A DNA stretch of 64,000 bases, from positions 27,657,668 to 27,721,667 of the forward strand of contig NC_092569.1 in the NCBI RefSeq assembly GCF_037975245.1, written 5' to 3'. This document shows positions 1 through 64,000 of the stretch, one piece after another. Each line of letters opens with the position of its first letter. Positions within the stretch are counted from its first letter, which is position 1. The DNA is from Apostichopus japonicus. Taxonomy: Eukaryota > Echinodermata > Holothuroidea > Aspidochirotida > Stichopodidae. The position numbers and the translations under genes were made by a program. The notes below the pieces were generated by a model. That model did not search any database and was not told where the DNA came from. It worked only from the letters and a program-made list of their open reading frames with translations.

Positions 1-477
1 CAGGTGTGCTAACATATTTTCACTTTTTTTCAGCTGTTTATTGTTGTGGGCTGTAAGCCATTTCAAACCCTTTGAGCAATATCTTTCTTTTGGAAAAATT
101 CTCCATTTTATGGTATTAGGAGAGTATTTAGCCCTGAGCAACTTACAGAAGTGCTGTGACATTATTAAAGCAGCATTTCTTTGCCATTTTACAAAACATA
201 CATGTACAGTATATCTTATTGGTTCAATATTTACATCATATTAGCTCTTAATTAAACACTTAGTAATGGAACAAGCCTATAAATAGTTTTTGGAAAATGC
301 AAAAAATAATCTATTTTTGATATTGTTTGTCAAGTTACTCAGTTCGAATTTCTTGCAACCACTTGTTTGTCAGAAAACCTAAACGGAACATTTAGTTGGC
401 CGCAAAAAAATTGTGTCGCGATCAGCGATATATATTAACAATGCGCATCGTTCTGCATTATTGAGAAACTAAATTAC

Positions 478-3400
478 CTTGTCTCTGAGCAGAGCAGCGG
501 CTCGGCTATTGTACTTTTCTTTAAATGTCCAACTTGGGTTATAATCTGATTGGTCTTTCATGAATTCTTTGCTGATTTTGTTCCCTCCGACTCGCATCTT
601 CTCCAACTCGGCATCCTTCCACTTGTCCATCGTTACCGACCTCACAAAACTGCTCACAACAAATAGAAAACAAAATATTAAAAATGAAACTTGTATGTAC
701 AGTAAATGACTCATAGTCCCTTACCAATTGTCTGGTAAAATTCTTGCATCTGTAGTGCATCTCAATGAACACAAAGTATGTTACAAGTTTAAAATACAAT
801 TACTTGTAACGTTACTTTCCTGTGTATAGAAATTGTGAAGTTTGTGCTATAGGCTATCATATGTGGGCACTCAATTATCATAACGTTAGGCCTTGCTGAC
901 AAAACATTTTGACAAACAGCGATAGTGCTACGAAGTTGAATTGTTTCTAAGAATAGTAGGTAATATTTGAATCATTGCTTGGCATTTGTCACAAAATGTT
1001 ATGAGTTGAGACAATTTATAAATTTTGTGGGAAGCTATTACATCTCTGATACTGAAAAGGATTTTTCATCTCACAGTATGTTTGTTGGCTCTGCATTGAG
1101 AGTTGCTAAAGTAATATGTGCATTCATAACACAGTAATTTCTTAATTGTTAACTTTTCTGTAGTCCCTTTGACCGCATGCTTCAGTTATATATTTTTTTT
1201 GTGCAACGTTTGTACATCGTCAAACGTAGCCATTGAAGCTTGAGTTTTTTAGTCAACATTGTGTAAAGCATTATTTACATACTGTAGTGGGAAAGGGGTC
1301 AGAACTGGCCGGGGTTGGGCCAACTTGCCTATAGTGGTTGGGGAAAAGGAAAAATTTGTTCAACTTTGAATAAAAGTTATGAATGAAATTGTATTGGGTA
1401 ACTGTCAATGGTAACTTACGACAGAGGTTCATAAAAGTTGTGAGGAAATACTAGGTCTTGTGTCGTCGAGATCTACAGACATAATATTTTCTACAAAATT
1501 TCACTGGCTCAATAAATCAGTTAAAAGTGCATTAGTTTTATTCTTGCATTTTATCTCTAGGCACTGTTTAGCTTTGATTTCCAACATCACATCGTACTCA
1601 TAGCCTACATTTTCACAGACGCAATGTAACAGAGTTGTATCATACAGTAGTATGCATTGCGTGACGTCTAGGCCAGCATATACAGTAACTAGTGTATGGC
1701 AAAATTTTCCTGCTTCTGAATTCCAGTGATTTGTGGTTGTGTATTAGTTACAGGATTTATCACTTGATTTATCTATCGAACGTATTATAGACCTATCACT
1801 ATATAAAGGCTTCCATTGTGCATAAGCCAGTGGTTGTCAGGGGTTATTATAGCTTAGTAATGTGTGTTCCTGTACAGGTATTTTAATGTGCATGTTTTCA
1901 TGAAGGACTGCAAGGATGCAGACATTTTTAAGAAGCTGTGTCCTGCAGACGCTATTTTTATAATCAATACTGATAACTAAGACTGGGTTGGCAAACATTT
2001 ATATTGATATATATCGCCGATATCATAGAACGGCAACATGACTACTTTGAAGCGTGTTGAACTCACCTTAGATGTACTCCAAGACCACGATGTTTTCCAG
2101 AGCACTCCAAACATATCCACACACCATAGCTGACACTGACCCATTGCGGATTATGAGCACCACATTCAAAACATTTCTGCATGGGAAGGAACGATACAAT
2201 TCTAAATATCAATAGGCTATGTATGTGTGTTCTTCTTTGGTTTCCTCGTTCACACAAACACCATTTGACAATTTGGTAGCCTGATCGGGCCAGTATAAGC
2301 CACAAAGTGAGTTAAGCATTGATAGCCCTGAGACCCAACAAAGAACTATGAGTATGACACAATCCCTATCACACAATGAAAAAGTTGACTGAAAATGGAC
2401 CAAGCTGGTCTTCACAGACAAGACTTCCTTGCCAAAACCCATGAAAGTCAACAGTATAAATTTAAATATCTGCCTAAACCCCATTATGATGCATTACATA
2501 TCACAAACAAAACTGACCAATCCATAACCATACAATTGTTTATGTGATTGTCTAGTGTTGTGCACTTATTGCCAATATCGGTTTTGGCCCGATTTCCGAT
2601 GATACAATCCTTATATTCTTTCAATAACTATACCAATACTTATAAACTGCCAGAATGAAAGTCAAATCGCACTTTAAGTCATGCATTCAGCATTAAAATT
2701 ATAATTGACTATCGTAAATTATATGAAATACAATCTAATATCTGTAAAAAATACAAGATATTTCAGACACCTAGCACATGCTAATTTCGGATAGGCTTAG
2801 TTGTTAGTATAGCAGGCTAATGGTAGAATACTTTTTTTAAGAAAATTGGAGAAAATATTTTCGTTTTGGTTGTGGTTAACACAAGGGGTAGGAAATATTC
2901 TTAGCTAGGAAACGCTGATGTCTTTTCTACATGAAATTAAATTACGTCATCGCACGATGTAATCTTTCAACATTCTGATAAGAAATTTGTGGCTCCATTT
3001 GAAAAAAGTTTGTGTACGACTTGCAGCCTAAGTGTTGAATGTAGTTGACGTAATTGCCAGCACAGTTTCATGCATATCAACTTATTAGGTATTGAGGTCA
3101 AAACCTTTCCCTGTGCCTGATTAATGTTTTGATATATATACAAACACTGAAACAGGAATATTTTTGCTTGAATTTTAATTTGCTCGATACCCTACGAATG
3201 AGCCAAAAAATACATTATCATATTGTGTGATGTAACTTTAACTGCAAAAAGAACCAAAAAACGATTCTTTAGACAATCAAGATCAAATGCATGTTACTTT
3301 CTAAATTGAAAAGATTCCAAATTTGAGTTAAAAATGTTGAATTGGAAGCCACCCGACATGTAAGTTGTAATCCATAAGCCCTTGCGGGCTTCTCCCACAT

Positions 3401-3819
3401 TTGTGGTCGCTTAAGCGTCGTAAAAATAACTGATGATGATGATGATGATGACATAGATCTTTAAATTAGTTACGGCTGACTCTGTAAGGCCCATAGACCT
3501 TTGTTAGGAAAGGCCTACACCAACTTAAAATAAACTGTCCCTAAACGACCATAGTGTAAAAGACAATGCACAGTTGTCAATCTATCTATTCTGTTTATAT
3601 CATATTATTCATAGGTGCTAATGTAGGCCTAGAAGTAGTATGTGCGTAGCCTAGCCGAACCTACATTTCATTAATCATATTACGTCTTTACTAGGCCTGT
3701 ATACCCTATGGTAAGCTAGGCTACGTAAACTAAGCTTTTGAGGGCAGACCACAGCTTACATTGTTGTCATTTTTCGCTCTTATTTCTTTCAATACTTTTC
3801 GAGTGCGAGGACTCGCCAT
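478..3819 (-). CDS. ARFGAP1: ARFGAP1, 5' part (exons 1-3, continues off left edge)
   Basis: GTPase-activating protein that triggers GTP hydrolysis on ARF1 at the Golgi and so controls COPI coat release (family knowledge). Three exons on the minus strand join in frame: 3819-3760 (20 codons, starting [13 protein letters not shown]), 2176-2067 and 649-478. Each intron starts GT and ends AG. Exons 2 and 3 share a split codon, so the product is 114 residues with no stop. The zinc finger is complete: C22, C25, C42 and C45 in a CxxC-x16-CxxC arrangement, with the catalytic arginine finger R50 in the segment GKHRGLG. The match to vertebrate ARFGAP1 runs through the DKWKD and EKYNSRAA segments. The amphipathic lipid-packing-sensor part would lie left of the window. 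The start is chosen because ATGGCGAGT gives the family N-terminus in a ccATGG context. Confidence 0.93.
1878..1980 (+). CDS. Possible terminal exon, unidentified, antisense in ARFGAP1 intron 2
   Basis: A 33-residue reading frame follows the acceptor-like sequence ttcctgtacag and ends in TAA. It contains [20 protein letters not shown], which has balanced codon use and looks like a real protein segment. No partner exon was found. It could be a decayed exon or a transposon fragment; I do not recognise the family. Confidence 0.2.
3373..3452 (+). mobile_element. SINE/LINE 3' end with (GAT)n tail
   Basis: The hairpin AAGCCC-TTGC-GGGCTT is followed by a second short palindromic segment and a (GAT)6 tail. 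The same hairpin pattern near a simple-repeat tail occurs at 9212 and 19190, so this is probably a truncated retroposon end inside ARFGAP1 intron 1. Confidence 0.4.
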
Positions 3820-4453
3820 GGTTCACAAGTATCACTAGAGGTGTGGTTTGAATGTTTTTTTTCTCGGTTGGAGTGAGTTATAATTTCGTCTGCAAATGAT
3901 TAACAACACTTTGTTGGTTTCTCACGCCAACGTAATGAAGTGCCTAAGCTGTTATACGTTGTGCAAAACCCTTTGGTAGGCGACATCACTTGCATTTATC
4001 TTGCTTCTGTTGGTTACGTTACGAACATGTACGTACAATTTGTGCCACTTGTCACTTATTACATCAGTGAGAGGCGGGGCTTATAGGTGTATATATCTAA
4101 ATTAAGGACTATTGACCTTAATGATCCTAACTATCTAAATGTATTCCTAACAGAGACAATAATGCTCTTAATTAGAACAACCCGTTAATCTAGTGTAGGG
4201 TAATTTGTAAACAAGTTTGTAAACAAGTTGGTGGTGCTGTTTTATTGGTCACCCTGGCAGTACCTTCTTTAGCAACGGTGTAATTATATTTCTTCCATTG
4301 TATATGTCATGATGTTTCTTTTTTCACCATGTTATTTCAGGCTTTGGCAATCAGCGTTCGGAACATTGTAGAAGAGAAGTCATTTATTTTCGCAAGCGTG
4401 TTTGTTCCCTGGACAAGTTCAGCCCGCCATAGTTAAAGTAACCAGCGAGTTAC
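3820..4453. other. 5' flank of ARFGAP1
   Basis: This holds the presumed 5' UTR and promoter of ARFGAP1. I see no TATA box in a convincing position and no ORF of interest. Confidence 0.3.
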
Positions 4454-4461
4454 CCATTCAG

Positions 4462-4724
4462 CAAGGGCGGCGGAAGCACTTTTAATCTGGGGGGGGGGGC
4501 ACCGACGTCGAAGGGCATACTAGCACTGCAATATCCAATATGCAAATTGGGAATCAAGGAACAAGTTTTCTTTAATAGTTCTTAATTAGGATTAGATCTC
4601 TTTCTGAATTACCGCTGACCTAATAAGGTGATCAAGAGTACAATTTTTATGTAGAAAAAGGACACATTTTAACCTGAGGAAAACTGGGGGGGGGGGCACG
4701 TGCCCCCCGGTTCCGTCGCCCTTG
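4462..4724. mobile_element. hAT-like MITE with 8-bp TSD
   Basis: Terminal inverted repeats CAAGGGCGGCGGAA and TTCCGTCGCCCTTG bound a 263-bp non-coding element. The direct repeat CCATTCAG occurs exactly at 4454-4461 and 4725-4732. An 8-bp duplication points to the hAT superfamily. Runs of 10-12 G sit just inside both ends. Confidence 0.8.
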
Positions 4725-5119
4725 CCATTCAGCATTACTGAATTACAACGCGGATTACTATTTTTAGGTTCGGAGTCTCGGAAATATATCCGCAGAACCA
4801 GAACCGATTTCCAAATTTACGAACGACGATAACCAATTACCTGCATAACGGATATGCTGCACATTTGCATGTGCATGTAATGTAACTTTATGTAATGTTA
4901 TAATGTAACTTTATTTGTTCGTGTCTTCAGTTTTTGTCTCTCCTATAGAGGTTCTTGATGGGGATTTGAGTGTCCCTCCTGATTCCTTTTTTTTTCTACT
5001 AAACTAAACTTATCATGTAATGTGGGCCTATGCGATGTAATTCAACTAAATGTCATGCAGGGTCAATACAATGCAGTGTAATAAAATACATAACGATATG
5101 TCATACAGTACAGTATAGT

Positions 5120-5398
5120 CCCAGCAAACACAAAAACGTTTTTAAAACGTTTTTAAAACGTTTCGTCTTTTGTTTTGATAACGTTATTTGTGGTGTAATA
5201 AATATGTCACGAAAACGTTTTCAGGCTATTAATTATTTCAAACATGTTTTCGTTAAAACATTAATATAACATTAATATAACATTAATATCTTATGAAAAC
5301 GTTATGCCGACGTTTTTATAACACCACATTTAACGTTATAAAAACATATTTTAGAGGCTCTTTTAAAAAAATTATGAAAACGTTTAGCGTTTACTGGG
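5120..5398. mobile_element. Palindromic AACGTTTT-rich element (MITE-like)
   Basis: The ends CCCAGCAAAC and GTTTACTGGG are inverted repeats with one mismatch. The interior is built from many copies of AAAACGTTTT and AACGTTAT on both strands. No coding capacity is supported. The superfamily is not determined because no clear target duplication is visible. Confidence 0.65.
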
Positions 5399-5682
5399 TA
5401 TAAAATTCAAAGCAGTGCAGAGTTGTACATGTACCGCGGTGTGCCACGTTCGAGTCGTGAGTCTCGTCGCATCGCATCACTTAACACGTCACATCACTCA
5501 TGTCATATCTTATTTTAATCTTGATGGAATCTCATATGTTATTCAAACTTGTTTATAATTTTACAACATCTCCGATACTGGTATATCTAACAGAAACTTG
5601 AAGAAAGAAAAAAACATGGGTGTAGAAATTGTAGTGAGAAATATTGCTTGCTATAGATGCATAACAGTTGCATTCACTAGCA

Positions 5683-5885
5683 TTGTGAAGGACATTGGCC
5701 AAACTCTCACCCACTCTTGGAGACTTTGTAGGTCATTTATGAGGTCATTGTAGTTATCCTGGCTAGGAATGGCAGACTGAATCTTGGCAAGCCAGCAAAC
5801 AGTTTTATGTTATAAAGAACAGCTTCAGTCTTGTCATTAATGTTCCCCGAGGAACTCCAGACGAAATGTCCATGTTCAGAATATG
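5683..5885 (-). pseudogene. LINE reverse-transcriptase fragment
   Basis: In minus-strand translation, SSGVPRGTLM-like sequence (RT block with SGVPQG) is followed, after a frame change, by DLINDLQSLQEWVRVWPMSF. The latter fits the non-LTR RT pattern of a leucine-rich helix with W...W.M.F. Frameshifts and a stop show it is dead. The clade is probably CR1/Jockey-like (inference). Confidence 0.6.
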
Positions 5886-6873
5886 CAACCGTTTACTTAA
5901 GTTTGCATATGGTAATGCATCTATTCTTGACACCTTGCTGCAATGACTGAATAATAATTTGTGAAAATTTACATCTCGGCTCAACTGTTATACCGATCTT
6001 GTTAAGTCACTTTTAACGCCTGATTTGTATGTTCGTTCACTTAATTTACAGATTGCAAGGAATTACAGAGAAACAATGGAAATTGTACTGATGAAGCTAC
6101 CTGTGACGTCCCGATGGATCTGTCCAATTATGGATTTACCAACAACGGTGGAAGTTCACACCATCAAGCCGCATTGCATTACTCCTTTGTAGCGTTGACT
6201 TTTACAGTGACATGGGAAACAAATGGGTAACATTGGATACAAATGAATAACTAATGCATGTTACCGCACCGAAACACCTATGAAAAATACAAGTACAATC
6301 AATGCTACTACTCACACTACACATTGGCTTCAATAAAATCTCCTGTAAGAGCACATCACGATTATGGGTGTCCTCTATTTAGAGCTGCTGTTTGAATTGG
6401 CTAATGCAGCAAGTAGCGTAACACATCTCCCAAACAGAGGCGCAAACACGTATATACTTCAGAATATGTCCAACAAAATAGAAAACTATAGTGTAAAGTA
6501 CATAAATATATGACATGTTCAAATATGATTAAAATTTTCATTATTATTTAATAAGGGAGATATCAAAGATTACGTGTTCCTTCAAAAACAAGGCTGAACA
6601 AAGCTGACATCATTGTCCTTCAAGTTATGATGAATTTCTATTTATTACACTGTTTATTTTCTGTTTAATGGAGATGGAATATTGATGGGTTATGCAAGCT
6701 TTTGACTTGATCTAATGTTGGTATTGATATCACTGTCATCATTGTTCACATTCTATCTTGAAAACTTGAAAAGTAAACAAACGAGAAAGTTATAGGCTTT
6801 TAGATCCTAGTGGCAGTATGACATCACAAATTTACATAAATGACAGCTCACAGTCATGACTTTTACACTAGAG

Positions 6874-7239
6874 CAGGGGTGGGCAACCTTCTTGAATAAA
6901 TGGGCCAGATATAAGGAGTGAAAAATTGACTGGACCTTACCAACGACCTGCTGTTGATTTCAAATCTTTGATTTCGAGAACTTTCAAGCAAGAGGTGTTT
7001 GTATACTTAATCTGTATTCATGAAAACATAATGTCAATACAGTACAGTTGATAATTAATGGGGATAATAGGCCTACCTGACAGCATCATTAGTGATGATA
7101 AATTCTAAGCAGCTAGCTCGTTTTTTTTTGTGGTGATGTAAAATAGATTGATTTTTTTTTCTAGAGACAGTATCACGAGTCGCAAACAAATCACTGGCGG
7201 GCCGCATGTGGCCCGCGGGCCGTAGGTTGCCCACCCCTG
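6874..7239 (-). mobile_element. hAT MITE, copy 1 (366 bp)
   Basis: The ends CAGGGGTGGGCAACCT and AGGTTGCCCACCCCTG are perfect inverted repeats. The flanking 8-mers cactagag and agctatag agree at 5 of 8 positions, consistent with an old hAT target duplication. The interior matches the element at 58456-58819 in opposite orientation. Strand is assigned only to show relative orientation. Confidence 0.85.
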
Positions 7240-7604
7240 AGCTATAGAGAATATCTCCTAAGCGAATCAAGACTTGTACTAATTACTGTTTGGGTTGATA
7301 TTCCTCGTGAAGACCTCTGTCATATACGCTAAACATGATGGATATGGATCGTGTACCATTCAAGGTTTTAATTACTATTTAATTTGGCTAAAGGGAACGT
7401 AATATAATTATATAAAGTTCAAATTAGTGGAATTTTCTGTGACCGTGGTTGGAGACTTTTGCTACTTGAAATAGCCCTTGATGTCATTATATCTCTACTG
7501 CATCCAATTATTGTTAAACCTGTTCCATCATGTTGATGCTTTTTAATTGCAGAATATGGTAACCTGGCCTACCTACGTATACGTAGAGTTTAGGCAGGTA
7601 TCTT

Positions 7605-8208
7605 CTTCTTTTTTTATTTCTTTATTGACTAATTGACTTTTATACAAATAAACATGATAATTTAGTGAGTTATTTAGTATTACAATAAAACATTCAATCC
7701 TTGCCTATATATATACATTTTTAAAGTACACATCATTACCAAGACACAGTGCAACTGCAGAGAAGACAACACGTATACAGTAATACTATTTAAATATAAA
7801 GATCGCTACGTGCAAAACGTTTGAGAAGCAAAACATTACGAAGAAGAAATACTAAACAGGAAACCAAACAAGCAATGCGACCCTATATAAAAACCGGGGC
7901 GCTAACTGACCAAGGAAATCCTGCTTACTAAAAACAGTTTCTAAATCGTGAACAAAAATCAGTGGATTCGGCTTACTCTTACAAAGATAAGATTCAACTT
8001 GTAAGTAGAACTTAACTTTGAAAAGGAAATCCGTTACCTTAGGAATACTTCCCGAGGTTTCCGTATAAATATGAAGTATTTCGAATGAACATGAGAAAGT
8101 TATAGGGATGTTTGAGAGTAAGCTTATAACCCATAAAATGTCTTGTTTTGAAAAACAGAACTGTCTACCAAGAAATGCCTGCTTAACACGAATGTGATTG
8201 TAATGTAA
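7605..8208 (-). other. Unidentified 118-codon ORF with A-rich 3' end (retroposed sequence?)
   Basis: The minus-strand frame from 8208 to the TAG at 7854-7852 is open for 118 codons but has no early Met. It encodes hydrophobic and charged segments such as FSKQDFLGQLAPRF, and a related FSKQDIL segment occurs earlier in the same ORF. About 230 bases downstream are an AATAAA hexamer and an A-rich tail near 7625-7605, as in a retroposed transcript. No family is recognised. A transposon C-terminus is the likeliest explanation (inference). Confidence 0.35.
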
Positions 8209-9038
8209 TTAGAAGAAAAAACACAAGACGGTTGACAAATATAACATAAGCTACCATGCTAACAAAACCCAATGAATCTATTTTACCCTCGTTCTTTGTT
8301 GGTTAATTTTTTACGTTACACACCCCAACAGTTTTATACATGAGATCCCCATACACGACACAGTATGCCGTTAAAGACAGAATCATGCAAGCCGGTGCAA
8401 TACCACACATATAGTTTTCTATGAGGGTTGAAAAAAGCCTTCAACCCCATTAAAAACTCTTCTATCCTGTGATATTAACGTTGAACTTGCTTCTTCATTA
8501 TGACATACGCCTTGTACAGTCCTTGTATCTTCAGATCGATGTGCTCATACTTATCAATTGATATTTACTACTAAAGGAACTATGATGTAAGTCCATTCAA
8601 ATACATTGAAGGTATATGCTACAAACAAATTAGACAACTTGATAGTCTTTATGAGTGAGCATACTAAAAATAATAAGTATCATGATTGATATGTCGACTA
8701 CTGTTCAGGAAACAAGAAGAAAATATATCCGATAAGAATATCATTGGTCAAACTTTCGACCAATGAAACATACATTAATCACATAGACCTTAAAATGATA
8801 TTTTCTTTTCATAAAGCATGGAATGAACTTGACATTAATAGGACGATAGGGGGGAAAAAATTACATCTGCGTTGTGAATTCATTTTCATTAATTTGTTGA
8901 ACATGCATGGATAGTAATATTTCAATGTTATAGATAGCGTTGTAATGGTAGTACCTTCCTCAAAGAGTAGTATACATTGAGGAAGAGTAGAGAATGTTCC
9001 TCGTAGAGTTTTATAGGTAAAGCGCCATTAAAACGATT

Positions 9039-9280
9039 TTGGAGTGTTAACTCAGTGGTTAACACCGGTGCCTTTCAATCACAAGGTCCCCGGTTCGAGT
9101 CACTCCCAGATTAATGTATGTCGTCCAGTTACAGAGTTGTTGACAATTAACAATTCATAATCATGGACGTTAAATATGAATGTGAGAGACTGACTTCGGT
9201 CAGCTTACGGCTTTGATAAGCCAATTAGGCTTCTTCGCGAGTTCCTGCTTGCAGGAGGATCTAATATACATATATACATG
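9039..9280 (+). mobile_element. tRNA-derived SINE
   Basis: The head folds as a tRNA: GGAGTG at 9041 pairs with CACTCC at 9100, the A box is AACTCAGTGGTTAAC and the B box is CGGTTCGAGTCAC. A non-tRNA body follows, then the hairpins AAGCCAATTAGGCTT and TCCTGCTTGCAGGA and a (TATACA)n-like tail. The A/B boxes imply RNA polymerase III transcription of the parent. I found no clear target duplication. Confidence 0.8.
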
Positions 9281-9891
9281 ATAAACGTCACCATGTTTTG
9301 AGGATTTGACATTTGCAGAGAGTCGCAATTGTAACTACAGGATAGTTGAAAAAACTTAAGGTCAGGTTTATAAACTTCAAAACAACCCATTTACATATTA
9401 TAATAAGTTATAGATATATGATTAAAAGTAAAGTGATTTAAAATCAATTTTTTGAGTTGATTTTGCCACATGTTTCAAAAACTAATTCACTGATGCTAAT
9501 ATCGGCAGGGTTTCTGGGCGAGGACATGTTGACAATCGAATGACTTTATTAATTACTTGCTCATTATCTTCCTTTGTTCAATGATAAAATCCAAGAGGGG
9601 TTTCTTCTACAAGAATTCAAAAGATATACTTCCTAAACACATGATTTTCCTTTGAGGGTTTTCGCCAATGGCAGATTAATGTAATAAGTTTATTGCACTG
9701 ATGCATGGAACTATATACATTGAAGACAAGGAAGATTTGTGAGTTAGGTGGGACGCTGTACGGTGATGCGCTATAAAACGCGGTGAAGGTGCAGTGCTAT
9801 TGGCGTTCTTCTTACGACCATTTTAGGCCCTCTTAAAGTAGAGCACGAAAATTGTTTACTTGTGAGTAAAGAGGCATTAAGTTGTTTACAC

Positions 9892-10190
9892 AGGGGCGTC
9901 GTAGCCGGTACGGCAGGTCCGGTGAACACCGGACCAATCTTCACGGCGCAAAAAAGAAAAGAAAAAAAGTAGCACTAAGAAAAGAAAAATGGCAAAAAAT
10001 AATCTGGGAGGTATATTTTTCAATAATTTTCAATAATGATGACGGCAAGTAGGCTAATGTGACTACTCTGGCATGGCAGGGGTCTTGTTTTCAAGCTCGG
10101 GAAGTGCCATTTCCTGCAATCTGGGAGGCATTTTTCAAAATTTTCTCAATTACGCTACCCGCCAACCATGGTGGCGCGGAGCGTAGTTTG
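9892..10190 (+). mobile_element. Truncated MITE-like repeat (family shared with 24895-25000)
   Basis: It begins caCAGGGGCGTCGTAGCC, which resembles a hAT terminus, but no matching inverted end is found. The segment from CTCGGGAAGTGCC at about 10098 to the CCAACC-ATGGTGG segment near 10170 reappears, diverged, on the minus strand at 24895-25000. This marks a dispersed family. Confidence 0.5.
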
Positions 10191-10717
10191 ACCTACCAAA
10201 CTTCCTCCGATAATTATGATAGATGGCCACACTCTGATATGCCGTACCAATTCCAAATAGCTTCCGACGCTCCTGTTACATATGACGAAACGATGAGCTC
10301 TCATATCAAAATCTCTATGGTCACCTATCCCAGTGAGGTTTAGCGTTTAGCTTGTGGAATTTCTATATAGACTTACAGTCTTACAGACCACATTACATTG
10401 ACGATTTTTTATGTCAGTGCAAGTCAATGGGGGAATTTATATATGGAGTATGCTACCTTACAGGCGGTCGCAGATATTGTAAACAGTTTGACCATTAAAT
10501 ACTATAGCAACACACAATTTGTTATGTAAAGATCATATTTTTTGGATTATCGCTTACATGTAATATTGGCTACTATGATTCCTAACCGCTAGCGGGTTAT
10601 AACGGCAGTTAGTCTCCTATCTGACATCCGGTTGTGCAGTTGTATTTTCTGTTTGTGATACTCATAACGTGATTGGATTACAGTAATTGTATACGTTATG
10701 AAAGAAGGACAATTAAA

Positions 10718-13700
10718 ATGGGTGCAGTCGGTTCATCGTCACAGGATCTAATACCAACTCCTACACTGATATTTAAAGGTAAGTCATCGAGGTTAAATAA
10801 ACATATCTTATTGAATGGTGTTCAGATGGTCGAATTACAAACATAATGCTACTGTTTATTGTGATTTCATCTATAACTTTTCGGCCTTTTGGCTAAGATC
10901 ATGTGTAGTATCTGTTCCCTTCGGGAATGGTGATGCACACCTGACGATGATCACACAGTCACAGTCCCGATGCAAGGGGACTGGGGCTGAGAGCGGATCA
11001 GTCGTTTGGTTTTCGTGCCCAGGTTCTTTCCTGGGTGACTTTTTCTTAAAAAGTATTTCATCTATAACTTTACTAACGTTCTTATTTTGAGACGTTATGA
11101 GCCTCAAATAAACGAAGAATTTGACATTCGGACTAAACGAAAAGTATCATTTTAAAATTAACTGTAAGTCGACTGTCTTCAAGAATGAAATAATCGCAAA
11201 CATTTCAAAGCCATGATGTTTTTAGATAGCCTCCATGAATGGGGGTATAGTTTGGGTACATTATATTACTTTATATTCAAAGATAGTCTTCCTATTCTAT
11301 TTCATGTGCATTACATTTATCCTCCACAAAATTGGTGTAGTATACCATATTCTAGTGTGCATTTATAAAAATAATGGTGTACTACCGAATATATATTGTG
11401 AATTAAATTAAAAACAATACTAATAATCGAAGCTGCCAATTGCACTGACAACGACACTTCATTGGCATCGACACAATAACACTATGTCGCTCACTTTACA
11501 GAGTAAACGTCAAATTATACAGTTTGTAAGTTTAAACTAGCACTTCAGTCCTTCAAGTTTTGAATCGCTTCTGTCCTTAACCCTCCCCAGCTGACCTCAC
11601 TCCTTTTGTTCCTTATAGGGTACCTCTGCCTTCCCCCTCAACTGTTAGTGCAAGCTTGATTTCAGTTATTTGTTACTCGATTTCAACAGTTGTCCTTGAC
11701 CTGTCGTAATTATAACTTCTCGGGTGTACTCCACACCACTATAGCCTATACGTTATATATTTAGCATCACTTGTTTACGTTGTACAGAGGTGACGTGCGT
11801 GTATAGAACCAATTCCTTTGCCTGACACCATTTTGTTTATTTCTAGTGAACCGTTTCATGACCATTTCCGCACACTTACACGTACTATCTTATTCTTTTC
11901 ACTAGTGCGAGTTGTGCACTCCTTATGTTTAGCCTATCCATAAGGAAGTAGTTGGTGAGAACTATTTCCGGCACAACGTTCTTTGAACAGATGGAGCAAT
12001 TGCCTACATTTGCTTCGAGAATGCAAAGAACTTGAAATTGGTCATAAATGGTATTTTGTTTTAACCGTTAAATACATTATACAGACGGAGATACTGTGCA
12101 TATGTAACAGTAACTTGTAATAACTTGCCTTATGTTTATTCTCTGCCACGTACCAACGTGAAGATGCTGTCAGAATAATGCTTTCAAAAGTGATCAAAAT
12201 GAATGTAAACATTGTTTCGTGGACTACGATGAAACTTTGATATTCGCAAGACAAAAAAGACGAATTCACCTTTTGAAGGGTAGGGGACTGAGTTTATCGT
12301 AGGTCACATGTCAAAGTATATTGAACCATAATGATTTTCATCTACTCCTGTGTTTGGTTATTATTATACAACTTTTACCATGATTGTGGTTCTATGATAT
12401 GTTCGACATAACTGCAAGATTCGGTTAAATTGAGAGAACAGCTTACATTTTACATTCGTTCTAAATCCATAAACTAGGTTGTTCTGGAACTCCACCCACA
12501 TTTCTCGTGACTAGCGTTAGTGAGGAATTTCATTTCTCAATCGATAAATATGTATGAAATGTTTGTTGAAAGTGTAAATTTCAAACAAATTTTCCTGATA
12601 TATCTACTCCTATGATCAACAAGTTTCGCTTATATTGCCATATTTAAATCATATTTTCTAATGGTGGTAAGTTCCTATAAGGTTATATCGATCATGTTGT
12701 TCAGCTTATTTCATACTTTATCTTTACCATCAATACAACGTCATTTTGAAACCTTGCATCTAGTCGTCATATAAGCAGCAAAGCGGAACAACATAGAACA
12801 CAGGTACTACATAAATGTAATTCTTAAAGTTTTTAACCAAAGTAAAAAGTGGATGAGGGCAAAATTCTTTCTAAACGTATATGTGGTGGCGCCCTGACCT
12901 CCATGACAAGAGATGTGTTGACATTTATTGCATTACGTTCTGTAGTATTTCCCTTTAAAAAGCATGTGACAAAATTTTGATATGGTAAAAAATGCATAAA
13001 AACAGTTATAAATGTTATCATTAAGTGATATGGGACATCACATGAAAATTTGGTTTCTTCAGACTCAGGTAAACAATATGCTACTTCAAGACCAATATTC
13101 TACGAGCAGGTTATGGATTCATCCTCATCGGACTTCTCACCATCCTCAGACTACTCAGAATCTTCGTACTTCTCCTCTGAATCATCCTCCTCATCCAGCG
13201 CTCCGGGCCCAAAGTCCGCCTCCGTCACTAAAAAAGGGTCAATCGTAAAATCAACTTCTACTACCTCACCAACTACAAAAGTTAACTCTTCGTCAATTTG
13301 GAATACTACAAAAGCCACAAATTATGGAATTCTCGAAGGTATACGATACATACAATTATTACATTTTCAAAATATGCTCAGTGTTCCTGGGTTTGTTTAT
13401 CATGCATGTTTTATGACTTCTTTAATGGCTAATTCAGTGGCAGACAGTTTAGAATTAAAAAAAAAAAATCTGTCAGGTGAAAACCTCCATCTTCACATGT
13501 ATATCTTGTTCCTAACTATGATCGATTGAATAATTAACGTATTTTGACGTAGATTGACTTTCGCTTCTTCCAGGAAATAGTTCACAGTATAGGTGGTGAG
13601 TCTCTTCAACAAGGTAGATAACCTTCAAAATCCTTTTCTATCCTCTTATAAAAAGGGGAACTTTGTTTTCGTAGAAATATTATTTCCCCTTTTGAACAAT

Positions 13701-16509
13701 TAGTGAGCTTTATATTGCAATGCAAAAAAAGGGGTCTTTAACTGCGTTGCCATGATGACATTATTCGCTCTGCTACTACCAAATGGGGAAAAATCAGCAA
13801 ATATGCAAAATTCATGTCTTGGCCATACAAAAATGCTATGAGAATGGAGATAGAACAGGGATATCTATTTTACAGATTGTTCATTCCAAGCGCCATCTTT
13901 AATTAATGTTTGATATATTCAGTATGGTATTACGCAAAATAGACAAGGTAGTCAGTTTTCAATTTTTCGAATACACAAATACAAAAATTATTCTCTTAGG
14001 AAATGTAAAACTATCATGATAAGTGATCTTATCTTCCCTTCTTTCTGATGTCAATATATTTCTAACAGCAAAATGTTCAATATCGGTCAAAGGCACACCG
14101 TATATTGCGAACTAAGTTTATTTGTATACCGGATCTCTCTATGACAGTGCTTTCAAAACTTCTGTTAGGACAATCAGTAATTAGCGTTGCCTTGAACATC
14201 CGGTGTCAAGTAATGTAATATGCAGAGCAGATCGAACAGTAAAATGCAAACAAGTAGTGAAAAATGCTTAGTCATTATTGCATTATGCAATATAAATGCA
14301 TGAAAAATACAAGCAAGTAGTGAAAAATGCTAAGTCATTATTGCGTTCTGCAATATACATGCATGAAAAATACAAACAAGTTGTGAACAATGCCTAGTCA
14401 TTATTGCATTATGTAATATACATGCATGGAAATTCAAACAAGTAGTGAGCAATGCTTAGTCATTATTGCATTATTCAATATACATGCATGAAAAATACAA
14501 GCAAGGTGTGAACAATGCTTAGTCATTATGTAATATACATGCATGGAAATTCAAACAAGTAGTGAATAAGCTTACTCATTATTGCATTATTCAATATACA
14601 TACATAAATACCTTGTTAAAGAGAGAGTGGGGTGGGGAGAGGGGCTGTATACTCCCATATTTTGCCAAATGAAAAGTGTATACAAAATTGCTAATAGCTG
14701 ACAATGCAAGAGCCTCTGTGATCCCCTCAGGACCTTTAACGTAATATATCCATTCATTCCCATATATTCTATTAGGTTATGTATTTTAAGACTAAATCAA
14801 CTGACCGTGTTTACATTGTAAGGTCACAGACACTGATTGTAGTATACAATGTATACATTGTTAGTTGCGTTCAGATTCAAAACTGGAAATACATTTGATA
14901 TCAATTATTGGGGGATATTCAGAACTCACGTTTAGACCCAACATAATCAAGTTCATTATTGAACTGGTAATCAGGTTTCGCTTAACTCTATCTTGTGTTC
15001 GACTCGAACTTCATTGGTAAGGGACTTGTCTCGGAATTGGACAAGCAGTGGACTCATATGCAACCCTTAAATTAATATCAACACTACTTAAGTCCATCCG
15101 ATAGTTATTGCCCCATTCACTTCCGAAAATAAAAGGAAGGTTTATGTAAAAAAATATATATATATAAACTTGCTATGAGCAGGCTATTAAAAGCTATCGA
15201 CAGACCTGGCGTATTGTATCATTCGAGAAGGCACGAAAGTAATACATTGTCAACCAGCCAACAATTTATATTTTCATTTTGAATCAATTAATTTGTCCGC
15301 TTAAGAAATATTAATAATTTACCAAAACATGATAAATGATATCTTCTCTTCAGATGACAGATTTGTAATTTTTGTTGGGTGCGGAATTGCTGGCCTTCTC
15401 TTCATGCTGCTTCTCCTTATTGCCGTCTTAGTTGGTCATCGGTGAGTAGCTTAATAACAAATATCAATAACCTGTGAATGATTCTGATAAAAGAAAGCTT
15501 TATTTTCTTTTGTCTGAGCACTCTCCTGTGTGTGTGTGTGTGTTTGGTGTTTACATAAATACAGGGTATCGTATATAGACAACATGGAAGGTTGGTAATT
15601 CCGAGCTCCGAGAAAGATGAGGAATAAACATTTCATCGATGACATGGCTAAAGCAGTGCCGATACTACGGTGATCGGAGAAGAAAATAGTGTTTTGTTAA
15701 AATTTACCAAAATTTACATAACGTGCAAGTTCTGTGCAAGAAACGAAGCAGAAAGCTACACCAAAATATTACGTTGAAAATCTATGAACGCAGTAGATGA
15801 ATTTGTTGCCACAATGGAGGTAGAGAAGTAAGTCTACTCTAGCAGAGAAAAAGGAGAATCCGAAATGTTGGCAGTTTTTCACTACTTGGAGAGTAAAAAG
15901 AAACAATTTGGTAAAGGATGTTTGTGGAAACCTTTTGTTCTAATATCTTCATGTTCGACACCGGGGCTCTCTGAAGCAACTTAATATGCCCGTAAATAAA
16001 TGTATAGTATAAGAACTTAAAGCCGGATTAAAGCATTCCTACTGCCTGATTAAAGTATTATTTTCCACTACTTCATTACTTTACCACCAACCCTTATCCC
16101 TTCCTTATACAGAAGGCATCGTAGACGGAAGAACAGCAGAAGAGATAACGTAACAGTAATACACTTAAACACCCAACCATCAAGAGGGTGCTATGTGACT
16201 GGAGTTATGACTGACCGTTCTCACAATTTCGTAAATACCAGACCTAGTTGTCCACCTGTTCCGCAGCAAGACAAGCGAGACGAATGCTACTACGAAGCAA
16301 TTTCTTCAACGATGCCAACACCGAGCATCTATGAACAGCCGCGTGAAACTGCAACATACAATGATGGATGCACAATGAGTTTCCAATCAGCAAACGTGAG
16401 AACTAATGCCCAAAATACTCAAGACGATTATTTGATTCCTCTTCACAACCCATCGACGAGAGGACAGTATGTGGCGTCGGATAGCCCATACTTGGCAGTG
16501 TCGGACTGA
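10718..16509 (+). CDS. Gene A: single-pass membrane protein with Ser-rich ectodomain and tyrosine-motif tail
   Basis: Four exons join in frame: 10718-10778, 13063-13338, 15354-15441 and 16113-16509, giving 273 residues. All introns are GT-AG, with phases 1, 1, 2. Exon 1 encodes a short N-terminus starting MGAVGSS with no signal peptide. Exon 2 is a Ser/Thr-rich stalk with a run of about 30 mainly serine residues, ending in GILEG. Exon 3 is one membrane helix (about residues 116-140, containing LLFMLLLLIAVL). Exon 4 is a 132-residue tail starting with a strongly basic stretch (RRHRRRK). The tail carries YEAI, IYEQP, DYLIP and SPYLAV, possible SH2-binding sites; the last fits the ITIM consensus. 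The basic stretch puts the tail in the cytoplasm by the positive-inside rule. Gene B has the same plan and phases, which supports the model. The family is not recognised, and exon 1 is the least certain part. Confidence 0.75.
10881..11054 (+). mobile_element. U2 snRNA-headed SINE with 17-bp TSD
   Basis: The first about 40 bases match the 5' end of U2 snRNA (TCGGCCTTTTGGCTAAGATC, then TGTGTAGTATCTGTTC, including the branch-point-pairing GTAGTA) and diverge at the start of U2 stem IIa. The rest is unrelated to U2 and forms strong hairpins: TTCCC-TTC-GGGAA, CAGTCCC-loop-GGGACTG and CCCAGG-TTCTTT-CCTGGG. The direct repeat ATTTCATCTATAACTTT occurs exactly at 10864-10880 and 11055-11071, the mark of LINE-type insertion. 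It lies in intron 1 of gene A. It is too short and too divergent to be a functional U2 gene. Confidence 0.85.
11072..13062. other. Rest of gene A intron 1
   Basis: AT-rich intron sequence. I see no ORF, RNA gene or clear repeat that I can support. Confidence 0.4.
14247..14610 (+). repeat. 63-bp minisatellite, about 6 copies
   Basis: Tandem units contain AAACAAGTAGTGAACAATGC, TTAGTCATTATTGCATTAT and CAATATACATGCATG. One unit has lost about 20 bases. The array lies in intron 2 of gene A. Confidence 0.85.
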
Positions 16510-16539
16510 ACATACTTTCTTTATATTTACAAAGACTGA

Positions 16540-16545
16540 AATAAA
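16540..16545 (+). terminator. Polyadenylation signal of gene A
   Basis: AATAAA lies 31 bases after the stop codon, implying a very short 3' UTR. Confidence 0.6.
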
Positions 16546-17215
16546 AGACAAAAGCTGTTGCTTAATCTATGCGGTTTACCGTCTAGTAAGTTATTGCTGT
16601 TTTCGCTGCTTTTCTCTGTAATGTTGAAATACCTCAAACTGAGTAAAAGTCTCATATACCACGTGGAAATCTATGAATACGTTAGAAAATAACTCTCGGA
16701 TCACATCCATGACAGTGAGAAGATACTCCCCAATGGCTAAAAATATTTTTTTTTTGGAAGTGGCTTTGAAGCCGACATTACAACCATTTTGTTTCACTGC
16801 TGAACAACCAAAAGTACCCTCAACATCTTCCATTTTTCATATTTTTACTCCATTGTTTGACTAGAGGTGATAAGACAACTGTTATTCTGTTTCATACGCG
16901 ATAATTGGAATGAACATTCCCTCAAAATAAAAGGGAAAAATAATTTCTATCATGTCACCAATTTAATTGTGTTAGCTTCTTCTAAGTTTACAGAAAGAAG
17001 TCAGTATGTAACTAAGTAAGTACGTAAAACTTTATTGCTCCATAAAATCGAAAATTTCTATACTCGTACATTATAAGAAATACAAAAATATATAAATAAC
17101 TATATTCATATTTACAAATAATAACTAAGAGGGTAAGATCAAGTTAAATACTTAAAGACAGAGAGCCTATACCCATCCAATGACTAGGCAACCACCTAAC
17201 GACTCAAATTGCTGT

Positions 17216-17640
17216 TATTATAATTTTCAGCTTTTTTAGTGTGTTGTCAACACGATCCCTTTCTGTCTTACTAACGTTACCCCCTCAGCAATTGAGGCAG
17301 TATCTTCAAACTCTACAGATGGTAGCATTAAAGAACATATCTAAAATTTCCTTACGCACATTGAAAAGTGACATTTTTCTCAAACAATGTAATATCGAAT
17401 TCGACTTTCTAACCAGGACGTCAACATGATCCGTCCAAGTCAATTTATCGTTGAAAACCACTCCCATATATTTATAGGTAAACACACTACCTCATTCTTT
17501 TTAATAATTACAGGCGGTGGTGGAATAACATTATGTCTAAAGTCGATGACCATTTCTTTTGTTTTAGAGACTAATTGTAAAAAGTCACAGAAGTCATCGT
17601 ACACTTTTGCGTTAAAGTGAAATGTCGACACTCACTAACA
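17216..17640 (-). pseudogene. LINE reverse-transcriptase C-terminal fragment
   Basis: Minus-strand translation gives SKTKEMVIDFR, then after a frameshift YKYMGVVFNDKLTWTDHVDV, then LRKMSLFNVRKEILDMFF, and finally GGNVSKTERDRVD. These are consecutive conserved blocks of the thumb and C-terminal region of non-LTR reverse transcriptases. At least one frameshift and one stop break the frame. Confidence 0.8.
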
Positions 17641-19172
17641 ATTGAAGGATGCGACAGTTGTGTATACGTTGGTAACAATTAGTAGCACAATTGAACTATT
17701 ACTACACATCAAACAACATATTGATATTTCAACATTTTACTCTAATATCAGAAAGCCTCTGATAATATTGAGCCATTTTGAATTTAGCATATAATTTCAG
17801 AATTTGTGAAACATCATCTACACATTCAATCGTGATAAGATCATCAAAGAGCAATTATAAGCACAAGGTTTTGAAGATTCAATTACCTGTCATTTTGTGT
17901 ATTTTTTTTATGAAATAAATAAAATAAATTATAACGAAATGAGGTTCTTCTTTATTCAATAACTCAAGAGTACGATTGAAAGTACTCAGATAATAACGAA
18001 CTCGAACTCGAGTCTGTAGTCGGGTTCTCAAATGTTTACTCGAACGCTTTTCTACTTGGTAGTCTGATCCTAACTAGGAGAACTCGAACCATGGTATATA
18101 GTACTAGTCTTGGATGAAACAGCCGATTCTCATAGCTGGTACAACACCAACTGTTCTTGTCCCACAACCGTGCAACAGTAACTAGTACTTTGTGTTGGTG
18201 TAACATGTGTTACTGGTCGCACTTTAACAACTGCCAAGCTGTTTATTTGTTCCATGTAAGACAATGAACTACGCGACTGGACAAGGAATCCATGAAGATG
18301 AAAATGTCTACGAGATGAAGGAAAGGAGGTACGCGTTACAGCTTGAATCCAGTTCACACATCTCTTTGAATTACGCCAATTCGTCAAGCCGGGAACGATA
18401 AAAGGCCATGTTCGGGCATATCCATAAGCCTACTTAGAGCATAAAACGACTAGATACGACGTCATTTTAGAATCGCGTAAACTCGCACTAAATGACAACT
18501 TGGTACAGCAACTACTGTTCATGACCTACAACTATGCATCAGTAATTACTACTCTGTGTTCGTAACAGGGTAACATCTATGGGGGTCATTTTCGACGAAT
18601 ATGCTATGCAGAATATAGTTGATGGTCATATTATGTTAGTTAACGATTGTTGTTCTGTTTAGTGAAGAGAATCATAGAACTCTAGAGAGCAATGGTTGGT
18701 ATTTTCAATTCGTGGAAGGTAAGGAAGTGGGCGAAGGGGATGTTGTGGCCATGGGCTTGGATGTTTTAAATCTCTCTTAGCTGTTAGATGCGACGATTTC
18801 TTAAATGACCATTCAGAAGACTAAAAACCAGAGAAAATGGTATTTTTAATTTAAATGTATAAAAAATGTTCGATTATTTTTATTTATATATATGCGTTAA
18901 ACAAAGAACTATATACATTTTTGGTTTTCGTTCTAATAGGTCTTTCACAGAAGAGAAGATAGTTCGGATAATTTCTATAGTAATTGGCACTTATATCTGG
19001 ATGGATCTGGATTTTTCGACACAAAACAATGGTTTGGAAATTTAAGCTTCTGAGGGAGACTGTCAGTTAATGATCGGTGTGACGAATGACATCGGAGAAG
19101 AATTCACATTTCATGTAGATGCTACTATCAACTTTTCTTTTTCTATTGTTAAGTTTTTCTCTCTTTTTTTCT

Positions 19173-19255
19173 TTTTAGGGAGTCTCCTACTTTGTTAAGC
19201 CTTGCAGGCTTTATAGGAGACTTCCCTTCACACTGTAAAATGCGATGGAACAAAT
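19173..19255 (+). mobile_element. Retroposon 3' end with nested hairpin
   Basis: GGGAGTCTCCTA pairs with TAGGAGACTTCCC, and inside that loop AAGCCT-TGC-AGGCTT forms a second stem. An AAATAAATATA tail follows. The inner hairpin matches those at 3376 and 9212. Confidence 0.5.
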
Positions 19256-20762
19256 AAATATACAAGATTATAAATTTTCGTATTGAATGCTACGATCTTA
19301 GGTTTGGGATCTCATATCTAGAAAGATTGGTTAGTCATTACGTTTTGGGGGTTGGGAGGAGGTGCAGTAGAGTTGCTGTGAACGTAGATCTCGTGAGATG
19401 GATATTGCTTGTTTGTATCAAGCGGAACTACTTGGTTAATCACAATAAATAGTGTATCGGATATATTTGAGCTTCTTCTACCTTTGCCATGTTCATCTTA
19501 CTACGATTAAGAGCTCACAAAACATTGTTCTCTTGGCTATAAATATAACTTTATTCATAGTCACTGTTATACAATCACTAAACTAACATAAATTTTATGT
19601 TATATTCTCATGAATTTTAACTCAGCTAATCACATTTTTATAAATTACATATTATAACTAATACATTACAAATTAACAAATGGACTGTCCAACAAACCAA
19701 TACTTCCCGCTAAGATAAAATCGTTCATTTTCTTGTTGCATATATCAAATATATATCATTCTATATAATGAAAAAATAACGTTTGCTGTAGAGAAAAAAA
19801 TAGTTTCTGTCGAATATCTCTCATGCTCATATCGTGGTATTTACAATGAAAACATGAAAAGGCACTTGATGCAACTTTTAAAATTCATTGCACAGTTTTC
19901 AATCACCATGTTTCTCGAAACTAAAATCTCAAAATAATAGCTTAAATTCACAACTTTTATATTAGATTATTAATTTTATTGATTTGACGTGACACAGTCC
20001 AATACTAACATGAAAATTGTCTGTGCGAGGAAAGGTTGTCGTATTCAATTACGGATTAATACCATGTTAACCATTGAAAAGTAAAACTAGCGCATCACTT
20101 TAGCAGGACGTATCTGTTATTCTCTATAGTGATAATCTACCGTAACCCTTATCCTTAATACTCTACTGTGATAACTCTACCGTGATACTCTACCGTAATA
20201 CTTATCCGCAATACTTTACCGTAAGCTCGGTAAAATTGTATCCCAAACGCAAAAAGTCACCAGTATTGGCTTCCTATTTGAACGTGTTAAAAGATTGACC
20301 TCAAAAGTTTTCAAAATTATTGCAAACTCTGTTCAGTTTTTAATCTTATAATATATCATCGAACCATTGATGGGTTTCAAAGTGTAGACAATTTAATGTA
20401 TGAGTGAGCAAGGATTTGCTAAGATATGCTAAGAAATTTTAAGAAATGCTAAGAAACTCTATTTGACGTTTGAACATGAATGACTGTTATTTGACTTTCT
20501 AGCACTTTCAGGGCAAAACATAAAACCTTTTTCGTCACACGTCACTCATGTTAGAGATAACAGACCTAATTATGTTATTCATCATGTTATATTATGTAGT
20601 TGTACATTGAATATACCACGTGAAGGGAAAAATAAACACACGGTAACTTCTTACGCTTCAATATTTCATATAAGATGACTCGTTACTTACTTTTTCTTTC
20701 ACTAACAAGTGTCACTAAGTTTTAACCTACTTCGCAAAACGTTGCATTCATGTTTCCAAATA

Positions 20763-20868
20763 GAATTACTCCCTATACAAACTAAGACGTTATTAGAGTT
20801 TAACCTGTACATACCCTTAATTAATGAGTTTCCCAAATAAATGAATTGTTACGTATAGGGAGTAATTC
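20763..20868. mobile_element. 106-bp MITE with TA duplication
   Basis: Perfect inverted ends GAATTACTCCCTATAC and GTATAGGGAGTAATTC enclose 74 bases and are flanked by TA on both sides. This suggests Tc1/mariner-type mobilisation (inference). Confidence 0.7.
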
Positions 20869-21481
20869 TATTACTATGATTAGAATCCGTACTAAGTAAA
20901 GTTTGTCATTTATTAAATGAACTGAAATATGACTAGTCAAGCTCATAAACTGCATATGAGATTGTTGTTTCTTATGACAAAACATGCTTTTTTAACTTCA
21001 TAAGAACCAAAAAAAAAAAAAAAAACCCGGATGACATTTAACACCATTTGACTTTGAAAAAAACAATTGATGCGTTGTAATTGTGTTATTAGAGGCTATA
21101 AAAGTCATACGTTTTCCAGAAAATTAAGATAGAAGGGATCTCATATAGTTTATGTGTAAGACTGATCGGCATAATCACTTTAATGACAAGTCACAGATTA
21201 CTCCTGGACTAATTCCATTAATTTGTGTAGTATATAACATATCAAACTTAGTGATGTGCCTAGAATCACCATTGGAAGCAACATAATCAGAACAGTAAAC
21301 ACACTTACTTAACTATTCCTTCTCTTTTTCATTTCTGTCATGGAACAACGTATTCTTGTACTATAGTGTTGATACACGAGAAGATAAGTGGATGAAATAA
21401 CAACAGATGAAAACCTAACTGTTCAAAACTAAGGAAATCTTGCTACTTCTTTGATTTTTAAGTGACACCTCTCGGAACCAA

Positions 21482-24400
21482 TTACACGTTATCGTGCGCT
21501 GTCAACTCTCCTATTGGCGGTGGCGTTTGGTTAGGAATCAGGTAACCTTGATGATTACTTGGAGTATCGTCATAGTTGCGTATAGCTGTTCCCATCGGCT
21601 GTTCATATATGTTTATCATCGGTGAAAATGTTTCGTATTCGCTGCCCCTTTCACTCTCTTGCTGCTCAATACGTGAAGGATTGGAGATATTATGTGTGTA
21701 CTCGTGATCCTGACCATACGTAGTGACAGTGGTATAGCATCCACTTGGTGGTAGGCTGTCCAGATATGTTACTGTGTTGTTACCTTTAGCCTTGTACCTC
21801 CTTCTGCGGTGTCTGCTTGGTAAAGAGAATGAGAGTTGGTGGTTAAGTTATTAGGGATAGGTTTATCCTACGTTAGTCTACGTTAATTCTGCAGGGATGT
21901 AGCCAGATTTCTTAATGAAAGGCTTACTTGTTGAATTCAAAGTGCCGAGAACAGCACTGTTACTACTGTAAATTTTAAAGTTTTGTACCAAAGTTAAAAC
22001 TGGATCGTGCTATAAATCGGTAGCATTTGCTAATAGCATTACAACCTTAAGAACTGGGAATATTCGACAAATCCAGTTGTTGGGATTTGTTGGAATTACA
22101 CAAATCCTTAGTTCTAACTGAATTCCTAATAGCACATGCTACCGATTTATTATATTTATCAGCACAATCTAATTTTTACTGTGGTACAAAGTTTTAAGAT
22201 TAACAGTAGTTATACTGTAAACTCAGTCACTGATAATTCAGTGACATATATAAGTTCTTTGTATCATAAAACTTAATGACCTATATTTGAAGGAAAATAA
22301 AGGTTTTGAGCATTATATCTTAGCAGCAAATGATCGTACTAACCTAATAATAAGATATATTTAACAGGCGTTGATCCCGACGGTAACACCTTTAGTAAGT
22401 TCCGAAGGTCGTTATGACAACTTTGAAAATTAAACAATGAAGTTCTTCATAAATTTCTTTGATTTAAGCTTTCTTGGATTATCGAGATATTTAACTTTCA
22501 CCCGGTGGTTTGGAAGTAACTAATCATTGGTTCAGCCATGCTATTGTTAAGGGGTCTTTCTGCTCTTACTTGTGATTGAAACAGATCAATCATGGTATGG
22601 CAATGACAATCATATAACTATTAACCAATCAGTTCTCAAGACTTCTCAAACGAAAGAAGGTCCACCGGGATACTTTGTTCGCAGGAACACTTGATAATTG
22701 GATTTCATCGGTTTGATATATTTTACACAATATAATTAATGAACCGAAATCGCTTTCTTCTGAATAAACATAATGTATGTCTGTATGTATCTATGTATGT
22801 ATTTATGTATGTAATTTAGATCCTCCTGCAACCATGAACAAAGTTTGCACCTAAAAACTCCTAGGGAACTTTTTCTCAGATCTCAATTTTTTGATTGACA
22901 TCATTGGAATCACCATACGCGACAGTTGCAGCCAATCATTTGGGATAATAATGTTTTAAAGTTGCAATAAGTTTTGGCAAAATGGACATTAAAGGTGAAA
23001 TATGATGGTATTGTTGAATTTCAATGGACATGATTTCATTACTTTAATCCAAAGTGTTCATTGCTATTCTATTTGTCACACAATTTCCTTCTCAAACAAC
23101 CATGTCGTCGACATCCGACTTTGGGCCCCCGATTCAAAGTTTGTTTCCCCATGCTATTATAGTGATGCAGAGGATGATTGAGTACGCACAACCCACGGAC
23201 CATCCTATCTAGCCTTCTCGGTGCCCACCACAGACGACTGGGTCCGAAGCAACCACACAGCCATACCCACTTCACAGTATGGCAGACTGACAGGCAAATT
23301 AACTACTATGAATGAATGAAAGATTCAAAACTTCTTAATTCTGCCATGTTTGACACTATTGATATTCTATGCATCACCATCTTTTGGTTTTCCTGAGTAA
23401 GCTACTTACCGAAGCCCAATTATGATGACCACGAATAAAAGCAACATAAAGAGTAGACCAACGACAAGTCCTAGGGGCGCTGACCTGTTTACTAAGGAGA
23501 AGAAAATATTCAAATTAGTAAGCTGGTTAAAAGTGTTTTTCAGTAAAGATGATAGATTGCATTTAAGCCTTGAAAGAAAACATTCCGCACCCTGTTGACA
23601 CTGATGTGCGTCGTTTCATGTTGAATTGAATTAAATGTAATACGTTAATTCTATCAATAGTCATGATAGAAATAACCATTGTAAATCGAATGTTTCTAAA
23701 TTCGTAATGCACAATCATTTTTTATGTTTTGTTTTGTTCTTTCTTGAGGTAATTGGGGTAGGGTCAACGTGGAATATCCCACAGTAAGCCTTAAAGGGTG
23801 TGAAGACTCGCGTAAAGAAGACACGTCTAACGCCGGTAATCTGACCTAGTTTCGAATGAGGTGTAACAGAAGTGTTAGACACCACCATCGATCCCAGAAA
23901 ATACACACACAGCTTGCTACCGTCGGTAATGAGACACTAGTGTACAGTCAATACCCACTGCACTGTACAAACGGTACAGCGATGGACATCAGGTCCAGCT
24001 AAAGATATAACAAAGTATCATTTTCATTACGATCTGCATTTTGTAGCGACAAGAGAAAAACTTCACTTGCAAGCAACGGAGAGTTAACTTTTTCACAGGG
24101 TGACACGCGGTTCGGGCGAGTCTTCAATGCCTCATATAGGTTCTATACACGGAATAATTTTAGGGACACAGTTCTGGCAGCGGAAGTATCTCGTTCCGAT
24201 TCTGGAATCAGAACGAACAGATTAGTACATTTGTCATTGCTATTAACAACTGTAATGTACCCAGTCTTTGCTGAATTGACATATATCAAACATGAATGAA
24301 TGTTACATAACAATAATCAAACAATCTCAAAGCGAATTGGAGGAACACCGTCTGTGTGTGTGGGGTTCAGTGAACTGACAACTTTTTTTTTTACCTTCAA

Positions 24401-26861
24401 GAATTTCAGATCCGTGGATTGTTCCACTTGTCGATGAAACTTTTCCAGACGCAGAGGTGGGAATTGAAATTGCTATTTGTCTCGTGTTAGGAAACGATGA
24501 AGTAGGATATGTACCAGGAGATACCCACGAACTAGAAACTTCGTCGTCGGACACTGGCTTTGATGGAGCAAAAAATTTATCTGTGGATATACAATGATAC
24601 GTCGTGAAGTAAATATCACGTGTAGACACTATCAACTTCAGTGTTATATATGCAATGCGATAAACAATGTATAGTATATTGTTTGCCTTAGTGAAGATGG
24701 ATCACTGTTCAGGATGCCACTCCACGTTCTGCCAATGCCTAAATGTCACTATTGATTGGTTGCATTGTACCTTTCAAGTTGACAGCAAGATAGAGAGATT
24801 TAAATTTGGACAACTAATATTGCATCAACTGTTTAAGATCAGGCGCGGCGGAACGGGGAAATTAATGGGGGGGGGGGGCTAATGCGTGGAGACTATCTAA
24901 GCGGAGCACCACCATGGGTTGGTGCGGAGCGTACAAGAAAATTTTGGGTTTTCAAACCCCCAGATGGCCGGAAGCGGCACTTCCCGAGTGTTTTATGCTG
25001 CGAATACCTAGCCCTAAAATATGGGTCTTAAGCCTACAATTTCTCAGATTGCACGTAAAAATCTGTAAAAACATTATAATTTGTATATTCGATGGTGTTT
25101 TAAGAGAGTAGCTAGACGTTTTTTAATGTAGTAAAGGGATGTTGGAGAACTGGCTGAAATGAGGCAAGTCATTGGCCTAAGACGAAGTTGTGTTGCGCTT
25201 ACCGGTACTCACACTCACTGCGTCCACTTTTCACGGGGCGTGAAGACGCGGTTGGGGTGACAATGTGGTCTATAGCCAGGGGACGGGCCGAGGGTCACCC
25301 CAGCATTGACTAAAATTATTACACCTATATAGTATACGTGTGCATCGGACAGATCGACAAGTATGCATTGAAAAATGGGCAGATGGACGTTTCGTAACCT
25401 TGGTAAATATTGGGGGGAGGGCTTATCATGCATTTTCCCCTCAACTTTTGCATTGGGGCTGAGCCCCCCCCCCCAAGCCCTCCCGGTTCCCACTATTTAA
25501 GATTATGAATGGACTGAGGCGTCAAATCATTATCGATTCAATCTGAGAGGATCATTAAATGTTACATATACTAACCTACTAAGAAAAAAACAATGTAAGT
25601 TAATATCTTAAAAGGACTATAGATGCAAATACATAGGATTTATATCCCACGCACCTTACTACAACAGTGAGGTTCAGTTGTAACGATAAATCCTATAGAA
25701 AATTTATTTCCTAAAGAACACACCTCCTACACATCCCTCACAAACAGGAATATTTTCTATGGACATTTTCTAGCACAGTTGTGGAATAAAACTTATCAAC
25801 ACCAAGATTCCACCTGAAGTCAATATTTGAGCAATGATAGTGGAACTCACGCTAGTCAGGACTAATAAAAGAGTATTTCCATATAGTCTGGTGGATTTTT
25901 GAGCGATGGAAATAGAATTTGTTCAATGAATATAATCGACTGATGACGTCGTCAATAGATTGGCATTTTTAGTAAGTTGTAATTATCGAATGACGCACAT
26001 ATATAGGGAAAAAATACAGAACTCTGTGTAACATTGTGAACTTTTTTTTCGGCCAATCGTCTGTAGCTGAGGTGAACCGCTATATATTCCATATCATCAT
26101 CTCCGTGACTCTAACGTTGAAGTCTATAAATATATTATATGAAAATTTTAAGGAATCCCATGAAGCAAATAACCATCCCCTTTAAAAATTTTGCAAACTT
26201 TCGTTTTTGCCAAAAGTGCGACACAGTTGTATTTTCTATTTACTGATTATTTTACCATGATCATATGATATCTTGCCAAGCATAAAGACGGTGGGGGGGG
26301 GGGGGAGGGGTGCGTATTCTAAAATTCAAGGGTAATGTATACAGTGGAAATAAACATGAAATAAAAGTTAACATTTTGAAGGTGCGAGTGCAGTTACGGC
26401 CTAACTGTGTCTGGGTTCAGGTATTATTTAGCAAAATTAGCACAAGATTGACTCCAGCCCTACTTAAATACTGACCTATCTTATTGCTGAATGTTATTAT
26501 TTCTACGGTAACTATTTCGATAACAAATATTAATGCAATTTAACTAAAGGTATCCATTGTTGTGTAAATCGTGCATAACTCTTGTTTTGGTTTCGGTATT
26601 GCTCTACTGGTGAAGAGAGAAACCTTTTTGATCGAGACTATTGCTACTCGTTATTTCCTACCAGACCAAGTAAGATCAATGATGACGACTATGAATAATT
26701 AAGAAAACATCGCAGTTTATAATGTTACAAAACAGAGACGACTTCTTTTTCGACAACTTATGAGTTGATACATCACCTGTCCATATTGTTTGGTACACTG
26801 CTGTTTGGCCTACGGTAGGACGCGGTGCTGCATTCGCCTTACTTGAAAGAGTAGTACCCAT
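21482..26861 (-). CDS. Gene B: paralogue of gene A, single-pass membrane protein with tyrosine-motif tail
   Basis: Four minus-strand exons join in frame: 26861-26777, 24580-24395, 23491-23410 and 21812-21482, giving 227 residues. All introns are GT-AG with the same phases (1, 1, 2) as gene A. Exon 1 starts MGTTLSS with an in-frame TAA just upstream and has no signal peptide. Exon 2 is a shorter Ser/Thr/Pro-rich stalk ending EILEG, as gene A ends GILEG. Exon 3 is the membrane helix (about residues 95-117, LLFMLLLFVVII, against LLFMLLLLIAVL in A). Exon 4 begins RHRRRR and carries GCYTTV, EYETF, NIYEQP and GYLIPN, with IYEQP and YLIP shared with A. It is convergent with A, about 5 kb apart. Function is not known; a tyrosine-phosphorylated adaptor or receptor tail is an inference. 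Confidence 0.78.
21959..22216. mobile_element. Foldback MITE-like inverted repeat in gene B intron 3
   Basis: The arms share TAAATCGGTAGCAT with ATGCTACCGATTTA, and TTTTGTACC with GGTACAAAG. Pairing extends, with gaps, for over 100 bases per arm. No coding sequence lies inside and no target duplication is clear. Confidence 0.6.
22771..22830 (-). mobile_element. SINE 3' end (tail only)
   Basis: Read on minus, TTGCAGGAGGATCTAA followed by (TACA)n repeats the 3' end of the SINE at 9039-9280. Only the end of the element is recognisable, in gene B intron 3. Confidence 0.5.
24895..25000 (-). mobile_element. Dispersed repeat fragment, partner of 9892-10190
   Basis: The reverse complement carries CTCGGGAAGTGCCGCTTCC, CATCTGGG and CCAACCCATGGTGG in the same order as the plus-strand copy near 10098-10185. 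A run of 12 G and a CAGGCGCGGCGGAAC sequence, like the hAT MITE terminus at 4462, lie just left at 24841-24880. Confidence 0.45.
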
Positions 26862-27647
26862 TTTTATTTAATTTCCATATATCTGTAGAGTATACACTAC
26901 TGCAAATGACCAACTTGTATTACCAAACAGGGCAAGCTATGAATCATAGGAAGTCAGACAGGAAGACGTTGTTTTTGTTGGCGTAGCGAAGATTGCTGAC
27001 AAGCACGTTCTACATGAAACTCGAAACACTGACGTCATTAATGGTGAAGCACGTCAGAAAGTGAGGACATAAAACGAGGTAATGATCTAAGTTCTGGACT
27101 ACTATGAATTTCTTGACTTTACCTTTCTTTGAACGATGAACATCCAAGAAGGTATATATGTCAATCAGGAAGGCATACTAGTTGGTGAAACATTGCACCC
27201 AAAAATTAGCAATAATTAGACTATTTTTTACTAATCTTGATTTCACGGGTAGCAACGGCGTTCAAATGATTAATTACCTTTACACAAGGCGATTTATACC
27301 CACAATTACTTTCAACTTGCTGGGATGCTGATCTATGTTCAGAATAACTTACTGACTATTTGAATTTCTTTCTTGACAGACATCATACAGACACGTACGG
27401 TGATATTTAGGAATCGAAGTGATGTACAACATTATTGAACCTTGGTCATAATGCTGTGTATTGTTTTTCTTTGGTTTCTTGTTTACTTATTTTGCTCACT
27501 ACTATACCGGAGCTTCGGAGATGAAGAAAAGAAAAAGCGACTCCGATTCTTTTGCGCACTTGGGTGGGCATGCATATCGATATGGGGGAAAAAATACTTT
27601 TGTAATCTAACATTATTATACCACCAACAACGATCAAAATGGTCATT
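26862..27647. other. 5' flank of gene B
   Basis: AT-rich, with no supported ORF. An acceptor-like ctacag lies about 27 bases upstream of the gene B ATG, so a non-coding 5' exon is possible. Confidence 0.3.
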
Positions 27648-27848
<201 letters not shown>

Positions 27849-27849
27849 C

Positions 27850-28225
27850 AATCAATCAGAAGACATTTATATAGCCCCAGTCAACATAAATTGTTCAAAG
27901 GCGCTATTAGCCTTGGTCATTGGTAACTTGTCACACCCACACACCAAAGTGTGCGCAAATCAATCAATCTCTCCTGGGGCACCACAGTGCACCACAACCA
28001 CGTGTCCCCCGGGGGACTTCCCATAGGGTGCAGCCAGAAACCGGCGCACGCAACTATATTTACAAGTTACCTCGTAAGTCTCCATTTATACACCTGGGTG
28101 AAGTGAGGCAATGGAGATAAAGTGCCTTGCCCAAGGACACAACGCAATGATCTGGCCAGGGCTCGAACCTGTAATCCTTAGATCACCAGTCCACTGCCTT
28201 GACCACTTGACCACAACGCCCTCCT
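27850..28225 (-). mobile_element. tRNA-derived CORE-type SINE
   Basis: Read on minus, the head has an A box (TGGTCAAGTGGTCAAGGCAG), a B box (GGTTCGAGCCC) and then TGTGTCCTTGGGCAAGGCAC and TGCCTCACTTCACCCAGGTG. This order and wording match the CORE domain of MIR-like SINEs (family knowledge). The 3' end is GATTGATTGATC running into the ATC microsatellite. GATGATGAT also occurs beyond the head at 28225-28236, a possible duplicated target. Confidence 0.8.
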
Positions 28226-28502
28226 GATGATGATGAACAATATCAATCAGTATATTAAGGAAACTAATATAAACGAGGTAAAGGCTAATTAAAACAAGAT
28301 CAGTCATTAAAGTACATGCTAAAAAGATGAGTTTGAAGTTGGGACTTAAAACAAACAAACGTGAGTAAAAGAAGAAGCGCCGGCGGCATGGCGTTCCATA
28401 AACAAATATAAAACGCACTGTCACTATAAAACTTAGTTTTACTCAATAGCTGGTGAAGGCCCGGTGCTTTCGAGTGATATATGTACCTACTATAACGTCA
28501 TG

Positions 28503-28945
28503 TCAACAGTTCAAGTAGGTCGGCTTCTTGCCATGTAGACTTTTAAAACAAAGCATACAATTTTGAGAATGATGCCGCTGTTTAATTGGCAGCCAATGTT
28601 AGCAGTTCTCTCAAAACTAGAGTAATCATGATCATGTTTTTTGGTTTTTGTGATTAAACGAGCAGCAGAATTCTGAATGAATATTGAATTTGTTGATTTC
28701 ACAGGCTGGGAGACTGCAAAGTACACTATTACAGTCATATAAACTAGCACGGGAAGTAACAATAGGCATGAACCAATTTTTCAGCAGAATGCTGGTCACG
28801 AGCATTACAAACCTTACCAATATTGTAAGTCGCAAAAGATGCTGGACTAAAGACACTGGCTGCATGAGCAGACATGACACAGTCTTTATAAAATAACAAC
28901 ACAAACAATAATAAAACTAAGATTACGGAGTGCAACGGAAGGATT
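28503..28945 (-). pseudogene. LINE (CR1/L2-like) RT C-terminal fragment
   Basis: Three minus-strand frames together give AEKLVHAYC, then LCSLPACEINK and IQNSAARLITKTKKHDH, then ILKIVCFVLKVYMARSRPT. These are consecutive blocks of the C-terminus of CR1/L2-type elements (LVHAF..SRLDYCN, LP...I..LQ.VQNAAARL). Frameshifts between blocks show it is dead. Confidence 0.8.
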
Positions 28946-30804
28946 AAGACAGACGCCATCCATAGCGTACATTACAATAATGATGAATACCTGTCTTACT
29001 ACCAAACTTTAAAGTGAAATTCATCATCTCAATTTTTTCGTCTTTCGAAACAAGCATATTCCTTTGCATTCACAGACGGATTTCTTCTACGCACGATTCA
29101 ATCATGGCAACAGGAGCTTAACTCCCCTTACAAGTGACATACGACTGGGCATCATCGCCATATCATATGTACTTCAAACCAAGACGGAGAAGGATTTCAT
29201 CCAAGGGTGCAGTGTTTATAAACTAAAGCGTATAGATGATATAAGACCGGAAGTAACCGACCCGAGACACACACGTCGTTTCCTTTATCTAATATATTAT
29301 ACAATCCACTTTAAGAAGGAACGAGCTAAGTTGGACATTAGCAGTTTTCTCAATACGCTTAGATGAAGATGTAAACTTGGATATAGGATATGGATATATT
29401 ACTACCAAGTTCACATCAATTCAGTAGCGGGCGAATAATGGCTTGTTTACTAGATTCACGACTGATCTCCCGACAACAGAGATAAATTTATAAGTCGGGT
29501 AATATATGGTACAACTTCATTTGTTCAAGACTTTATCATTGTAGTTGGCAATGGCTCGAGAATACATGATTAACGAATTCACATGTTACAGGTTTAAACA
29601 ATTCAAAGCACAATATCCAATATAAGTCATACTGCACAACTTGTGGAAGTTGTTTTTCCCGACAATTAATAATTTTGGTAGGAATTGATGAATAAAATTA
29701 GGTAACTCCGACAGGTAAACGATTTGAAAAGTTGAAGATAATGCCTTCCTCTTTGAACCGATAATCTCGTCTATTCATGGTGTCACCTTTCAAATATTTC
29801 TCCAAAGCTGTTGTAAGTTTTACATTGAGCTGAGAGTTTATATTGTATTTTTCTTGGATAACAACATGACAGTCATGCCGTCATGTGTTATGAGAATAAT
29901 AACTTATACATAGTTTATAACTTACCTAGAATCGTCGGAATACAGAAGAAGGACTCACACTTTCCCCCCATTTTAAGCAAAGTTACTCCTGGTTAATATA
30001 TAGATATATATATATATATATTGTCCAGTCTGTTAAAGTATTGCAGTGACTCTGGTGTTCCTACTCCACTTTTAAATTGAGAAAAATCGGAAAAATTTCT
30101 GGTACAGCATTATACTTGAAGCGTTGTTAGAGTGTAAAGGAAATTCATCAGGAAACAAAAGAGCAGTATGGAAGTTTCGATAATACATAATCACAATTCC
30201 CGTTTCAATTCATGCACATTTCCGATGATGGCCATGTACACCTGACTAGTGGAATCTGAACAGACAATGCCTCCCTATTAATGAAGATAACTTCTGCGCG
30301 TGGTGTGATTTACACATGATTGAACAAATAAGCATATAATATATGTTATGTTTTCTTGTAGCAGAACTACACTGAAGAACATATGAAGTAGAAATGAGTT
30401 AAAATATTCAATGCTATTCAATATATTCAATATATTCTATATTCAATATTCAATAGAATTCAATATTTAATGCTAGTTAAATCATTTATACTCGCCTGCT
30501 TCGTAACATTACTCATGAACCAACAAAATTACAGTAATTGTATTCACTCCTCTGAGTAAATTTAGTATCAATATTATAGCTTGGTATCTTCACTTGTTGC
30601 AAACGAGGGTTTTATTGTCTTTCCCGGCTATTACTCACTTTTGCTTAACCTAAAACACGCTTAGTTAAAGGAAGACTCGACGATTCTCAGTAAGAAGAAG
30701 AACTGGGCAGTGCCAGGGGTGTTTACCAGCCAGCGAGTATGTCTCGGGTTGTCACCGCGCAGCATACAACATGCACGCGCACGTGCGGTGACCGATGTAA
30801 TGGG
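28946..30804. other. Gene-free spacer
   Basis: I see no supported gene. It contains a short (TA)n run at about 30001-30021 and an ATTCAATAT-rich patch at about 30405-30472. A GC-richer block at 30700-30800 precedes the CAT array. Confidence 0.4.
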
Positions 30805-31529
<725 letters not shown>

Positions 31530-32116
31530 ATCAACTTGGACGTCAAAAAAAATAGGTTATTTGAGATCTCTATTGAATTAAGTTCGTATTGTTTACATGT
31601 GAAGACTTAGGCTAAGTTTCATTGAAAAGGGAAATCAAATCAACTCATACACTGGTTCATATAAACGGGCGCTCCCAACGTTTTTGTATATGGAAGCAAG
31701 TTACAGGGACATTTATAACCCTATGGGCTAGTCTAAGCCTAATGTTAGGCCTACCTTCAGTTTATATAATTATAAAGATTGGCAGCGCTAGTGTGATAAG
31801 TCATATACCTAAGGCCCAATGTTATGTGTGTAACCGTACACGTTTATTCGCACATAGCATGGAAGAACCAAATATTGCTCACTTAACTTTCCATAAAACA
31901 GTTTCATTGCTTAGGATTACAAAGCAAGTTTTTTTTTTCAAGTTTTCTTCAGTTGTTTACAAATATGTCTGGAAGGAAGTTCCCAGTCCTATGATATGAT
32001 GCACGTAGAGAAAATGCTTCCAACATTCATTGTGTACATACAGTAATTTCACATGTCTGTCACAAATGCAATTCGCACCAAACAAACAAGAATAGTTACG
32101 TCATACAACACATCCG
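31530..32116. other. Gene-free spacer
   Basis: A 125-codon ORF at 31622-31999 has no recognisable domain and is probably chance. Confidence 0.35.
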
Positions 32117-32127
32117 TGCAGTCCATT

Positions 32128-32506
32128 ACGATACGATACGATACGATACACCTCGTATTATGCTTCCACCCGAAGGTGCTTCAGCAGACTAAGGAAATCC
32201 TTAGTCGGAAACTATTGAGGTTCCAAGTTTTTGTACGTGGAAGGACACCGGCGAATCTCGCATTCTCTTTTCGAATAGTGCCCTTAAGACACGAGGCAGG
32301 GGTGTGTGGTCCTGCTCCCGGGACGGCAATTTAACCTCCCCTCCGAAGGACGTGAGTACCGCTTCCCACGTGTAGCCACTTTCCTACCACGAGAAAGGAG
32401 CGGGGTGAAAATTGGTGTCAGTGTCGACACCGAGGTTTGAACCAGGGACCTCAGGTACTGCAGACGCGCACTCTCCCGTTCTGCCACCTCACCGCTCTTG
32501 CAGTCA
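32128..32506 (-). mobile_element. tRNA-derived SINE with pentamer tail and 11-bp TSD
   Basis: On minus, the head has an A box (AGGTGGCAGAACGGGAGAG) and a B box (GGTTCAAACCTC), and a body with CCTTCGGAGGGGAGG. The 3' tail is (TATCG)n. TGCAGTCCATT occurs exactly at 32117-32127 and 32507-32517 as the target duplication. Confidence 0.85.
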
Positions 32507-32553
32507 TGCAGTCCATTCAACAGAGCCGGGTTTTACCATTAGAAGTGAGATAA

Positions 32554-33968
32554 GTGGTTTTGAGAAAGCATACAATAAGATGGACCCTTAACTTAGTCAT
32601 GTGCGTAGAGTGCTTAAAAATGTATGAGCACAGCTTGAAGATTGAGACTGCTGATATGGAGATAGATAAATTGGATGAACACTTTTGTGATGGTTCATCA
32701 CCACCACATGAAACACCACATGAAAGGCCAATTTTCAGCCAGCATACTTTAGGAATGATGATACTAAAATGGCGCGAAATGTATCAAATGTCCAAATCTT
32801 GTTTAAGTGAATGACTGGCAGACGTTGAGTCATTAACAGCAGCAAAATCAAACTGATCCTTAATATAAAATAGCGGTGCTTAGAGCTGAATGGTGTCGAC
32901 ATCGACAGTGTTCCTGGTTTAGAATCACTTCTTAGCAGAAGTTCTATTTCGACTGTATTTAAAAGTATGAAGACCGCGTACAGACAACTTTTGTATTTCA
33001 GAATCATTTGAAAAAAGCTAGTTGAGAAAGTTCTTGGAAATGATGGAAGCAGTACAACTTGGCTTAGGTCATGGTTATGACAAAATGGTGTACATAGCCT
33101 TATATAATTCAGTAAATAATGTTTTGCACAGTGAACAGTCAGTCCCAGAAACCGGGCATCCTCTAATTTGCCCTTCTCACTGGTATATGTGTGTTATCAG
33201 GGAAAGTTTATTTCTTAGTAGGTGGGCTCGATACTGTGTCTTATTCAAAATACTATGGTACCATTTTTATGTTGCCAGGCGCAGCTCACCAACATGCTAT
33301 AAGGTCTTTCTCAGGAGCATTCCTTGATCCATCCTCTGACATTGTAGTTTTGTGTACGCAATGCTGGGATCTTTGGGCCACAGAAGTATCGTTTTTCCCA
33401 GAGTTGCATTCACCAGACATAACTAAATATTTTCCTGTTTCATGTTTACCACATGCAGTGCAAAACACATTATTTTTCATATCTTTTAATAAAGGAAAAC
33501 AATTTGCCACTACATTGTACTTGATTGTCTTTGTAACTATTATTTTGCTTGAAAATCCTGGTATGCTTGGGTGAACATTGTCAACAATGGTGCTAAGTAC
33601 ATGCAGTACATCATTAAAACAGGACTGTGAGGTCTCTGGCATCACATAACAATGATTGTGTTATATTAAAAGTGAACACTAGGAAGGAAATTGATTCTGC
33701 TAGTGAAGAAAATATCCAGAATCTTCCAGCAAGCCAAATCCTCCCCCAGGAATCAGCCATGCCTAAGTTTAAAGCTCCATCTGAGACAGCTTGCATGCCG
33801 ACGTGCCCAGTTGGCGACAAAACAGTCCCAGCTAAGCATATTTTAGTTCATAATTTATCAGAAACATGTTCTGCTAACATTGATAGCATAGCACTCATTA
33901 TATCAATTATTTATCTACAAAGCATAACAATAAATGTTGTTGAGTATTTAAAACGTGTCCAAAAGTGA
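32554..33968 (+). pseudogene. Degenerate unidentified coding sequence
   Basis: Short overlapping frames here have protein-like composition but no long ORF. One, at 32554-32814, ends HTLGMMILKWREMYQMSKS, which faintly recalls host-domesticated transposase segments. Another, at 33191-33574, encodes LPGAAHQHAIRSFSGAFLD. A third, at 33627-33968, has a Pro/Ser-rich stretch (ILPQESAMPKFKAPSE). They may be decayed exons of one transposon or the N-terminal part of the gene fragment at 34143-35934. No function is claimed. Confidence 0.25.
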
Positions 33969-34142
33969 TCATTTCAACTTTCCTTTATTAACAAGTTAAC
34001 AAATGGAAAATATGCTTTTTACCAATATAAATCAATTAAGAGGTCCTTTTAGCGATGACATCTTTTCCTTACAATGGAAAATCATTATTTCTCTAACATT
34101 GAAATAAAGCAATGAAAATTGAGAGCTTATTTTTATAAATAG

Positions 34143-35934
34143 ATGCCGTCACATGTTTTTATAACTTTAATACATCAACATATTACATTTAAAAAGCATG
34201 TGGTATCCCTCAAGCCATGGGCAGTGCCATTCAGTATCCCTACAGAGAGTACGCCATCGCAGCTTCTAAAGTATCTTGATGCCGCGGCCCTCTTTCCAAC
34301 CGAAAAGCAGAGAGAAAGGATGTCCAGTACCTTCTTGACAAAAAACCTCAGAATATGGAATGTTGACATGTCTTTCATTATGGTCATTTCTAGATATGGG
34401 TTATTGAACCATGTTTAAGATGTGTTTAACCATGTTGTTGGAGACATGGATAAATGCACAAGACAATTGGGTTATAAAACTTCAAATAGAATATTTTTTT
34501 TGGTCTTCAAACATATTTTCTGTCACATAAATTATTATTATTCACAGTTGTAGGTTATTAAAGCAATAGCTTAGCCAAACTGCTGATTATATCAAATGAC
34601 AACCTCTGTATGTGTGATTAATGAACTTAGCTAAATGATATTTTAAGTCAGCAACAATAGCAGAAGTCAAAGAACATCAAGGGATATCTTAAGGCAATTT
34701 CTTAAACAACACAAATACATACTATCATACAATAGTTGTCAAAGACTTACAAGTAAAAGGTGGTCATTTTGGATCATTCTAAGTTTGAAGAGTCAAAGTG
34801 CGTCTTATTTTGGAATGTTCAGTAACACTATATTGATTTGATATAGCATATCAGCTGATTACCACTCATCTAGTTCCCTTTGTACTGACTATATCTTGCA
34901 GACTAGATCATGGTGAATTGTGGGAAAAAATGTAAGTACAGGTAAATAACCCACTTCTTCAATTCAGTTCTTCAAGTATCCATCCAAAGCCCAGTATGAT
35001 GGGGTGGCAAGGACCCTTGTTCAACGCCTTCCTTGTCTCGGTTTCAGCGTCATCCCTGCTTTGAGACCACATGTAAGTTATTTATCTGGCCTGAATATCT
35101 AGCTCTGTTATGTATGATTGATAGTTTTTTTTTTCTGGTGTTTTTTATGGCAAAGGGATTCCTCTTTTGCTGAGTATCACCACCCTTGGTTGAAAAGCTT
35201 GCCGTAATGAATGATATAATCTGCTGATAAATTGGTTATTGGTTTTACATTATTTAATTGCCATTGCTTAAGATATTGTTTTCTTGCTTGCGGTATTAAA
35301 ATTTAGGATTTTTATGAAACTTATCAAGGTCTTTGAGGACTGGGCTTGAAGGCTCCGTGTTTTCACTTGAGAGGGGCTTACTCTGTTTGGTTTAATAAAT
35401 ACATAGAATAGTTTAATATTTTAAGAAATGTATTATATTCATAAACATATCTTCTGCCGCTGCAAAACCTATTGGTCTGCCTAGTTTCCAGTTTATGTAT
35501 TTAATAAACAGTCAATATTTTGTAGTAAATTTTCAACAGTTGTGGGCCTAAAATACTGTTTTGAGTTCAAAACACTGGAAAAGGTATTTCACAGTTGGCT
35601 GTTTTTTTCTCCTTAAGAATTATAGGCAAGGCAGATACTGTTTATTGTACATAAAACTGGTATATAATAAACACTATTTAAGATTTAACCTCAGTGCCAA
35701 ACCTGTCATGCTTGAATTGTTGCCAAAAGGTGGGATGGTGATTCTTTCATGGATATCAGTTTAAAGCCACACTGTTCTAATTGCCATGGAATCATACAGG
35801 GTGCTAGTTTGCATAAAAGTATTTTTCTCTCATTTTAGGAATGTTGGAAAAGAAGGCTAACAGACAAGTTTCGAAATGGAAGAAAGCAGGCAGAGAGAAC
35901 CCCTCATCCTACAAAGAAAAATATCACACACTGA
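34143..35934 (+). CDS. Partial uncharacterised protein (SAMD3-like C-terminal pattern)
   Basis: Two exons are well supported: 34968-35072 (35 codons, after attcag and before gtaagt) and 35839-35934 (after attttag, ending TGA). Both are phase 0. They encode FFKYPSKAQYDGVARTLVQ, and then CWKRRLTDKFRNGRK near the C-terminus. An upstream frame at 34143-34418 contains LKPWAVPFSIP and FPTEKQRERM. This order, PW..PF, then YP...Y..VA..L, then W...L..KFRN.R, is typical of uncharacterised fish and invertebrate proteins often named SAMD3-like (knowledge from memory, not searched). The donor of the first segment is unclear, so this may be a gene remnant. Confidence 0.35.
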
Positions 35935-36701
35935 GGACCAAGATTAAAACCCACACCCTGCAGAAGATGACACTAGTATTGAAAGTATATACAAAATAAT
36001 TCAATTGTTCAAACGGTCGTAATGTAAGAAAAAATATATTGGCAACAAAAACACTACTTTAACGCAAGCAAGCAATTGATGATATGCATGTGTGATATAA
36101 AATCATGCGACTTAAGTCACATGAAACTTGGATGAACATCATGCTTGGTAAATTAACTTTTGGTTCCGATGTCGAACCTCTGCAGTCAATTCGGTGTGTA
36201 TGTATGTGAACCATGAGCTTGTAGACATGCTATCTCAAGAACTACATGATGAATTGATATCTTATGTGATATATGTTGGTCATTAGTAGCAGACGATCCC
36301 TGCTGTTTTTTAATGATTGCTGGGTTTCATGTAAAATTCTTAAAATCGCAATATCTTTCCAACTGTCAGCATGAGTTGCCTTGTATTTGGTGTAAATATA
36401 TGACAGAATGCAGTTTTTTATATATACATTAGGAACGGATACCATCACATTAATTATTCATGAGTGGTAGTATAAATATCTAATTACAATATTAATTATA
36501 AGTGGTGTTTTCAAATGGGGAGGTCAAAGGTCATATACAGGTGAGTTGAAGTTATTGTTTTTAAAATGGTAAAATGCTTCTCATACAATGTTCAATGAAT
36601 GAATCTTAGAGATGATGATCATTGGGTAGCGGATGATCAGTTGTGTGTTCACTAACTGGAGATGAAAGGTCACCCGAGGTGTAACACTAAATATTAATAA
36701 T

Positions 36702-36749
36702 AAGAAGAAGAAGAAAAAGAAGAAAAAGAAGAAGAAGAAGAAGAAGAGG
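36702..36749 (+). repeat. (GAA)n microsatellite
   Basis: 48 bases of AAGAAG with two AAAAAG interruptions. Confidence 0.9.
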
Positions 36750-37323
36750 TTGAAAATGTCTGTCGATTACAGCAGAGGCCAACATCATTTGAGTTCGGCA
36801 GAAGTCCAACACTGACATCCTTATCATAACTGGTATGAACATCATATTTGGCTCTGTTCTACATTGAGAAAAAACTCTTGGTTGGAGCAGAAATCAAAGG
36901 TCAGGTTAGGTAAAACGAATGAAATGTTGCATTGTATTTTGAGTCATACTAAGGACCACGCTATTGTAAGTACCTCTGGGACATTTGATAGTGTTCACAG
37001 GAATCCCAGAGCATTATGGATTTTCTGTTTAAAATGTGTCAAGCAGAAATATATGGTAATGAATATAGAAATGTATGACTCACTGCAACACTTGTGTAAG
37101 TTCTCAATCCTGAAACACCTTTTCGGTTCCTTGCTAGAAGCAAATGAATCTATGCAGTCAGGTTTGTGTGTGTGTGTATGCGTCTATGACACATGCTTGG
37201 GTCTGTGAGAACTCAACAATGGAGTGATGAATATTTGTCATACTTGCTGTGTAGGTGTATTCAATGAGAAGGTGTGCACTATTGTTTTTGGCAATGATGT
37301 AAATATCAATGAGGTATGGGGTC

Positions 37324-37800
37324 AAACATAAAATCTTTACATTGTAATAACTACGCGAACTCAAGTCGGATTGTAGCCAAACTTGGTATACAGTTGTTAG
37401 TAAATAGCTGTTGCATGTATGCATAAATATTTAAAAAATCCTGGCCCATTATTGGGCCGAGTGCTCCCAATTTTTATTTGCACCTCAAATGCATTTTTGG
37501 ACACATTATTGTACCCGAAAGTGTAGGGACCATATTTTTGGGACCATTTGGGCCCTCATCTTTTGGGTTTCAGTTTAGTGAGGGACCCAGTTTGTTTGGG
37601 CCACGTATTTTTGGGATCATTCAGACGCAAAATTGTATATGGACCAAATTTTAGTGAGGGGCTAAAATATTAAACTTGTAGTAACTCCACAACTTTAATT
37701 CGGATTGTATCTAAATTGGCAATACAATTGTTGGCTAATAGCTGGTACATGTGGGCACAATTATTTCAGGCCCATTCGAGCCCAACATTTTGTCAGACCT
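37324..37800 (+). repeat. Diverged tandem repeat, period about 336 bp
   Basis: The segment with TCGGATTGTAGCCAAACTTG and AAATAGCTGTTGCATGT near 37364-37420 reappears as TCGGATTGTATCTAAATTGG and TAATAGCTGGTACATGT near 37702-37756. Each is followed by a TGGGCCC-rich stretch. About 1.5 copies are present. Confidence 0.55.
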
Positions 37801-38022
37801 TTTTGGGATAAGTGGGCCCAAAGTTTATTTCCACCTAAAATGCAACACTTTAATATTCCACTTAGCAAGGAACCATAGTGCCCGTTGGGCTCTTGTTTGT
37901 TGATTGATTATTTTGTTTGTATGATTCTGTGTGTCAGTGCGCCACCTTGTTCAATTATGTTGCATATGTCAATTTCATTTATCCTATTAAATCTTATTTC
38001 CGTTAGAGAGAGAGTTTTAGAG

Positions 38023-38183
38023 AGTAAATGGAAATGACATTTCAACTCTTTATGACAACCTTTCTGCAGTGGCTAAAAGAGTCGATGAGTTTGCAGAGGG
38101 TAATCAGCGACTTTATGAGTCTTTAAAGACTTCAAACCTGGGCATATCCCAGGCATTAGCAGTTGATGATGAAACAAGTCAAG
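38023..38183 (+). CDS. Candidate internal exon with coiled-coil-like sequence
   Basis: A 53-codon frame lies between an AG at 38021-38022 and GTTTAC at 38184. It encodes a heptad-like helix (LYDNLSAVAKRVDEFAEGNQ) with no stop. No neighbour exon was found and the family is unknown. Confidence 0.25.
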
Positions 38184-39903
38184 GTTTACTGGTCATTTGC
38201 AATCGTTACATACCTATTACCTTTACAAGATTATAACTATTTGTAATTAATATTAGGCAAATTAGGTATCATTTATGGCAATATTCACTCAGTTCTTCAG
38301 CATGGCAGGTGAAAATTACAGTGTATGATATATTATATGTTGTTGCTTTAGATAAGGACTTGTTCTTCTGCAGTTAAATGTAAACAAAGGCACACAATAA
38401 AAGCTTGTACCTAAGCTCTCTCAATAATGCTACTGAAAATAGGGAATGTGAAAAGCCAACATTGTTCAAATATTGAAAACCTGTTATGTGGGGATATATA
38501 GAGACTATATGTTTGTTATGTTCCTTTGTCATAATGAAAAGATACACCACAGTGACTATGGTAGTGGCCAATGATTATGGTAGGTCAACAGAAATCCAAC
38601 ACTGAGTCCTTGTAAGTATGTGAGTGGCAAGTAGGATCAATACCATTATGTCAATTTGGAATGGATACAACTTCAGTCTGTCTCTCCAAGTAGAACTTGT
38701 TATTGATTTGAACCACAAATTATGAGTGGTTTATAACAGTAATTAAGTGGGTGATGCTCCAGAACGGACTGCTGTTTGTTGTAAGGTTATTTCGAATTTG
38801 AATTTCAAATGGAAAGGTGCATCTTGCTTTGTTATGCCAGTGGCTATACCGCTACGTTGAAGTTTCATAGCCTAGGTAATGCATATTAATACACAAAACT
38901 CTCTACACTTGAGCTGTGCACTGATGTGTTCCATCAAACTAGACACTAACAAAAGAAACAATAGCTATAGGAAATTCTCTGAAATTAGACTATTAACAAT
39001 GCAACTAACCTAGACATGTACTGTTTTATTTGTTCGACTAACGATACTCATTTTAGCAAAAGGTTCACGGCTATAGCCTGTGATTCATACGAATAAATTT
39101 TGCCTTAGATGTAGGCTACAGTAGTTTGTTCGTTGAGCTTGCTACACTCGTGTAAAGCTTACATATTGTGCGATATAGACCTATCGAGTTGTTAACATGC
39201 AAGTGATCTTCCCCACGTATTTAATTTGTGGGTATGATAAAAAAAAAATACTAACATTTTTATCCAGTCGTGCTAAAAATCTTTGAAGATAGAAAGTTGT
39301 CACTTGTTGCATTAAAATGAATTCAAAATTACAGCTTCACATGGAAAACTTTTTCTTACAATTCTGTTGAGTCATTTTTATTCTGCGATGTTGTAATAAC
39401 GTTTTTGGGGGCCAATTTTGTTTCTGTGACGTGTCACGATGTAAATTGGAGCTGTGGCAATGAGTTCCAAAGGGAATCTGCACGAATTGCCAAACAATGT
39501 TTGTCGGTATCAATTCTAAAACGTGAAGTGTGAAGGTTATCAGCTACCTACTGTTATAATTGTAGTTTTCGAAATTGTAGATTTTCATCCACGGAGACAC
39601 ACTGCAAATGACCTCGATGAGACAAATAGAGTCAATGGAACTCAAATACTAAACACAGGCTTATGGAACGGGTCACTGCTTTTAAGACGTGTTGTCAATA
39701 TACAACAGATATACAACTGAGCTCCTTCAAATAGAAAGCCGGACAGATTGTTGGATAGTAACGAGGATTTGTTGCATAGCAGGTCCGACAAGCTTATTCA
39801 GTATCTACTAGTTTTAATAGTAAATACAAATCCCGGCGAATTTATTCCGGCTCATAAACGCACGTCTCCTACACCCAATTCAGTGTATCTTTAAGTATAG
39901 ATC

Positions 39904-41412
39904 ATGGCACAACATCTTGCTTTTGGGATCAGCGTGCTCCTGCTTGCAATTGCAAGTAGTTATTTCATCCAGCAATTCTTCAAATGCCCCGTCGAACACA
40001 GAAGTAACTCTGAGAAAGTCGCAGAAAGAACAAGTTGGCTCTGTTCTGGAAACGTTTCAACGGACAGAGTATGTCGTTTCAAAAACCTGTGCTATTCTTC
40101 TCGACTTGATAAGTTTGTAGCCATTGGAGTTTCATCAACGGAAGAGAAAAGTCTCATGAAGTCGGAGTTAGGAGAAGCTCTTAGCCTAACATCTGTTGTA
40201 GACATGAAATACACATGTGATATTGTATCGTCATCCGCGAGCGCAATTCAAAATGGTAAGGTCAAAATTAAATTCATGGATGGCAAATACTTAATTTTTG
40301 CACGATTTGTGGAGGGAAATCTTGGACATTTCATTCATGATGAAATGATCCCAATTTATCAGACGTTGTTTTTGCATCATAAAGCATGGAATCCAGGCGC
40401 CATTACCCTAATGCTATTTGATAGAGGAGATGTTGGAACATTTCGTGACCTTTACAGCACATTTACTGATAATCCGATATTACAGAAGGTGGACCTGTCA
40501 TTTGAGGAAGACAACACTATCACATGCTTTGAAGATGCCATTGTTGGTCTCTCAAAGGAAACTGTGTGGTTCAAATACGACTTTGTATCTCCAGAAGGAC
40601 CGGTGATGAACACCACCGCAACATGGGAGCACATAAACAACTTCACGGAACATGTCAGAGCTAGATTAGCTATTTATCCCAATTGTAACGGAGACGACTT
40701 TGGTATCATATTCAGGAGAAAGACCAACAGGATCATTGTGAACGAGGATGAAATAATCAGCGCTATATCGGAAGGATTTGGTTTAACAATTATAGCAACT
40801 AGTTTAGAAGAGAATTCCCTCACTGATCTAATCGAAAAGGCCTCTTGTGCAAAGTTGATGATAGGTGTTCACGGCGCACTGCTTATGTTGATGATATTCC
40901 TACAGCCACAGTCTGTTGTCCTCGAACTATTCCCGTATGGAATTATTCCCGACTACAAGTCACAATATAAAACTTTAGCCTCCCTCCCAGGTTCAAACAT
41001 AGAGTACGTACGTTGGAGAAATATGGATGAAACAAACACGGTGACACATCCTGAAAATGAACGTTACTTTGGAGGAATCGCTCACTTGCAAAAGGAAACT
41101 CAAAATAAAATCATAGAAAGTTCCGAGGTGTCTCCAAAGAAACGATTATCTCATCCAGAATGGCGTTTCCGCCTATACCAGGACACGATTGTAGATATTC
41201 CAGCAATAACAAAACTACTTGGGGGAACATATTTGAGAAAAGGCATGCAAACAAGAAAAGACCAGAGTAGATTTTTCGACCTCATTGGTTCGGTGTACGT
41301 ATTTACTGTTAGAACAGTAAAGCAACTGATGAGTAAAACGAGCCTAAATTCACAATTGAATACGAACAGAAAACGAGCTCTCAAGACAACTGTAATTACT
41401 TATGGGAACTAA
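39904..41412 (+). CDS. POMGNT2: POMGNT2-like GT61 glycosyltransferase
   Basis: Intact single-exon ORF of 502 residues. In vertebrates POMGNT2 adds GlcNAc in beta-1,4 linkage to O-mannose on alpha-dystroglycan in the ER. Seen here: an N-terminal signal-anchor helix (about residues 5-24), then the GT61 domain with GNLGHFIHDEMIP (138-150), RKTNRIIVNEDEI (272-284), GVHGALLMLMIFLQP (321-335), VVLELFPYGIIPD (338-350), YKTLASLPG (355-363), NTVTHPENE (378-386) and HPEWRFRLYQDT (417-428). These match POMGNT2 block by block. Sequons occur at N50, N236 and N246. Vertebrate POMGNT2 is about 580 residues and ends in a fibronectin type III domain. This protein ends about 70 residues after the GT domain in a basic tail with no FN3 pattern, so the assignment to POMGNT2 rather than a sister paralogue is uncertain. 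The ORF is intronless, as is the coding region of the vertebrate gene. Confidence 0.85.
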   Translation: MAQHLAFGISVLLLAIASSYFIQQFFKCPVEHRSNSEKVAERTSWLCSGNVSTDRVCRFKNLCYSSRLDKFVAIGVSSTEEKSLMKSELGEALSLTSVVDMKYTCDIVSSSASAIQNGKVKIKFMDGKYLIFARFVEGNLGHFIHDEMIPIYQTLFLHHKAWNPGAITLMLFDRGDVGTFRDLYSTFTDNPILQKVDLSFEEDNTITCFEDAIVGLSKETVWFKYDFVSPEGPVMNTTATWEHINNFTEHVRARLAIYPNCNGDDFGIIFRRKTNRIIVNEDEIISAISEGFGLTIIATSLEENSLTDLIEKASCAKLMIGVHGALLMLMIFLQPQSVVLELFPYGIIPDYKSQYKTLASLPGSNIEYVRWRNMDETNTVTHPENERYFGGIAHLQKETQNKIIESSEVSPKKRLSHPEWRFRLYQDTIVDIPAITKLLGGTYLRKGMQTRKDQSRFFDLIGSVYVFTVRTVKQLMSKTSLNSQLNTNRKRALKTTVITYGN

Positions 41413-42008
41413 TGAAGTGTCATCTTCCCAGATAGCACAACAATGTTGGGCCTACATTGTCAAATTTCACTGCTGAAATGTTGGACGAAAGGTTGGTGTC
41501 GGCGGTTTCTTAGAGGCAAAAAAGGTTTGGACTACAATCAATTCTAATGCTGGGTCAACAGTTTGCCTTGTATATATTGCTAAAGTTGGGCCATGTTGCG
41601 AGTTGCTTGGGGAAAAGGTTGAGAAGTGTAGTCTTACATTCCATTTAATACTGTATATAGACCTTTAAGGTCCTAGCTCTATTATAATGTAGTAAGAAGG
41701 AATGCAGTTTGTGGATCAGTTAAGTGCCTTTTGCTACAGCTCTGCTTCGGACTATTGTTAGGTTAATCAGGTTGTATTTGTTATTGTGTTATCTTTAAGT
41801 AGCATGGTGACTTCGAAGTTCGGACACTTAAGACTTAAAACACCCCAAAACTAAATCTTCTGGTATAAATCACCTGAAAATATACTTGATATGGTGGGAG
41901 AATTGTGTTATAGTACGATACACGGCCAAACTTTCTTTCCTGCAAACTGTTTTCACGTTGTATTCCAAGAAGATTCTTCGTGATTGTGGAACTGGTATTT
42001 CTTTGCTA

Positions 42009-42290
42009 GAGTATTGCGAAGTTCGGACACGCAACCCACAGTGTGGCGCTGGTGATAAAATTGGTGGCGCAGTTGCTCTTTCAGTAATTATAACAGACTT
42101 CATAGATCTTCGTCATTTTATTTACAAATATGTAAGTAATTTCTTGCACACGGGTCATTTTGGAGAGAAAATAACTGTAGCTTCGTACTTTTTGGTGAAA
42201 TTTGGCTCTTCCTGTAGGTTTTCATGGTGAAATCGTGTATTTCTCAGGGGTGTCCGAACTTCGCAGTATGCTGAACTTCGCAATACTGAC
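42009..42290. mobile_element. Inverted-repeat element with AAGTTCGGACA ends
   Basis: AGTATTGCGAAGTTCGGACA on the left faces TGTCCGAACTTCGCAGTAT on the right. The right end has a second tandem copy (GAACTTCGCAATACT). A further CGAAGTTCGGACA lies at 41813. It looks like a small DNA transposon remnant; no target duplication is clear. Confidence 0.5.
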
Positions 42291-42463
42291 TATACTCTTG
42301 TTTTCTGTATATATGTACTGTACAGTATTTCCTCAGTTTCTGTTATACTCTTGTAGAGAGAACAAGTATAGTGCAGAAAAGGCTGTAAATTATTCAGTTG
42401 TCTCATGTGGATTCTCTAGCTAACTCTAACAGTGTTGGCCATAAATTGTATGCATTACTGCAC

Positions 42464-42545
42464 TCCATTGGACTCCAACTTCAATGGACTCCAACTCCAT
42501 CTGGACTCCAATTCCAACTCCAATGGACAGTGAACTCCAATTGAC
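42464..42545 (+). repeat. TGGACTCCAACT minisatellite
   Basis: Five to six imperfect copies of TGGACTCCAACTCCAA within about 80 bases. Confidence 0.75.
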
Positions 42546-42938
42546 TTGCGTGATCCCGCGAGGTCATAGATGATTGGTGAAAGGCTACATATAACGGTGT
42601 TTGCAAAAAAATTTACAATGCGTGGGGTAATTTTTTATCAGTGTTATGTGACATTTCTTGTAGAGGAATTGACCAATTTCACTCCGCTGTATTGCAATAC
42701 AGCAAATTAACTGTGTTATCGTTATAATCAAACACATAGTTGCTATAGCAAATACAGAGCTGAAGTTTAAAAATGAATTATAATAACGTATAGTCATCGT
42801 TGGTTCTGCATTCAAACAATTTCAATTCTTCCCATCTTTGTGATATCTCATTTGCTTAGTTTCCAACGTAAAGGTAACATGGTCGAATTCATCCACCAGT
42901 TCGATCAATAATGAATTCTGAGGCGTATTTAGAGCATA

Positions 42939-42940
<2 letters not shown>

Positions 42941-43000
<60 letters not shown>
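42941..43000. repeat. (AT)n microsatellite
   Basis: About 60 bases of alternating AT. Confidence 0.95.
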
Positions 43001-43003
<3 letters not shown>

Positions 43004-43322
43004 ACTATGATATATATCAAAATATATCCGTGTGGAGAATGGTACTTGTAGTTATTTTCTCTTTTCTTTGTTTATTTATTGTCTACGTGTGAGTGGATTT
43101 CTTTAAGAGGAAGAACTAACCCTGGTTATGTGACTTTGCAGGAATTTCGTAATATTTTGAGTGTTGCAAAAACATTTATTTGTTCCGCTATGATTCTCAA
43201 AGGTACGTTCCTATATGTATTTACTATATACTCTACAATGGCCTATAGTAGCATAATGAACGTTACTAGTAGTATAGAAAACATTACTACAAACCATAGA
43301 CTATACTTATAGCTCCCAGACA

Positions 43323-43778
43323 TTGCGTAATATTCGTACAGGAATGAAGGAGTTCACAATAGACTCACGGTTGATGAACAAGTTAAAAGAAGAGTCGATT
43401 ATACAACAATACAGAGGTACTAGAGCAGGAATACATACACGGATAAAGCATACACAACGATCTAATTTTAGCAAAATTCTTACATCTAGATCATACAATC
43501 TCGAACTTGAAAAAAAACTGTGTTTTATAACGCTACAAGAAGCGAAACTACAAAAATTGGACAAGGAATGGCACAATGAGAGACCACAACACAAACTACC
43601 GGATCAGGCATTACGAATCAAGGATTATGTTATCTCCCGTCATGATAGACAATTTTCTGCTAACGCGGAGGACGTATTACATATATCGCTAACGACTTGT
43701 CAGTCAGTTGCCCGATACATGTGTTACGGGTGGCACCAGTTACTTTTTAGCTATGAGTATCGGCTGAGATTTCATTAA
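43323..43778 (+). pseudogene. LINE-like ORF fragment
   Basis: A 151-codon frame. Its segment LMNKLKEESIIQQYRGTRAG resembles the RG-x-RAG lead-in found in front of the endonuclease of many deuterostome LINE ORFs. The C-terminal half is not recognised. A chance or chimeric ORF is possible. Confidence 0.3.
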
Positions 43779-44326
43779 TGAGGGTCCTTCTTTGGGTCAT
43801 TTAAGCCAGCTCTTACGAAGGGTGCCTGGGGTCCCTATCTCCCTTGGTGATATATAAGTTGCTAACGTGTAGGCAACATAGACGAATTCAATCTTAAAGT
43901 AGCGTTCATTGCATGGTCTTCATCTGACATAGCTTTGCATACAGCTGTTCTCCTTATATAGGGAGAACACTTTTAGGTAAGATGGTATGAAATGAACAGT
44001 GTTTCAGTTATGATTTCTATCTCCCAGTTATAATATGTATAGGGATATGTGTAAAATACACAAACAATGCCAAACGACCACCAGGGTCGCAATCACAAAT
44101 ACTTCTGTAGTGTGGTGGGTTAGAGGGACTCAACCTCTCCCCTTATGCAGGTAATGAGAATATCACAAAAAACGACTATATTGTACTCTACATAAGTATC
44201 GAACTTATGTTAAAAGTTGTGTGTTCACGTTCTGTTTACTTGATTATGTCTTTTCAACATCTTTTCCAACTGCTGGAGGTGTTATCGGCCATGAGATATA
44301 CATATACAGAAGGAAGCAGATCTGTA

Positions 44327-44446
44327 GAAGGCGGCTGATGGATATTTAAAAAAGACTTTCCTCATCCAAGAGTTGCATATCTCAAAAGAAGAGTCAATTG
44401 AGAAATATGTTAAAGCAACCTATGACAACAAGGTACAAATTCATGT
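44327..44446 (+). pseudogene. Relic coding fragment upstream of transporter 1
   Basis: In frame it reads KKTFLIQELHISKEESIEKY, then KATYDN, with stops just upstream. The fragment at 51701-51832 is its close relative and sits upstream of the second transporter. The source gene is not recognised. Confidence 0.4.
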
Positions 44447-46487
44447 AAGGTTTTGATATTTTTGTTCTTTTCCTTGATTGATATCCAAGTTCTGTCTTTG
44501 TCTAAATGACGATTACAATAAACACTGGTAAAAGTTTCGCTACGGATCTCAATGCTTATAAGATCGGTATAAAATCCATTAATTGAGAGAGACCGTTTGT
44601 TACAGTAGCTTACCGAACATATATAGTGAAAGTGTCCATGGGTGTAGGTGGGTGTGAAGAAAGGGGACGGGAACTGTCTTGATTTTTGTTGTTTTAAATT
44701 CACCTTGTTCCCATCAGTCAAGGCAAATGTTATTGTTCAGTACCCAAGTAGATTTAAATCTTCACAAAACAGGTTGCTTCAGGTTCACCCTTTGCATAAC
44801 ACATATTATGTTCAAAATTTGTTATCGATAAATTTCATGCATAAGTTAAAATGCAGCTTGAACAAGGGGTTAAAAATACATTTGTATCTGGACTTTGCTT
44901 TTAAGATTATCAAGGTATCAATTTATTGCTTCAACACAATTGAAACGTAGTTTACTTTGCCCCCATTTTGTTTTCTATTAAAAAAAACGGCAGGGTCTGT
45001 TTCAGCTTCCTCTCTTTTCTAATTAGAGCTACATGACATGTACTCCACGAATATTAATAGATCCATGTACTAGCAAGAACAGTAACACATAATAACATTT
45101 AAATTTGGAAATGAAGAATTGACAAACAAATGGCAATTCCAAAGAAGATGTCAGCTTTTGGAGATCAAATGTTTGAAGTGTAGAACTGCAGCAATCACAC
45201 TTTTAACCGGCCTGTCTTGGGTAAAGTTGTATTTACAAGAACAATCTTTTGTACAGAAATTTTTTAATTCCGGTCTGTTATATGTTCGTGCACGTTTTCG
45301 AGCTGCCCACGACGATGAACATATTACACCTTACCAACTGTATCCAACTTATTAATAAAATATGTAAAGTAGCGGTTGAGACTTGCAGGCTAAAATTATA
45401 TCAAACTGTTGTTTCAAGGGTGATATAGCCCAACATAACGATGTAACACTTTCATGAGAATTACAGAAGTAAAAAATTAACTTGAAACTACTATAATGTT
45501 ACAAAAAAAGTTAACAATCCTGTCAATGAGCATACCAGTGTAGGACTGCATAAGGGCACTTCTACTTACCGTAAATGTATGAAAGTGTGGAGAGAAATGG
45601 ATTTTGATGATTGGGATGCACGGGTATCAGAACCCGTTGTAAGCAATGTCATAGTGTGTTGGATACAAACTCATACAATGTTTCCCATAGTAAGTTAACC
45701 CTCAAGCTGATACTCTGCTGTAGGGGGTTTAGTTTAGTTCCCTCACCCAACCCCCTCCCCACCCTTACTTTCAACCTCACACAGATATCAAATATGATAA
45801 GATGATTATGACGACGACGACGACGACAATGACGACGACGACGGCGATGACGGCGATGACGACGACGACGACGACGACGTTGACGACGACGACGACGACG
45901 ACGACGATGATGACGACGATGACGATGACGACGACGACGACGACGGCGATGACGACGACGATGACGACGACGACGATGACGACGACGACGATGACGACGA
46001 CGACGACGATGACGACGATGACGATGACGACGACGACGATGATGATGATGACGATGACGATTTTAATCATTATTATTATAGTAATTTTTAATATTATTAT
46101 TGGGGGCGGGTGGGGGGTTGGATTGCTACCGGATCATCGCCCTTGCCCTGGTGAGCTTCGTCATCTATTATAAGTTAACGTCGATATTTTAATAAAGGCA
46201 ATCGCCTAATCCACAAATACAACTGAAATATAATAACGTAATTATATAATTACTGTCAATATGCGCTCCTGTCATGGTTTGTAATATTGTCTGAATTTGG
46301 ATCGTCTGTTGCCTATGGACTTGTTGAAGTGATATAATACCAGCGTGCAGCATACCCACACCTTTTCGTGTCATTCATGCATATCCCAGAACTGAGATTA
46401 GTGTTTTGTTACGTTGTATGATTTGGATACCATCATTATTAAATAGTGTACTGTCAAACACACACTTACTTGATCAAATAGAATATC
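44447..46487. other. 5' flank of transporter 1
   Basis: No supported gene apart from the microsatellite at 45808-46061. Confidence 0.35.
45808..46061 (+). repeat. (GAC)n/(GACGAT)n microsatellite
   Basis: About 254 bases of GAC triplets with scattered GAT, GGC and TTG. It is CpG-rich, unlike the other trinucleotide arrays in the window. Confidence 0.95.
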
Positions 46488-49400
46488 ATGGCGACATCAA
46501 GTCAAATTGAGAAATTCAAGATTTCTGCAGCTATGACTATAAGGCTCTTCTTCTACTTGGGATCAATGAAATCTTTAAGTGTTATTCTCAATGACACGGT
46601 CAGTCAAACACGAGGATCTATACCATTGGTAGCACTGTCATTCTCTATCTTGCAAGGAGTAGCCTACGTGGCAGGTTTGTTTTTCTCACCAATTTGCCTT
46701 AATTTAATATGCCCAAAAGTGAAACAATGGTTTCATACAACATCCAGGTAAACTCTCTAGCTTGAAAGCAGCGCCGTGTGTATTCATCTTTCTTTTATGC
46801 TTGATTACAGCACCACCTGTCATTCGTTTGATGAAGGTATTTTCTTCTCGGACTATTGTCGTAGTCGGGGGTTTCCTCGTTGGAGCCGGATTCATATGCG
46901 AAGCGTTCTTAGTCAGTAATCTCTGGACACTATATATATCAATTATCATATCCGGTGAGTATCCAGCCTCTGCTGAAACAGTAGTTGAATTATTGAAGAC
47001 ATTTTCATCACCGCCATTGTCGTCATCACAAAAATGGCTACGTCATAGCTGAAGTCATTGATGTCCTAATGGGAGGGGCTGATTTTATTTATAGGTTTGA
47101 TTATCAGTTTAGCCAACAAATGGTTTGTAAAGAGAAAACGACTTTGAATTGAAAAAAGAAAACTGAATGCATGCTGGGTGATGCAGAAAGAAATTGCATG
47201 TAGTTTACGTTAAAGTTTCTTGTTTGGTTGGTCATACTCATTTCTGAGTGAATAGACTTAACATACTTCTTTAAAAGAAGGTGTGTGAAGTATGTAAGGA
47301 TTTAATAACATCCATGTCTAGTTTAGCAAACAAATGGACCGAAAAAAAGGAATTCAGACTAAAAATAAATGATGTACGAGAAATGATGTGAGAGGAAAAG
47401 TCAACCGAATTGTCAACGAGTTTCTTACTTTGCTATCTGTAGTGGGTCATGTCTATCGCAGAATAATATCACAGCAGAATGTTCGATTCCCAACCAAACG
47501 TCTTATAACACTCTTATAACACTCGTTTCACCACAAATAGGTTATCACAAGGATTCATAACTCATTATCCATCTCAATTTTAGAAAAATATCAAGCGAAA
47601 GCTCGACAGAATTCCGGAAAGTCGAAGGGAAACCATAAACATATAATGTTAATGATAAACTGTTAAACGTTTGTAAATTATCTATTTGTATCAATCAAAC
47701 ACCTCTATTGACAAGATGTTCAAATTACGTGTAATGAAAGATAAATAATCCCCAGATATTTCAAGTGAGTACAGGCTGCATGCTATTCTTATTAATCGTT
47801 ACCGTATTACACTTTTTTTGTTATCATGCAGGTGTTGGCTTTGGTCTCAACAATATTCCACTGTACATTGCAATATCAGATAGTTTTGGCGATTCTTTTG
47901 GGACTGTTATGAGCGTCACAGGTTTTTTCGCCAACATTGGCATAGCTGTGGTCCCGCCGTTACTAGAATACTGGCGGGAAAAATACGGATTAGCGGGTGC
48001 TCTCACTCTCTTCGGAGCTTTTATGTGGAACCAAATATTGTCAGGCGTGCTAATTCAGTCAAAGGCCAACACAGAGCACAGCAATGATGATAAGTACAAT
48101 CCAATACGTGACGAAGAAGGCGACGACATTTTACCAAGCCAACCAGAAGAATCAGCAACTGCAGCGAAAAACTCTGGTGGCATCTACCAAGCGATCGTCT
48201 CTCATCCGACAATGCTTTGTCTTTATGCAGCACAGTTTTTTCACATGTTTGTATTTACATCGTGGAGTATCTTTCTTCTACCCTACGGAGTCGAGAAGGG
48301 CTACGAACAAGGAGATGCAGTCTTGCTTTCTACTTTTGGTGGATCTGGAATATTGCTTGGACGGGCTGTCATAATGTTTGTTTTCTACTTGAAATGGCAA
48401 AGTAGTGTGGTCGTGATCGTACTACCGAATGTTCTTCTGATGGCAACCTTCGTATTAACAATATTCACTCAAAAATTCTTTTCACTTTGTTTTGAGTCTT
48501 GCGTCATGGGAATCTGCTTAGGTTATACAACGTCTTGGATGTTCTGCTATGGTAAAGACATAGCTTGCTTGCCTCATTTCAATTCTACTGCAGCTTGGTC
48601 GATGCTATGTTTGGGTTTTGGAGTAACATTCAGCGCTGGAATTTCAGGTGACTAATCGTGTGATCGTTTATTGTTCGACAGACATGTCATGCATGATGCT
48701 ACATTATATAACACCTAATTATATTCCGGCCATTTGATTGGTCAATTGCTCGTCGATTGCATGCAAAATCCGCTCTATTGCACTCTATGAAATAGAACCA
48801 TGTGTTATACTTTTTGATAGCACTTTTTTCAATGGTAAGAGAGCAGAGAAACCTGTCTGTTCAAAACAATCTGTTGCATGAGTGCATTTTACATCCAATT
48901 ATATCCAAATTTGAAGGTGTTGTATAAAACAAATAATAAATGGTTTCCATTCGTGCAATAGTGCCAATATTTCATTCGTTGAAAGATGTAATTTGTTCCA
49001 TTCAACTCGGCTGCGCCTCGTTGAATGGAACATTCCATCTTCCAACTCATGAAATATTTGCACTTTTCCACTCATAACCATTTATTATTTGTATAATAAA
49101 CCACAATAATGACATCATCCCACTGGGTCACTCTCTAACAGTTACCACCAGTTACCTAAAATCTATCAAAGTTGACCTTCTCATTAATCGTAATTCTATC
49201 CACCCGATATATTAACCTTTTGGATACTATATTTCGTTACATCGGTCTCCGTATTTTCCTTGTACTCTGTTCTTTAGGGCGGGAATACGTCAATTTTTAT
49301 TAGGCCCAAAAGCAAATATATGACTGAATCGAAAATAAAGACATCCCGATTAGTGTACTTCGGAGTATCTGTTTAACACGTGCATATAATGTTTAAAGTT

Positions 49401-49811
49401 CCATATTTAAGAATACAAATATATAACCGGAATAATGGACATTGTGATTCAATGCCATGTACATCTGCTCAGGAGCCTAATATACCAATCAAATTTAGTA
49501 ATAGTTATCGTATGCTACTTATAATCCCCTGTTTGAATGAATGGATAATATAATGGTTATCTCTTCATGGCCTTCTTCTATCGAGAAAATAAAAACATGT
49601 TTCACTTTACTTAACTTCATTCATATTTCTTTCTTTTTCAACCTCTTCAGGTTTTATACATGACATCCGGGGTGCGTACGTGGACGTGTTTCTTTTTATG
49701 ACCATCTTAGTGGCAGTAAAAATTGTGTTTATCATCGCTTCTATTTCTTTTACTAGAAGAAACCCATCATGTTATTATGGCGACACGCGAAAGAAGGGTG
49801 TTAATCCATAG
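46488..49811 (+). CDS. SLC16/monocarboxylate-transporter-like MFS protein 1
   Basis: Four exons join in frame: 46488-46674, 46811-46954, 47832-48647 and 49651-49811, giving 435 residues. All introns are GT-AG and all are phase 1. The product is a 12-helix MFS transporter. Exon 1 covers the N-terminus and TM1-2 ([19 protein letters not shown]), exon 2 TM3-4 ([13 protein letters not shown]) and exon 3 TM4-11. Exon 3 includes the MCT-family TM5 region (FGTVMSVTGFFANIGIAVVP, then [16 protein letters not shown]) and a hydrophilic loop of about 60 residues between TM6 and TM7. Exon 4 is TM12 and a short basic tail. The classical MCT TM1 motif DGGWGW is absent. Substrate is unknown; monocarboxylate, thyroid hormone or creatine transport would be guesses. 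Transporter 2 confirms every splice site. Confidence 0.88.
48921..49097. mobile_element. Hairpin MITE in transporter 1 intron 3
   Basis: An about 80-base left arm (ACAAATAATAAATGGTTTCC, ATTTCATTCGTTGAAAG, TTGTTCCATTCAAC) pairs with the right arm (GTTGAATGGAACATTCC, CTCATGAAATATTTGCAC, AACCATTTATTATTTGT). They meet at a GC-rich loop, TCGGCTGCGCCTC. Confidence 0.8.
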
Positions 49812-50126
49812 AAAATGCACAGACACAACCATATGGAAAAAGATCCCTGCCACACCCGTATCCCTTATATCGTCCCCGTCCCGGTCCACCAGAAATAGGC
49901 TTGAAGATATGAATGGATAAGCATAAAGGTGTCTGCTTGTTTGGTCTTTTGTGCAAGAATCTGAACAGATTCACTTTCTGATATTTTACTTTGCATTTTG
50001 TTAAACGATTTGGCACGACATGCAGAGATGCATATGAGTTCAATGTCACTCTCGAGATGAGGATTTACTTGGCTTATATGAATGTTAAGGTCCCATTGAA
50101 GTGTTAATTGTGTTCACTTGAATTTA

Positions 50127-50372
50127 ACGTCAACCATTTATGATCGCCGAACATTGAGTAATGTCTATTATGGTTTATATTTCAATTATAATATTATTAA
50201 AATTCCTATATTGCAGCTTCAATCAGAGTTTTCTTTTTAAAACTGTAGCAAATATTAGAAATTCATTTACTCATGTTAACCAGAACAGGATTAAATATAG
50301 ACAAATATTAAAAGTTACAACATATAGGTGAAATACTCCAGGGAACATTGGGCCTTAACATAGTAACGCAAA
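50127..50372 (+). repeat. Dispersed repeat, copy 1
   Basis: It matches 52549-52801 along its length: CGTCAACCATTTATGATCGC at the start, CATTTACTCATGTTAACC in the middle and CGTAACGCAAA-type sequence at the end. It lies just downstream of transporter 1. Confidence 0.75.
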
Positions 50373-50436
50373 GCAGAAACGAAGAACTAGGCTCTTCACA
50401 CCACACCGCCTATCCATCTTGCATGTGCGGAAGTAT

Positions 50437-50439
<3 letters not shown>

Positions 50440-50483
<44 letters not shown>

Positions 50484-50500
50484 TTATATATATATTTATT
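50440..50500. repeat. (AT)n/(ATTT)n microsatellite
   Basis: About 60 bases of AT dinucleotides grading into TTTA units. Confidence 0.9.
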
Positions 50501-50621
50501 TATTTCCTTTGTACGACGGTCTTGATCTTTTATTTTTATTCCTTAGTTTACGTCGTTCCCTTGTTTGGTTTATCTGTCTACCGGAATTTGACGATAGAGA
50601 GCAGTATAATGTATCATTTCC

Positions 50622-51074
50622 TTTTAAGACCATATAGTTACGATGTCCCATTTACTACCCAATACGAAGGCTAGTCATCTATTGGTCTTTCTTTAGCTAC
50701 ATGGAGACATAACTAAAATATATAAACAGTTAACTTTGTCGTTGACGTTTGATTTTATAGCTGGTTTAAATATGTTTTAAGACCATATACGATGTCCCGT
50801 TTACTATCCAATACGAAGGCTAGTCATCTATTGGTCTTTCTTTAGCTACATGGAGACATAATTAATATATATAAACAGTTACCTTTGTCGTTGACGTTTG
50901 ATTTTATAGCTGGTTTAAATATGTTTTAAGACCATATACGATGTCCCGTTTACTATCCAATACGAAGGCTAGTCATCTATCGGTCTTTTTTTCAGCTACA
51001 CGGAGACATAACTAAAATATATAAACAGTTAACTTTGTCGTTGACGTTTGATTTTATAGCTGGTTTAAATATGT
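50622..51074 (+). repeat. Tandem triplication, 149-153 bp unit
   Basis: Three near-identical units start at 50622, 50775 and 50924 with TTTTAAGACCATATA and end with TATAGCTGGTTTAAATATG. Few substitutions separate the units, so the expansion is recent. Confidence 0.9.
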
Positions 51075-51700
51075 CAATTTTATCCAGTGATTCATTAACT
51101 ATATGTCGAGCTTAGTATATCTGTACACATTTATCTCAATATAGTGTTAAAGTCAAAATCATTGTCAAACCTTTGGACCCGCAAGCTTAATCATTACAAG
51201 CTATATAGGCTGCTATAAAGGTGGTTGTTGTGTGGGATAGTGAAATGGTGTTCTCATGTTATTTGAAACCTTGAGATCAAATTTAAGTAAATCAAAGTTA
51301 AAGCAAATAAATAAAAAGATTTGATGCGTTCATTTGGTTAAATTGTTAATTCAAATTATCCAGCAGAATTTTCATCTCTAGTTATCAAAATAAAGTTACT
51401 TTTGACCCTGGTCCTAGTTTCTGCACCGCAGAGAAAGTATGGAATTAAGTGCGGGAGGGAAGTAGCAAGAAGACTTTGCCTCCCCTACTTCTTCATAGTT
51501 AAAATGTTAGCCGTTGTAGGTTTCTATGGACAAATAAAAAGTTTCCCTATTCGAAGATTCACGCTTCGGAGGGTCAGAAGGAGCTCTTTGTACTTATCTT
51601 AAACACAAAGTAAACTTCCATCTTTGATTACTGTTATTTTGTTTCACCTATTGTGTAACATGAACAGGTGTTTGAAGCCATGAGAAACGGAGATTTAGAG

Positions 51701-51832
51701 AAGGCGGCTGGTGGAACTTTTTAAAAGACATTTTTCATTCAAGAGCTAGGCGTCTCTAAAGAAGAGTCTATTGAGAAATTTCTCGAAGCTACATATGGCA
51801 GCGAGGGACGAATTGATATATATACTAAGTGA
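51701..51832 (+). pseudogene. Relic coding fragment upstream of transporter 2
   Basis: It reads KTFFIQELGVSKEESIEKFL, then EATYGSEGRIDIYTK and a stop. It is preceded by MRNGDLEKAAGG in the same frame, with one internal TAA between. It is paralogous to 44327-44446; the family is unknown. Confidence 0.4.
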
Positions 51833-51939
51833 ATTTTCATGTCTCACATAGAATATCAAATAAACTTGAATGCCAACTGTTGTCTAATTGGAAATATGAA
51901 GCCGTATTATAATAATTATACCCGCAAGTATCATCATCT

Positions 51940-52049
<110 letters not shown>

Positions 52050-52217
52050 GTACATATTTACATGTAAATATATATATATATATTTATATTTATATATATA
52101 AACGTGTGGTTCGGTCTAAATATTATTGCAGCATTGCAGGCTTTGAAGAGGATCAATTTGAAAGACTGTTATGTTGTATAGTAGATTACTCTACAGTTGA
52201 TAAGAAGGGAAAAGAAG

Positions 52218-55200
52218 ATGGAGAAAGTTAAGATTTGTACCGCTGTCACCATTAGGCTCTTCTTGAACCTGGGATGTGGTAAAGCTTTAGGTGTGATTCT
52301 GAATGACACGGTCAGTCAAACACGAGGATCTCTACCATTTGTAGCACTGTCATTCTCCATCTTGCGAGGATTATCCTACGTTGCAGGTTTGCAAAATCCT
52401 ACTCTTTTTGCGGTGGTGGTAGAAACTATTAAAAGGAATACAAAAGCAAATCTTGAAAGGGAAACGTGGTTCTGCTAGAAGGGATCTGTATAAGAGAACT
52501 TAAGTGTAACGTTTGATCACTCAATAGTATCTGCAACATTAAGGAGTGACGTCAACCATTTATGATCGCAATACATTGAGTAATGTCTAAATATTTATAT
52601 TTCAATGATTATATGATTATTAATTCCTATCTCGCAGCTTCAATCAAAGCTTTCTTTTAAAATCTCTAGCAAAGTTTGTAAAATTCATTTACTCATGTTA
52701 ACCGGAACAAGGTTTAATATAAAAAAAATCAAATTAAAACACAACATAGGTGTAAAAGGAAATATTCTAGGTAGCCTTAGACCTTAACAACGTAACGCAA
52801 ACTATATACCACTTTTTTGTCAATGTAATGTCACAGTAACGAAAGGAGTATATAAAGAATGACATAAGGCATATATATATAGATATATATCTTTATATTT
52901 GATAAACCAGCGATAAAGTAAACACGTTATCAGTAAAGGTTACATTTTCTATACCCGTTTCCGATCGATAAAAATCTCCAGCAAATATCAGAGTCCCAAC
53001 AACCGGAGTATCTAATCTAGAAACGTCTTTGGAAATTATTTGCAAATATGAATTTAAACAGCTGGAATTGAATTTGAGACCGCTGTTAGCTACCACATAA
53101 AAGGCCATATTTGTTCATTTTTGAGAAGCATTTCAAATATTTCTACGCTTTAAAATGAACTGCAAATTGATATAAACAAATATATTTATTATACATGATT
53201 CAATATATTATAAGGTTTAAGGTTATTTTATTATACAGTTTCTTATGGATGTTTTCCAAGACAAAAATAAACATATCTTCCGCATCAACTAATGACATAT
53301 TTCGTGTATATATTACCCAATTAAATCGCAAAATGTAAACTTACAGTACCTAATAAGGTCCACTAGTCGAGGACGACTAATCACTGATTAAATCAAGGAG
53401 TTTCATTGATATGATTTTACTTACATTCTCTGTTGGTTTTAATCAAAATACCATTTTGTATCAAGAATGATCAGTTTGTATACTTTATAGTGAGAGTATG
53501 CTACAATAGTATCATATTTGGAATACGTAGGCCAATCCAGAATACCATTACTTGCCGTACTGAGTTCTGTTCTAACGCCTAATGTTACACACAGTCGGTA
53601 AATCGTAGTAGGTTATCATAAGGGTGCGTGGTTGTTACGCTAAACCCCCTGATGATGTGCACGGCCGTAATAGCCATACGTGCAGCATGGAGTCACAGTT
53701 GCATGTAGTACTGCAGGCCCGTTCACGAAATTTGTATGATAGTTCCATGACTATTGCATGGGGCTCCAAACGTATCCGAATAACGTTTTATATATGACAT
53801 GTATAATAGAAATAGGCAATGTCTGGTGAACAGATTTATCAAAGTGTTCAAGACTAGGATTGTTATGAAATGAGTTAATGACCATCGACATTAATCTTGG
53901 TTTATGCTAGTAAAAGTAACTGTCTTTCATTTACAACTATACTATGTGACATACGTTGGGAGCCTTTTACGCTGCTTTGATGTTACTAAAATTAATTTGT
54001 AACAATAAAATTACTTTTCCGTTCTCTTTCCTTGTCGGATAATTAACTGAATTGTTTCCCCTTTAATTTGACAGATTACTAAACTGACACATTTCTCTGT
54101 AACTTGACAGTACAAGTTTCGCATACATTTTAGGTACATGCAGCCAGTCTTTTACTTACAAAGGCTCTGCTATATTTACATGAAATGTAACTTGTTGTTA
54201 GTAACTTATAGTCAAATTACAAAGAAATGTTTTGTTTGTACATTTTAATAATAAATATCTTGAAAACTGAAATAGACATAATCTTGTTTGGAAACATAGA
54301 GGGTCAGCTATCAATGTCAGCTCAATGGTCGGAACTTCTCAATTCAAACTTCAATTTTCTGTCTCAAATGTCATTTTTTGAAATGTATTGGTGTTTAATT
54401 ACATAACTACTTTAAATAATAGCTGGTAGCCGCCACTGGTCTTAAGTCGTCAGCTTAGCCTCATTTCCGTCAAAGCTGACTTCATCCAATTGCATGACGT
54501 CAGAACTATTTATAATTACAATGGTGAAGGTCTTTGTTTTATCTATTTGTGGGTTGTTCCAATGTCCTTGTCTTTATTTCAGCACCGTTCGTCATTCGCT
54601 TGATGCGAGTATTCTCTTCTCGGTCCATCGTAGTGGTTGGAGGTTTCCTCGTTGGAGCCGGATTTATCTTTGAAGCGTTCTTAGCCAACAATTCCTGGCT
54701 GCTATTGACCTCAAATATTATCACTGGTGAGTATATAACCTCTGCTGAAATCTTGATGAAATAATGAAAAGACGTCATCATTATCACCGCAATGACGCCA
54801 TCTTCATTGTCGATCGTTATTTATGTTCAACTTTTGTATCAATTTAGTTATCGCCAGGCGAGGATTCAGGGTTTCATAAGGCAGAGGTGGGACCATTGGC
54901 TTGTTGAAGCCGACTACGTAAGTAGGATGTCGTGATCACCAAACCAAAAATCTTTAAAAAATCTTATTGTGTTATTAATTACTTTTACAGTTTGTGCGAG
55001 GTTGAATCTGGGGTAGAATCCCTAATCCTGGACCCGTGCCAAACTCATTGTAGTAGTATAGTATATCTGCTAAATATCGCACTTGGCTCTCCTTTATGTC
55101 TTAACAATCTACTCTGGATGAAGGTTATATAATCATATTTTAAAAACCACATGCAGTGGTTGTCAAATGTGGATTTCAGATTTTAACATAATGTATGCTG

Positions 55201-57930
55201 AGTATAGTACAAAGTAGAGGTTAAGTCAGTTGAAACGAGTTTCTTATCTGTTTTAGTGCGTAGGACATACTTAAATGAAGAGACTTTAACGGTCGCCTCT
55301 ATTAATATGGAGTTGGTGAAGGACAGTTTTCATAACTATAGCATAACCATCAAATGGGTTGTCAAAATTGACGTCAGTTTAGACAAATTGATGCCTGGTA
55401 TTTGGCACAAGGCGAAGATTAACATAGTTGACAGTGAGTTTCTTATCTAAGTTAGCAAACCATGTCTAAACGAAAAGATTACAAAATATGCTTATGAATA
55501 GCTATTTCTAGATCATAGGTTTTTGTAACAACATATGTTACGTACATATTAAATATAAATATTGCATTCTGAGATTAAACAAATAGTTTACTTAATATAT
55601 GCATAAAAGCTGGTACAAGATCGCAATGTCTTCCTCTTTCCATGGCAAAACGTAACCGATTATCAGGTACATGGAATATGGCTTATTTCAGTTATATGTT
55701 GTTATGCTGTACTATATATATGTTTGTATGTTTGAATCAATAACGATCATTGTTATACCGGTATGAAGTTAATGATTTACTTCCTGTAATTGCATTTAAA
55801 ATATCTTTTTTTTTGTATCATGTTTATCATATGATTACTCGACAAGCATCTTCACTACCGAAATCCAGGTTTTCAGGATCTAAACATAATAAACCCCAAC
55901 ACCTCATTTTATGTATATAGTTACTTGTTTTTTGCAGGTCTTGGCTTTGGTCTCAACCATATTCCATTGTATATTGCTGTAAGAGAATGTATGTATGTTA
56001 TATGATATATGTTGCATGGTATATGTTGTATGTAGTTATATGTTGTATTTACATGCGAACAATATAATTAACGGTGGAGATAACATCAGATATAGTTTAG
56101 TTAAAACTTTGTTCAACTAGAAGCACATTTCATACATTTCAGACAATTGAACGGTCAAACCATAATAAGTGGGGAAGACAGGAATATTTTCTGAAATTGC
56201 TTTTAGCCGAACATAGTTTTACCCAGGTTTTTGGTCCATTGTGAGGGTCATAAAATGGTTTCATCAAAAACACGAAAGTTTGGTTCTCGAACATGAGTTG
56301 ATTTTATCGGAACAAGACATCAACCCATAATATGATAATTTAAAGGATCATCTAATCTCAGTCTGTGTCCTCTTGGATAAAATATCAAACTGAATGTTTG
56401 AATCAATAACGATCATTGTTATACCGGTATGAAGTTAATGATTTACTTCCTGTAATTGCTTTTAAAATATCTTTTTTTTTGTATCATGTTTATCATATGA
56501 TTACTCGACAAGCATCTTCACTACCGAAATCCAGGTTTTCAGGATCTAAACATAATAAACACCTACACCTCATTTTATCTATATAGTTACTTGTTTTTTT
56601 GCAGGTCTTGGCTTTGGTCTCAGCCATATTCCATTGTATATTGCTGTAAGAGAAGTTTTCGATGATTCTTTTGGGACGGCAATGAGCGCCATATGTTTCA
56701 CGGCCAATATTGGTATGGCTGTGCTCCCGCCGTTACTAGAATACTTGCGGGAAAAATACGGATTAGCGGGTGCACTAACCCTCTTCGGAGCTCTTATGTG
56801 GAACCAGATATTATCAGGGGTGCTTATACAGTCAAGAAAAAGCCAAAGCCATACTGGAAAGGATAGTGACGAAGAAGGCGAAAACTCTTTGAGGGCGCCA
56901 AAGCAACAAAAACTATCGACACCAGCGTATGACTCTGGTGGAATCTATGACGCGATGGTCGCTCATCCGACCATACTTTGTCTATACGCAGCTCAACTTA
57001 CTCACATGTTTTTAAGTAATTCATGTGCCATGTTTCTTATACCATACGCAGTCGAGAAGGGCTACACTCAAGGGGAAGCAGTATTGCTGACCACTTTTGG
57101 CGGTTGTGGAATGTTGCTTGGTCGGGCTGTCATTGGTTTGGTTTTCTATTTGAAATGGCAAAGTCGACTGATCGTGATGACGTCACCGATTGTATTACTA
57201 ATGTCAAACTTGTTACTGGCAATATGCACACATGAATTCGTTTTACTGTGTTTTGCGTCTGGCGTGATTGGATTCTGCTTGGGTTATACATCATCGTGGA
57301 TGTTCAGTTATGGCAAATATATAACATGCTTGCCTCACTTTAATTCTACTGCAGCTTGGTCGATGATATGTATCGGTACTGCGGTGATCTCGAGCGGTCC
57401 ATCATTAGGTAAGTCATTTATTGGTTTATTGGTTGACCTTCGTAAACTTTCGAAAGATTTTTCAAATTCAAACATCATGTTTTGTTCTTCAACTTATTCA
57501 GATAATGTTTGAAGAAAGTATTCATGCCAATAGATAACAATTACACTACAATGTTATGCAAAGCAAGTTTAGTTCCCTTATTCCTTTTTCTACTTCCTAT
57601 TTTAAACAACTCATCGATGTTCTACTACCGAGATGAATATGAGAACACAGCGTTATTTGAAGCTTTGCTCCTTGTTTGCCTTGTTCCATACTTTATATTC
57701 TGTATGATAAAAATATGTTTGCAGATAATTATTTGTTTATTCATTTCTCTCTCTCTCTCTCTCTACTTTTCTCAACTGCGAAAGGTTTTGTTCACGACAT
57801 TCGTGGTACATACGACGACGTGTTCATATTGCTGATACTATGTGCTGCAGTAGTTGCTATCTGTACTGTGGCGTGCATTTCTCTTACAAAAAGAAATCCA
57901 GATTGTGACTACGGAGACAGATTCATATAA
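52218..57930 (+). CDS. SLC16/monocarboxylate-transporter-like MFS protein 2
   Basis: Four exons join in frame: 52218-52386, 54583-54726, 56605-57408 and 57785-57930, giving 420 residues. Introns are GT-AG and all phase 1, exactly as in transporter 1. Exon 2 has the same length (144). Shared segments include [57 protein letters not shown] and [20 protein letters not shown]. The predicted 12-helix fold and the TM6-TM7 loop (rich in Lys, Ser, Glu) are as in its neighbour, but the loop sequence has diverged. The start lies in aagATGGAG; the N-terminus is six residues shorter than in transporter 1. Intron 2 contains a partial copy of exon 3 (see 55728-55987). The genes lie in direct tandem, 2.4 kb apart. 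Substrate unknown. Confidence 0.88.
52549..52801 (+). repeat. Dispersed repeat, copy 2 (transporter 2 intron 1)
   Basis: Same orientation as 50127-50372 but at a non-equivalent gene position, so it was not carried by the gene duplication itself. It is probably a mobile element of unknown type. Confidence 0.7.
52802..54582. other. Rest of transporter 2 intron 1
   Basis: AT-rich intron with a short (AT)n patch near 52870. No other feature is supported. Confidence 0.4.
55728..55987 (+). repeat. Partial duplicate of intron 2 end plus exon 3 start
   Basis: It is nearly identical to 56394-56654 (a handful of differences in 260 bases). It includes a complete polypyrimidine tract and cag acceptor and the first 50 bases of exon 3, then breaks off into unrelated sequence with an in-frame TGA soon after. 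GTAAGA at 55979 could act as a donor. Confidence 0.9.
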
Positions 57931-58447
57931 ACTCGTTTGGACATTTCACTTCACCTTATATGTGCCTGAATTAGTTTAATCAAAACGAGTATATATATAT
58001 ACATTGTAAAGATCAGTTGAGAGTGACAAACCAAACGTATAAGTATTTGCTGTTTTACTATTGTAACAGCCTATTTCTTCAATATCACCAAGCCCCAATG
58101 AATTCTTACGTCAGCTCAATTAGTAAGCAGTGGGTATAATGGTCTGTTAAATATCAAAATTTATATTAATGCTGTACCAAAAATACATTTAAGCCTCAAT
58201 CAGTATGCCGACTATTCTTTTTGTCCCAAAATGACCGAAACTGTCAGATATGCAAAGACAAAACGTTTTCTAAACATGGATATTAATTGTGATGGCATAG
58301 GTAACGGTATAGGCTTATATAGTTGAGGGATGAGCCCCGCATAATTAGAATGGCTTGTGTTAACATTATCAGTGACATTATGGTTTTGCGAGGGACCGTG
58401 TTTTTTCTTCTTCTGTTTAATTGCTTTCGTTATCATTATTTAAGTTC
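57931..58447. other. 3' flank of transporter 2
   Basis: AT-rich; no strong polyadenylation hexamer was singled out and no gene is seen. Confidence 0.35.
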
Positions 58448-58455
58448 ATGTAGAG

Positions 58456-58819
58456 CAGGGGTGGGCAACATACGGCCCGCGGGCCACATGCGGCTCGGCA
58501 GTAATTTTTTTTCGGCCGTGAGATGTCTCAAGAAAAAAATCAATATATTTTACATCATCACACAAAATGAGCTAGCTACTTAGAATTTATCGGCCCTAAT
58601 GATGCTGTCAGGTAGGCCTATTATCCCAATTAGTTATCAACTGTAGTGTCTTGACATTATATTTTTGTGAATACCGATTAAGTACACATACCTATTGCTT
58701 GAAAGTCCTCGGAATCAAAGGTTTGAAATAAACAGCAGGTCGTTTGTTATAGGTGCGGCCCAGTCGATTTTTCACCCCTTATATCTGGCCCATTCATTCA
58801 AAAAGGTTGCACACCCCTG
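58456..58819 (+). mobile_element. hAT MITE, copy 2 (364 bp) with perfect 8-bp TSD
   Basis: The ends are CAGGGGTGGGCAACATACGG and AAGGTTGCACACCCCTG. ATGTAGAG occurs exactly at 58448-58455 and 58820-58827. The interior is the same sequence as 6874-7239 in reverse, including the AGGTAGGCCTATTATCCC segment. No transposase is present. Confidence 0.92.
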
Positions 58820-58827
58820 ATGTAGAG

Positions 58828-60120
58828 TGATTATTAATACAGTCATCTAATTTTTTGTGCAACCTTATCAAATGTACTCTAGTCTGAGGATGGAAATCTT
58901 TCTTTTCCTGAACATTCGGCTCCGGCTTCACACAAACAGAGGTTTATACTCGACGTAGAACATATTCTCAGCAATCGTCCAGACTTCTGATGCACAGCAT
59001 AGGGCTTTTATCTATCATCAATTAGTTGTGTTTACAGGACGTCTTTAAGTTTTATCAGGAACGTCTCAACATAGCTGTAAATAGAGAATCATGCTTGTGA
59101 TAAAATATACATTTGGTATAAACTAACCGATTACGTTGGGAAAATATCAAGGTAATTATAGTTTATATCACTTTTACCAATGTAAGTAGACTGATTATTC
59201 TAGCTTACAAAATTGTATAAAGAAGCATGGAAACATGTCATTATTTGGGGACATTGAATTTTTAAAGTAACAGACATTGTATGTTTATACCTAATATGAG
59301 ACAGCTATTAACTTTTGTATCATGCGAAAGATGAACGTTCCAAATTTCGCAAATGCATCATCAAGATTTTTAAATTTAATTAAAAAGTAAATGATAGAAA
59401 GCCTGTCTGTGTACAGCTTTTCACCTACTGCGCGCATAACTTCGCACAGTTATTAACGTTACGCGAAAATGAGTAATCGGTATAACTGGAAGGTAAAGTC
59501 CAAATAGTGTGTCAAATCCCAGACATCTCAACTTACCACTACCCCCTTTCCCCCACAACCACCACCACCACGCCAACGTTACCTCATTCTCTCCCACCCC
59601 ATTCGAAAAGATTTGAATATAACTTCCCCAAGTCAGAGAGATGTACAGAGAGGGACACGTTAACGCTTATTGTATAGAGTATAGTCTAATATAATACATA
59701 GTTGTTATGGGTTTTATAAATATGCCATTTATTCCTTACTGCATCTGGTCAGCCACTACTGCCTTCTCTATATTATACCAGCAGTAATATGTTAATATGT
59801 ATCCTTATATGCATGCTGTAAACATTTACTCTCAAAAACAAATTTTAAACTCATTCTACCATAGCATTGAGAACAGAAGTCTGAAATTGTGTTTCCTCTT
59901 CCGCTTTATTAACGTTAAAGTACGGGTATCGCAATCAGCATAACAGCAATTTAATATAATTATGACGAACCTTGCACACAGACATGGTATAGGTCTTATT
60001 AAAACAGATTGCATAACAGTAACAGAACTGAGATGTTCTTGATGTACACCTCTATCTATTGTAGACAATTACACTTCTAAGTTGCACTGGAAACTTATTT
60101 ACCTCTATTTTGAATAGTCG
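58828..60120. other. Gene-free spacer
   Basis: Nothing beyond AT-rich unique-looking sequence and a CCACCACCA-rich patch near 59545-59575. Confidence 0.4.
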
Positions 60121-61350
60121 TATATTTTAAACGCCACAGGCCTAATTGGTTATGAGCAGACTGGTTTTAGAAGTAACCATTCTACAACGCATAATAATGT
60201 TGTCGTACATGGTATAATTGAGTTTTAGTTAAGTAAGCAAAGGCGTGTGTATTGTGCTTTTTTAGACTATTAAAAAAGTTTTGATTTGGTGGAAAGTTCC
60301 AGTCTGTGGCATAAATTAATGGCCCATAACATAAATGGGAAAGTCTATCGTGTTATCCACGCATTGCGTCAGAGCGCTAAATCATATATTTTAATAGATT
60401 GTGAGAAATATGATCACTTTAGTTGTAATATAGGAGTTGTAAGAGAGGGGGAAATCAGTCAACAATTTTGTTTACATTTTTTCTTAATGATTTAAAAAAA
60501 AATTATTAGTCATTATTATAAAGGGCTATGGTACTGAGTTATCGCGTGATGAAACTGGTTATATTTTTCGTCAATGTTCACCTTGCTTTACGCCGATGAT
60601 ACTGCTGTGCTTTCTGGAAACGAAAAAGACTTCCAATTAGCTTTCAAATAGTGTTAACTAGTATTGTAATACCAGCCATTTGATCGTAAACTCTAATCAA
60701 TCGAAGATTTATTTTTCACGGGGTGACGTCAGAAATATACCAGTATTTTGCATTTTGTCCTATCGTTGTTGTTTACAATAACCTATAGCAACTACGTTGA
60801 ACTTCCATTACAACAGTAAATTGACGAAAGCTGCAAACGAACAGATAAACAAAGCAAGGAGAGTTCTACATAGTATATTAAATAAATCATATCATCTAGT
60901 GCTTCTAATTGATTTGCAACTATAAATATTTGATCAGCTTGTATACTAGCAGTCTGAGTGTACGGTAGTGGAGTTATGGGGCTTTCAAGTTTACAATCAG
61001 ACTGAAGCTTTATCCACCTTCAATTCTGCCAAGAACCAATACTTAAGTTAAACAAAACTATGCCTGACTGTATACTGTATGTTATACATGAACATCAATT
61101 TATCACAAATGTTGAGCTAAGCATAATTTACGTTTGGTTTAGGAATCTAAATCGTAGTGATCACAAACTTGCAAACATAACTTTAAATTCTTACGCATCT
61201 ATGACATATACAACTCATCTTGGATAATAATTAAAAGTTACGAATATTCTGGATATAGACTGGCTTGTCTTTTGTGAGGAATATAGAAGAGCACACTACA
61301 CTTACTATTAATTCACATGGAAAAGTAATGCCCCAAAAATTCCTTTATAA
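60121..61350 (+). pseudogene. LINE reverse-transcriptase relic
   Basis: In order: IGYEQTGFRSNHSTTHNNVV, VYCAFLDY.KSFDLV, SSLWHKLMAHNINGKVYRVI, CNIGVVREGE, the catalytic LYADDTAVLSGNEKDFQLA (YADD at 60589-60600) and AANEQINKARRVLHSIL. These are RT blocks 2 to 7 of a non-LTR element. Stops and frameshifts interrupt at least four places. An A-rich retroposon end (AAAAAAATAAACTAAAA) lies at about 62411 and may be its 3' end. Confidence 0.85.
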
Positions 61351-61439
61351 TTAATGTTAAATAAATAAATGCGTAGGTTGAATGTTATTTCTAAACCAGA
61401 TTAGTTGTGTGACGATTACACCAACTCTCAATGTAATAA

Positions 61440-61870
61440 TAAAAATAGTAATAATGGACATTTATAATGCGCCGGTATCCGTCAAAAAAGACGCTCATGG
61501 CGCAGTGACTCAAACAGTGCGACAGCAAACAAACAAAGAGTAAACATAGTACAAGACAAAAATGCAAGCAAAAATGGCCAACAGTGAACAATTAATCAAA
61601 CAGTTTTCATCAGATGAGTCTTGAGAGAGTGTTTAAAAGAAGCAAGAGATGGACTATGTTTTACATGTTCTGGAAGTCTGTTCCACAGAGAAGGGGCAGC
61701 AGCAGCAAAAGCTCTTTTGCCCCATGATCGATTTTCCCACAGAAGTAATGTATTGTGTGATCTCATGAAACTGCGATTTGCGTTGTATGGTTGCAGAAGT
61801 AGAATGGGGAAGTTCGAACAAACTAGCGATATGTCAAAATCAATTTTTTTTTAAAATAATTCGATCTTCC
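61440..61870 (+). mobile_element. Probable repetitive element fragment
   Basis: It contains SLFHREGAAAAKALLPHDRF in one frame and a GCGCCGGTATCCGTCAAAAA stretch. These resemble interspersed repeats I associate with marine-invertebrate genomes. This is from memory and unverified. Confidence 0.3.
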
Positions 61871-64000
61871 GTGTAAATGTAAAGTATAAGAATGTGTCAG
61901 TCTACTAAATTTGAAACCTATGTAGCAGTCTTAAACTGTACTAATCGTACCAATTTATGTAAATTTCGGTGAGCATATAATCATTTTCCTATTACCGATA
62001 TCGAAACATTGTTTTTCATGAATGCTAAAGAAGCTGGGAATTGAACTCCATTTATACGTTTTCAATGTCCATACTTTCTATCAGGAAAGAAATTATTATT
62101 AAATCAGGAAACGACCCACCTCTTTGAAAATGAACAACTTTTCTAAAAAGCAGTATTATCTGAGTTGCATAAAACCTATGTAAATTTTGCAGATACATTC
62201 AATTTACTTTTAATGTGCAAAGTATAACTCAGATGCTCTTTGCTGGTTTTCATATTGATTTTGCTTTTGATTTTGATTTTTGATATTGATTTCTTTATTC
62301 CGTTTATATTTCCTGTTTGATCAGGATGCCGTCTTAATACAGTTTCTTTTTTCATGTATATTGTTACTTATCTTTAAGTTCATTGTACCTCAAACGAGGA
62401 TCGCTGGGGAAAAAAAATAAACTAAAACCCACGCTCGATACTCATATTTAATGACATCTTTTCCTTTATTTATTTTTATTTTATTTTTATTTTCAAATTA
62501 CGAGACAAACCAGCTATAGGTTCCAAACTATAAAACGTTTAGTCTTTGCAAGTAATTAAAGTCGAGACTATTTTGGCTAGAGCATTGAATGCACATTGAT
62601 ATTTTGAGTTTGGCGATGTTTACTTGCCTTAATAAACTAGCACGTCACGTACAATCTGCCTATCTCGTTACTTCCAGACCAAACATTATTGAACGTCTTC
62701 TTTAAACAACCTTCGTACTTAGTTGCCTTTAGAAAACTGTAAAATGAGATTCTCCAGGCACCAACATATAACCTCTTATTTGTCCTTAGCGTTAGCAAAT
62801 ATTCATAAAAAATAAATGCATTGAGCGATAGCTAATTAACTTTAGCATTTCTTCGTTGATTGTGCGCCTGACAGTCGCAGTCGGTTTTTAATAATTCTGT
62901 GGAATGCTATACCATGAAAACAACATGGCGGAATGCAGTTTCAAAATGGTTGTTGTCACATTGTTGATCATTTGACGTAGATATGGACACCGCTGTACGC
63001 TTAGCATATGACATGTAAGAAAATCATTACGTCCACATTTCGTGGTTTAAAATGAATACAACGGAGTGGACTGTCATCTATAACATGTTTGAAATTAATG
63101 TTGGAATTAGCTGGAATGTGTGAACTATTATCTCTTATTATCACTAATAATTCAGTCAGGCGCCATACAAACAATCCATTGGTTTGTGCAACCCACCCTT
63201 CCCTAACACTCCTTTTCTGACACCTGTAACGCCAGATAAAATTGTGAAAAATCTTTTTCGCAAATATCAAATTATATATGAAACTTCATAGTCTTTACGT
63301 TGAAAGGGGATCGAAACCAGGACCCACCAGTACTTTTATAACGCCTATAGACTCGTAGCAACTTACAGTTCTTAGTACCATAAAAGTAGCTTCGTAACTA
63401 AAATATTTATCAACATGGTTACTTCGACTAAATGCAAAGGTTTATTTTCTACATTTACTTTAAAGTTTATAATTCTTAGATGGCTTATATAGATTCATAA
63501 ATCCCAGATTATCCGGCATAGGATATGTTTAACTCACTAAAAAACGATTGATGTTTCATGATTAGTTCCTTTCTAAAGTTACGTCACATCACGATACAAA
63601 CTACGCTCGGCGCGTCTATAAATTAAACGGGGTATAAACAGCATGTACTGTCACGTGACGTCTCTCAAATATCATGAAGCTCAATAACTAACCGTGAGAA
63701 ACAAGTAAATTTCAAGTGATGTGAGGGGTACACGTTATACATTTAGGGCGAATGTTACAATTCGAAAATAACTTTTCATTCACAAATCAGACAGTCTGCA
63801 TGCGCCAATCCCTTCTAACGATGTATCCAATAACCTGATTGGTTGATTCATACTTGTGTTGATGTGACACTAAAGTAATACTATGCAAAATAACTTACCT
63901 AACACATGTCTATAGTCATATATCAAACTGAGGGCGCTTGATTCGAGCTGCCTGTATATTTATATAGCTAATGTAGTTTTACTTGTTTTGTTGTGTTTGA
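61871..64000. other. Gene-free right end
   Basis: AT-rich. A GATTTTGATTTTTGATA patch lies near 62260-62290. No ORF, RNA gene or clear repeat is supported. Confidence 0.4.

Follow-up and report, generated by a model that had tools for sequence, protein, structure and literature searches.

The window, meaning the whole stretch of 64 kb that was analysed, contains a single SINE copy. It is a complete insertion at 10873-11054 on the plus strand, in which nt 1-45 of the U2 snRNA are joined to a body of 137 nt, with exact 17-bp repeats on either side. The features of the locus are listed below.

10864-10880, plus strand: left target-site duplication of 17 bp, an exact match to 11055-11071; the 8 bases at its right end coincide with the position of U2 nt 1-8
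10873-10917, plus strand: head derived from U2 snRNA, nt 1-45 (RF00004), 36/37 to the Rfam consensus, with a family consensus identical to host U2
10918-11054, plus strand: SINE body, belonging to no known RNA family in an Rfam search of the body alone
10903-10938, plus strand: predicted junction hairpin, the 5' side holding U2 nt 31-45 and the 3' side the start of the body
10939-11010, plus strand: long central hairpin of the body, predicted from the fold
11017-11036, plus strand: 3' hairpin CCCAGG..CCTGGG, predicted from the fold
11038-11054, plus strand: perfect terminal hairpin of 7 bp, ACTTTTT-CTT-AAAAAGT, with which the element ends on its 3' side, from the fold and the 3'-end matches in the genome
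11055-11071, plus strand: right target-site duplication of 17 bp, beginning with ATTTC (ATCTG in the U2 site), from the repeat match

The head is a near-perfect U2 5' end, as stated in the original prediction. The Rfam U2 model gave 47.4 bits (E 2.5e-6), the only match in the window above the gathering score, and its alignment is genuine for nt 1-45 only, the remainder being forced. Over U2 nt 9-45 (10881-10917), 36 of 37 positions agree with the Rfam consensus, compared with 23 for the next-best 37-mer on either strand of the window. The sole mismatch, A to T at nt 30, is also present in the host U2 genes, to which nt 1-45 of the family consensus are 100% identical. The 'U2' nt 1-8 of the window copy agree at six of eight positions and are located within the left repeat, and the letters there can therefore be target DNA. 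Since the last 8 bases of this repeat coincide with U2 nt 1-8, the 5' junction was formed within the first 8-9 nt of U2, and the window copy has in effect a full-length U2 5' end. A U2 retropseudogene was ruled out because the U2 sequence stops at nt 45 and is followed by a family-specific body.

The predicted flanking repeat, ATTTCATCTATAACTTT, was confirmed as exact over its 17 bp and is found only at these two places in the window. In 200 Markov sequences of 4 kb, exact repeats spaced 150-250 apart reached a length of 13 at most.

The body had been described as unrelated to U2 and as containing three strong hairpins. The first part of this description holds, with no Rfam match and a low fold z, while the whole-element fold gives four hairpins after the U2 stem-loop and not three. 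Relative to shuffled sequences, the body has a fold z of -2.9 and the whole element one of -3.9, compared with +1.9 and -1.3 for the flanks, and the GC content is 0.50 in the element and 0.396 and 0.364 in the flanks. An origin of the body from a known RNA was rejected, as 10918-11054 reached no Rfam family (best E 0.64). The first of the four hairpins is predicted to use U2 nt 31-45 as its 5' side. With the real start of the body, the energy and the number of pairs of this head/body pairing were both equalled by 12 of 3000 random 15-mers from the window and by 6 of 3000 shuffled heads, which is suggestive of a predicted pairing beyond chance in a test picked after the fold was seen. Among 11 diverse copies, the apical loop of the junction hairpin is variable (TTC, TTA, CTC, TTTCGAG and others) and its arms are mostly constant. 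The pairs are likewise mostly kept in these copies, and one pair (45-53) has a two-sided change from CG to TA in one copy; no covariation is claimed, since two neighbouring pairs are broken in that copy. The terminal 7-bp hairpin ends at the insertion point; perfect 7-bp hairpins with a 3-nt loop occur eight times in the 64 kb. With the patterns used for a canonical Sm site and an snRNA 3' box, a weak GGTTTTC was all that was found in the element, with no 3' box, and exact element patterns gave 0 matches in viral and prokaryotic contigs.

Other features of the window include an open frame of 503 codons at 39901-41412 that matches Glyco_transf_61 (E 2.3e-14). Two similar frames at 47738-48655 and 56559-57512, with DNA 75-83% identical over stretches, are transporter-like by eye and gave no Pfam hits. 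Long ATC/GAC trinucleotide arrays, with several frames open, are located at 27668-27848, 30805-31529 and 45810-46060.

The search of the host genome (671,581,487 bp in 35 contigs) shows that the insertion belongs to a family. The exact pattern of the head/body joint had 87 matches genome-wide, and the 3'-end pattern (the last 25 bases, with one position C or T, plus A) had 490; the reversed controls gave 0 in both cases. A search with the element itself gave at least 50 scored matches, of which 45 begin by query base 6 and reach the end; the scored matches are the best candidates only, and the 2539 'first-look candidates' were not taken as copy number. The 39 loci fetched, all outside the window and from the scored search, hold 50 copies, 44 of them full length. 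The family consensus is 190 bp, and 27 of the 45 aligned copies (window included) are identical to this consensus from alignment column 11 on, in a sample that leans young because the copies were chosen by best score. The window copy and one other (L009) lack 8 bp, one GTTTGGTA unit, at about consensus 132-139; this unit is whole or nearly whole in the other 43 aligned copies. The common 3' end of the copies is ..CTTAAAAAGT.

A second sample was made up of the first 19 places of the 3'-end list and was not selected by score. The copies have an identity of 89-98%, and the U2 head was present in 17 of the 19; two of the heads are partial, beginning at nt 20 (L105) and nt 23 (L113), and L097 and L099 are truncated within the body. 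Neither a single copy nor an occurrence of head and body only apart from each other was thus the case, given the 87 exact joints and the 17 headed copies among 19. The joints, the 490 3' ends and the direct repeats private to the individual copies support the original interpretation of the U2-headed element as a SINE family, with a small-RNA-gene head, U2 nt 1-45, that is identical to host U2.

Target-site duplications are found at a majority of the copies with a complete 3' end. An exact direct repeat of at least 8 nt flanks 33 of 50 such copies (window included), and in 15 of the 50 it is at least 15 nt. When flanks were swapped between loci, at least 8 nt were seen in 25 of 2422 pairings, with 13 nt as the longest. 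Nine of the 33 repeat-bearing copies have other copies in the same locus, and part of the repeat can then belong to a neighbour's head. The 17 copies that have no repeat of at least 8 nt include nested and tandem ones as well as the lone copies L013, L014, L018, L019, L021, L032, L039, L041, L044 and L046, among which L018, L019 and L039 have repeats of 6-7 nt. In the second sample, 11 of 19 have an exact repeat of at least 10 nt, a raw count made without the swapped control. These 11 include a site common to L108 and L109, one common to L110 and L111, and the repeat of L098, which is an AT repeat; the repeat of L107 is about 25 nt away from the expected place. The same target repeat was observed at different places in three pairs, L042/L043, L110/L111 and L108/L109, which are either segmental duplications or assembly duplicates.

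The U2 genes of the host gave at least 46 scored matches, and among the matches listed 42 are on contig C16 and 4 on C15. Many of the C16 matches are in tandem units of 645 bp. Four inserts fetched from this array (L078-L081, 5.0-5.3 kb) represent three kinds of LINE. Exo_endo_phos, RVT_1 and zf-RVT were matched by each of the three ORF2s that were tested, with zf-RVT below the Pfam cut-off in L078, and the ORF2 frames of L078-L081 are 1153-1162 codons from stop to stop. On the 3' side of the LINE, U2 begins at nt 38 (ATCTG) in all four, and on the 5' side U2 is retained to nt 25, 30, 30 and 50. The array LINEs have Keno-like features, namely an APE endonuclease with a reverse transcriptase and insertion before U2 nt 38/39.

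SINE copies are located within U2 genes exactly between nt 37 and 38, which is the site of the APE-type LINEs in the same array. The SINE 3' end followed by U2 nt 38-52 is found at seven places genome-wide, six in the C16 array and one on C20. In five of the seven, the copy is preceded by authentic U2 upstream DNA, 120 bp at 100%; three of these are full length (98.9-99.5% to the consensus) and two are truncated or nested. Another, L083, has a truncated body that follows a LINE. The copy on C20 (L089), with 84% identity, is old and had no match to the U2 upstream sequence. Two 5'-truncated bodies (L083, and the one at L088 1336-1510, which is the same as L087 538-712) have ATCTGTTCTTTTCAG, U2 nt 38-52, on both sides and therefore represent a target duplication with insertion between nt 37 and 38. 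This double flank is a mark of retrotransposition for which recombination does not easily account. The duplications seen at this site are 13 nt (LINE L081) and 15 nt (the truncated SINE bodies); an 8-nt duplication of nt 38-45 was not seen at a U2 gene.

The full-length resident copies differ from the consensus by one or two bases, confined to nt 43-50, and one resident copy carries U2 to nt 52/53. No resident copy with the exact dominant joint was found in the assembly, the fourth match (L093) being a U2 gene with another insert. Among the dispersed copies, one in L035 (at 601) shares the resident joint variant C50A, and one in L031 (at 995) retains U2 to nt 50. Two further observations concern U2 genes. 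In L093 (C16:31097048), the gene is broken after nt 45 by a non-SINE insert of about 0.66 kb (GTTCCACTCGGCC..), and U2 resumes at nt 38. In L082 (C15:6478500-6480900), a minus-strand U2 gene with 97.4% identity to the array U2 lies about 1.2 kb from a plus-strand dispersed SINE.

Like R2 SIDEs, the SINE thus occupies multicopy RNA genes at a position that a site-specific LINE also uses. An internal deletion of such a LINE, and with it the body as a piece of the U2-array LINEs, was rejected, since nothing in the body matched the four U2-array LINE loci in a meaningful way. Two of the LINE tails (..GAAAGAAAAGT) agree with the SINE end ..CTTAAAAAGT in the last few letters only, and the third kind agrees less.

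The insertion sites of dispersed copies resemble the U2 site ATCTGTT. The site analysis was based on 49 copies in which no base is missing from the 3' end; these have 46 distinct right flanks. The first base is A in 46 of 46, followed by T or C (27 and 13), C or T (26 and 14) and T (29). The mean likeness to U2 TCTGTTC is 3.07 of 7, slightly inflated by the L031 flank, which is the U2 head of another copy, and is to be compared with 1.78 at 7301 background sites starting with A; 0 of 10,000 permutations were as high. The flanks of the 39 dispersed loci gave no hit to the sequence upstream of U2. Because the sites of dispersed copies are U2-like, the machinery outside U2 is, judging from the flanking bases, likely the same as at U2, with a relaxed specificity. 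That every site begins with A could be due in part to base pairing with the end of the RNA, and not wholly to the endonuclease.

Further copies are found within a few hundred bases in 6 of the 39 loci (L022, L028, L031, L034, L035 and L037), and some of the neighbouring copies are separated by an identical target repeat. In L031, one copy is inserted between nt 37 and 38 of the U2 head of another. The locus L114 (C2:21947300-21949300) contains nine copies within about 1.3 kb, each with ATCCTAT after it; seven of them begin at consensus 56-90 and the last four resemble a doubled pair, a structure that is read as repeated insertion at one site together with some local duplication. The end of the element and the target together, AGT/ATC, resemble the U2 site AGT/ATCTG. 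This likeness suggests that each insertion may create a new good target.

SINE copies were also observed in other small RNA genes. The U4 snRNA genes of a tandem array hold copies (L094, C18:9494000-9500000, and L016). Eight exact joints are located from C18:9489847 to 9508013, of which seven (from 9495120 on) are spaced 1.86 or 3.56 kb apart, and a better U4 match (112.6 bits) is located between two interrupted U4 genes. In L037 (C21:11138835-11140015), the stretch 396-950 holds two tandem SINE copies, with the target repeat ATTACTAGTGATT between them, which pass into a U3 snoRNA match (Rfam 87 bits, 762-950); in our own reading, the sequence that immediately precedes the tandem copies is the 5' part of U3.

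The position of the resident copies offers an explanation of the head, which, with copies between nt 37 and 38 of U2 genes, is the 5' part of the target U2 gene. In an interrupted U2 gene the U2 promoter is followed by the beginning of U2, which in full-length residents extends to about nt 45, then by the body and then by U2 from nt 38 on. A transcript of such a gene would open with two segments that together are exactly the SINE, and the residents are taken as the probable source genes. We infer from this arrangement that U2-resident copies would be transcribed from the U2 promoter and would seed the dispersed ones. The authentic U2 upstream DNA in front of five of the seven copies at the U2 site lends indirect support to the original suggestion that the RNA owes its transcription to snRNA. 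It is probable that the SINE is retrotransposed by a U2-targeting LINE, with U2-resident copies as the source and a relaxed specificity elsewhere. The residents might instead be sinks and not sources, given the lack of the exact dominant joint in the assembly.

The steps would be as follows. The SINE would retrotranspose with the enzymes of a U2-targeting LINE of the type found in the array. By landing in a U2 gene, the body would come to lie downstream of the U2 promoter and of the beginning of U2, and the head would reach nt 45 if nt 38-45 were an 8-nt target duplication, the duplications observed there being 13 and 15 nt. Transcription from the start of U2 itself would yield an RNA consisting of U2 head and body. 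Reverse transcription of this RNA would start at its ..AAAAAGU(A) end, either in U2 genes or at U2-like sites of the form A(T/C)(C/T)T. Dispersed copies, the window copy included, do not have the U2 promoter and are probably dead, so that the family would be sustained by a few U2-resident copies. The balance is somewhat in favour of the fuller cycle, in which a promoterless SINE would regain promoter and head by insertion into U2 genes, the U2-headed RNA would seed both U2 genes and U2-like sites, and the AGT/ATC end would mimic the U2 site and lead to repeated landing of the element next to itself.

The head can also have been acquired in other ways. It can have been added once, by a template switch of the reverse transcriptase from the body RNA to U2 RNA, with transcription from own or flanking promoters and with the U2 genes as target only and not as source. 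Several papers describe LINE enzymes that jump to other templates, snRNAs included, in several lineages (PMC4476161, PMC13174262, PMC2104539), and template jumps to snRNA by such enzymes are also documented in PMC3414825. The distance of one or two bases between the residents and the dominant joint agrees with such a switch too. On the other hand, the L031 copy (at 995) with U2 to nt 50 and the resident with U2 to nt 52/53 are what is expected if heads are taken anew, and the A-box-like and B-box-like matches on the plus strand, which would represent a promoter of its own, are not above the window background. A single template switch is therefore regarded as rather unlikely.

The box matches also bear on the reading as a conventional SINE, driven by Pol III through internal A and B boxes, in which the U2 sequence would be due to chance. 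The head has a slightly A-box-like sequence, TGGCTAAGATC, and the body a slightly B-box-like one, GGTTCTTTCC; there is also a TTTTT near the 3' end. The best A-box score is however 6/8, in a window where 894 sites score 6 and 107 score more, and the best B-box score is 6/10, where 645 sites score 6 and 104 score more. An internal Pol III promoter was rejected because these scores are at background on the plus strand. U2 is moreover a Pol II gene, and U2 nt 1, at which the chimeric RNA would begin if transcribed from U2 genes, is the start of that gene. A Pol III origin is thus very improbable. The exact target-site duplication, the chimeric structure and the one copy in the window would fit yet another origin, a one-off chimeric retropseudogene in which U2 RNA was fused to another cellular RNA in a single event. 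This is refuted by the 87 exact joints, the 490 3' ends and the differing direct repeats; the copy counts rule it out, and its probability is next to nil.

Retrotransposition by a U2-targeting LINE from U2-resident copies is therefore preferred, and it has parallels among known elements. A head derived from U1 or U2, as in the sea-cucumber element, is reportedly found in the crocodilian SINEU, which Kojima is said to have described in 2015 (Genome Biol Evol) as mobilised by Tx1-Mar. Both are multi-copy with an snRNA head on an unrelated body, and SINEU is likewise reported to be moved by a LINE with a target preference, in that case Tx1-Mar. SINEU belongs to another phylum and is said to prefer a Mariner repeat, whereas sea-cucumber copies are found inside U2 genes at a LINE site. 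Residence in U2 offers a direct source of the head, unlike the situation in SINEU.

The R2 SIDEs of Drosophila (Eickbush and Eickbush 2012) are, according to PMC3414825, short elements in 28S genes moved by R2; a U12 snRNA was also found there at the 5' end of an R2. By analogy, R2 SIDEs are the closest working model for the sea-cucumber SINE, both being short non-autonomous elements of multicopy RNA genes, inserted where the LINE specific to the gene inserts. R2 SIDEs arose from R2 by deletion and carry a 5' ribozyme, whereas the comparison with the U2-array LINEs gave no sign of a LINE origin of the sea-cucumber body; the sea-cucumber SINE in addition keeps the 5' part of the RNA gene as its head and has hundreds of copies outside U2 genes. 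The site itself is similar to that of Utopia, for which PMC4640811 gives downstream U2 from nt 39 (in Phytophthora), said to be common to Keno, compared with nt 38/39 here. Crocodilian Utopia, according to the same paper, also inserts at U2-like sites elsewhere. Keno and Utopia are autonomous and the SINE is non-autonomous; Utopia has a restriction-like endonuclease, whereas the array LINEs are of the APE type, as Keno is said to be.

Chimeras of snRNAs with retroelements are described in two papers, U6 with L2 and Mon-1 in platypus (PMC4476161) and U1-U6 with L1 (PMC13174262). The U6/L1 chimeras are independent events, which in most cases do not multiply (PMC13174262). They are similar in having the snRNA 5' of the retroelement and a target-site duplication, and the sea-cucumber chimera differs in that it has multiplied. 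PMC7245038 includes snRNA among the sources of SINE heads and cites Kojima 2015 for it. For A. japonicus, PMC10344927 gives 996 published 'splicing' RNAs, which are no test of the U2-SINE claim. A U2-headed echinoderm SINE, a SINE resident in U2 genes or an snRNA-headed SINE from outside the crocodilians was not found in the titles and abstracts listed by searches of open-licence papers.

SINEs with an snRNA head are thus already known, and a U2-gene-resident one tied to U2-targeting LINEs is new. The class of snRNA-headed SINEs would reach beyond the crocodilians, reportedly the known case. The promoter of a Pol II snRNA lies outside the transcript, so that each new copy should be silent, and to our knowledge it is unexplained how such an snRNA could supply a SINE head. 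Copies in U2 genes at the LINE site would give a concrete answer, with the target supplying both promoter and head, and the birth of SINE heads would become testable within one genome. The U2 genes are at the same time seen to be broken by a parasite, which bears on the functional upkeep of snRNA arrays.
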